A stretch of 40,103 nucleotides of DNA, from assembly GCA_003136415.1 (NCBI GenBank), contig PLEI01000081.1, positions 1 through 40,103 on the forward strand, given 5' to 3'. Position numbers and translations under genes: made by a program. The stretch's first letter is position 1, and each line of letters opens with the position of its first letter. Positions 1 through 40,103 of the stretch are shown piece by piece. The notes beneath the pieces are model-generated. The model was not told where the DNA came from and searched no databases. It saw only the letters and a program-made list of their open reading frames with translations. This stretch comes from Acidimicrobiaceae bacterium. Its GTDB lineage: Bacteria; Actinomycetota; Acidimicrobiia; Acidimicrobiales; RAAP-2.

Positions 1-554
1 CCCTCCCAGGGAGCGGCGGAGGCGTGGGCTTCCTTGCCTTCGTAGGTCACGTCAAAGTGGTCCACCGCCAGACACATCGCCTCGAGGCGTTCGTTTGGCC
101 AAGGATGCACCATCATCGCGGCGTGAACCTCACGAAAATAACCCGCGTTGATCAGGTCAATCTTTCCGCCACCGCCCTCTTCGCTCGGCGTGCCGAGCAG
201 TTCCACCGTGACCCCGATCTCGTCGGCGACGGCCGCGAGTCCCATCGCCGCACCCAGTGAGGAGGCGGCGATGATGTTGTGTCCACACGCGTGCCCGACG
301 TCGGGCAGAGCGTCGTACTCCGCGCAAAAGACGATGTGCAGTTCACCGCTACCCCGGGTCGCGCGAAACGCGGTGGGCAAGTCAGCGATGCCGCGCTCGA
401 CAATGAAGCCCGCCTTCTCGGCGGCCATCGCGACGGCCTCGGCACTCAAGAACTCCTCGTACCCGATCTCGGGATGGGCGTGCACGAAGTGGCTGAGTTC
501 GAGGAGTTCGGGGGCGGCCGTTTCGATGGCTTGGCGGGCGGCGTCGAGACTCAC
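1..554 (-). CDS. M20-family amidohydrolase/peptidase (AbgB/IAL-like), C-terminus beyond window
   Basis: Minus-strand reading frame SLDAARQAIETAAPELLELSHFVHAHPEIGYEEFLSAEAVA...FCAEYDALPDVGHACGHNIIAASSLGAA...GTPSEEGGGGKIDLINAGYF; GHACGHN metal-binding motif. GTG start overlaps the upstream stop (GTGA). Runs off the window start. Confidence 0.88.
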   Translation of the reverse strand, partial: MSLDAARQAIETAAPELLELSHFVHAHPEIGYEEFLSAEAVAMAAEKAGFIVERGIADLPTAFRATRGSGELHIVFCAEYDALPDVGHACGHNIIAASSLGAAMGLAAVADEIGVTVELLGTPSEEGGGGKIDLINAGYFREVHAAMMVHPWPNERLEAMCLAVDHFDVTYEGKEAHASAAPWE

Positions 555-2299
555 TCGATTACCGCCACGATGTCACCGGCGGACACTCCGTCGCCGGCGG
601 TGACGTTGATGGAACTCACGGTGCCGGCGCGTTCGGCGCGAACACTGTTCTCCATCTTCATCGCTTCAAGAATAACAATGGTGTCGCCAAACTCCACGCT
701 CTGTCCGACTTCGACGCTGACCTTGACGATGGTGCCCTGCATCGGGGCACTGACCGTGCCCGAGCCGGTGCTGGCGACCGGGGAGTGGTGTTGTCGGCGG
801 GGCTTGGCACTCGCGCTCGAACGAACGGGCGTATCATCCACCTCGGGTAGCCACACCGCCACGGCGACGCGACGGCCGTTCACTTCGGCGGTGACGTCCC
901 GGCGCACCAGGGGCGCCTCGCCGCTCGGTGCTGTCACCGTGGGTGCGGGAATCGAGGAGAAGTCGAGAGTATTCTCGACCCAGTTGGTCGAGTGGGTTGC
1001 GTTGATGAACGCTTCGTCGGTGAGGATGATGACGTCCGCGGGCAACGTGGTTGCGACGCCCTCGATCACCGTTTCTTCAATGGCGCGCAGCAGTCGGCGA
1101 CGCGCGCGTTCGCGGTCGGGCGCCCAGACGGCGAGTTTGGCGATCAAGTTGTCGTAGTACTGCGAGACGGTGTCGCCCGCGGCGTAGCCGGCGTCGAGGC
1201 GTACGCCGGGTCCCGCGGGCTGGTCGAAGCGGATCAACGTACCGGGCGAAGGGGCAAATCGTCCACCCGAGACGTCTTCGGCATTGATGCGTACTTCAAT
1301 GGCGTGTCCGTGGTGCTGGATGTCATCTTGGGTCAGTTCGAGCTTTTCGCCCGCGGCGATGCGAAGTTGCCATTCGACGAGATCGAGTCCGGTGACCCAC
1401 TCGGTGATGGGGTGCTCCACCTGGAGACGGGTGTTCATCTCCAAGAAGTAAAACTCGCCGTCTTGATACATGAACTCCACGGTGCCGGCGTTGACGTAGC
1501 CGCACGCCTCAGAGACCCGTACCGCCGCCTCGCCCATCGCGCGACGGACCTCGTCGGGGAAGTTGGGGGCCGGAGACTCCTCGACGAGCTTTTGATGGCG
1601 CCGCTGGGGTGAGCAATCGCGCTCCCCGAGCCAGAGCGTGTTGCCGTACGCGTCGGCGAGGATCTGCATCTCGATGTGGCGCGGCCAGGTGAGGTACCGC
1701 TCCACGTAGCACTCGCCACGACCGAAGTAATTGAGAGATTCGCGTTGGGCGCTCTCGAGGGCGGCCTCCGCCTCTTCAGCATTCTCGACGACTTTCATGC
1801 CGCGTCCACCGCCGCCGAAGGCGGCCTTGATCGCGACGGGCCAGCCGAACTCGGTGCCGAAGTCGATGACCTCCTGGTGATTGATCAATGTCTGGCTACG
1901 CCCCGGCACGCCGCTGACACCGGCTTTCTCCGCCGCGAGACGAGAAGAGATCTTGTCGCCCATCACTTCGATGGCCGAGGGGGGCGGCCCAATGAAGATC
2001 ACGCCCATTTCGGTGATGGCGCGCGCGAAGTCGGTGTTTTCCGAAAAGAAGCCGTACCCCGGGTGCACGGCGTCGGCGCCGCAGGTGGCGATGATATCCA
2101 AGATAGCGGCGGTGTTCAGGTAACTTTCGGCGGCGGTCTGACCGCCGAGGGCGTACGCCTCGTCAGCGAAGCGCACATGCAAGGCGTCACGGTCGAGTTC
2201 GGAGTAGACCGCGACGGTGGCGATGCCCATCTCGCGGCAGGTGCGCATCACGCGAACGGCGATCTCGCCACGGTTGGCGATCAGTACTTTCTTTAACAC
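551..2299 (-). CDS. Acetyl/propionyl-CoA carboxylase alpha chain: biotin carboxylase with C-terminal BCCP domain
   Basis: MLKKVLIANRGEIAVRVMRTCREMG...HPGYGFFSENTDFA...C-terminal VILEAMKMENSVRAERAGTV biotinylation motif; SD GGAGGATTAC before GTG. Confidence 0.97.
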   Translation of the reverse strand: MLKKVLIANRGEIAVRVMRTCREMGIATVAVYSELDRDALHVRFADEAYALGGQTAAESYLNTAAILDIIATCGADAVHPGYGFFSENTDFARAITEMGVIFIGPPPSAIEVMGDKISSRLAAEKAGVSGVPGRSQTLINHQEVIDFGTEFGWPVAIKAAFGGGGRGMKVVENAEEAEAALESAQRESLNYFGRGECYVERYLTWPRHIEMQILADAYGNTLWLGERDCSPQRRHQKLVEESPAPNFPDEVRRAMGEAAVRVSEACGYVNAGTVEFMYQDGEFYFLEMNTRLQVEHPITEWVTGLDLVEWQLRIAAGEKLELTQDDIQHHGHAIEVRINAEDVSGGRFAPSPGTLIRFDQPAGPGVRLDAGYAAGDTVSQYYDNLIAKLAVWAPDRERARRRLLRAIEETVIEGVATTLPADVIILTDEAFINATHSTNWVENTLDFSSIPAPTVTAPSGEAPLVRRDVTAEVNGRRVAVAVWLPEVDDTPVRSSASAKPRRQHHSPVASTGSGTVSAPMQGTIVKVSVEVGQSVEFGDTIVILEAMKMENSVRAERAGTVSSINVTAGDGVSAGDIVAVIE

Positions 2300-2349
2300 G
2301 TAATCCTCCGCACGGTTGCCCTACGTTTTACCACTGGCTCTCTAAACCC

Positions 2350-2355
2350 TAATGT
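2350..2355 (+). promoter_or_regulatory. Candidate -10 (TAATGT), leaderless start of birA
   Basis: TAATGT, then 6 nt (ttgagc), then GTG at 2362. Confidence 0.5.
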
Positions 2356-2361
2356 TTGAGC

Positions 2362-3105
2362 GTGAGCCAGGTGAAGTGGAACGTCGAACATCTCGATCAC
2401 GTGGATTCGACCAATGCGTGGCTGGCGCAGCGGGCCCGCGATGGTGCGGGCGAAGGCCTCGTGGTCTACAGCGAATACCAGAGTGCCGGTCGCGGACGCT
2501 TGGATCGAGAGTGGCACGCCCCCCCGGGCTCATCGTTGCTGTGCTCGGCACTCCTGGTTCCACCGGCGTCGCTCGGCGCCCCGCAATGGATGCTGGTGGC
2601 CGCCGCCCTCTCGTTATGCGACGCGCTCGAGGAACTCACCGAGGTGCGTCCGACTCTTAAGTGGCCTAACGACGTTCTCTTCGGCGACGCGAAAGTTGCG
2701 GGATTGCTCGCCGAAGTCATCCCCACGACTACCCCCAAGATCGTGGTGGGCCTCGGCGTTAATCTCACCGACGTCGACCCCGCCTTTGAGTTCGCGACCA
2801 CCGTCGTGGCCGCCACGGGAGAATCGCTCGCTGCCTCACAAGTACTGCGGGCGTATCTCGCGGCGCTGGGTCAGCGTCGAGCCGTCCTGGACACCCCCGA
2901 GGGCGCGAATACCCTCCGCAATGAATACGCCCAAGCGTTGTCGACGCTGGGGCGCCGGGTGCGCGTTGAACTCACCGAGGGCCCCATGTGGGGTCGGGCG
3001 GTGGGTGTGGACGAGCAAGGCGCATTGAAAGTCGACACGGGCAGTGAGGTACGTGCCTTTACCGCGGGTGACGTGGTGCACGTACGACGAGAGGATGAAG
3101 GATGA
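2362..3105 (+). CDS. birA: Biotin--[acetyl-CoA-carboxylase] ligase
   Basis: DSTNAWLAQRA...YQSAGRGRLDREWHAPPGSSLLCSALL...LKWPNDVLFGDAKVAGLLAE; GTG start chosen from leaderless geometry (TTG at 2356 is the alternative). Confidence 0.93.
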   Translation: MSQVKWNVEHLDHVDSTNAWLAQRARDGAGEGLVVYSEYQSAGRGRLDREWHAPPGSSLLCSALLVPPASLGAPQWMLVAAALSLCDALEELTEVRPTLKWPNDVLFGDAKVAGLLAEVIPTTTPKIVVGLGVNLTDVDPAFEFATTVVAATGESLAASQVLRAYLAALGQRRAVLDTPEGANTLRNEYAQALSTLGRRVRVELTEGPMWGRAVGVDEQGALKVDTGSEVRAFTAGDVVHVRREDEG

Positions 3106-4025
3106 CCCGTCCCGTACGAGTGCTCGTGACCGGCGCCGGTGGTCAAGTCGGCGTCGACCTGGTGGATATTTTGAGCGGCGCCTCGCCACTGGGCGCGAGC
3201 GCCACGTTCTCGCCCGACGGTCGTGCCATCGAGCAAGACGAGTTTGAAGTCCTGGCTCTCACGCACCGCGATCTCGACATTACTGATCGTGATCGCGTGG
3301 GTGCGGCGTTGCACGCCACGCGACCCGACGTCGTGATTCACCTGGCCGCCTACACCGCGGTCGACCGCGCCGAGACCGACGCCGAGACCTGCTTCGCGGT
3401 TAACGCGGCGGGCACCGGCAATCTTTCTGACGCCGCCCACGACACGGGCGCGCACCTCATCGCGGTCTCGACCGACTACGTCTTTGACGGGATGAAGGGG
3501 GCCAGTTACGTCGAAGAGGACGTCACCAACCCCTTGAGCGTCTACGGCGCGTCCAAGCGCGACGGCGAACTGCTCTGTCGTTCCGAGGACACGATCGTGC
3601 GCACGTCGTGGGTCATGGGCGTGCGGGGCAAGAACGTGGTGCACATCATCGCGGATCGAGCGGCCTCGGGCGAGAGCGTGCGCTTCGTCAATGACCAGAC
3701 CGGCACCGTCACCGTCGCGAGTGACCTCGCCCGTTCACTCGTCACCGTGGCGCGCACGCGTCCGGGCGGCGTATGGCACGTCGCCAACACCGGCACCACC
3801 ACCTGGTACGATATCGCCGCCTTCGTTGGTCGCACTCTGGGACGCGGGGATAACTTCGCCACGGCAATCGCCACCAGCGACCTCTCGCCCGCACCATTGG
3901 CGCACCGACCCGAGCGCAGCGACCTCGACACGACGAAGTGGCGCACCCACTTCGGCGCGATGCCCGAGTGGACCGACGGCGTCGAGCGTCTGGTGAGAGA
4001 TCGACTGCTGCGAGCTACTTCGTGA
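3102..4025 (+). CDS. rfbD: dTDP-4-dehydrorhamnose reductase
   Basis: VLVTGAGGQVGVDLVDIL...DLDITDRDRV...VVIHLAAYTAVDRAE...STDYVFDG...NPLSVYGASKRDGE; ATGA overlap with birA. Confidence 0.93.
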   Translation: MTRPVRVLVTGAGGQVGVDLVDILSGASPLGASATFSPDGRAIEQDEFEVLALTHRDLDITDRDRVGAALHATRPDVVIHLAAYTAVDRAETDAETCFAVNAAGTGNLSDAAHDTGAHLIAVSTDYVFDGMKGASYVEEDVTNPLSVYGASKRDGELLCRSEDTIVRTSWVMGVRGKNVVHIIADRAASGESVRFVNDQTGTVTVASDLARSLVTVARTRPGGVWHVANTGTTTWYDIAAFVGRTLGRGDNFATAIATSDLSPAPLAHRPERSDLDTTKWRTHFGAMPEWTDGVERLVRDRLLRATS

Positions 4026-4861
4026 GCGACATTTCGGGCCGCGTCGCCGCAGTCGTGGTGGATTTTCACGCCGAAAGTGCTCTGGCGGGGTGCGTGGACT
4101 CGCTGCGCCTCAATGGCGTGGAGAACATCGTGGTGGTGGAAAACGGCGCGCCGGGTTCGACGCTCTCGGCGTTGACCGGTCCGGGAGTGACGGTGGTCGA
4201 GCCGGGCCTCAACCTCGGGTACGGCCGCGGAGTCAATCGCGGCGTCGCCACCGTGAGGAATCACGAGTTCGTGTTGATCTCCAATCCCGACGTTGTCGTG
4301 CACCTCGGGGCGGTCGAGGCCCTCGTGGCCGCCCTCGACGCGCTGCCGCGCGTCGCGGTCGCGGGACCACAAATTCGCCGGCCCGACGGGTCGGTGTATC
4401 CGTCGCACCGCGTCTTTCCGAATTTCTGGCTGGCGGGACTGCACGCGCTTCTCGCACCGTTCTGGGCGTCCAACCCCGCGACGCGCCGGTACCGGTCGCG
4501 ACACGACGACGGCACCGTGGACTGGGTGTCGGGGGCGTGTTTCATGATGCGCCGCGACGCCTTCGAGGAAGTCGGCGGTTTCGACGAACGTTATTTCATG
4601 TTCGCCGAGGACATGACGTTATGTTGGGACGTGCGCCAACGTGGCTGGGGCGTCGCGGCGGTGGACGAGGCGGTCGTGACCCACGTGGAAGGTCTCTCTC
4701 GTCAGCGCGCCACGCGTTCGATGGTCTGGGCTCATCACCGCAGCGCGCTGCGATTCGAGTGGCACACCGCCCGTGGGCTTCGCCGGGTCCTGGTGCCACT
4801 GGCCGCCCTGGTGCTCGCGGTTCGCCTGGTGGTCGTGGCGATACTTCACCCCCGGGGCTGA
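4022..4861 (+). CDS. Glycosyltransferase family 2 (rhamnosyltransferase-like)
   Basis: VVVDFHAESALAGCVDSL...LNLGYGRGVNRGV...LISNPDVVVHLGAVEAL...VSGACFMMRRDAFEEVGGFDERYFMFAEDMTLCWDVRQRGW; GTGA overlap with rfbD. Confidence 0.9.
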   Translation: MSDISGRVAAVVVDFHAESALAGCVDSLRLNGVENIVVVENGAPGSTLSALTGPGVTVVEPGLNLGYGRGVNRGVATVRNHEFVLISNPDVVVHLGAVEALVAALDALPRVAVAGPQIRRPDGSVYPSHRVFPNFWLAGLHALLAPFWASNPATRRYRSRHDDGTVDWVSGACFMMRRDAFEEVGGFDERYFMFAEDMTLCWDVRQRGWGVAAVDEAVVTHVEGLSRQRATRSMVWAHHRSALRFEWHTARGLRRVLVPLAALVLAVRLVVVAILHPRG

Positions 4862-4875
4862 AGACCTCCAACGTC

Positions 4876-4881
4876 TAGACT
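4876..4881 (+). promoter_or_regulatory. Candidate -10 (TAGACT) for the structured RNA upstream of secA
   Basis: TAGACT followed by 6 nt, placing +1 at about 4888, the first base of the 12-bp terminal helix. Confidence 0.5.
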
Positions 4882-4887
4882 GGTGGT

Positions 4888-5073
4888 GGGCTGCGAGTGG
4901 TTCTGTGGTTGAAAGTCGATGCCAGCCGCGGGCGAAACGACCCACGTAAGGCGTTGAGAGACGCTGAGCATGGCGCGGTTTAGATATAAGTCCTGTTCTC
5001 GCCGTACCAAAGTGGTGCGTCCGGGTTCGGGCGAGTGTGGGGTCAAAGACCAGGTCAGCACTCGCAGCCCGAA
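4888..5073 (+). ncRNA. Structured RNA candidate upstream of secA (possible raiA-type RNA or secA leader)
   Basis: GGGCTGCGAGTG (4888-4899) is perfectly complementary to CACTCGCAGCCC (5059-5070). Internal hairpins: GGGCG-AAA-CG(A)CCC 4930-4943, GCGT-TGAGAG-ACGC 4951-4964, CGTACCA-AAG-TGGTGCG 5003-5019, GGTC-AAA-GACC 5041-5051. No convincing conserved protein in the gap. Confidence 0.65.
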
Positions 5074-5108
5074 AGTCCTTTCTCCCTGACCGGTAGTGTT
5101 GTTGGGTC

Positions 5109-7808
5109 ATGAGTGTGTTCCAGAAGATCCTCAAGGCCGGTGAAGGTAAGCGCGCGAAACAGCTCGCCGAACTCGTCGGTCCCATCAACGAACTCTCGGG
5201 AGAGATGGCGGGTCTCACCGACGCCGAACTTCGAGCCAAGACCGAGGTCTTCAAGGAGCGACTCGCCGAGGGTGAGACCCTCGACGACCTCTTGATCGAA
5301 GCTTTCGCCGTCGTGCGAGAGGCCGCCACCCGCGTGCTGGGCCAGCGCCATTACGACGTCCAGTTGATGGGTGGCATGGCCCTGCACTTCGGGTGGATCG
5401 CCGAGATGAAGACCGGTGAAGGAAAGACCCTCGTGTCGACCCTGCCGGTCTACTTGAATGCCCTGGCCGGCAACGGTGTGCACGTGGTGACCGTCAACGA
5501 TTACCTGGCTACCCGTGACGCGAACTGGATGGGCGAGCTGCACCGTTGGCTCGGCATCACGGTGGGACGCGTGGGACCGGACCTGGCGGAGTTCGACCAG
5601 AAGCAAGAGGCCTACGCCTGCGACGTCACCTACGGCACCAATACCGAATTCGGCTTTGACTACCTGCGCGACAACATGGCGCGCCGTCGCGAGCACATGG
5701 TGCAGCGTGGCCACCCCTTCGCCATTGTCGACGAGGTCGACTCCATCTTGATTGACGAAGCGCGTACGCCGCTCATCATTTCGGGACCCGCCGCCGACGT
5801 CACCAAGCTCTACTACCAATTCGCCTCGATTGCGCGCACGTTGATTCGTGACGATGACTACGAGGTCGATGAGGAGAAGAAGACGGTCATCCCGACCGAA
5901 GACGGTATCGAGAAGGTGGAGCGCCTGCTGGGCGTGAACAACCTCTACGACGCCGTCGCCACCAACTACGTGCACCAGTTGGGTCAGGCGCTGCGCGCCA
6001 AGGAGCTCTACCACCGCGACAAGGAGTACTACGTCGACCAGGGCGCGGTCAAGATCATCGACGAGTTCACCGGTCGCGCCCTCGAGGGGCGACGCTGGTC
6101 CGACGGCTTGCATCAAGCGGTCGAGGCCAAGGAGCGGGTGCGCATCCAAGAGGAGAACCACACCTGGGCCACGGTGACCCTGCAGAACTACTTCCGCCTC
6201 TACGAGAAGCTCGCGGGCATGACCGGTACCGCCGAAACCGAAGCGGGCGAGTTCGGCAACACCTACAAACTGTCGGTCGTACCAATTCCCACGCACCGCC
6301 CCAATTCGCGCAAGGACCTGCCCGACCTCATCTACAAGACCGAGGCCGGCAAGATCGTCTCGATCATCGAGGAAGTCCGCGAGCGCAACACGTTGGGCCA
6401 GCCCATCTTGCTCGGTACCGCATCGGTCGAGAAGTCCGAGCTCATCTCGCGCGAACTCTCCAAGGCCGGTATTGCCCACGAGGTGTTGAACGCCAAGCAC
6501 CACTTCCGTGAAGCTGAAATCGTCGCCCAGGCGGGCCGCAAGTTCGCGGTCACCGTCGCGACCAACATGGCCGGTCGTGGCGTTGACGTCATCTTGGGCG
6601 GAAGCCCCGAGGGCCTCGCCGCACGCGAGGTGCAGGGAGAAGGCGTCAAGCCCGACGAAGAGAAGTACCCCGAACTCCTCGCCCTTGCCGAGGCCAAGTT
6701 TCAGGCAATGTGCGCGGCCGAAGGCGACGAAGTGCGCGCGCTGGGCGGACTGTACGTGTTGGGCTCTGAGCGACACGACTCGCGACGCATCGACAACCAG
6801 TTGCGTGGACGTTCGGGTCGTCAGGGCGACCCCGGCGAAAGCCGATTCTTCTTGTCCCTCGAGGACGATCTCCTGCGACTCTTCGCCACGGGCGCCGTCT
6901 CGTGGGTCATGGGACGCACGATGCCCGACGACGTGCCGATTGAGGCCAAGATGGTCTCCAAGGCCATCGAGCGCGCCCAGAACACCGTCGAGGGTCGCAA
7001 CGCCGAGATCCGCAAGGACGTCCTCAAGTACGACGAGGTCATGAACGAGCAGCGCAAGGTGATTTACGGTCGCCGCCAGCAGGTCATCGACGGCGAGGAC
7101 ATGCACGACATGACCATCGCTCTGATCGAAGACGTGTTGAGTGAGGCCGTTGAGGATCAGCTCGACAGTGAGTTCTACGAGGAATGGGACCTGCGCGCTC
7201 TGCTCAACGGGCTGATGAGCTTCTATCCCGTGACGTTGAACGAAGAGACGCTGACGGGCTACGGCGAGCGCGACGACGTCGTGGCCCTCGTGATCGAGGA
7301 CGCCCTCAAGGTCTACGAGGCCAAGTGCGAAGCGTTCCCTTCGGGACTCGAGACCGCCAAGGAGATCGAGCGCGATGTCATGCTCCAGGTGGTCGACCAG
7401 AAATGGCGTGAGCACCTCTCGGACATGGACTACTTGCGCGACGGCATCTACCTGCGCCAGGTCGCTCAGCAGGATCCGTTGACGGCGTGGCAGAAGGAGG
7501 GCTACGAACTATTCGAGGAACTCCTGCGGTCGATCAACAAGGACTACGTGCGCTTCATCACCCACGTCGAGGCCCAAGCCGTCGTCGACGAGGCCACGAC
7601 GTCCGACACCGCCGACGCGGGACTCGAGAACGCGACCACCAACGTCGACGTGGTCGCTCCCGGAGAGACCGAGTTGCCGGTCCACGTGGAGTCCGCCAAT
7701 TCGTCGGGAGCCAAGCCGGCTCCCAAGGAGGGCGACAAGATTGGTCGCAACGATCCGTGCTGGTGTGGGTCGGGGCGAAAGTTCAAGCAGTGCCATGGCC
7801 GACCCTAA
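5109..7808 (+). CDS. secA: Preprotein translocase ATPase SecA
   Basis: MSVFQKILKAGEGKRAKQLAELVGPINELSGEM...MKTGEGKTLVSTLPVYLNAL...DYLRDNMA...C-terminal SEC-C zinc motif CWCGSGRKFKQCHGRP. Confidence 0.99.
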   Translation: MSVFQKILKAGEGKRAKQLAELVGPINELSGEMAGLTDAELRAKTEVFKERLAEGETLDDLLIEAFAVVREAATRVLGQRHYDVQLMGGMALHFGWIAEMKTGEGKTLVSTLPVYLNALAGNGVHVVTVNDYLATRDANWMGELHRWLGITVGRVGPDLAEFDQKQEAYACDVTYGTNTEFGFDYLRDNMARRREHMVQRGHPFAIVDEVDSILIDEARTPLIISGPAADVTKLYYQFASIARTLIRDDDYEVDEEKKTVIPTEDGIEKVERLLGVNNLYDAVATNYVHQLGQALRAKELYHRDKEYYVDQGAVKIIDEFTGRALEGRRWSDGLHQAVEAKERVRIQEENHTWATVTLQNYFRLYEKLAGMTGTAETEAGEFGNTYKLSVVPIPTHRPNSRKDLPDLIYKTEAGKIVSIIEEVRERNTLGQPILLGTASVEKSELISRELSKAGIAHEVLNAKHHFREAEIVAQAGRKFAVTVATNMAGRGVDVILGGSPEGLAAREVQGEGVKPDEEKYPELLALAEAKFQAMCAAEGDEVRALGGLYVLGSERHDSRRIDNQLRGRSGRQGDPGESRFFLSLEDDLLRLFATGAVSWVMGRTMPDDVPIEAKMVSKAIERAQNTVEGRNAEIRKDVLKYDEVMNEQRKVIYGRRQQVIDGEDMHDMTIALIEDVLSEAVEDQLDSEFYEEWDLRALLNGLMSFYPVTLNEETLTGYGERDDVVALVIEDALKVYEAKCEAFPSGLETAKEIERDVMLQVVDQKWREHLSDMDYLRDGIYLRQVAQQDPLTAWQKEGYELFEELLRSINKDYVRFITHVEAQAVVDEATTSDTADAGLENATTNVDVVAPGETELPVHVESANSSGAKPAPKEGDKIGRNDPCWCGSGRKFKQCHGRP

Positions 7809-8937
7809 GGCCGAAAACGCGTTGCGCGACGCCCTGTCGGCCCTCGAAGAACTCGAGGAGCGATGGGGCGCGGCACGCGAGTACCTCAAGATTGACGAAC
7901 GGCGCGTTCGCCACACCGAGCTGACCGAGGCGGCGGCGGACCCGGACCTGTGGTCCAATCAGGACCACGCCCGCGACGTCACCACTGAACTGGGACGCCT
8001 CAGTGCGGACCTCGAGAGTTTCGACGCCCTGCGCGCGAGCCTCGATGACACGGCGGTGTTGGTCGAATTCTCGCGCGACGCGCTGGCCAGTGGCGAAGCT
8101 GACTGGTCGCTGCTCAATGAATTATCGGAGACGGTCGCCAGCATCGGTGCTCAGATTGCGGGTCTCGAGACGCAGAGTTTATTCAGCGGTCAATACGACG
8201 AGAACGACGCCATCGTTGAATTGCACGCCGGGGCTGGGGGCACCGACGCGCAGGACTGGACCGAGATGTTGCTGCGTATGTACATGCGCTGGGCCGAGCG
8301 CCGCGGTTTCTCCGTCGAGGTCGATGAGGCGACCGAGGGACAAGAGGCCGGATTGCTCTCAGCCACGTTCATCGTGAAGGGGCGCTTCGCCTACGGCTGG
8401 GTCGGCGCCGAGCGCGGCGTGCACCGCCTCGTGCGCATCAGTCCCTTCGACTCCCAGGCGCGGCGCCAGACCAGTTTCGCGTCACTCGAAGTGACGCCGC
8501 TGCTCGAGGACGACAGCGAAATCGAGATTGACGAGAAGGACCTACGTATCGACACCTACCGTTCCTCGGGCGCGGGTGGTCAGCACATCAACAAGACGGA
8601 CTCGGCGGTGCGCATCACGCACCTGCCGACCAACATCGTGGTGAGCTGTCAGAACGAGCGATCCCAACACCAGAATCGCGATCGCGCGATGCAAATTCTC
8701 GCCGCCAAGCTGGCCGAACGGGCACGGGCGGAGCGCCAAGCCGAACTCGACTCCTTGAGCGGCAACCGCGGCGACAACGCCTGGGGCTCGCAGATTCGCA
8801 GTTACGTCCAGGCGCCGTACCAGCTGGTGAAGGATCACCGTACAGATTTTGAAACGGGCAACGTCGACGCGGTGCTCGACGGCGACCTCGATGGTTTCAT
8901 GGAAGCCGAACTTCGTCGTCAACGATCGCGCGCGTAA
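7795..8937 (+). CDS. prfB: Peptide chain release factor 2 (no programmed frameshift needed)
   Basis: SPFDSQARRQTSFASLEV, RSSGAGGQHINKTDSAVRITHLPTNIVVSCQNERSQHQN; a single continuous frame through the usual frameshift region (REYLKIDERR). ATG start lies inside the secA 3' end. Confidence 0.96.
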   Translation: MADPKAENALRDALSALEELEERWGAAREYLKIDERRVRHTELTEAAADPDLWSNQDHARDVTTELGRLSADLESFDALRASLDDTAVLVEFSRDALASGEADWSLLNELSETVASIGAQIAGLETQSLFSGQYDENDAIVELHAGAGGTDAQDWTEMLLRMYMRWAERRGFSVEVDEATEGQEAGLLSATFIVKGRFAYGWVGAERGVHRLVRISPFDSQARRQTSFASLEVTPLLEDDSEIEIDEKDLRIDTYRSSGAGGQHINKTDSAVRITHLPTNIVVSCQNERSQHQNRDRAMQILAAKLAERARAERQAELDSLSGNRGDNAWGSQIRSYVQAPYQLVKDHRTDFETGNVDAVLDGDLDGFMEAELRRQRSRA

Positions 8938-9062
8938 GAAATTTGCAACGCCAATGAATCAAGGGCGCTCGGGCGTGATTGCCCGCTGACCCCAAAGTAG
9001 AATGTTGTATAGCTAAGCGCGGCGGTACCGGTCGCGCGTGATTGAATTGAGGAGGTGTTTGC

Positions 9063-9761
9063 GTGATTCGTTTTGAGAATGTCTCCAAGACCTACAAAAA
9101 CGGAACTCCCGCCCTCACCAACATCTCGCTGGACATCGAAAAAGGCGAATTCGTCTTCTTGGTGGGAGCGTCGGGCTCGGGAAAGACGACTTTCCTGCGC
9201 CTGTTGTTGCGTGAAGAGTTGGCCGACCATGGTCGGATTCTCGAGGCCGGTCGCGACATCGGCAATCTGCCGAGGTGGCGCGTGCCGTATCTGCGTCGCA
9301 ATATCGGCTGCGTGTTCCAGGACTACCGATTACTGCCCAACAAGACTGTTTTCGAGAACGTGGCCTTCGCCCTCGAGGTGATTGGCCGTCCTCGCTCGAC
9401 CGTGGAAAACCAGGTCCCGCAGATTCTCGAACTGGTGGGACTGGGTGCCAAGTCCAAGAACCTACCCGGCGAACTATCCGGTGGAGAGCAACAGCGCGTC
9501 GCCGTGGCGCGCGCCTTCGTGAATCGTCCGTTGATCCTGCTGGCGGACGAACCCACGGGCAACCTCGATCCGGTGAACTCAGAGTCGATCATGGCCCTGC
9601 TCGAACGAATTAACCGCACGGGCACCACGGTGGTCATGGCCACCCACGACAAGGCACTCGTTGACCGTATGCGCCGTCGCGTCGTTGAACTTGATCGCGG
9701 GGAGATGATTCGCGACCAGGTCCGCGGTGTCTACGGTGTCGAGGAAGGTTTGGCAATCTGA
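9063..9761 (+). CDS. ftsE: Cell division ATP-binding protein FtsE
   Basis: [51 protein letters not shown]...[23 protein letters not shown]; followed by ftsX. Confidence 0.97.
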
Positions 9762-10615
9762 TGCGCGTCTACTTCAGTTACGCCTTCAAGGAGACCTTCT
9801 CAAACCTTTGGCGAAACCGCATGATGACCGTCGCCGCCGTTTTGACGGTGGCCGTGTCGCTCTCCCTGGTGGGCGGTTCCCTCTTGCTCAAGCAGAGCGC
9901 GGCGCAGGCCACGGCGAGTTGGGAACAAAGCACGCCAGTACGAGTGTGGATGCAACCCACGGCGACGCCGGGTGAGATTTCAGCGGTGAGGTCCCAATTG
10001 GCGCAGTTGCCGATCGTGAAGAGCTGTGTTTTCACGACGAAACAACAGGATTTCAAAGAGGCTCGTTTGGTGATTTCGGTGAGCGACTTGCAGTTTCTGA
10101 CCGTCGCGGACATGCCGACGTCATTTCGTTGCACGCCGACGGTGCCCTTGGATGCGCTCACCGTCGAAACGACGTTCCAGCACCAGCCGGGCGTCTACAG
10201 AGTGACCGCGCCGGATCAACAGATTCGAGCGATGGCTCACACGATTCGAATTCTCCAAGTGGTCTTCCTCGCTCTCGCGGCCGTACTCTTGTTGTCTGCG
10301 TCAGTCCTCATTCTCAATACGATCCGAATGGCGATCTTCACTCGGCGACGCGAAGTGTCCGTGATGAAGCTGGTGGGTGCCACCAACTGGTTTATTCGCG
10401 TGCCGTACATCACCGAAGGCTTCGTCCAGGGATTGCTGGGATCGGGTGTCGCGATGTTGGCCGTGTGGGCGTTTCACACGTGGTATCCCTTGCACAATGA
10501 ATTTGCGCTCGATACCGCAAAGGTCTGGGGCACCAACGTGGTGGTTCTGGTAGCGGGTGTCGGAATCGGCTCGGTCGGATCGGCCATCGCGATCCGGCGC
10601 TTCCTCGACGTTTAG
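9761..10615 (+). CDS. ftsX: Cell division protein FtsX (permease-like)
   Basis: [43 protein letters not shown]...four TM segments; TGATG overlap with ftsE. Confidence 0.96.
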   Translation: MRVYFSYAFKETFSNLWRNRMMTVAAVLTVAVSLSLVGGSLLLKQSAAQATASWEQSTPVRVWMQPTATPGEISAVRSQLAQLPIVKSCVFTTKQQDFKEARLVISVSDLQFLTVADMPTSFRCTPTVPLDALTVETTFQHQPGVYRVTAPDQQIRAMAHTIRILQVVFLALAAVLLLSASVLILNTIRMAIFTRRREVSVMKLVGATNWFIRVPYITEGFVQGLLGSGVAMLAVWAFHTWYPLHNEFALDTAKVWGTNVVVLVAGVGIGSVGSAIAIRRFLDV

Positions 10616-11010
10616 CCGTTTTTCGCGGCGAAGTCGATCGCGAGGGAGTTCACGCAGTAGCGCAGACCAGTGGGAGTCGGACCATCGGGAAAGACGTGGC
10701 CCAGGTGGCCGCCGCACTGGGAGCAGAGAATCTCGACCCGGCGTTGGAGGAGTGAGCGGTCTTCTCGCTCGATGATGCTGCCGGGCTCGCAGGCGTCGAA
10801 GCTCGGCCATCCGCATCCCGAGTCGAACTTCTGTTCACTGGTGAAGAGGTGCTGGCCGCACCCGCCGCAGGTGAAGACTCCCGCGTCGTCCACGTGAAGC
10901 AGCGATCCCGTGAAGGGACGCTCGGTGGCGGCGTGGCGCAGCACGTCGAAGCGCTCGGGGGAAAGTTCGGCTTTCCACTCTTCTTCGGTCTTGGAGACGT
11001 CGTGAGTCAT
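10612..11010 (-). CDS. msrB: Peptide-methionine (R)-S-oxide reductase
   Basis: WKAELSPERFDVLRHAATERPFTGSLL...CGGCGQHLFTSEQKFDSGCGWPSF...CSQCGGHLGHVFPDGP...RYCVNSLAIDF. Confidence 0.97.
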   Translation of the reverse strand: MTHDVSKTEEEWKAELSPERFDVLRHAATERPFTGSLLHVDDAGVFTCGGCGQHLFTSEQKFDSGCGWPSFDACEPGSIIEREDRSLLQRRVEILCSQCGGHLGHVFPDGPTPTGLRYCVNSLAIDFAAKNG

Positions 11011-11016
11011 GAACCA

Positions 11017-11022
11017 ATCGTA
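11017..11022 (-). promoter_or_regulatory. Candidate -10 (TACGAT), leaderless start of msrB
   Basis: On the minus strand TACGAT-TGGTTC-ATG. Confidence 0.45.
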
Positions 11023-11262
11023 GGAGTCACGCGCACCGTCGTGCCGTCGTCCGAGTCGCGTCGTTACGTTTTATCGGTCTTACCTGCGCGAACTCCGACG
11101 CGAATCCTGTCTCGAGTCGGGATTTTACCAGCGGAGCCCGGTGCATTGTTCGACGGTACTCCGAGCAGGTTGGCGACGGCGACGCCCGCGTGAAAGCTCT
11201 CCCACGGCGAATGTCATCGGTGGAGTCGAGATGCGACCAGGGTGGCGAGTCGGAGTGGAGAG

Positions 11263-13185
11263 CTAGCTGAAGCGAGGGCGCGGCGATTCGGGCACGTGTC
11301 GCGGAAACTCGGCTTCGTCGCGCAGGAGACGATCAATGGCGCCGGCGATGCCCTCGGGGTCGAGACCGATTTCGGCGAGCAGCGCCTCGGGCTGGTGGTG
11401 TTCGAGGTAGGCGCGCGGCACACCGAGGATGCGCGTGGTCGGAAAGGGTCGGCCGAGTTCTTGGGCGCGAGAGCGCACGGCGGAGACCATCAATGTTCCG
11501 GCCCCGCCGTGGCGAGTGCCGTCTTCGACGGTGATGACCCGCTCGTGGAGGACGGCGTCATTGATCATCTCGGGGTCCGGCGGCAGGACGCGCACGTCGT
11601 ACAAGGTGACGAGCCCGGCGTCGGCCACCAGTTGCAACGCGTCGAAGGCACTGGCCGCCATCTTGCCCAGCGCCAGCACGCAGATCGAGCCGTCGCCCTG
11701 GTGCACGCGGCGTGCGTGCAAGCCCTCGCCGTGGCGACCGTCGAAGGGGCGAGGCGGGGTCTTGGGAAAGCGCACCGCGCTCGGACTGCTCAAACTGAGC
11801 GCGGTCTGTAGCATGACCGGCACCTCGAGGGCGCTCGAGGGCGCGAAGATCGTCATGTTGGGAATCGCGAGGCAGAGAGCAATGTCCAACACGCCGTGGT
11901 GCGAGGGGCCGTCGTCACCCGTGATGCCGGCGCGGTCAAAGATGAAGATCACTGGCAAGTCCAACAATCCGACGTCGAGATTGGCCTGATCGAAGGCGCG
12001 CGCGAAGAACGTCGAGTAGAACGCGACGACCGGTTTGAGTCCGCCCATCGCCATGCCCGCGGCCGCGGTGACGGCGTGCTGTTCGGCGATCCCCACGTCG
12101 AAGAAGCGTCGCGGAAAAGCCTCTTGAAAGGGCAACAGGCCGGTGGGTCCGGCCATGGCCGCAGTGATAGCTACGATGCGCTCGTCGCGACGGGCCTCGT
12201 TCATCAGGGCTTCGGAAAAGATTTGGGTGTAGGACAGCGAGGGCACGTCCTCGTCGTTGAGCCGCGGTGGGAGTTTGTAGTCGTGCATCTTGAGCATGTC
12301 CGAGGTCGCCGGCTCGTAGCCGCGGCCCTTCTCGGTCAAGACGTGCACCACGATGGGGCCGTCCCACCGGGCCGCGCTGCGTAGTGTCGCCTCGATCGAC
12401 TCGATGTTGTGGCCGTCGATGGGACCGATGTAGCGCACGCCCAGCGTCTCAAAGAACGTGTGAGGCGTCACCATCTCGCGCACCACGGAGGTGAAACCGT
12501 CAATGCCCCGATAGGCCGCTTTGCCCAAGCGCGGCAGGCGCGGCACCAGGCGTCGCACGCGCTGGCGCAACGTGAGGTACGTCCGGTTGAGTCGCAGCGA
12601 CGTCAGTGACGTCGAGAGCCGCGAGATGGTCGGCGCGTAACTACGCCCGTTGTCGTTCAGTACGATGACGACGCGCTGGCCGCTCACCCCGAGATTGTTG
12701 AGGGCCTCGTAGGCCATGCCGCCGGTGAGTGAGCCGTCGCCGACCATCGCCACGACGTGGCGTTTGCCGCCGTGGCCGATCAACTCGTGCTTGGACTCCA
12801 AAGCCACCGAGAGTCCGTGGGCGTAGGAGAGGGCGGTCGAGGCGTGCGAGGACTCAATCCAGTCGTGCTGGCTCTCGGTGCGATTCGGGTACCCCGACAG
12901 TCCGCCGCGCTTTCGCAAAGTCTTGAATCCGTAGCGGCGACCGGTGAGGAGCTTGTGCACGTACGCCTGGTGGCCGGTATCGAACAGCAAGATGTCCTTG
13001 GGGGACTCGAAGACGCGATGCAGGGCGAGGGTGAGCTCGACGACGCCGAGGTTGGAGCCCAAGTGCCCGCCGGTGCTCTTGACGGTGCCGATAATGAATT
13101 CGCGGATTTCAGAACTGAGTTGGTCGAGCTCATCAAAGGAAAGAGCTTGTAGGTCGGCGGGAGATTCAATCGACGGCAAAATCAC
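11263..13185 (-). CDS. dxs: 1-deoxy-D-xylulose-5-phosphate synthase
   Basis: STGGHLGSNLGVVELTLALHRVFESPKD...GDGSLTGGMAYEALNNLG...IDGHNIESIEATL...FDVGIAEQHAVTAAAGMAMGGLKPVVAFYSTF. Confidence 0.97.
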   Translation of the reverse strand: MILPSIESPADLQALSFDELDQLSSEIREFIIGTVKSTGGHLGSNLGVVELTLALHRVFESPKDILLFDTGHQAYVHKLLTGRRYGFKTLRKRGGLSGYPNRTESQHDWIESSHASTALSYAHGLSVALESKHELIGHGGKRHVVAMVGDGSLTGGMAYEALNNLGVSGQRVVIVLNDNGRSYAPTISRLSTSLTSLRLNRTYLTLRQRVRRLVPRLPRLGKAAYRGIDGFTSVVREMVTPHTFFETLGVRYIGPIDGHNIESIEATLRSAARWDGPIVVHVLTEKGRGYEPATSDMLKMHDYKLPPRLNDEDVPSLSYTQIFSEALMNEARRDERIVAITAAMAGPTGLLPFQEAFPRRFFDVGIAEQHAVTAAAGMAMGGLKPVVAFYSTFFARAFDQANLDVGLLDLPVIFIFDRAGITGDDGPSHHGVLDIALCLAIPNMTIFAPSSALEVPVMLQTALSLSSPSAVRFPKTPPRPFDGRHGEGLHARRVHQGDGSICVLALGKMAASAFDALQLVADAGLVTLYDVRVLPPDPEMINDAVLHERVITVEDGTRHGGAGTLMVSAVRSRAQELGRPFPTTRILGVPRAYLEHHQPEALLAEIGLDPEGIAGAIDRLLRDEAEFPRHVPESPRPRFS

Positions 13186-13191
13186 ATCGCC

Positions 13192-13197
13192 AGCCTA
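13192..13197 (-). promoter_or_regulatory. Candidate -10 (TAGGCT), leaderless start of dxs
   Basis: On the minus strand TAGGCT-GGCGAT-GTG. Confidence 0.5.
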
Positions 13198-13310
13198 GTT
13201 CTGAGAGCTCGGGACCCGAGAGGCCAGATCAGGACCTTCGCCCCGCGTCGCGGGCAAAGTTGCCGTAAGATCTTCACCGACCGAATCGTGTGGTCGAAGG
13301 GCGTGCCTCT

Positions 13311-13316
13311 TATACT
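13311..13316 (+). promoter_or_regulatory. Candidate -10 (TATACT), leaderless start of nfeD-like gene
   Basis: TATACT-gcgattt-ATG (13324). Confidence 0.55.
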
Positions 13317-13323
13317 GCGATTT

Positions 13324-13776
13324 ATGGCCGTATTCTTCTGGGTTGTCATCATCGTCATCAGTGGTTTGGCCGAACTACACACTAACGCGCTCGCCGCGCT
13401 CTTCGTCGGTGTCGGTGCCGGGGTTGCTTTCGTCGTCGCCCTGGGCGGGGCCTCGTTTCCGATCCAGGCTCTGGTGTGGCTGGTGGTGACCGCCGTCACC
13501 ATGGCGTTCGTGCGCCCGTTGGCCCTCAAGAAACTGCGTGCGCCCGCCGGCGATCTCTCCAATCCCATCCATACGACGCTCACCGGTCAATTCGGCGTGG
13601 TCGAAGACGAGGTCGGTGACGAAATCCACCCCGGTCGCATCAAGATTCGTGGTGAATCCTGGCGCGCCGTCACTGAGGCGGGTAACAACATCACCGTTGC
13701 CACGCCCGTCGTCGTCACCAAGGCTTACGGCACCACCCTCTGGGTGGAGCCGCGAGAGGCCTCGCGCGCCGAGTAA
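13324..13776 (+). CDS. NfeD-like membrane protein with C-terminal OB-fold domain
   Basis: MAVFFWVVIIVISGLAELHTNALAALFVGVGAGVAFVVALGG...GQFGVVEDEVGDEIHPGRIKIRGESWRAVTEAGNNI; beside an SPFH gene. Confidence 0.85.
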   Translation: MAVFFWVVIIVISGLAELHTNALAALFVGVGAGVAFVVALGGASFPIQALVWLVVTAVTMAFVRPLALKKLRAPAGDLSNPIHTTLTGQFGVVEDEVGDEIHPGRIKIRGESWRAVTEAGNNITVATPVVVTKAYGTTLWVEPREASRAE

Positions 13777-13779
13777 TTC

Positions 13780-14718
13780 CTAGGACGCCGGTGACGCCGG
13801 GGTCATCCCCGGCACGTCGGCCATCACGCTGCGCAGCGCCTGGGCCGCACCGAGCAACGCGGAACTCTCGGCGGGAATGATGAGCTTGGTGTTCTCCGAG
13901 GCGGCGAACTTCGACAACGTGTCGAGCTGCAGGATGGCGACCAGTGTGGGGTCGGGGGCCTGGGCTTTGATGGCCGCATAGACCAGCGCAACGGCTTGAG
14001 CCCGCCCTTCGGCCTCGAGGATCGTCGCTTGGCGAAGACCTTCGGCGCGCAGGATTGCCGACTGCTGGGCACCCTCGGCTTCCTTGATGGCGGCCTGGCG
14101 CTGGCCATCGGCGACGTTCACGGCGGACATCTGGGTGCCTTCGGACTCGAGGATGTGCGCCCGCTTTTCCTGGTCGGCCTGTTTCTGCAGGGCCATGGCC
14201 TGAAGGATCTGCTCGGGCGGAGTTATTTCGAGTACTTCGACGCGATTGATGCGCACGCCCCACTTATCGGTTGCTTCTTCCATTTGGGTCTGTAGCAGCG
14301 TTCCGATGCGCTCGCGCTGGGAGAAGGCCTCGTCCAACGTGATTGAACCGAAGACCGCACGCACCGAGGTTCGCGCCAGGTTGTCGGTACTGACCAGGTA
14401 GTCGGAGTTGGTGAAGAGGGCGAGGCGCACGTCAACCACTTGGGAGAAGATGGTGGCGTTCACGATAACGGCCACGTTGTCGCGGGTGATGACCTGCTGG
14501 CGGTCGCCGGTGCGCGGGGTCTCGCGCACGTCGACGATCCTCATGACCTCGATGAAGGGAACGATGAAGGTGAGTCCCGGGTTGCGAATGGCCTTGAATT
14601 CCCCAAAGCGCGTCACCACCCCGACGAAGCCCTGTTGGACGATTCGTACCGCTTTGACCAGGAAGACAATCGCTCCCAGCACCACCAGGATGGCGATGCT
14701 CAAAATGACCAGTTTCAT
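13780..14718 (-). CDS. SPFH/Band 7 (stomatin/QmcA-like) protein
   Basis: RIVQQGFVGVVTRFGEFKAIRNPGLTFIVPFIEVMRIVDVRETPR...VITRDNVAVIVNATIFSQVVD...DKWGVRINRVEVLEITPPEQILQAMALQKQADQEKRA. Confidence 0.94.
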   Translation of the reverse strand: MKLVILSIAILVVLGAIVFLVKAVRIVQQGFVGVVTRFGEFKAIRNPGLTFIVPFIEVMRIVDVRETPRTGDRQQVITRDNVAVIVNATIFSQVVDVRLALFTNSDYLVSTDNLARTSVRAVFGSITLDEAFSQRERIGTLLQTQMEEATDKWGVRINRVEVLEITPPEQILQAMALQKQADQEKRAHILESEGTQMSAVNVADGQRQAAIKEAEGAQQSAILRAEGLRQATILEAEGRAQAVALVYAAIKAQAPDPTLVAILQLDTLSKFAASENTKLIIPAESSALLGAAQALRSVMADVPGMTPASPAS

Positions 14719-14802
14719 TGCTCAATCCTTCTCTCTTATTCACCGCGCGCGAGTGACGCGTAGAGGTGGCGTAAGGCGGAGTGTACTGGGGATGAGCGCC
14801 GG

Positions 14803-14808
14803 TAGTCT
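14803..14808 (+). promoter_or_regulatory. Candidate -10 (TAGTCT), leaderless start of tldD
   Basis: TAGTCT-gaagaac-ATG (14816). Confidence 0.45.
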
Positions 14809-14815
14809 GAAGAAC

Positions 14816-16213
14816 ATGTCTGACACCCTGGTGCAACGCGAGGTCGTTCAACGAGTGCTGAATGAATCAATGGTCCGCGGCGCCGATTTCGCAGAGGTTT
14901 TCGTCGAGGATCGCATGAGCGCTTCGGCCTCGCTCGACCAGCGCCGCATTCAAGAGCTCAGCTCCGCGCGCAGTCGTGGCGCGGGCGTGCGCGTCGTGGT
15001 GGGCGAGACCACTGGTTTCGCCCACACCGCCGACTTGAGCGAATCGGGACTACTCGCGGCCGCGCGCGCCGCCGCCGCGGTCGCGCGCGAAGGACGGGGG
15101 GGTGTGCGAGAAGTCAGTCTCGAGACGCTGCGCGACTACCCGTCGCACGCTGAAGTGTCGCCCTCGAGCGTGCCCAAGGCGCACAAGATCGATCTGATGA
15201 TGCGCGCTGACGAGGTCGCGCGCGCCAGCGCCGACGCCATCAGCCAGGTCCAGGTAGGCCTGTCGGATTCCACGCGACGTTTTCTCGTGGCCAACTCCGA
15301 GGGCGTCTTCGCCGCCGATGACCAGGTACGTACGCGATTCGCGGTGTCGTGCGTCGCCAACGGCGACGGCGGCATGCAGACCGGGTATCGTCCGCTCGCG
15401 GCCACGCGGGGCTTTGAATATCTGACGCCCGAATCCGTTGAAGAGGCCGCGCGCGGCGCGGCTCAGCAGGCCCTGATCAAGTTGTCGGCGCGCCCCGCAC
15501 CCTCGGGCGACATGCCGGTGGTGCTCGCCGGCGGATCGGGCGGCATCCTCTTTCACGAGGCCTGCGGACACGGTCTCGAGGCTGACGCGATCATGAAGCA
15601 GGCCTCGGTCTACGCCGGCAAGGTCGGCGAGCAGGTGGCCAGTTCGCTGGTCACGCTCGTTGACGACGGGACGATGACGGGTGAGTGGGGGTATCTCGCG
15701 GTCGACGACGAAGGTCGACCTGGTGCGCGCAACGTGCTGATTGAGAATGGTGTCCTGACTGACTACATGTGGGACTACCTGCGCGCGCGAAAAGAAGGGC
15801 GAACGTCCTCGGGCAATGGGCGTCGCCAGAGCTACCAGCACCTGCCCATGGTGCGCATGACCAACACCTATCTTCTGGCGGGTGACGCCGACGCCGACGA
15901 GATCGTGGCGCAGACCCCGCGCGGCGTCTACGTGGCTCAGTTGGGCGGCGGACAGGTGAACACCGCCACCGGCGACTTCGTCTTCGGCGCCACGGCCGCC
16001 TTCATGATCGAGAACGGCCGCATCACGACGCCGCTGCGCGACTGCAACCTGATTGGCAACGGTCCCGAGATCTTGAAGCGGGTCGACGCGGTGGCCACTG
16101 ACTTCTCCACGACGCCGGGCACGTGCGGCAAGGACGGGCAACAGGTGCCCGTGGGTTGCGGCCAGGCCACGCTACGTCTCTCGGGTATCACCATCGGGGG
16201 GACGGCCGCGTGA
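14816..16213 (+). CDS. tldD: Metalloprotease TldD
   Basis: SRGAGVRVVVGETTGFAHT...VVLAGGSGGILFHEACGHGLEADAI...MRMTNTYLLAGDADADEI; HExxxH motif. Confidence 0.95.
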   Translation: MSDTLVQREVVQRVLNESMVRGADFAEVFVEDRMSASASLDQRRIQELSSARSRGAGVRVVVGETTGFAHTADLSESGLLAAARAAAAVAREGRGGVREVSLETLRDYPSHAEVSPSSVPKAHKIDLMMRADEVARASADAISQVQVGLSDSTRRFLVANSEGVFAADDQVRTRFAVSCVANGDGGMQTGYRPLAATRGFEYLTPESVEEAARGAAQQALIKLSARPAPSGDMPVVLAGGSGGILFHEACGHGLEADAIMKQASVYAGKVGEQVASSLVTLVDDGTMTGEWGYLAVDDEGRPGARNVLIENGVLTDYMWDYLRARKEGRTSSGNGRRQSYQHLPMVRMTNTYLLAGDADADEIVAQTPRGVYVAQLGGGQVNTATGDFVFGATAAFMIENGRITTPLRDCNLIGNGPEILKRVDAVATDFSTTPGTCGKDGQQVPVGCGQATLRLSGITIGGTAA

Positions 16214-17565
16214 GCGAGTTACTGGAGCGCGCCACGTCCCTCCTCGAGCGCGCCGCCGAGGGCGAAGAGATGGAAGTCTTCATCTCTCGCGGTGTTGAGA
16301 CTGAAGTGCAGGCGTACCAGGGTGAGATCGAGAATCTGTCGAGTTCCTCCTCCGCCGAGATCGGCATTCGTATTTTGATCGACGGCGCCCACGGTGCGCG
16401 CGTGGGCACCGCTTACGCCGGCTCGCTCGATGAGGAAGCGATCGCTGAAGCATTGTTCAACGCGCGCGACAACGCGCGCTTCGCCACCGAGGACGAATTC
16501 GTCGCCTTCGCGCGCCCCGACGGCGTCGTGCCGGTGTCGCTGGACTTGAGCGACCCCGCCGTGGGGTCGACGACCATGGACGCCAAGGTGGCGATGGCCA
16601 TCGAACTCGAGGCCATGGTGCGTTCGGGCGACTCGCGCATTCGCCAGGTCGATTCGGCCAATTACTCGGATTACCTCGCTGACGCCGCCATCGTGTCCAC
16701 GACCGGCATCTCGGCGACACTCGAGCGCTCGGGCGCCTACGTCTCGGTCGAGGCCATTGCCGCCGACGGCGGCGAGGATCAAACCGGTTGGGGACTGTCG
16801 GTCGGGCGCGCTCCGGGCGATTTGTCTCTCGAGACGGCGGCCGGTGACGCTATTCGACGCGCCACGCGCATGCTGGGGGCCGTCAAGGCGTCCTCGATGA
16901 AGGGCGCGGCGGTCTTCGATCCGCGTACCGCAGCGACGCTGTGGTCGATCATGGGCAGCGCTCTGAGTGGTGACGCGGTGGTGCGCGGTCGATCCTTCTT
17001 CGCGGGACGACTGGGCGAAGCCGTCGCCTCAGAACTCGTCACGCTGATCGACGACCCGACCGACGCGCGCCATTTCGCCGCGAGTCCCTTCGATTCCGAG
17101 GGTCTCGCCTCTCGCCGCAACGAGCTCATCACCCGAGGACGACTGAGCCAGTTCGTCTACGACACGGTGTCGGGTCGGCGTGCCGGCACGGCCTCCACGG
17201 GTAACGCCGTGCGCGCGGGAGTATCGGGCTCGCCCTCCGCCGGGTGTCGGGCGCTGCAACTCGTGCCCGGTGACTACGACCAGGAAGAGATCTTTCGCCG
17301 GGTCGGCAACGGTGTCTTCGTGGAATCCCTGACCGGCGTGCACTCGGGGGTCAATCCGATCTCGGGCGACTTCTCGGTGGGCATCACTGGTTTGATGATC
17401 CGCGACGGCGTTCTGGCCGAACCCATACGCGAGGTGACCATCGCCTCTACCCTGCAGCGCATGCTGCTTGACGTGATGTTCGTGGGCAACGACGTGCAGT
17501 GGTTGCCCGGGACAACGGCCGCGCAGACTCTCGCCATCGACGCGATCGCCCTGTCGGGGAGCTAG
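16210..17565 (+). CDS. tldE: Metalloprotease-associated protein TldE/PmbA
   Basis: VFISRGVETEVQAYQGEIENLSSSSSAEIGIRI...GNAVRAGVSGSPSAGCRALQLVPGDYDQEEI...SGDFSVGITGLMIRDG; GTGA overlap with tldD. Confidence 0.93.
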   Translation: MSELLERATSLLERAAEGEEMEVFISRGVETEVQAYQGEIENLSSSSSAEIGIRILIDGAHGARVGTAYAGSLDEEAIAEALFNARDNARFATEDEFVAFARPDGVVPVSLDLSDPAVGSTTMDAKVAMAIELEAMVRSGDSRIRQVDSANYSDYLADAAIVSTTGISATLERSGAYVSVEAIAADGGEDQTGWGLSVGRAPGDLSLETAAGDAIRRATRMLGAVKASSMKGAAVFDPRTAATLWSIMGSALSGDAVVRGRSFFAGRLGEAVASELVTLIDDPTDARHFAASPFDSEGLASRRNELITRGRLSQFVYDTVSGRRAGTASTGNAVRAGVSGSPSAGCRALQLVPGDYDQEEIFRRVGNGVFVESLTGVHSGVNPISGDFSVGITGLMIRDGVLAEPIREVTIASTLQRMLLDVMFVGNDVQWLPGTTAAQTLAIDAIALSGS

Positions 17566-17840
17566 TCGCTCGACGCGGAGGATGTCGCAGCCGGGGGCGC
17601 TTTTGCCGGGGGCGTTGTTGCCGGGGGCGACGTCGATGACGGGGGAGTGGCCGCTGAGGAAGATCCGCGCGAATCGGTCTTGTAGAAGCCCGAACCCTTG
17701 AAGACGATTCCCACGCCCGAAAACACCTTGCGTAGTTGGCCGCCGCAGGCCTCGCACACGCTCAGGGGCGCGTCAGAGAACTTCTGCACGGCTTCCACGC
17801 GCTGGTGACAGTTCTGGCATTCATATTCGTAGGTTGGCAT
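17562..17840 (-). CDS. FmdB-family zinc-ribbon regulatory protein with Pro/Ala/Ser-rich tail
   Basis: MPTYEYECQNCHQRVEAVQKFSDAPLSVCEACGGQLRKVFSGVGIVFKGSGFYKTDSR; stop shares CTAG with the tldE stop. Confidence 0.92.
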   Translation of the reverse strand: MPTYEYECQNCHQRVEAVQKFSDAPLSVCEACGGQLRKVFSGVGIVFKGSGFYKTDSRGSSSAATPPSSTSPPATTPPAKAPPAATSSASSD

Positions 17841-17909
17841 CAACCTTCTCTTTTCCGGGGGACTCGACCAGTTTACTCTTCCGCTTTCTCTTCGAGTCCG
17901 CGGCGTCGG

Positions 17910-17915
17910 TAGCAT
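17910..17915 (+). promoter_or_regulatory. Candidate -10 (TAGCAT), leaderless start of moaC
   Basis: TAGCAT-gacgag-GTG (17922). Confidence 0.5.
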
Positions 17916-17921
17916 GACGAG

Positions 17922-18428
17922 GTGGACGAATTCCACCAACTACGCCCATCGCCTCTCGGCGGCACCTTCCCACGCGACCGCGGTCCTACCGAGGCTACGG
18001 CGCGACGTGCCCTGGCGCGCTGCCGGGTCATGATGGCCCCCGAGACGACGGCCGCCATCGCCTCGAACGCCACCGCCAAGGGCGACGTGCTGGCCACCGC
18101 GCGCGTCGCCGGCATTCAAGCCGCCAAGAGTGCCGCCACGTTGTTGCCAATGGCGCACCTGGTGCTGGTCGGCAACGTCTACGTCAATTTCACCATTGCC
18201 GACAACTTCATTGAGGTGGAAGTCGGCGTCGACACTGTCGACCGGACGGGCGTCGAAATGGAGGCACTGGTGGCGGTGACTATCGCGGCGCTGACCATCT
18301 ACGACATGTGCAAGTCCATTGACCGCACCATGACCATCGAGCAGGTCGCGTTGTGGGAAAAGTCCGGCGGTCGTTCGGGCCCCTGGCGTCGGGCCGCAGT
18401 TGACGGTGACGATCTCGAGCCGGTGTGA
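17922..18428 (+). CDS. moaC: MoaC-family cyclic pyranopterin monophosphate synthase (divergent)
   Basis: KGDVLATARVAGIQAAKSAATLLPMAHL...DRTGVEMEALVAVTIAALTIYDMCKSIDRTMTI...KSGGRSG. Confidence 0.88.
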   Translation: MDEFHQLRPSPLGGTFPRDRGPTEATARRALARCRVMMAPETTAAIASNATAKGDVLATARVAGIQAAKSAATLLPMAHLVLVGNVYVNFTIADNFIEVEVGVDTVDRTGVEMEALVAVTIAALTIYDMCKSIDRTMTIEQVALWEKSGGRSGPWRRAAVDGDDLEPV

Positions 18429-18484
18429 CATCGTTGACCCCGTGGCCAACCAGCCACTACCCTTCTCGGTGATGAGAGTGAACC

Positions 18485-20434
18485 GTGAGTAGTCCGCGCG
18501 CCGGCGTCGAACCCAGTCGCGAGCGAATTGTCGCACTCGTGCTGCTACTGCAGCGCGCCTTCACCGACAACCGTCCGTTGACCCAGGACGAGATCGTGCG
18601 CGACCTCAAGATTGACGAATACCCGGCGACGTCGAGGTCACCGAAGAAAGTTGGCGCCTACCTGGGCAACGACACCGCAGTGCGCCAAAAGTTCGAACGC
18701 GACAAGGCCCGCATCCGCGACCTGGGTTTTCAGATTGAGACGGTGGTACGTCCCGACGATCTCGTTGGTTACCAGATCGACCCGAGCAGCGGCTACGCCC
18801 CGCCAATCCACTTCACCCCCCAGGAGAACCGCGTGGTCGCGACCGCTCTGGGCTTTTGCGGATTCGGCAAATCGGGCGCTTTCAGCGTCTTCAACGACGG
18901 ACCCGCGGGCGACGGGGGTCTCGAGTTCTCCGCGTTCCTTACTCCGGCCATTCGTGCCATCAAGGTCCGACGGGCCGTGAGTTTCGAATACCAGTCTTCG
19001 GTGCGAAAAGTTCGCGTGGTCGAACCTCTGGAGATTCTCCACGAGGGTGGAACCTCGTACTTGGTGGCTCGCGAAGTCGGCGGCGGCATGATCAAGGGAT
19101 ACCGCTTCTCGCGAATGACGTCTATGCCAGTGGTCTTAGACGAGCGCTTTGTTGTCGACGAGGCCACGCGTGGACTCGCGGCGTCGTGGCGCCCCCAATA
19201 CCAACGGCGTCCCACGCCCATTGACGTCGTTGTCTTGACCAATCGCGACTACGCCGACTTGTTGGTGCGCCAGTACGACGGCGCGGTCGCGGCCGCGAAG
19301 AAGGACGGCCGCGTCGAAGTCGGCATCACCTTCGACAGTCCTCACGGCGCGCTGCGATTTATCCTCGAAGGGGCCGAGCGAGTGCGACTGGTCAATCCCA
19401 AGACCCTGTTGAAGGAATTGAAGGAGTGGCTGGGCCACGTCAATCGCGGTAAATCACCCGCGGCCGAGGACATCAAGTTCCCCGCGCTCGCGTCGGGCGA
19501 CGTACTTGGCCAGACCTTGCAATTGCTGCACGCCGTATACAACTCCGAGGACGGCCTGCGGGTGTCGGAACTGGCCAAGCGTTTTTCACTCGACCCCGAC
19601 CTCGTGCGCTCCATCATGGGCCGACTCGTCACCCTGGAGCCGATGGTCGACGCCTTCGATGGCGCCATGGCCTTTCCCGCCCGAGTGATCAAGGATTGCG
19701 ACGACTGGGATCACGAGGACACCGATGACTCGATCTACCGCGCCGAATTCGTCTCGGACGACGACGAGCCCTCCCCGTTCATGTGGCGCGACCTCTTTGA
19801 GCTCAACGTCGCCCTGCGCGAGGCCTCGCGCCTCTTCGAGGATCCCGCGATCTTCTCGGCGATTGAGAAGATCGAAGAGGTGACGAGTCACTTCATGCGC
19901 ATCGAATACCCCCACAATGAGCAGTTGCTCTCGGCCGTCTACGAAGCGGTGACCAGCCGCGAGCAGCTGAAAATCACCTACAACTCGGCGAGCTCTGAGA
20001 CGGCCGAGGAGCGCTGCATCGAGCCCTCCGAGGTCAAGGTCTTGAACGGCCATACCTACGTCCGCGCGTTTTGTCTGACCCGCAACGACTGGCGTACCTT
20101 CCGCGTGGACCGCATCGGGACGATTCTCGCCAAGTCGCTCATCACCGACGACCGCGGCACCGACCCCGTGAGCAATTGGTTGACGGCCGTGGGCGAGGAG
20201 GGCGACGAAGTGGTCGTCATCGTCGAGAGATACGTGCGCTACCTGTTTGAACCGCTACCGGGCGCCCAGTGGGTCTCGCTAGCCGACGGACGCCACGCGG
20301 TGCGTTTCCACGTGTCCAACTCGACGTTCTTGGACCACTTGATGCTCCTAGCGGGACCCGGTGCCGTGGTGGCGACGGAGAAATTCGCCACGGCGGGACA
20401 CGACCTGGCAGATCGGATCGCGAGCCAGTTGTAG
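18485..20434 (+). CDS. pafBC: WYL-domain transcriptional regulator, fused PafB-PafC-like
   Basis: 649 aa with two tandem HTH+WYL units (N-half RERIVALVLLLQRAFTDNRPLTQDEI...VRRAVSFEYQSSVRKVRVVEPLEI; C-half LQLLHAVYNSEDGLRVSELAKRF...REQLKITYNSASSETAEERCIEPSEVKVLNGHTYVRAFC). Confidence 0.85.
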   Translation: MSSPRAGVEPSRERIVALVLLLQRAFTDNRPLTQDEIVRDLKIDEYPATSRSPKKVGAYLGNDTAVRQKFERDKARIRDLGFQIETVVRPDDLVGYQIDPSSGYAPPIHFTPQENRVVATALGFCGFGKSGAFSVFNDGPAGDGGLEFSAFLTPAIRAIKVRRAVSFEYQSSVRKVRVVEPLEILHEGGTSYLVAREVGGGMIKGYRFSRMTSMPVVLDERFVVDEATRGLAASWRPQYQRRPTPIDVVVLTNRDYADLLVRQYDGAVAAAKKDGRVEVGITFDSPHGALRFILEGAERVRLVNPKTLLKELKEWLGHVNRGKSPAAEDIKFPALASGDVLGQTLQLLHAVYNSEDGLRVSELAKRFSLDPDLVRSIMGRLVTLEPMVDAFDGAMAFPARVIKDCDDWDHEDTDDSIYRAEFVSDDDEPSPFMWRDLFELNVALREASRLFEDPAIFSAIEKIEEVTSHFMRIEYPHNEQLLSAVYEAVTSREQLKITYNSASSETAEERCIEPSEVKVLNGHTYVRAFCLTRNDWRTFRVDRIGTILAKSLITDDRGTDPVSNWLTAVGEEGDEVVVIVERYVRYLFEPLPGAQWVSLADGRHAVRFHVSNSTFLDHLMLLAGPGAVVATEKFATAGHDLADRIASQL

Positions 20435-20463
20435 CCGACCGTTGGGCCCCGCGAGGAGGCCCG

Positions 20464-21540
20464 ATGCTGCGACTAATGGTGCGACGCTCGAGGGACGTCG
20501 ACTACTTGAGCGACGACTCGGCTCTCGAGTTGGAGGGAATCCGCGAGGGACCGGCGCAATGGTGGTTGCGGGGCGCGGGCGACGTCACTGATGCGGCGCA
20601 CGTGGCGCGGGTATTGACAACGAGCGAGCGATCCGCGGTGGTGGGTTATGACCTCATCGTGGCTGCACCCCGGCCGCTCTCGGTGCTCGTGGCGCTCGAC
20701 CCCGCGCACGCGCCAGCCGTCGTCGGCGCGCATCGTCGGGCCGTGGCCGAGGCGCTCGAGTATCTCGAACAACGCGCACTAGTGGTGCGCGACCGGCGCG
20801 GGGGAGACGATATCGAGACCCCGGCCCAGTGGTCGCACGTGGTCGCCTTCACCCACGGAGTGAATCGACACGGCGAACCCCACCTGCACGACCACGTCCT
20901 GGTGGGAGCGAGACCCGCCGGCGCGACGAACGTCCTCGACTCGCGCGCACTCTTTGCCCACGCCGCAGCCGCCGACGCGCTCTATCGCTCGTCGATGCGC
21001 GCCGAAGTGGCGCGAACCACGCCGTTTTCACCCTGGCGCTCCTTTGAAGGGGTCGAGCACGTGGCCGGACTCGACGAGGGCTATCGCGTTCTCTGGGGTG
21101 GCCACCACCTTGAGCGAGGTGTCAAACGTCACTGGACGCGAGAGGGGATCCGCGACGCGTGGGGTAGCGACCTGTCAAGGTTTGAGCCGCACGGATCTCG
21201 GCTCGTTCCCGAGCGCGAACGCGGCCGACTCGACGAACACGCATTCCAGGCGGCGCTCGAAGGTCGCCACGGCGTGGCGCGGCGTCACATTGTGGAGGCG
21301 TGGGCCAATGCCGCGACCTTCGGGCGCGATGCGAGAAGCATCACGACCAGCGTGGATGATCTCTACCCGGCGCTGCGCGGATCCCGGGGGGTGCGTGAGA
21401 CAACGCTGAGTCTCCGTGACGCGCGCATGATCGCCGAGACCAGAGAACGCGGACCGCGGCCCCTTGACGCGAGAGAAATCGACGAGTGGCGTCAGCGATC
21501 TCGGGTGCGTTCACGAGAGGGAGTCGTTCGTTCGAGGTAG
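20464..21540 (+). CDS. TrwC/MobF-type conjugative relaxase domain protein, no helicase domain
   Basis: VVGYDLIVAAPRPLSVLVALDP...AVAEALEYLEQRALVVRDRRGG...HVVAFTHGVNRHGEPHLHDHVLVGA (three-His motif)...ALYRSSMRAEVARTTPF; SD GAGGAGG 5 nt before ATG; only 358 aa. Confidence 0.85.
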   Translation: MLRLMVRRSRDVDYLSDDSALELEGIREGPAQWWLRGAGDVTDAAHVARVLTTSERSAVVGYDLIVAAPRPLSVLVALDPAHAPAVVGAHRRAVAEALEYLEQRALVVRDRRGGDDIETPAQWSHVVAFTHGVNRHGEPHLHDHVLVGARPAGATNVLDSRALFAHAAAADALYRSSMRAEVARTTPFSPWRSFEGVEHVAGLDEGYRVLWGGHHLERGVKRHWTREGIRDAWGSDLSRFEPHGSRLVPERERGRLDEHAFQAALEGRHGVARRHIVEAWANAATFGRDARSITTSVDDLYPALRGSRGVRETTLSLRDARMIAETRERGPRPLDAREIDEWRQRSRVRSREGVVRSR

Positions 21541-22799
21541 CGACGAAATCGTGGATCGGCGTAAGAGGGGGTGAGTTCGATCCACCGGAGATCTTTTTTC
21601 TCGGTGAGCCCGAGGGCATAACCAGCTCGCCCGCGCGCGACGTCGCTGAGCGTCGCGTTGTCGCGCTCGACCCAGGATCGTGAATACCCTTCGCTTCGTC
21701 CTCGCCGCGAGTGTTGCACGTTGGGCGACTCGACGAGCGACCGACCGGCTAGTTGTTGGACCATCTCCAACGTGGTGCGATCGGCAATGCCGGGCAAGAT
21801 CACCGTGGTGGGGAAGAGCGAGAGGAAGCCGTCGGCGTTGTTGCCCCACCGACTCCTGGCTTGACTCAAGTCTTGTAAACACGCGAGCGTGACGACGCCC
21901 TGCCCTCCTCCTTCGGAGACGACGCTGGCGAGGCGCGGCAGTGGTGCCACGTTGGCGAGTTCATCCAACGCCAACAACAGTCGCGCGCCTTCATGATGGC
22001 GGTCGTAGGTGGCGTGAACTACCTCTTCAATCATCCCGACCACGAGCGGTACGGTGACCGCTTGGTAGCGGCTGGGCGAGACGATGTGGAGCTGATGCGG
22101 ACCGCTCAAAAACTCGTTGACGTCGAGGGGGGATTCGCGCGCCGACGCTCGTGCGGCGTCGGTGCGCATCCCGGCGAAGAGTCCCGATGCGGTCGACCAA
22201 ATCCCTGATCGCTCCCGCTCTTCGGTTGCCAGGACGCCGCCCAGCAGCGTCACCGAGGCGTGGGCGTCGCCGTAGCGGGCCGTGAGTTCTTGGACGACGT
22301 CCTCGGCGTTGCGAGCGTCGACGCGAGAGGCCAATTGCCCCAAGGATTCTCCCCTCAGAGCGGCACCGTGCAACAGGGGCGCAATCAATGCGCCGGCGCG
22401 TTCGTTCCAGTGTGATTCGCCCTCGTCGAGGTGGCGTCGTCGACTCACGTCAACGAGGCTGCGCGCCGCGAGAACTGCACCGTCCCACGTGGTGGCTTGT
22501 CGAATGGGTGAGTAGCCCACGCGTCGCGCGCCCGGCGGTGTCGAAACGGTGCCCGAGGGATCGAAGAGCAACGTCACACCATCGTGTCGCGCGCCAGCCA
22601 TCGCGCGCACGACGTCATCTTTGGTCGACGTGATGATTGATGATCGCGACGTCATCAACAGGTTCGGAATGATGAGTGAAGATGTTTTTCCACTGCGGCT
22701 CGGACCCAACACCAACGTCGAACGTTGCGCGCCACTCGACACATCGTGTTGTTGTGCGCGTCCGAGATAGATACCGTGATCGAGTGTCACGATGAACAA
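21492..22799 (-). CDS. VirD4/TraG/TraD-like coupling-protein ATPase (TM-less N-terminus)
   Basis: Walker A LVLGPSRSGKTSSLIIPNLL, Walker B RLLLALDELANVAPLPRLASVVSEGGGQGVVTLACLQDLSQARSRWG; no predicted TM segment before Walker A. Start codon uncertain (TTG 22799 or in-frame GTG about 22790). Confidence 0.85.
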   Translation of the reverse strand: MFIVTLDHGIYLGRAQQHDVSSGAQRSTLVLGPSRSGKTSSLIIPNLLMTSRSSIITSTKDDVVRAMAGARHDGVTLLFDPSGTVSTPPGARRVGYSPIRQATTWDGAVLAARSLVDVSRRRHLDEGESHWNERAGALIAPLLHGAALRGESLGQLASRVDARNAEDVVQELTARYGDAHASVTLLGGVLATEERERSGIWSTASGLFAGMRTDAARASARESPLDVNEFLSGPHQLHIVSPSRYQAVTVPLVVGMIEEVVHATYDRHHEGARLLLALDELANVAPLPRLASVVSEGGGQGVVTLACLQDLSQARSRWGNNADGFLSLFPTTVILPGIADRTTLEMVQQLAGRSLVESPNVQHSRRGRSEGYSRSWVERDNATLSDVARGRAGYALGLTEKKDLRWIELTPSYADPRFRRYLERTTPSRERTRDR

Positions 22800-22888
22800 C
22801 GGTTGGAGAAAATGTTGAGGATGCTTGACATTGGTGCGTAAAGCGAGTGGACTTTAAGTGTCCTTTGCGGAGGGGACGCGAACACGAA

Positions 22889-22907
22889 AGTTATTTTTGA
22901 AATAACT
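22889..22907. repeat. Perfect inverted repeat AGTTATTT-TTG-AAATAACT
   Basis: Read directly; in the intergenic region between divergent T4CP-like and Lys/Ala-repeat genes. Confidence 0.8.
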
Positions 22908-22977
22908 GAGTGGTGCTCTTCGCAAATGACCGTGCACTGCGAGCAGTCGTCGTACAGCTGGGAAGCTGGGTGACACA

Positions 22978-22998
22978 TGATCGAGTACATGTCGATCA
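22978..22998. repeat. Perfect inverted repeat TGATCGA-GTACATG-TCGATCA
   Basis: Read directly, upstream of the Lys/Ala-repeat gene. Confidence 0.8.
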
Positions 22999-23016
22999 AG
23001 GCGGTACCGACAACGA

Positions 23017-23035
23017 GGTCACCACGATGGTGACC
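23017..23035. repeat. Perfect inverted repeat GGTCACC-ACGAT-GGTGACC
   Basis: Read directly, 45 bp upstream of the GTG start at 23080. Confidence 0.8.
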
Positions 23036-23079
23036 ACGAGGTCCCAATTTGATTCAACGTTGAAACCCAAGGAGGGAAA

Positions 23080-23403
23080 GTGGCACTAGCCGCGAAGAAG
23101 GCCGTAGCCAAGAAGGCTCCTGCGAAGAAGGCAGTAGCAAAGAAGGCTCCCGCTAAGAAGGCCGCCGCCAAGAAGGCTCCGGCCAAGAAGGCTGTAGCCA
23201 AGAAGGCCGTAGCCAAGAAGGCTCCCGCCAAGAGGGCCGTAGCGAAGAAGGCTCCGGCCAAGAAGGCCGCCGCCAAGAAGGCTCCGGCCAAGAAGGCCGT
23301 AGCGAAGAAGGCTGTAGCCAAGAAGGCTCCCGCCAAGAGGGCCGTAGCCAAGAAGGCTCCGGCCCGCAAGGCAGCAGCTAAGAGGGCTTCCGCTAGGAAG
23401 TAG
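23080..23403 (+). CDS. Lys/Ala-rich pentapeptide-repeat protein, histone H1-like
   Basis: (A)KKA[PVA]AKKA... repeats over 107 aa; SD AAGGAGGG before GTG; followed by a strong terminator. Confidence 0.88.
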
Positions 23404-23440
23404 TGGAACCGCGAGAACGCCCTCGATCGAGGGTGTGAGG

Positions 23441-23476
23441 ATCGAGGGGGTCGAAAGGCCCCCTCGATTTCTTTTA
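23441..23476 (+). terminator. Rho-independent terminator of the Lys/Ala-repeat gene
   Basis: ATCGAGGGGGTC-GAAA-GGCCCCCTCGAT stem (12 bp with one G.U, GNRA loop) followed by TTCTTTT. Confidence 0.92.
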
Positions 23477-24028
23477 GTTGGCGAAGTCGTCGGGTTCGTC
23501 GACGTCGTAGCGCCAGGGACTGTTGAACTCCACGTGAACTTCAATTCCGAGACGCCGCGCCTCGCGTTGATGCGCCAGCGCTGAATTTGTTCCGAAGAAG
23601 AAAGTGAAATCGAGTCCGGTCGGTAACGCCAACACATTGGTGCCAGTGCGGTGAGAGTCGGCGACCACGGTGATTCCAGGAGCGGGGTCGAATTCGCCCA
23701 GCCCCGCGGGGTCCCGCAAGTCTCCGTGGGCGATCACGATTCGCTCAAAGGAATCCGAGAGGAGTCGGTACGAGTAGGTCACGGCCTCGTTGAGATTGGT
23801 CGAGCTCGACTCGATCACCTGAGCTCCTCGTTCGAGCGCGAAGACGACAACGTCGGGGGATTCGCACGCCACGAACAGAGCACGCGGAGTAGAGGCCCTC
23901 AGGACCCGATCGGCCAAGGAGCGAGCCACGTCGTCGACTCCGGATACTCCGGCAACTCGCAACCGGCTCTTTGCGACGCGGAAGCCCTTCAGTGGGACCA
24001 ATATCGCGAGGTTCTCCACCGGGTTCAT
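23474..24028 (-). CDS. cofC: 2-phospho-L-lactate/phosphoenolpyruvate guanylyltransferase (F420 biosynthesis)
   Basis: [24 protein letters not shown]...[14 protein letters not shown]...[17 protein letters not shown]...[10 protein letters not shown]; start may be the in-frame GTG at 24019. Confidence 0.88.
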
Positions 24029-24137
24029 ACTAGAAGGTCGCCGAGGCGTTACGTCAGCGTGAATGATGGGGAAGTAGACCTCAAAAAGCCTGTTGGACAG
24101 GGGCCAATCACGTCCAAAAGACTATGATTTCTAGTTA

Positions 24138-26159
24138 ATGACGTCACTGCTATCGGTAAACAATCTCTCGGTCCAGTTCGCCGTACAGAAGAACTTCGTG
24201 ACCGCCGTCGACGACTTTTCGTTGAACGTGGAGCCGGGAGAATGTGTCGGCCTAGTGGGCGAGTCTGGTTGTGGCAAGACGACGTCGGGTCTGGCCATTA
24301 TGCGACTCCTGCCCAACAACGGCAAGATTTCTTCGGGGAGTGTCTACCTCAATGGCGTCGACCTCGCATCTCTAAGTGAAGTAGAGATGCTAAAGCACCG
24401 TGGCAATTCGGTGGCCCTTATTCCTCAAGACCCCATGAGCTCGCTCAATCCCACGATGAAGATTGGCCGCCAGATCGGTGAGGGCCTGAGGATTCATAAT
24501 GGGGCGAGTGACGCCGAGGCGCGAAAGCGCGCTCTCGAAGTCCTCGAAATGGTCGAAATGCCCCGACCCGCTGAGCGACTCGACCAGTACCCTTTCGAAC
24601 TGTCGGGCGGACTACGCCAACGAGTCATCATCGCTATGGGACTGACGTGCAGTCCGACGTTGTTGATTGCCGACGAGCCCACTACTGCCCTCGACGTCAC
24701 CATTCAGGCCCAGATCCTCGACATCCTCGACAATCTGCGTAGCGAGCTGAAAATGGCGATGCTCCTCATTACCCACGACATGGGGGTCATCGCGGGCCGC
24801 ACCGATCGAGTGGTCGTCATGTACGCGGGTAAGAAGGCGGAAGAAGCGTCTACCGACGAATTGTTCCATGAGATGCGTCATCCCTACACGCAAGCACTCC
24901 TCGCTTCGATGCCGAGCATGGAGAAGACCGGTAAGCACGAGTTGTCGTCGATCGCGGGCATGCCGCCCAACCTCCAGAAGCAGATTGTTGGTTGTCGCTT
25001 CGCTCCGCGATGCTCGTTCGCCACTGATCAGTGCCGACAGCAAGAGCCGCCGCTCGAGGGAACGGGCGATCACCACTTCGCCTGTTTTCACCCTACGTCG
25101 GGTCCCCAGCCAGTCCAAGTGTACGCAGCGGATACGGTGGCTCAAGAATTCAAGGCGAAGAAGGAGTTGTTGCGCGCCAACGGACTCGTGAAGGAGTTTG
25201 ACATCAAGGGCGGCGTCGTACGCCACAAGGTGGGCGCGATTCACGCGGTCTCCGACGTCACCTTCTCGCTATACGAGGGCGAGACTTTTGGTCTCGTGGG
25301 TGAGTCGGGCTGCGGAAAAACCACGATTGGTCGGATGCTGGTGGGACTGGAGACTTTGACTGCGGGAGAAGTGTATTTTGACGGAGAACTAGTGAGCGCG
25401 AAGGGGCACAAGCCGACGCGCCAATCCCGTCGTGATCGACAAATGATGTTTCAGGACCCCTATGCGTCGCTGAATCCCCGAATGAAAGTCGCCCAAATCC
25501 TGGGCGAGCCGCTGGCGATCCAACACGTGGGTTCAAGGGCGGAACAAGCGCAACGCGTGAGCGAATTGCTTTCTTCGGTCGGCCTCGAACCCCAAGTGGC
25601 CGACCGCTACCCCCACGAGTTCTCGGGAGGCCAGCGCCAACGAATCGGACTGGCGCGAGCTCTCGCGCTCAACCCGCGGCTGATTGTCGCTGACGAGCCG
25701 GTGTCCGCACTCGACGTCTCGGTGCAGGCGCAGATTCTGAACCTCATGAAGGAACTTCAGATCCAGTACCGCATGTCCTACGTCATGGTGAGCCACGACC
25801 TTGCCGTGGTGTATTACATGGCCGACACGATTGCCGTGATGTATTTGGGCAAGATCGTCGAAATCGGCGACGCCGAGTCGGTCTTTCGATCCCCGGCGCA
25901 CCCCTACACGCAGGGCCTCCTCGACGCGGTACCAATTCCTGATCCGGCACGAGCGCGGGCTCGCCGTGGCGTTCGGGTGGCGGGTGAGTTGCCGTCCGCG
26001 GTGAATCCACCCTCAGGGTGCCGATTCCGTACGCGCTGTCCGAATGCTCAAGAGATCTGCTCGCAAGAGGAGCCCCAATTTCGATCGTTTGGCGACCGTC
26101 AAGAAGCCGCGTGTCACTTCCCGATGAAGACGCCGGTCAGCTTGTCGACTCTCGCCTAA
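24138..26159 (+). CDS. Oligopeptide/dipeptide ABC transporter, fused DppD-DppF ATP-binding protein
   Basis: Two ABC cassettes (GLVGESGCGKTTSGLAIMRLL ... GLVGESGCGKTTIGRMLVGLE), two signature motifs (LSGGLRQRVIIA, FSGGQRQRIGLA) and Opp-type C-terminal cysteine motifs. Confidence 0.96.
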   Translation: MTSLLSVNNLSVQFAVQKNFVTAVDDFSLNVEPGECVGLVGESGCGKTTSGLAIMRLLPNNGKISSGSVYLNGVDLASLSEVEMLKHRGNSVALIPQDPMSSLNPTMKIGRQIGEGLRIHNGASDAEARKRALEVLEMVEMPRPAERLDQYPFELSGGLRQRVIIAMGLTCSPTLLIADEPTTALDVTIQAQILDILDNLRSELKMAMLLITHDMGVIAGRTDRVVVMYAGKKAEEASTDELFHEMRHPYTQALLASMPSMEKTGKHELSSIAGMPPNLQKQIVGCRFAPRCSFATDQCRQQEPPLEGTGDHHFACFHPTSGPQPVQVYAADTVAQEFKAKKELLRANGLVKEFDIKGGVVRHKVGAIHAVSDVTFSLYEGETFGLVGESGCGKTTIGRMLVGLETLTAGEVYFDGELVSAKGHKPTRQSRRDRQMMFQDPYASLNPRMKVAQILGEPLAIQHVGSRAEQAQRVSELLSSVGLEPQVADRYPHEFSGGQRQRIGLARALALNPRLIVADEPVSALDVSVQAQILNLMKELQIQYRMSYVMVSHDLAVVYYMADTIAVMYLGKIVEIGDAESVFRSPAHPYTQGLLDAVPIPDPARARARRGVRVAGELPSAVNPPSGCRFRTRCPNAQEICSQEEPQFRSFGDRQEAACHFPMKTPVSLSTLA

Positions 26160-26207
26160 GCGCGACGCAGTCGCCCCACGACCACTCTTTTCGCCGTGCG
26201 AAGTCGA

Positions 26208-27152
26208 CTAGCGCTCGAGAAGTCGAACTTCGAATGCGTCACGCAGGGCCTCACCGATGTAGGTGATCGCCACGATGACCAGAATGAAAATGGCCGCCAG
26301 CGGGTAGACCTGCCACCAATAGAACGGCTGCTGCTGGGCCGCATTGTTCAACATCGTGCCCCAGTCAGTCGCGGGGGAGGGAATGCCCAGTCCTAGGTAG
26401 CCCAACGTCGTCAGAAACAAGATTGCGTCGGCGACCGCGAACGAGGCGACCGTCACGATGTTGCTGACGGAGTTGGGAAAGACGTGGCGACGGATGATGT
26501 GCCACCCACCGGCGCCCATCGCCCTCGCGGCCTGCGTGTACTCGAGTTCCTTGATGACCAGGGCGTCACTTCGGATGATACGCGCATTGGCAAACCATCC
26601 AATGGAGCCGATAATTATGATCAAACTCGCCGCCGTTCGCGGGAAGATGGTGATCAGTGTCAGGAGCAAAAAGATAAGCGGAATCGAGAGCAGCGCGTCG
26701 AGCAGACGCATGAGGGTTGCGTCGATGGCTCCGCCCAGGTAGCCCGACACCATGCCGTAGATGGTGCCGACGACAATGGTGATGAAACCCGCGAGCATTC
26801 CTAACGACATGGAATACTCTCCGCCGAACATGATACGACCAAGTTCGTCGTAGCCCGAATTGTCCGTTCCCAAGAAGTGGTGAAGTGAAGGTGGAGCATT
26901 TTGTGTTTGAAAGAGGGCCTGGGCCTGATTCGTCTGGTTCGTGTGCCACAAGAGGGGACCGAAAAAGCAGAAAAGAACAATCGCGGCGAGGTAGATCACT
27001 GACGCGATGGCCAATTTGTTTTGGAGAAAGATCCGAAGCCGTTGCCGCCACAAAGGAAGAATGGCCGATTCTACTGCTACGTTCGTCGGCGACGAAGGTT
27101 CATCACGACCGGCGTTGGCAAAAGTTGGGAGTTCCCCGTACTGAGTCATCAC
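26208..27152 (-). CDS. Oligopeptide ABC transporter permease (DppC-like)
   Basis: FLQNKLAIASVIYLAAIVLFCFFGPLLW...HHFLGTDNSGYDELGRIMFGGEYSMSLGML; GTGA overlap with the upstream permease. Confidence 0.94.
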   Translation of the reverse strand: MMTQYGELPTFANAGRDEPSSPTNVAVESAILPLWRQRLRIFLQNKLAIASVIYLAAIVLFCFFGPLLWHTNQTNQAQALFQTQNAPPSLHHFLGTDNSGYDELGRIMFGGEYSMSLGMLAGFITIVVGTIYGMVSGYLGGAIDATLMRLLDALLSIPLIFLLLTLITIFPRTAASLIIIIGSIGWFANARIIRSDALVIKELEYTQAARAMGAGGWHIIRRHVFPNSVSNIVTVASFAVADAILFLTTLGYLGLGIPSPATDWGTMLNNAAQQQPFYWWQVYPLAAIFILVIVAITYIGEALRDAFEVRLLER

Positions 27153-28111
27153 TTCCCCTCAACGCGAATGCGGGGGTTGACGACCCCCAACATGATGTCG
27201 GCCAGGAGGTTGCCGAGAAGAGTGAGCACGGTGATTAACAGTGTGATTCCCAAAACGACGGGAAGGTCGTTGAACTGAGCAGCTTGGACCGTGGCATACC
27301 CGACGCCTTCGTAGTTAAAGACCTCTTCGATGATGAGAGCGCCACCAAAGAGCGCCGGAATTGACAGACCCAAGATGACGATAATGGGGCCGAGGGCATT
27401 GCGAAATGCGTGTCGAAAGAGGACCCGACGTTGGGAACCGCCCTTGGCCTTCGCCGTCCTGATGTAGTCCTGAACGAGCACGTCCAACACTGCGCTGCGC
27501 ATGAAGCGACTGAAGAACGCCAGGTTCAAGATCGAGAGTGTCATCACCGGAAGGATGAACGGAAGTGGATTAGTAAAGATCTGGAGCGATGAGCCGTCAG
27601 TGGGCGGGAGGGGCAAATGGAAAGATTGGAAGACGAACCAGTTGATCATGAGTAGCGACAACAAGAACGCCGGCACGCCGTAGAGAATGAACAAGAAATT
27701 GGTCATCGTATAGTCGAAGATGGTGTTGCGCCGTGACGCTTGGACGACGCCGATCGGCAAGGCCACCACGACGGTGATGATCAATGAGATCAGCGCCAAC
27801 CAAATGGTGCGCGGCACGTAGACCGAGATGAGGGCCCACACCGACTCGTTCTGCTTCCACGAGAAGCCCAAGTTGAAGTGGTAGACGACTTGGACGAAAT
27901 AGTCCCAGAAGCGAACGAAGAACGGATGGAAGATGCCGTTCTGCACTCCCCACAGATGAACGGCGGCCGGACTCGCGTGGTTGCTCAGGACGATGAAGGC
28001 CGGTGCGAGCGTGCCGCCTTGTTGGAAGTACGGAAGGGCGAAGGTGATCATCATGACGATGACGAAGACCACGAACGACTGGGCCAATCGTCGAATGATG
28101 TAAGCGATCAC
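27149..28111 (-). CDS. Oligopeptide ABC transporter permease (DppB-like)
   Basis: MIAYIIRRLAQSFVVFVIVMMITFALPYF...RFMRSAVLDVLVQDYIRTAKAKGGSQRRVLFRHAFRNALGPIIVILGL. Confidence 0.94.
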   Translation of the reverse strand: MIAYIIRRLAQSFVVFVIVMMITFALPYFQQGGTLAPAFIVLSNHASPAAVHLWGVQNGIFHPFFVRFWDYFVQVVYHFNLGFSWKQNESVWALISVYVPRTIWLALISLIITVVVALPIGVVQASRRNTIFDYTMTNFLFILYGVPAFLLSLLMINWFVFQSFHLPLPPTDGSSLQIFTNPLPFILPVMTLSILNLAFFSRFMRSAVLDVLVQDYIRTAKAKGGSQRRVLFRHAFRNALGPIIVILGLSIPALFGGALIIEEVFNYEGVGYATVQAAQFNDLPVVLGITLLITVLTLLGNLLADIMLGVVNPRIRVEGK

Positions 28112-28117
28112 GCCAGA

Positions 28118-28123
28118 AGTTTA
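28118..28123 (-). promoter_or_regulatory. Candidate -10 (TAAACT), leaderless start of dppB-like permease
   Basis: On the minus strand TAAACT-TCTGGC-GTG. Confidence 0.5.
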
Positions 28124-28194
28124 TCAGCGAAACCCCTTTTATTTCTTGCCTGACCACGCCGTTCAAGCAATCGGCACAGAATTCATCTCCACGA

Positions 28195-28234
28195 AAAATG
28201 GAGGGCCTCCCGTTTTCGGGAGGCCCTCCATTTT
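28195..28234 (-). terminator. Rho-independent terminator after the solute-binding protein gene
   Basis: AAAATGGAGGGCCTCCCG-TTTT-CGGGAGGCCCTCCATTTT, perfect 18-bp stem, lies between the SBP stop and the permease start. Confidence 0.92.
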
Positions 28235-28258
28235 CAAACGTTCAAACGCGCTTCTTGC

Positions 28259-30100
28259 TTAGAAGTGGTAGTACTCCGGCATAAAGTTGGTCAGCGTGTT
28301 CGGCGTGAAGCCGACGCCTCCGGAGGCCTTCAACGTCTTGACAACCTCACCAATTCCGCTGCCCGAGTAGGCGTTCGTGCCATTGGGCTGGAAGAGGATC
28401 GGCAGTTGCTGTGCGGTCAAGTTCGAGAACTTGGCCAGCGTTGCGGTACCAAACGTCGTCTGCTTCACTGCCGCAGTCAACGCTGAGTTGCTGTACGCAC
28501 CGATGTTGAAGCTCGCTCCCGGAACGAACAGCGACTCACCCGAGGGGTAGTAGTCCGGCGCGTAGATCCAGCCAGCACCCCAGAGGCAAACGCTCCAGGT
28601 CGCCGAGTTGCTCACGCAGTCACCGACCACTTCGTTGAACGGCTGGCCGTTCTCGAAGGCGTCGATGCCCAGTGAACGCCACTCGGAAATCTCGGTGTCG
28701 ACCTGCGTCTGTAGAGCGGGGATACCGCTTCCGTAGAGCATGGTGATCTTCAAGACATCGCCCTTCTTGATGCCTTTACCACAGTTGCTCGCTGCGAGGC
28801 CGGCCTTCTCACAGGTGAGACTGCCACCAATGACTTGCCACCCGTGACTCTTGAACAAGGCCGCGGCCTTCTTCGGGTTGTACGGGTAGGGGTTGACCTT
28901 CGAGATCGGTCCCGAAATTGCTGCGGGAGTCACGGGGGGCAACGGGGTGGTCTGCTGGTAGCCGTAGCCCTTCAGGATCTTCTTGATCATCAACGGCTGG
29001 TCGACGGTCATCTGGAGTGCCTGGCGCACGTAGAGCTGGTCGAGGAACTTGGCTTCAGGGTTGCCCGGGTTGAAGTTGTACGGTGCGTAGTCAACCGACC
29101 ACGGAGCGCCTACTTCAAGGTTGAACTTGCTCGCGACCGGAGCCCAGTTCGCACCGGGGTGCGTCGGGGTGCCGGGCTGGGTCAAGTTCGTCGGGTCCAC
29201 GTAACCGAGGTCCACCTTGCCAGCACGCAGAGAAATCTGCTCGGCGGCGGTGGTAGTGAACGGAAGCTCGACGACTTTGGCGACCTGGGCCTTCTGGGGG
29301 CCGGAGTAGCTCGAGTTGGGAACGAACGTCACGTTGCCGAGACTGTCGAACTTCGTCAACTTCCACGGGCCACTGTCACCGGACTGCCACATGGTGTTGG
29401 TGTAGGTCGATTCCTTGCCGGACTGCGCCGTCAAGTACTTGTACACCGCAGTGCAGGCCGCAATCGTGGACTTGGCGCCGTAGACGCCGGTCGCACAAGT
29501 TGAGTTGCCACTGGCGGTCACGTCCCACGTGTCGGCTAGCGGAGTGATCTCGGACAGGTAGTTGTACAAGATCCAGTTCGGGTTCACGCCGGTGCTGAAG
29601 TGCAGCGTCACGGTGTTGCCCGATCCGCTCGCGCTGGTCACCTGGTCCGGGATACCGTAGCCCTTGTTGTAACCGCAGTAACCCGCCGGGTACGCCTTGT
29701 ACATGTTCAAGAAGAACATGACCGATTGGGCGTTGACGGTCTGGCCACTGGCGAACTTCCAACCCTTCATGTTGAGGGTGATCGTCTTGTTCGCGTTGCT
29801 CATCACGGGCGTCGCGGCCAAAGACAGGGCAGGTGTGTACGTGGCGTTGGAACCGAAACCGAACCAGTACAGCGGACGATACATCTCAAACTGGAAGGCA
29901 TTAATCGTCGACACCGAGAAGTTCGTACACGACATGTACGGGAAGATGTAGTTCGGCGCCGCTCCGGGGCCTTCGGCGAATGTCAGCGTGCCACTTGGGG
30001 TGGCCGCACCACTCACGCTCGGAGCTACGAGACCTAGCGTCAACGCACCGGCCGCGAGGCCAATAGTCGTCGCAAGCCTGAGCTTGTGTCTGATTTGCAT
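28259..30100 (-). CDS. ABC transporter substrate-binding protein, family 5 (peptide/nickel type)
   Basis: Signal peptide MQIRHKLRLATTIGLAAGALTLGLVAPSVSGA; PALSLAATPVMSNANKTITLNMKGWKFASGQTVNAQSVMFFLN; SD AGGGAGG. Confidence 0.93.
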   Translation of the reverse strand: MQIRHKLRLATTIGLAAGALTLGLVAPSVSGAATPSGTLTFAEGPGAAPNYIFPYMSCTNFSVSTINAFQFEMYRPLYWFGFGSNATYTPALSLAATPVMSNANKTITLNMKGWKFASGQTVNAQSVMFFLNMYKAYPAGYCGYNKGYGIPDQVTSASGSGNTVTLHFSTGVNPNWILYNYLSEITPLADTWDVTASGNSTCATGVYGAKSTIAACTAVYKYLTAQSGKESTYTNTMWQSGDSGPWKLTKFDSLGNVTFVPNSSYSGPQKAQVAKVVELPFTTTAAEQISLRAGKVDLGYVDPTNLTQPGTPTHPGANWAPVASKFNLEVGAPWSVDYAPYNFNPGNPEAKFLDQLYVRQALQMTVDQPLMIKKILKGYGYQQTTPLPPVTPAAISGPISKVNPYPYNPKKAAALFKSHGWQVIGGSLTCEKAGLAASNCGKGIKKGDVLKITMLYGSGIPALQTQVDTEISEWRSLGIDAFENGQPFNEVVGDCVSNSATWSVCLWGAGWIYAPDYYPSGESLFVPGASFNIGAYSNSALTAAVKQTTFGTATLAKFSNLTAQQLPILFQPNGTNAYSGSGIGEVVKTLKASGGVGFTPNTLTNFMPEYYHF

Positions 30101-30171
30101 AGTGTTATTGCCTCCCTAAACCACCGAAGTGGTTGATTGAACCTACCCACCAGTAAGACGGGCTGGATGTC

Positions 30172-30200
30172 ACTGTATCGGGGGGAGGGGTGTTCCACAA
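30172..30200 (-). promoter_or_regulatory. Candidate promoter of the SBP gene (TTGTGG-N17-TACAGT)
   Basis: Minus strand -35 TTGTGG (30200-30195), 17-nt spacer, -10 TACAGT (30177-30172), about a 65-nt leader. Confidence 0.45.
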
Positions 30201-30551
30201 GAGAACTGTGTGAAGATAGTAAGAATTAATCAAGAAGAAATCGTCATCTCTTCACGATGGGAATGTGTCGACAACGTTGTCTTTTGGTCGTTGCCATCAG
30301 CTTTCTCGAAGTTGAGCGCCGTGACATCGTTTTTGAATAATTCACTTTTACTCACAAAATGAGAAAAGAATTGTTGTCTTCCAAACAATCTTCCCATGTC
30401 GTTCGGGCGCGTACGGCTCGACACCTACTTCAATTATCAACGATGCACTCGTGGGCTCACGTAGTACGAGAGACTGTGGGCGAATGGCACCTGATTATTC
30501 TCAACGCGATGTGACGCCCTCTAGTTCAGGTCGTGCCCGAGGAGCCTCGTC

Positions 30552-31223
30552 GTGATCACTCACTCGCTCCCGCACTTCGAAGTGGAGGGCGAGCTCTTTG
30601 CGGAGGGTTTCGTATCGCTGGGGGCGCTCGACGAAGTTGGACGCGGCAGCGCGTTCGGACCATGTTGCGTGGGACTCGTGGTCGTCGACGCGACGGTTGG
30701 GCCCTTTCCCCTCGGTCTGCGCGATAGCAAATTATTGAGCGCGGCGGCGCGCGATGATTTGTTCGAGCCCCTGCGGCACTGGGTTCGTGACTACGCGGTG
30801 GGCGAGGCGAGTGCTAGCGAGATCGACGAGTTCGGCCTGACCAGCGCGCTGCGTCTCGCGGGTCGTCGCGCGTTACGTCAGCTCAGTGAGTCGCCCCACG
30901 TCGTGTTACTCGACGGTTCGTTCGACTGGCTGAGTAATGCCGAAGCGTCGTTGCTGGGTCCGGAGTACCCCGAGGTCGCAGTGCCGCCAGTTCGTACTCG
31001 CGTCAAGGCGGATCTCACCTGCGCCTCGGTGGCGGCGGCGAGCGTCTTGGCCAAGGTGCACCGCGACCGGATGATGTGTGAGCTCGCTGGTGAGTTCCCC
31101 GGCTACGACCTGGAGCGCAACAAGGGATACGCCACACCGGCTCATCTGGCGGCGCTGCGCGAACTCGGTCCGAGTGAGCATCACCGCGTCTCGTGGAAGT
31201 TGCCGACGCGCATCGCTCCGTGA
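30552..31223 (+). CDS. rnhB: Ribonuclease HII
   Basis: LDEVGRGSAFGPCCVGLVV...GLRDSKLLSAAARDDL...VKADLTCASVAAASVLAKVHRDRMM...YDLERNKGYATPAHLAAL. Confidence 0.93.
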   Translation: MITHSLPHFEVEGELFAEGFVSLGALDEVGRGSAFGPCCVGLVVVDATVGPFPLGLRDSKLLSAAARDDLFEPLRHWVRDYAVGEASASEIDEFGLTSALRLAGRRALRQLSESPHVVLLDGSFDWLSNAEASLLGPEYPEVAVPPVRTRVKADLTCASVAAASVLAKVHRDRMMCELAGEFPGYDLERNKGYATPAHLAALRELGPSEHHRVSWKLPTRIAP

Positions 31224-31243
31224 CTCTCGTGACGAAGCGCCCG

Positions 31244-32050
31244 TTAGGAGGGGCTGAGATGAGTGAAGGCGTCGAGTACTTCTCGCGCCAACAGGTCGGG
31301 GTGCGAGAGGTGAGCTCCGTGAGGAAGACCCGAAAGCTCGCGGACACTGAAATACTTGCTCGATGATTCCAGGCGTCGCGCGAGTTCGTGATAGTAGGGC
31401 GCAGCACGCTGATCGCCGTAGAGGTAGCGCACCGGAACGTCGATATCGGCCAGCTCGAAGGGCGCCAGAGGATTGGTCATCTCGGTTAGGTCCGCGCTGA
31501 GCGCCGGACCGTCCAAGCGGCGCGACGCCTGTTCGGTGGGGCTCAGGTGTTCCCACGCGGCGTCCGAGACCACCCGACGAAAGAATCGTTCGGCCGCTAA
31601 GGCCGAGTTCTCGGCGGACACTGGGGTGGGCGAAGGGCGCGGCACTATCCACGGCAGGGGCGACTCGAAAGCCACGACGAGTTGCGCCGCCTCGGGGCGG
31701 CGCGCGATTATCGTCATCGCGACGAGTCCGCCGAAGCTGTGGCCGAACAATATGACCGGACCAGTCGGCGCGGCCCAGGCAATGACGTGCTCGAGGTCCT
31801 CGACGTGTTGATCGAGGGTCCCGGGGCCGAGAGAGCGAGACCCCTGATAGCCCCGCCGGTCGTAGGCGACCACGTCAAAGGCCTCCAGGCGGCGACTGAG
31901 ACGCGTAAACGACGAGGCCCGATCGAGTCCGCCGTGTAGGGCAAACACGGTGGCGCGCGGGTTGTTCACGAGGTGCTGGGCGACGGCCAGAGTCCCCAAA
32001 GGGGAGGGTTCCAAGTAGCGCAGGCCGGAGGGAGTCGGAGCGCTCTGCAC
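31244..32050 (-). CDS. Alpha/beta hydrolase
   Basis: ATVFALHGGLDRASSFTRLSRRLEAFDVVAYDRRGYQGS...VILFGHSFGGLVAMTI; leaderless geometry TAACTT-TGGTCC-GTG. Confidence 0.88.
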   Translation of the reverse strand: MQSAPTPSGLRYLEPSPLGTLAVAQHLVNNPRATVFALHGGLDRASSFTRLSRRLEAFDVVAYDRRGYQGSRSLGPGTLDQHVEDLEHVIAWAAPTGPVILFGHSFGGLVAMTIIARRPEAAQLVVAFESPLPWIVPRPSPTPVSAENSALAAERFFRRVVSDAAWEHLSPTEQASRRLDGPALSADLTEMTNPLAPFELADIDVPVRYLYGDQRAAPYYHELARRLESSSKYFSVRELSGLPHGAHLSHPDLLAREVLDAFTHLSPS

Positions 32051-32144
32051 GGACCAAAGTTACCGTGTGGACTCCAGATGTTCGGCGCCCTCGCGGAGGA
32101 CGCGTTGATCGGGTTTATCACTGCGGTCTGTGAGGTATTCCAAT

Positions 32145-32150
32145 TATGCT
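32145..32150 (+). promoter_or_regulatory. Candidate -10 (TATGCT), leaderless start of kgd
   Basis: TATGCT-agaggc-GTG (32157). Confidence 0.55.
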
Positions 32151-32156
32151 AGAGGC

Positions 32157-35100
32157 GTGACAACCCCTCCTGAATCCCCTGTTTCTCGTTCGCACAAGGG
32201 TTCTTTTGGACCCAATGCCTGGTTGGTCGACGATATGTACGACCGGTTCTTGAAGGACCCGACGTCGGTGGCGGCCAGTTGGCGTGAATTTTTCGCCGAC
32301 TACCAGCGTTCGCCGGTTCCCACCGTCGCCACCACCCACGCCGTCGCGGCGACTCCGGCGCCCAAGCCCGTCGTGGTGAACGCCGAAGCGACGCCGTTGC
32401 GCGGCGCCGCGGCACGCATCGTCACCAACATGGAAGCTTCCTTACGCGTCCCCACCGCGACCAGCGTGCGCACCGTCGCAGCTCGCCTGCTCGAAATCAA
32501 CCGGGCCTCGCTCAATGAGTCACTCGGGCGCACCACCGGCGCCAAGGTATCCTTCACCCACCTCATCGCCTTCGCCATCATCAAGGGTCTCAAGGAGATC
32601 ACTTCGATGAACGCGACGTTTGTGGAGGCCGTCGATGCCAAGGGCACGCCGGGCGTCATCCGTCACGAGCACGTTGGTCTGGGACTCGCGGTCGACGTCG
32701 AACGTCCCGACGGCACGCGCAACCTCCTGGTGCCGGTCATCCGCGACGCTGACACGATGGACTTCCGTGAATTCCTGTTGGCGTACGAAGAGCTCGTGCG
32801 CAAGGTCCACAACGCCACCTTCGGTGCGGACGACTTCGTCGGGGCCACGTGTTCACTCACCAACCCCGGCACGCTCGGCACCGTGCAGTCGGTGCCCCGG
32901 CTGATGCCCGGACAAGGCGCGATCTTCGGCGTCGGCGCTCTCGCGTGGCCCGCCGGATTCGAAGCGGCTGATCCAATAGCGCTGGCCGAACTGGGCGTGG
33001 GCAAGGTGTTGACCCTGACCTCCACGTACGACCATCGCATCATTCAGGGCGCGGAGTCGGGACTGTTCCTTAAGTACGTGGCCGAGTGCCTGACGGGCGG
33101 CCATCAGTTCTACGACGAGGTCTTTGAAGCCCTGGGGATTCCCTACGAGCCCGCACGCTGGTCCAAGGACCTGCGCGCGGCGAGCGGTGTCAACGACCAC
33201 GACCAGATCCTCAAGCAGATCCGCGTCCAGGAACTCATCAATATGTTCCGCATGCGCGGTCACTTGAATGCGCATCTCGACCCGCTACACACTGAGCCCG
33301 CGGCGTTGCACCCCGAACTCGACCTAGCCGCGTACGGCCTCTCCATCTGGGACTTGCAGCGCACTTTCGTGGTCGACGGGTTGGCCGGCAAGAGCGAAGC
33401 CACCTTGGAGGAGATCCTGTCGATTCTGCGCGAGGCGTATTGCCGCACGACGGGCATTGAATACGGCCACATCATGGACCCCGAACAGAAGCGATGGATT
33501 CAACAGCGCGTCGAAGGCGTCAAGAACACCACTCCGGTTGAGGAGCAGAAGCACATCCTCGACGCGCTCAACGAGGCCGAGGTGTTCGAGCGGTTCTTGC
33601 ACTCGCGCTACGTTGGCCAGAAGCGATTCGGCCTCGAAGGTGGCGAGTCCACCATCGTCGCCCTACAGACAATTCTGGACGCCGCGGCCGACCAGGGCGT
33701 GCGCGAGGCGGTCATTGCTATGGCGCACCGTGGCCGCCTGAACGTCCTCGCCAACGTCGTCGGTAAGTCCTACAGCGACATTTTCTCGGAGTTCGAGGGC
33801 AACCTCGATCCCGAGAGCGTCCAGGGCAGTGGTGACGTCAAGTACCACAAGGGTGCGCGCGGCGTCTACAAGAACGCCAACGGCGCCACCATTGACGTCT
33901 CGATGGCGTCGAACCCGTCGCACCTCGAGGCGGTCAGCCCGGTCGTCGAGGGCATCGTGCGCGCCAAGCAGGACCAGGTGGTGCGACCCAGTGACGGCAC
34001 CAACTGGATCGTCGGTCCCGATCACTTCCCGTTCCTGCCGATCCTCGTGCACGGCGACGCGGCCTTCGCCGGCCAGGGAGTCGTGGCCGAGACGCTCAAC
34101 CTCTCCCAACTCTCGGGATACCGTGTCGGCGGCGCGGTGCACATCGTCATCAACAACCAGGTGGGCTTCACCACGGCGCCGGAGTCCGCTCGTTCGAGTT
34201 TCTATCCGACCGACATCGCCAAGATGATCCAGGCGCCGGTCTTTCACGTGAATGGCGACGACCCCGAAGCCTGCGCGCACGCCGCGCGTCTGGCCTACGA
34301 CTACCGCCAGGAGTTCCACCGCGACGTCGTGCTCGATATCGTCTGCTACCGCCGCCACGGTCACAACGAGGGTGACGATCCGAGCTACACCCAGCCTCAG
34401 ATGTACAAGATCATCGACCAGATGCGCTCGGTGCGCAAGGCCTACACCGAGACGTTGATTCGTCGCGGCGACATGACCATGGCCGACGCCGAACTCGCGC
34501 TCGACCAGTTCAACGAGCGTTTGCAGAGTGTGCTCGACGAGGTGCGCACCGTACCGGTGCCCGAACTCGAGGAAATTCCGCTCAACGAGTTTCCCGCCGA
34601 CCTGCCCGCACCCGAGACCGGTGTGGCGAAGGATCGGCTACTCGAGATTGCGCACGTCACGATGTCGGCACCCGCGACGTTCACCATTCACCCCAAACTC
34701 GAGCGTCAATTCGCCCAGCGCCGCGTGCTCCTCGAATCCGGCGAAGTCGACTGGGCGCTGGCGGAGGCGTTGGCCTTCGGGTCGCTCACCCTCGAGGGCA
34801 CCAACGTACGACTCATGGGTCAAGATTCGCGTCGCGGAACCTTCTCACACCGCCACGCCGCGCTGATCGACTACGAGAACGGCGAGCAGTACGTGCCACT
34901 GGCGAACCTCAACTCGCCGGGCTTCTTCACCGTGCGCGACTCGTTCTTGAGCGAATACGCCGCTCTCGCCTTCGAGTACGGCTACTCGGTCGAGTCGAAC
35001 AGTTCGTTGGTGATCTGGGAGGCGCAGTTCGGTGACTTCGTGAACGGCGCCGAGATCGTGATCGACAACTTCCTGGTGGCCGCCGAGGACAAGTGGGGCC

Positions 35101-35762
35101 AGACGGCCGGTCTGGTCATGCTGTTGCCCCACGGCTACGAAGGCCAGGGACCCGAACACTCGAGCGGCCGCATCGAACGGTTCTTGTCGCTGTGCGCGCG
35201 CAACAACATTCGCGTGGCCCAGCCGACTACCGGTGCGCAGTACTTCCACCTCCTGCGTAGCCAGGTGCGCCGCGAGCACGTGACGCCGCTCATCATCTTC
35301 ACGCCGAAGTCCATGCTGCGGGCCGTTCAATCGCGATCTCCCCTCGAGTCCTTCGAGCACGGTTCATTCTCGCGCATCCTTGACGACCAGGTGGCCGATC
35401 ATTCGGTGATCACTCGCGTGGTGCTCGCGAGCGGCAAGATTGCTCACGAGGCACTCGGGCGCCGCGACGAGTTGGGACTCGCCAACGTCGCCGTGGTGCG
35501 GGTTGAACAGATCTACCCATGGCCGGCGGAGGAAATTGAATCTCTCCTGGCGTCGTATCCGAACGCTCACGAGGTGGTGTGGCTCCAGGAGGAACCCGAG
35601 AACATGGGTTCGTGGCCCTTCGTTCACCTGCAGATGCACAAGGCATTGCGCGACAAGAGCGTGCGCCACGTGGCGCGCGCCGAGTCGGCCAGCCCGGCGA
35701 CGGGATCGCACCTCGTGCACGACGCCGAACAGGCGGACCTGTTGGTTCGAGCTCTCCAGTGA
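32157..35762 (+). CDS. kgd: Multifunctional 2-oxoglutarate decarboxylase/dehydrogenase E1 with E2-like acyltransferase domain
   Basis: FGPNAWLVDDMYDRFLKDPTSVAASWREFFADY; E2-like HLIAFAIIKGLKEITSMNATF...TLTSTYDHRIIQGAESG; E1 AVIAMAHRGRLNVLANVVGKSYSDIFSEFEGN...GHNEGDDPSYTQPQMYKII. Confidence 0.97.
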   Translation: MTTPPESPVSRSHKGSFGPNAWLVDDMYDRFLKDPTSVAASWREFFADYQRSPVPTVATTHAVAATPAPKPVVVNAEATPLRGAAARIVTNMEASLRVPTATSVRTVAARLLEINRASLNESLGRTTGAKVSFTHLIAFAIIKGLKEITSMNATFVEAVDAKGTPGVIRHEHVGLGLAVDVERPDGTRNLLVPVIRDADTMDFREFLLAYEELVRKVHNATFGADDFVGATCSLTNPGTLGTVQSVPRLMPGQGAIFGVGALAWPAGFEAADPIALAELGVGKVLTLTSTYDHRIIQGAESGLFLKYVAECLTGGHQFYDEVFEALGIPYEPARWSKDLRAASGVNDHDQILKQIRVQELINMFRMRGHLNAHLDPLHTEPAALHPELDLAAYGLSIWDLQRTFVVDGLAGKSEATLEEILSILREAYCRTTGIEYGHIMDPEQKRWIQQRVEGVKNTTPVEEQKHILDALNEAEVFERFLHSRYVGQKRFGLEGGESTIVALQTILDAAADQGVREAVIAMAHRGRLNVLANVVGKSYSDIFSEFEGNLDPESVQGSGDVKYHKGARGVYKNANGATIDVSMASNPSHLEAVSPVVEGIVRAKQDQVVRPSDGTNWIVGPDHFPFLPILVHGDAAFAGQGVVAETLNLSQLSGYRVGGAVHIVINNQVGFTTAPESARSSFYPTDIAKMIQAPVFHVNGDDPEACAHAARLAYDYRQEFHRDVVLDIVCYRRHGHNEGDDPSYTQPQMYKIIDQMRSVRKAYTETLIRRGDMTMADAELALDQFNERLQSVLDEVRTVPVPELEEIPLNEFPADLPAPETGVAKDRLLEIAHVTMSAPATFTIHPKLERQFAQRRVLLESGEVDWALAEALAFGSLTLEGTNVRLMGQDSRRGTFSHRHAALIDYENGEQYVPLANLNSPGFFTVRDSFLSEYAALAFEYGYSVESNSSLVIWEAQFGDFVNGAEIVIDNFLVAAEDKWGQTAGLVMLLPHGYEGQGPEHSSGRIERFLSLCARNNIRVAQPTTGAQYFHLLRSQVRREHVTPLIIFTPKSMLRAVQSRSPLESFEHGSFSRILDDQVADHSVITRVVLASGKIAHEALGRRDELGLANVAVVRVEQIYPWPAEEIESLLASYPNAHEVVWLQEEPENMGSWPFVHLQMHKALRDKSVRHVARAESASPATGSHLVHDAEQADLLVRALQ

Positions 35763-36826
35763 AGCAGCCATTACTGCGTGTCGTCGTCGATGGCTCCAAT
35801 CTCGCCACCGAAGGCCGGACCATTCCCAGCTTGAGTCAGCTCGATGACGCCGTGCGGGCGTTCCTTGAGGAGTACGACCACGCCGACGTCATCGTCGTCG
35901 TCGACGCCAGTTTCGAGCACCGAGTTGCGACGGGCGAGCGCGCACGTTTCAAGGAGGCCGAAGTCGCCGGTGAGATCGTGACGCCACCCGCCGGTGCGGT
36001 GGGTCGCGGCGACGCTTTCATCTTGAAGATCGCCCAGCGCATCAATGCCGTGGTGCTCTCGAACGACTCGTTCCAGGAGTTCCACGAGCAGTACCCGTGG
36101 CTCTTCGACTCCGGACGACTCATCGGGGGTAAGCCGGTCAAGGGCGTGGGCTGGGTGTTCACTGAACGTTTGCCGGTGCGCGGCGTCAAGTCCGTGCGCG
36201 CGACGCGTGCGGTCAAGAAGCTCGCCGTCGAACTGCCCGAGGGCGTGGTACCAGCTATTGGCGACACCCTGACCCCGGTGAAGGCGGCGCGCGGTGCCAA
36301 GCGCGCGGCCGTCAAGACCACCGCCGTGGTGAAGGCCACCGCGGTCGTCAAGGCCGTCAAGAAGGTGGCCTCAGTAGAGCTCAAGGAAGCCAAGGAAGCC
36401 AAGGACGCCAAGGAGACGGCGACCGCTAAGGCTCCCCGCAGCGCCAAGAAGTCGACTGCCACTAAGAAGGCCCCCGCGAAGAAGACCACCGCACCCTTGA
36501 TCGACGTCGCGCCGAGCGCTCCCGCCGTCGCGCTGCGCCGCGGGCGCCAGGCGGTGAATCCCGAGGATGGTTTTGCGGCGTTCGTGAAACAATTCAAAAT
36601 TGGCGCGTCGCTCACCGGCGACGTCGTCGCCTTCACCTCGCACGGAGCAGTGATCAAGGTGACGCTGAAGAATGGCTCCCAAATCGAGTGCTACGCGCCT
36701 ACGACGTCGCTGGGCGATCCGGCTCCGGCGCGCGCCCGCGACGTTTTGAAGCGCGGCGACCAGAAGTCCTTCCGATTAGTGACCGTCGACAGTGAACGTC
36801 GAATTGCGGAACTGGCCCTGACGTGA
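35759..36826 (+). CDS. NYN/Zc3h12a-like ribonuclease domain, Lys/Ala-rich linker and C-terminal S1-like RNA-binding domain
   Basis: LLRVVVDGSNLATEGRTIPSLSQLDDAVRAF...VIVVVDASFEHRV...GRGDAFILKIAQRINAVVLSNDSFQEFHEQYPWLFDSGRLIGG; C-terminal GASLTGDVVAFTSHGAVIKVTLKNGSQIECYAP...DVLKRGDQKSFRLVTVDSERRIAELAL. GTGA overlap with kgd. Confidence 0.8.
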   Translation: MKQPLLRVVVDGSNLATEGRTIPSLSQLDDAVRAFLEEYDHADVIVVVDASFEHRVATGERARFKEAEVAGEIVTPPAGAVGRGDAFILKIAQRINAVVLSNDSFQEFHEQYPWLFDSGRLIGGKPVKGVGWVFTERLPVRGVKSVRATRAVKKLAVELPEGVVPAIGDTLTPVKAARGAKRAAVKTTAVVKATAVVKAVKKVASVELKEAKEAKDAKETATAKAPRSAKKSTATKKAPAKKTTAPLIDVAPSAPAVALRRGRQAVNPEDGFAAFVKQFKIGASLTGDVVAFTSHGAVIKVTLKNGSQIECYAPTTSLGDPAPARARDVLKRGDQKSFRLVTVDSERRIAELALT

Positions 36827-37257
36827 CCGATCTTTCTATGAATCCCGAAGACTGGATTCCGCACCGTGCTCCGTTCTTGTTGATCGACCACCTGATCAGC
36901 GTCGAGCCCGGCGTGCGCGCCAGTGGCGAGTGGACGCTCACCGGCGAGGAATGGTTCTTTCGCGGCCACTTCCCCGGGCGACCCACGACGCCGGGCGTCT
37001 TGATGCTCGAAGCCGTCGCCCAGGTAGGTGCGGTGGCGGTGCTGAGCGACGAGCGCTTCTCCGGTCGTCTGCCCCTCTTTGGGGGAGTGGAGAACGCGCG
37101 CTTCCGCCGTCAGGTGTTGCCCGGCGACACGTTGCTGCTCGAGTGCGAGATGACGCGCCTGTCCGCCCGTGGCGGCAAGGGCCACGGGCGCGCCTCGGTA
37201 GACGGCCAGGTGGCGGTCGAGGCTGACCTATTGTTCATCCTCGCCGACGCGTCGTGA
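36823..37257 (+). CDS. FabZ-like 3-hydroxyacyl-ACP dehydratase (hotdog fold)
   Basis: IPHRAPFLLIDHLISVEPGVRASGEWTLTGEEWFFRGHFPGRPTTPGVLMLEAVAQVGAVAVL. Confidence 0.9.
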   Translation: MTDLSMNPEDWIPHRAPFLLIDHLISVEPGVRASGEWTLTGEEWFFRGHFPGRPTTPGVLMLEAVAQVGAVAVLSDERFSGRLPLFGGVENARFRRQVLPGDTLLLECEMTRLSARGGKGHGRASVDGQVAVEADLLFILADAS

Positions 37258-38012
37258 AAGTCGTCACCTGGAACGTCAATTCGTTGACCGCGAGGTGGCT
37301 GCGCGTCGAAGAGTGGATTTCGCGCCACGCGCCCGACATCGTGCTGGTGCAAGAGACCAAGCAGAACGACGACAAGTTCCCCTTCGCCGCGTTGACGGCT
37401 CTCGGGTACGAGTGCGCGCACTACGGCCAGGGCCAGTGGAACGGCGTCGCGATTGCGTCGCGCGTGGGAATTGAGGACGTCCAGCGCGGGCTCGGCGACG
37501 ACCCCGAAGCGCGCTTCATCGCGGCCACCTGCAATGGGCTGCGGGTGTACTCGTGCTACGTCCCCAACGGCCGTTCCCTCGACGACCCCCACTACGAGTA
37601 CAAACTGCGCTGGCTTGAGTCGCTGCGTGTTCTCTTGCGCGACCGCGACCGCGCCCAGCCGCTGATGGTGGGCGGCGACTTCAACGTGGCGTTGAGCGAC
37701 TTCGACGTCTACGACCCTTCCGTCTTTGAAGGGGCCACGCACGTCTCGGCGCCCGAGCGCGCCGCCATCGCCGCGCTGGTCGCCACCGACCTGGTGGACC
37801 TCGGTCGGCACTTTCACCCCGACGAGCCCAGTTTCACCTGGTGGGATTACCGCAATGGATCATTTCATCGCGGCTGGGGCCTGCGCATCGACTACCTCTT
37901 CGCCGACGCCACGACCGCGACGCGCGTCACCGACGCCTACGTGGACCGCGAGGCCCGCAAGGGAGAGAAGCCCTCGGACCACGCACCGGTTGTCGCCGAA
38001 CTGAACTGGTAG
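37254..38012 (+). CDS. xthA: Exodeoxyribonuclease III
   Basis: MKVVTWNVNSLTARWLRVEEWISRHAPDIVLVQETKQ...YVPNGRSLDDPHYEYKLRWLESL...VGGDFNVALSDFDVYDP...DYLFAD...KPSDHAPVVAEL. Confidence 0.95.
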   Translation: MKVVTWNVNSLTARWLRVEEWISRHAPDIVLVQETKQNDDKFPFAALTALGYECAHYGQGQWNGVAIASRVGIEDVQRGLGDDPEARFIAATCNGLRVYSCYVPNGRSLDDPHYEYKLRWLESLRVLLRDRDRAQPLMVGGDFNVALSDFDVYDPSVFEGATHVSAPERAAIAALVATDLVDLGRHFHPDEPSFTWWDYRNGSFHRGWGLRIDYLFADATTATRVTDAYVDREARKGEKPSDHAPVVAELNW

Positions 38013-38016
38013 CCGC

Positions 38017-39630
38017 TCAGCGACCCAGGACCGTGGGAGAGTCCTCAACGACCGGGGTGGCGGCTTCGAGTTCGCGACGAATTGCGTCGAGTCGACGGCG
38101 ACGTTGCTCGCCGGTCGCCGGTGCATTGCGCTGAGCAATCTCGGCGAGTACTGCCTGGAGGGGGCCGAGGAATCGCGAGGGCTCGCGATCAGGGAAGCGC
38201 GGATCATTGCGACCCTTGCTCCAGGTGATGAGCAGAGTCTGCTCAGCTCGGCTGAGGGCCACGTAGGCGAGGCGCTGCTCCTCGGCCAATTCCTCGGGGC
38301 TGGTGGCGTTGTAGTGGGGAAGTTGCCCTTCGGCCCAGCCCACGGCGACCACGTGTTGGAATTCGAGTCCCTTGGAACGGTGAATGGTCGTCAGGGCCAC
38401 CGCGTCGGGCGTAGCGTGGTCCACACGGCGTGAACTTGATTCGGGAACTACGAGGTCCGAAGCCGGCGAGTGCTCGGGCCCGCGGCGCTCGACGGGGATG
38501 CCCGCGGCGTCGAATGCGCTGGCGATGACGTCGAGTTGGGCGTTGGTTCGCGCGAGCACCGCCATGGACTTCCAGGGGCTGCCGGGCTGGTGGTGAGCGG
38601 AGAGCCACGTCGCGACGTGTTGGGCCTCGTCGAGGTCATTGGCGTAGCCGCGCACCAGGGGCACGTCGCCCTCGTCGTGCGCGGGGATGATGCCGCGCGC
38701 ACCGGGCTCGAGCAGCGTGTTGGCCACGGCGATGATGTGCGCAGTGGAGCGGTGGTTCCTCGTCAGGTCCAAGATCACCGTGTCGGGCCAGGTGCGCACG
38801 ATGTCGGCCAGGAGTTGGGGATTGGCGCCGTTGAAGCCGTAGATCGACTGATTCGGGTCGCCCACGCAGAACAAATCCGGATCGTCGCCGGCCATCTGCG
38901 CGAGCAGCATGAACTGCAGCGGGTTCATATCCTGGCTCTCGTCGACGAAGAGTGCGCGGGTGCGGTGGCGAAAGGCGGCGCGCACGTCGGGCTCGTCGCG
39001 CAGCAGGGTGATTGCTTCGCTCAACAGCAGGTCGAAGTCGAGCACGCCGCGACTGCGGCACAGCCCGACGTAGCGGTCCAACACGTCGGCGAACACCGCG
39101 GGCGGCAATGGCGCGTCGCGTCGGGCCTTCTTCGCGGCTCGCGCGTACGTGGCACCGTGGAACCCCTGACTCAGTGCCCAGCCGATCTCCTGCTCCAGGC
39201 GCGGCAGTTGCCACTCCTCGAGTTTGACTTCGCCCTCTTCGCGCAGTTGCTGAGCGAGGAGGGTCACGATGCGCCGGCGGCTGGCCTCGATGGTGAGGGG
39301 CTTCAAGTGGTGATCCTGGCGGTAGTCGTTGACGATGTTCATGGCGGCGCGGTGAAAGGTGCCCGCGCGGACATCGCGAATCCCGGTGCGAAAGAGCCGA
39401 CGTCGCAGTTCTTCACCCGCCTTACGGGTGAAGGTCATCGCCAGCACCTGATCGGCTCCGACCTCGTCGAGGGCGATGCGTCGCTGGATGCGCAAGGTCA
39501 GCACGTGGGTCTTGCCCGAGCCGGCGGTCGCGCGCACTAGGAGCCGACGGGCGTTGGAGGTCACGGCCTCGCGCTGTTCGGGGGTGAGCCCGATCAGCAA
39601 GTCGTCGGAGAAGCCAATCTCGTCGCTCAT
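38017..39630 (-). CDS. UvrD/PcrA/Rep-family superfamily I DNA helicase
   Basis: LTPEQREAVTSNARRLLVRATAGSGKTHVLTLRI...LFVDESQDMNPLQFMLL...FCVGDPNQSIYGFNGA...TIHRSKGLEFQHVVAVGW...YVALSRAEQTLLITW. Confidence 0.95.
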   Translation of the reverse strand: MSDEIGFSDDLLIGLTPEQREAVTSNARRLLVRATAGSGKTHVLTLRIQRRIALDEVGADQVLAMTFTRKAGEELRRRLFRTGIRDVRAGTFHRAAMNIVNDYRQDHHLKPLTIEASRRRIVTLLAQQLREEGEVKLEEWQLPRLEQEIGWALSQGFHGATYARAAKKARRDAPLPPAVFADVLDRYVGLCRSRGVLDFDLLLSEAITLLRDEPDVRAAFRHRTRALFVDESQDMNPLQFMLLAQMAGDDPDLFCVGDPNQSIYGFNGANPQLLADIVRTWPDTVILDLTRNHRSTAHIIAVANTLLEPGARGIIPAHDEGDVPLVRGYANDLDEAQHVATWLSAHHQPGSPWKSMAVLARTNAQLDVIASAFDAAGIPVERRGPEHSPASDLVVPESSSRRVDHATPDAVALTTIHRSKGLEFQHVVAVGWAEGQLPHYNATSPEELAEEQRLAYVALSRAEQTLLITWSKGRNDPRFPDREPSRFLGPLQAVLAEIAQRNAPATGEQRRRRLDAIRRELEAATPVVEDSPTVLGR

Positions 39631-39746
39631 GGTGCCCTTGACGCTACCGTCCGGGCGTGACGCCCAACGCTCGGGCCGACAATCGGGGCCATGACGGGGA
39701 TCGCGATTCGTCCGGGGTCCATCCGAGCCTGGTCCGGGGGCTTCAG

Positions 39747-39752
39747 TAACCT
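39747..39752 (+). promoter_or_regulatory. Candidate -10 (TAACCT), leaderless start of alpha/beta hydrolase
   Basis: TAACCT-gagtagc-GTG (39760). Confidence 0.4.
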
Positions 39753-39759
39753 GAGTAGC

Positions 39760-40103
39760 GTGCTGCGTGCCTACGGCGAAGGAAACATCTTTGGAGAGGC
39801 CTACGGCGATGGACCTGTTCAGGTGGTCTGGTTGCACGGCTGGGGCCGCACGAGCGCTGATTTCGCATCGGCGGCGGCGCTCCTGGCCCACGAGGGAATT
39901 GCTTCGGTCGCCCTCGATCTGCCGGGTTTCGGCGTCTCGCCCCTCCCCGCCACCGCCGGAGGCGCCGCTCTGTACGCGCGCCTGTTGACCCCAGTGCTCG
40001 CGGACATCAGTGCCGGTCCCCTCGTCCTCGTGGGCCACTCCTTCGGGGGGCGCGTCGCCACCGTGGTCGCGGCCACACCGGGAGATCACGTCAGGGCGTT
40101 GGT
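39760..40103 (+). CDS. Alpha/beta hydrolase, C-terminus beyond window
   Basis: Open frame to the window edge, absent from the ORF track because it has no stop: GPVQVVWLHGWGRTSADFASAAALLAHEGIASVALDLPGFGVSP...GPLVLVGHSFGGRVATVVA. Confidence 0.85.
   Translation, partial: MLRAYGEGNIFGEAYGDGPVQVVWLHGWGRTSADFASAAALLAHEGIASVALDLPGFGVSPLPATAGGAALYARLLTPVLADISAGPLVLVGHSFGGRVATVVAATPGDHVRAL

Follow-up and report, generated by a model that had tools for sequence, protein, structure and literature searches.

What are a relaxase and a coupling ATPase doing among the housekeeping genes of a bacterial chromosome? Bacterial conjugation machines nearly always belong to plasmids or to integrative conjugative elements (ICEs). 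The window analysed here, i.e., the whole of a 40,103-bp contig (C97) from a 2.64-Mb genome (G000) in 116 contigs, contains such a pair. A sequence-only reading of the window had described the pair as lacking any conjugation machinery, and had left two options: a domesticated remnant, or a dedicated system for processing single-stranded DNA (ssDNA). The features of the pair's locus (locus A), and of a second locus elsewhere in the same genome (locus B), are listed in Table 1.

Table 1. Features of locus A and its surroundings (C97) and of locus B (C51).
Feature	Contig	Position	Strand	Size	Remarks
PafBC-like tandem WYL regulator	C97	18485..20434	+	649 aa	two WYL stretches
MobF/TrwC-type relaxase domain protein	C97	20464..21540	+	358 aa	PF08751, E 8e-26
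Soluble VirD4/TraG-like coupling ATPase (T4CP1)	C97	21492..22799	-	435 aa	PF02534, PF12696, PF10412
Structured leader RNA	C97	22927-23078	+	152 nt	covariation
Lysine/alanine-rich HC2/histone H1-like protein	C97	23080-23403	+		divergent from T4CP1
CofC-like gene	C97	23474..24028	-		PF01983; syntenic marker
Pilin-like protein	C51				two-TM, DUF6112, VirB2-like
VirB6	C51				multi-TM, TrbL_4/SCO6881-like
VirB4 N-terminal half	C51				separate SCO6880-like protein
VirB4 ATPase half	C51				AAA_10
Second VirD4-like ATPase (T4CP2)	C51				PF02534

The relaxase, the coupling ATPase and their neighbours

Judged by its sequence and its modelled structure, the first protein is a MobF/TrwC relaxase domain with an intact active site, predicted to nick at an oriT. 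TrwC is its sole Pfam match, and a RecD-like C-terminal helicase was found neither in this protein nor in most of its order-level orthologs (one is present in L271 and, in part, in L225). The metal-site three-histidine motif is FTHGVNRHGEPHLHDHV (H131, H142 and H144), and alignment adds a catalytic Tyr14 and Asp63. Thus, the earlier description of a relaxase of this type, with three histidines and without its helicase, was correct. In ortholog alignments the columns Y14, D63, H131, R135, H142 and H144 are invariant or nearly so: Y14 is present in 34 of the 35 rows of one alignment and invariant in two further alignments, and the three histidines, which constitute the metal site of the TrwC/HUH fold, are invariant. 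Structure prediction of the active site had been proposed, and the AlphaFold model (pLDDT 85.8) does resemble the TrwC–oriT complex 1qx0 (Foldseek E 1.8e-9); phmmer matched both TrwC and TraI structures. Against the NCBIfam MobF equivalog the protein scores 82 bits, below the cut-off of 100, and the ortholog L183 scores 199 bits. The relaxases of the window's genus are among the shortest in the family.

The T4CP1 gene is convergent with the relaxase gene, and their 3′ ends share 49 bp (21492-21540). Its product matches PF02534 (E 1.5e-18) and TraG-D_C (E 1.2e-16), with a Walker A motif, GPSRSGKT, at residues 32-39; the Walker A, Walker B and TraG motifs show little or no variation in the alignments. 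The AlphaFold model (pLDDT 86.1) is similar to VirD4-type Cag-beta (8dol, Foldseek E 1.9e-16) and to TrwB (1e9s, E 1.7e-14). T4CP1 therefore has the RecA-like motor and the VirD4/TraG signature of a VirD4-type protein, and lacks the N-terminal membrane anchor: no hydrophobic or transmembrane segment was found at the N-terminus of the window's protein or of the aligned orthologs, in agreement with the sequence-only reading, which had placed the Walker A motif about 30 residues in. The pair shares with TrwC and TrwB of plasmid R388 the relaxase fold with its HUH motif and the coupling-protein fold, but differs in having no RecD-like helicase, no N-terminal anchor on the coupling protein, and a chromosomal core site. 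In six genomes (G124, G127, G128, G130, G138 and G141) the T4CP1 matches read through one in-frame TAG.

Upstream, the PafBC-like gene ends 29 bp before the relaxase gene and is co-directional with it. It is present as a single copy in the genome and has the tandem PafB/PafC WYL architecture (divided between two genes in some genera); its best solved structural match is PafBC itself (6sj9, E 2.8e-13). Almost all loci of the family have this gene next to the relaxase gene, an arrangement also seen in several other families. In Mycobacterium, PafBC controls the response to DNA damage (PMC5656591), which suggests similar control here: from adjacency and by analogy, expression at this locus may be tied to DNA damage. 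A search for the published RecA-NDp (PafBC) motif gave nothing above chance in the window or in locus B, and no pafA or proteasome genes were found among the neighbours scanned.

On the other side, the CofC-like gene follows T4CP1 in most loci of the family, but is regarded as a marker of the locus and not as a component of the machine. All scanned flanking genes of the window are housekeeping genes, as had been claimed: those for SecA, RF-2, DXS, MsrB, TldD/PmbA, MoaC, an FmdB-like protein, CofC and an oligopeptide ABC transporter.

Between the T4CP1 gene and the divergent HC2-like gene, directly upstream of the latter, is a structured RNA. In its alignment, 11 of the 45 base pairs have changed on both sides and 96.5% of cells are paired (0 of 500 shuffles). 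Read on the HC2 strand, the pairing includes G-U in 64 cells as against A-C in 4; the presence of G-U and the scarcity of A-C pairs place the RNA on the + strand. No Rfam match above thresholds was obtained for the 152-nt element. Within the window's genus its model matched 93 genomes, with a single copy in nearly all of them, and there was no match in the other genera of the family. The leader looks like a new RNA motif. The conserved 270-bp intergenic region upstream of T4CP1 is better read as this leader RNA than as an oriT, because its pairing obeys RNA rules on the strand of the HC2-like gene, though an oriT may lie there as well. A lysine-rich coding sequence occupies the HC2-like position in most loci of the genus.

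A minimal type IV secretion system at a second locus

Searching the window's own genome with T4CP1 revealed two further coupling-ATPase genes, on C51 and C84. The gene on C51 (T4CP2) belongs to a compact, operon-like cluster, locus B, together with genes for a VirB2-like protein, VirB6 and a two-part VirB4. Thus, the statement that conjugation machinery is lacking is correct within the 40-kb window but not genome-wide, where there is a minimal type IV secretion system (T4SS) on C51 and a mobile one on C84/C107. The idea of a pair without machinery does not hold for the genome, since the VirB2/VirB6/VirB4/VirD4 genes form a second core locus which co-occurs with the pair.

Locus B contains four components of a minimal conjugative T4SS of monoderm type: VirB4, a VirB6-like protein, a VirB2-like pilin and a coupling protein. 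Its proteins are distant members of the families found in actinobacterial SCO6880/SCO6881/DUF6112 T4SS elements, from which the locus differs in that its SCO6880 and SCO6881 matches are below the NCBIfam cut-offs, its housekeeping context is fixed, and two genes encode VirB4 in the window's genome (the halves are fused in some relatives). That context comprises serS, a response regulator and a histidine kinase on one side and ppgK on the other. Of 40 loci from a range of genera, most have kept it, and in G185 locus B adjoins the same regulator–kinase pair.

Separate from locus B, contigs C107 (L065) and C84 (L066) of the window's genome hold fragments of a conventional mobile T4SS: a TraG with a transmembrane anchor, VirB4, SCO6880/SCO6881-like proteins and a TrwC fragment, beside a 2368-aa RHS-repeat protein.

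A role in anti-phage defence was considered and rejected: the PADLOC scan yielded nothing for the relaxase, and otherwise only ATPase (mad8) matches for the T4SS ATPases and general WYL matches.

Distribution, selection and inheritance

In 37 genomes locus A has one order, i.e., the PafBC-like WYL gene, the relaxase gene, the convergent T4CP1 gene and then, mostly, the CofC-like gene; the exceptions are contig ends and a few loci where the relaxase was missed by ORF picking and was placed there by relaxase search. The same order recurs many times in a second record set (GTDB genomes, partly the same assemblies). The relaxase was found in 164 of 172 genomes of the family (100 of the 101 good ones), in all 21 genera, and T4CP1 in 170 of 172 (again 100 of 101 good ones), so that the pair is present in every genus; as relaxase matches outside the window's genus are partly weak, synteny was relied on there. 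The pair is also kept in reduced genomes of 1.0-1.7 Mb.

The ratio omega (Nei–Gojobori, closest pairs) is about 0.08-0.18 for the relaxase and about 0.04-0.14 for T4CP1 in nearly all pairs, the exception being a T4CP1 value of 0.34 between G102 and G083, possibly due to contamination. Pairwise distances of the transfer genes rise and fall with the distances of housekeeping genes (r mostly 0.7-0.97): the correlation of the relaxase, T4CP1, VirB4, VirB6 and T4CP2 with PafBC, SerS, the histidine kinase and PPGK is about that among the latter. In the coupling-protein tree, T4CP1 and T4CP2 are two fully supported clades; f1, f3 and f16 are grouped as in the taxonomy, with families and genera as expected. 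From these sequence comparisons, the pair and locus B are judged to be vertically inherited.

That the pair is the decaying remnant of an old ICE is extremely improbable. The helicase domain is indeed missing, and the relaxases of the genus are short, but omega indicates purifying selection, the catalytic residues are kept and the pair persists in the reduced genomes. The synteny and dN/dS checks that had been proposed thus came out in favour of a maintained pair, found family-wide in fixed core synteny, and neither strain-specific nor in a variable island; on the selection, distribution and synteny data, a decaying relic or strain-specific island was rejected. Of the two options first offered, the dedicated ssDNA-processing system is supported; the domesticated remnant, if that means a decaying relic, finds no support.

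It is also most improbable that the pair serves in trans to mobilise plasmids or genomic elements, or that it is an integrated mobile element in its own right. The conventional T4SS with its anchored TraG on C84/C107 of the same genome would fit such a role, as would a tandem operon of relaxase (with helicase) and T4CP1-type ATPase in Acidiferrimicrobium and a metagenome-assembled genome (MAG), two copies of which are nearly identical. On the other hand, the chromosomal context of the pair is fixed in 21 genera, mostly in single copy, and the trees match the taxonomy. The variable presence and differing sites by which ICEs and AICEs are recognised were not found; the pair is near-universal, in the same gene context throughout the family.

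The tandem operon (L267, L271, L275 and L291, in Acidiferrimicrobium and MAGs) consists of genes for a relaxase of 964-1143 aa and a soluble T4CP1-type ATPase; a RecD-like helicase is present in L271, the sole one scanned. This operon is nearly identical in two of its genomes and is probably mobile, and it may be the mobile form from which the system came or a form to which it returned.

The VirB4 of locus B was found in 158 of the 172 family genomes (93 of the 101 good ones). Genomes without VirB4 were considered as proof that the pair is independent of locus B and rejected as such for G125, G075, G012, G130, G014 and G035, where contig ends explain the absence. In G029, VirB6, VirB4 and T4CP2 have genuinely been lost from locus B and locus A is intact; G044 has probably undergone the same loss of VirB4 and T4CP2, with relaxase and T4CP1 retained. 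These two genomes argue against a strict link between loci A and B.

Beyond the family, T4CP1 orthologs occur in f3, f5, f13, f16 and f22-f25, and the order-level search found none in f2, f4, f6, f7, f8 and others. Among genomes from other families of the order, all 15 with T4CP1 have the relaxase and all 15 have VirB4; of 17 genomes of the order without T4CP1, three have the relaxase and two have VirB4 (Fisher 1.5e-6 for relaxase and 2.4e-7 for VirB4, values which ignore shared ancestry). Outside the order, T4CP1 profile scores fall from at least 396 bits to 324 bits or less, where ordinary actinobacterial coupling proteins score. The relaxase gene is beside PafBC and/or CofC in f3, f5, f13, f23, f24 and f25, even where T4CP1 has relocated. 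In most families, f1 among them, there is no linkage between loci A and B. In one genome of f16 (G438), however, VirB2-VirB6-VirB4N-VirB4-VirD4 is the immediate, divergently oriented neighbour of the relaxase gene, and the relaxase gene of G352 is beside VirB6-VirB4N with VirB4 nearby.

Could the relaxase and T4CP1 act inside the cell, in ssDNA repair, replication or the control of foreign DNA, with the T4SS of locus B a separate matter? This is unlikely, despite several observations that would suit it: T4CP1 is soluble in all orthologs examined, G029 and probably G044 retain the pair without VirB4 and T4CP2, the two loci are unlinked in f1, and the adjoining regulator resembles one for DNA damage. 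The presence or absence together of relaxase, T4CP1 and VirB4 across the order argues against it, as do the position of the relaxase gene beside the T4SS operon in f16 and the fact that both folds are those of conjugation proteins.

In another family of the class, with genomes of 1.6-1.9 Mb (L191 and L192, in G180 and G247), there is a VirB2-VirB6-VirB4-VirD4 cluster resembling locus B, with a single VirD4 match in three species of that family; possibly, it is a second chromosomal T4SS lineage.

A proposed split system for ssDNA transfer and its possible relatives

The best explanation is a system whose genes are divided between two or more core loci. Loci A and B are likely to form one functional system. 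The pair itself is probably the DNA-processing half of a vertically inherited, chromosomal, conjugation-type system for ssDNA transfer, which is core to the family and is also present in several other families: the genes are conserved, their synteny is fixed, relaxase and T4CP1 are under purifying selection, the catalytic residues are intact, VirB4 co-occurs with the pair, and relaxase and T4SS genes are linked in f16. On balance, the output of the system is taken to be export of chromosomal ssDNA.

By analogy with conjugation, the relaxase would cut the chromosome of its own cell at a cognate site via Tyr14, using HUH chemistry, and would stay covalently bound to the 5′ end of the DNA. T4CP1 would then take the relaxase–DNA complex and hand it over to the membrane machine of locus B; since T4CP1 is unanchored and there is a second coupling protein, this hand-over is assumed. 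Host helicases could replace the absent helicase domain, and T4CP2 could supply the anchor that T4CP1 lacks. ssDNA from the cell's own genome would thereby be passed out, most likely into a neighbouring cell for recombination.

An alternative cargo would be protein, i.e., effectors or toxins exported into neighbours, with the relaxase as a passenger or regulatory leftover. The lineage-wide, chromosomal, MPF-FATA-like T4SSs of Patescibacteria mostly lack a relaxase and are thought to do other jobs (PMC12102498), which is in line with this alternative; even so, it is very unlikely, as a relaxase with a full active site is present in almost every genome, under purifying selection. The ssDNA-transfer system proposed here is like those of Patescibacteria in being lineage-wide, chromosomal and of monoderm type, with VirB4 and VirB2-like pilins, but differs in its near-universal relaxase, which has an intact active site and co-occurs with VirB4.

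The closest analogue is the archaeal Ced system, a chromosomal, "domesticated" conjugation machine of Crenarchaeota that moves cellular DNA (PMC9905601) and is reported to be induced by DNA damage (PMC11868833). Ced and Ted likewise have a conjugation-derived VirB2/VirB6/VirB4-like machine encoded in the chromosome. In contrast, Ced imports DNA, whereas the system proposed here, in a bacterial host, has kept a MobF relaxase and two VirD4-type ATPases, which points to export; the locus B VirB4 gave a weak match to the CedD profile (E 5.6e-4). Only tentatively, and with considerable doubt, can the system be seen as a bacterial counterpart of Ced, in which a lineage-wide, vertically inherited machine under PafBC control would pass chromosomal ssDNA, with the relaxase attached, out to sister cells, where it would serve repair by recombination; this would be a dedicated form of cellular "sex" rather than the vehicle of a parasite.

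A further comparison is with the gonococcal genetic island (GGI) of Neisseria, which is reported to export chromosomal ssDNA with a relaxase and to be present as an island in some strains only (PMC4207684, PMC10272882, PMC8716806). Both are chromosomal T4SSs with a relaxase, that of the GGI being TraI (PMC4207684). The GGI is a horizontally acquired island, whereas here a split core set, with a minimal channel of monoderm type, is found in a family and parts of its order. In the open-access literature searched, no description was found for Acidimicrobiia of a conjugation system that has a relaxase and belongs to the core genome.

If genes for a relaxase, a pair of coupling ATPases and a minimal T4SS belong to the core of a family and of parts of its order, and are kept even in genomes of 1.0-1.7 Mb, then the host itself would benefit from moving DNA. 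The hosts are a large group of actinobacteria (soil, freshwater and acidophilic forms), for which the data suggest a built-in means of passing DNA from cell to cell. The old question of whether bacteria, like Crenarchaeota with Ced, evolve a conjugation of their own as a means of recombination thus becomes testable, and experiments are possible in cultured members that have the coupling ATPase and relaxase (Ferrithrix thermotolerans and Acidithrix ferrooxidans).

In Sulfolobales, the Ced system depends on type IV pili to import DNA (PMC12102498). Type IV pilus-like genes (T2SSE/MshEN, T2SSF and an N-methyl pilin) are situated a few genes from PafBC, relaxase and T4CP1 in family f5 and in genera of the window's family other than its own (L083, L084, L086-L091, L098, L227 and others).
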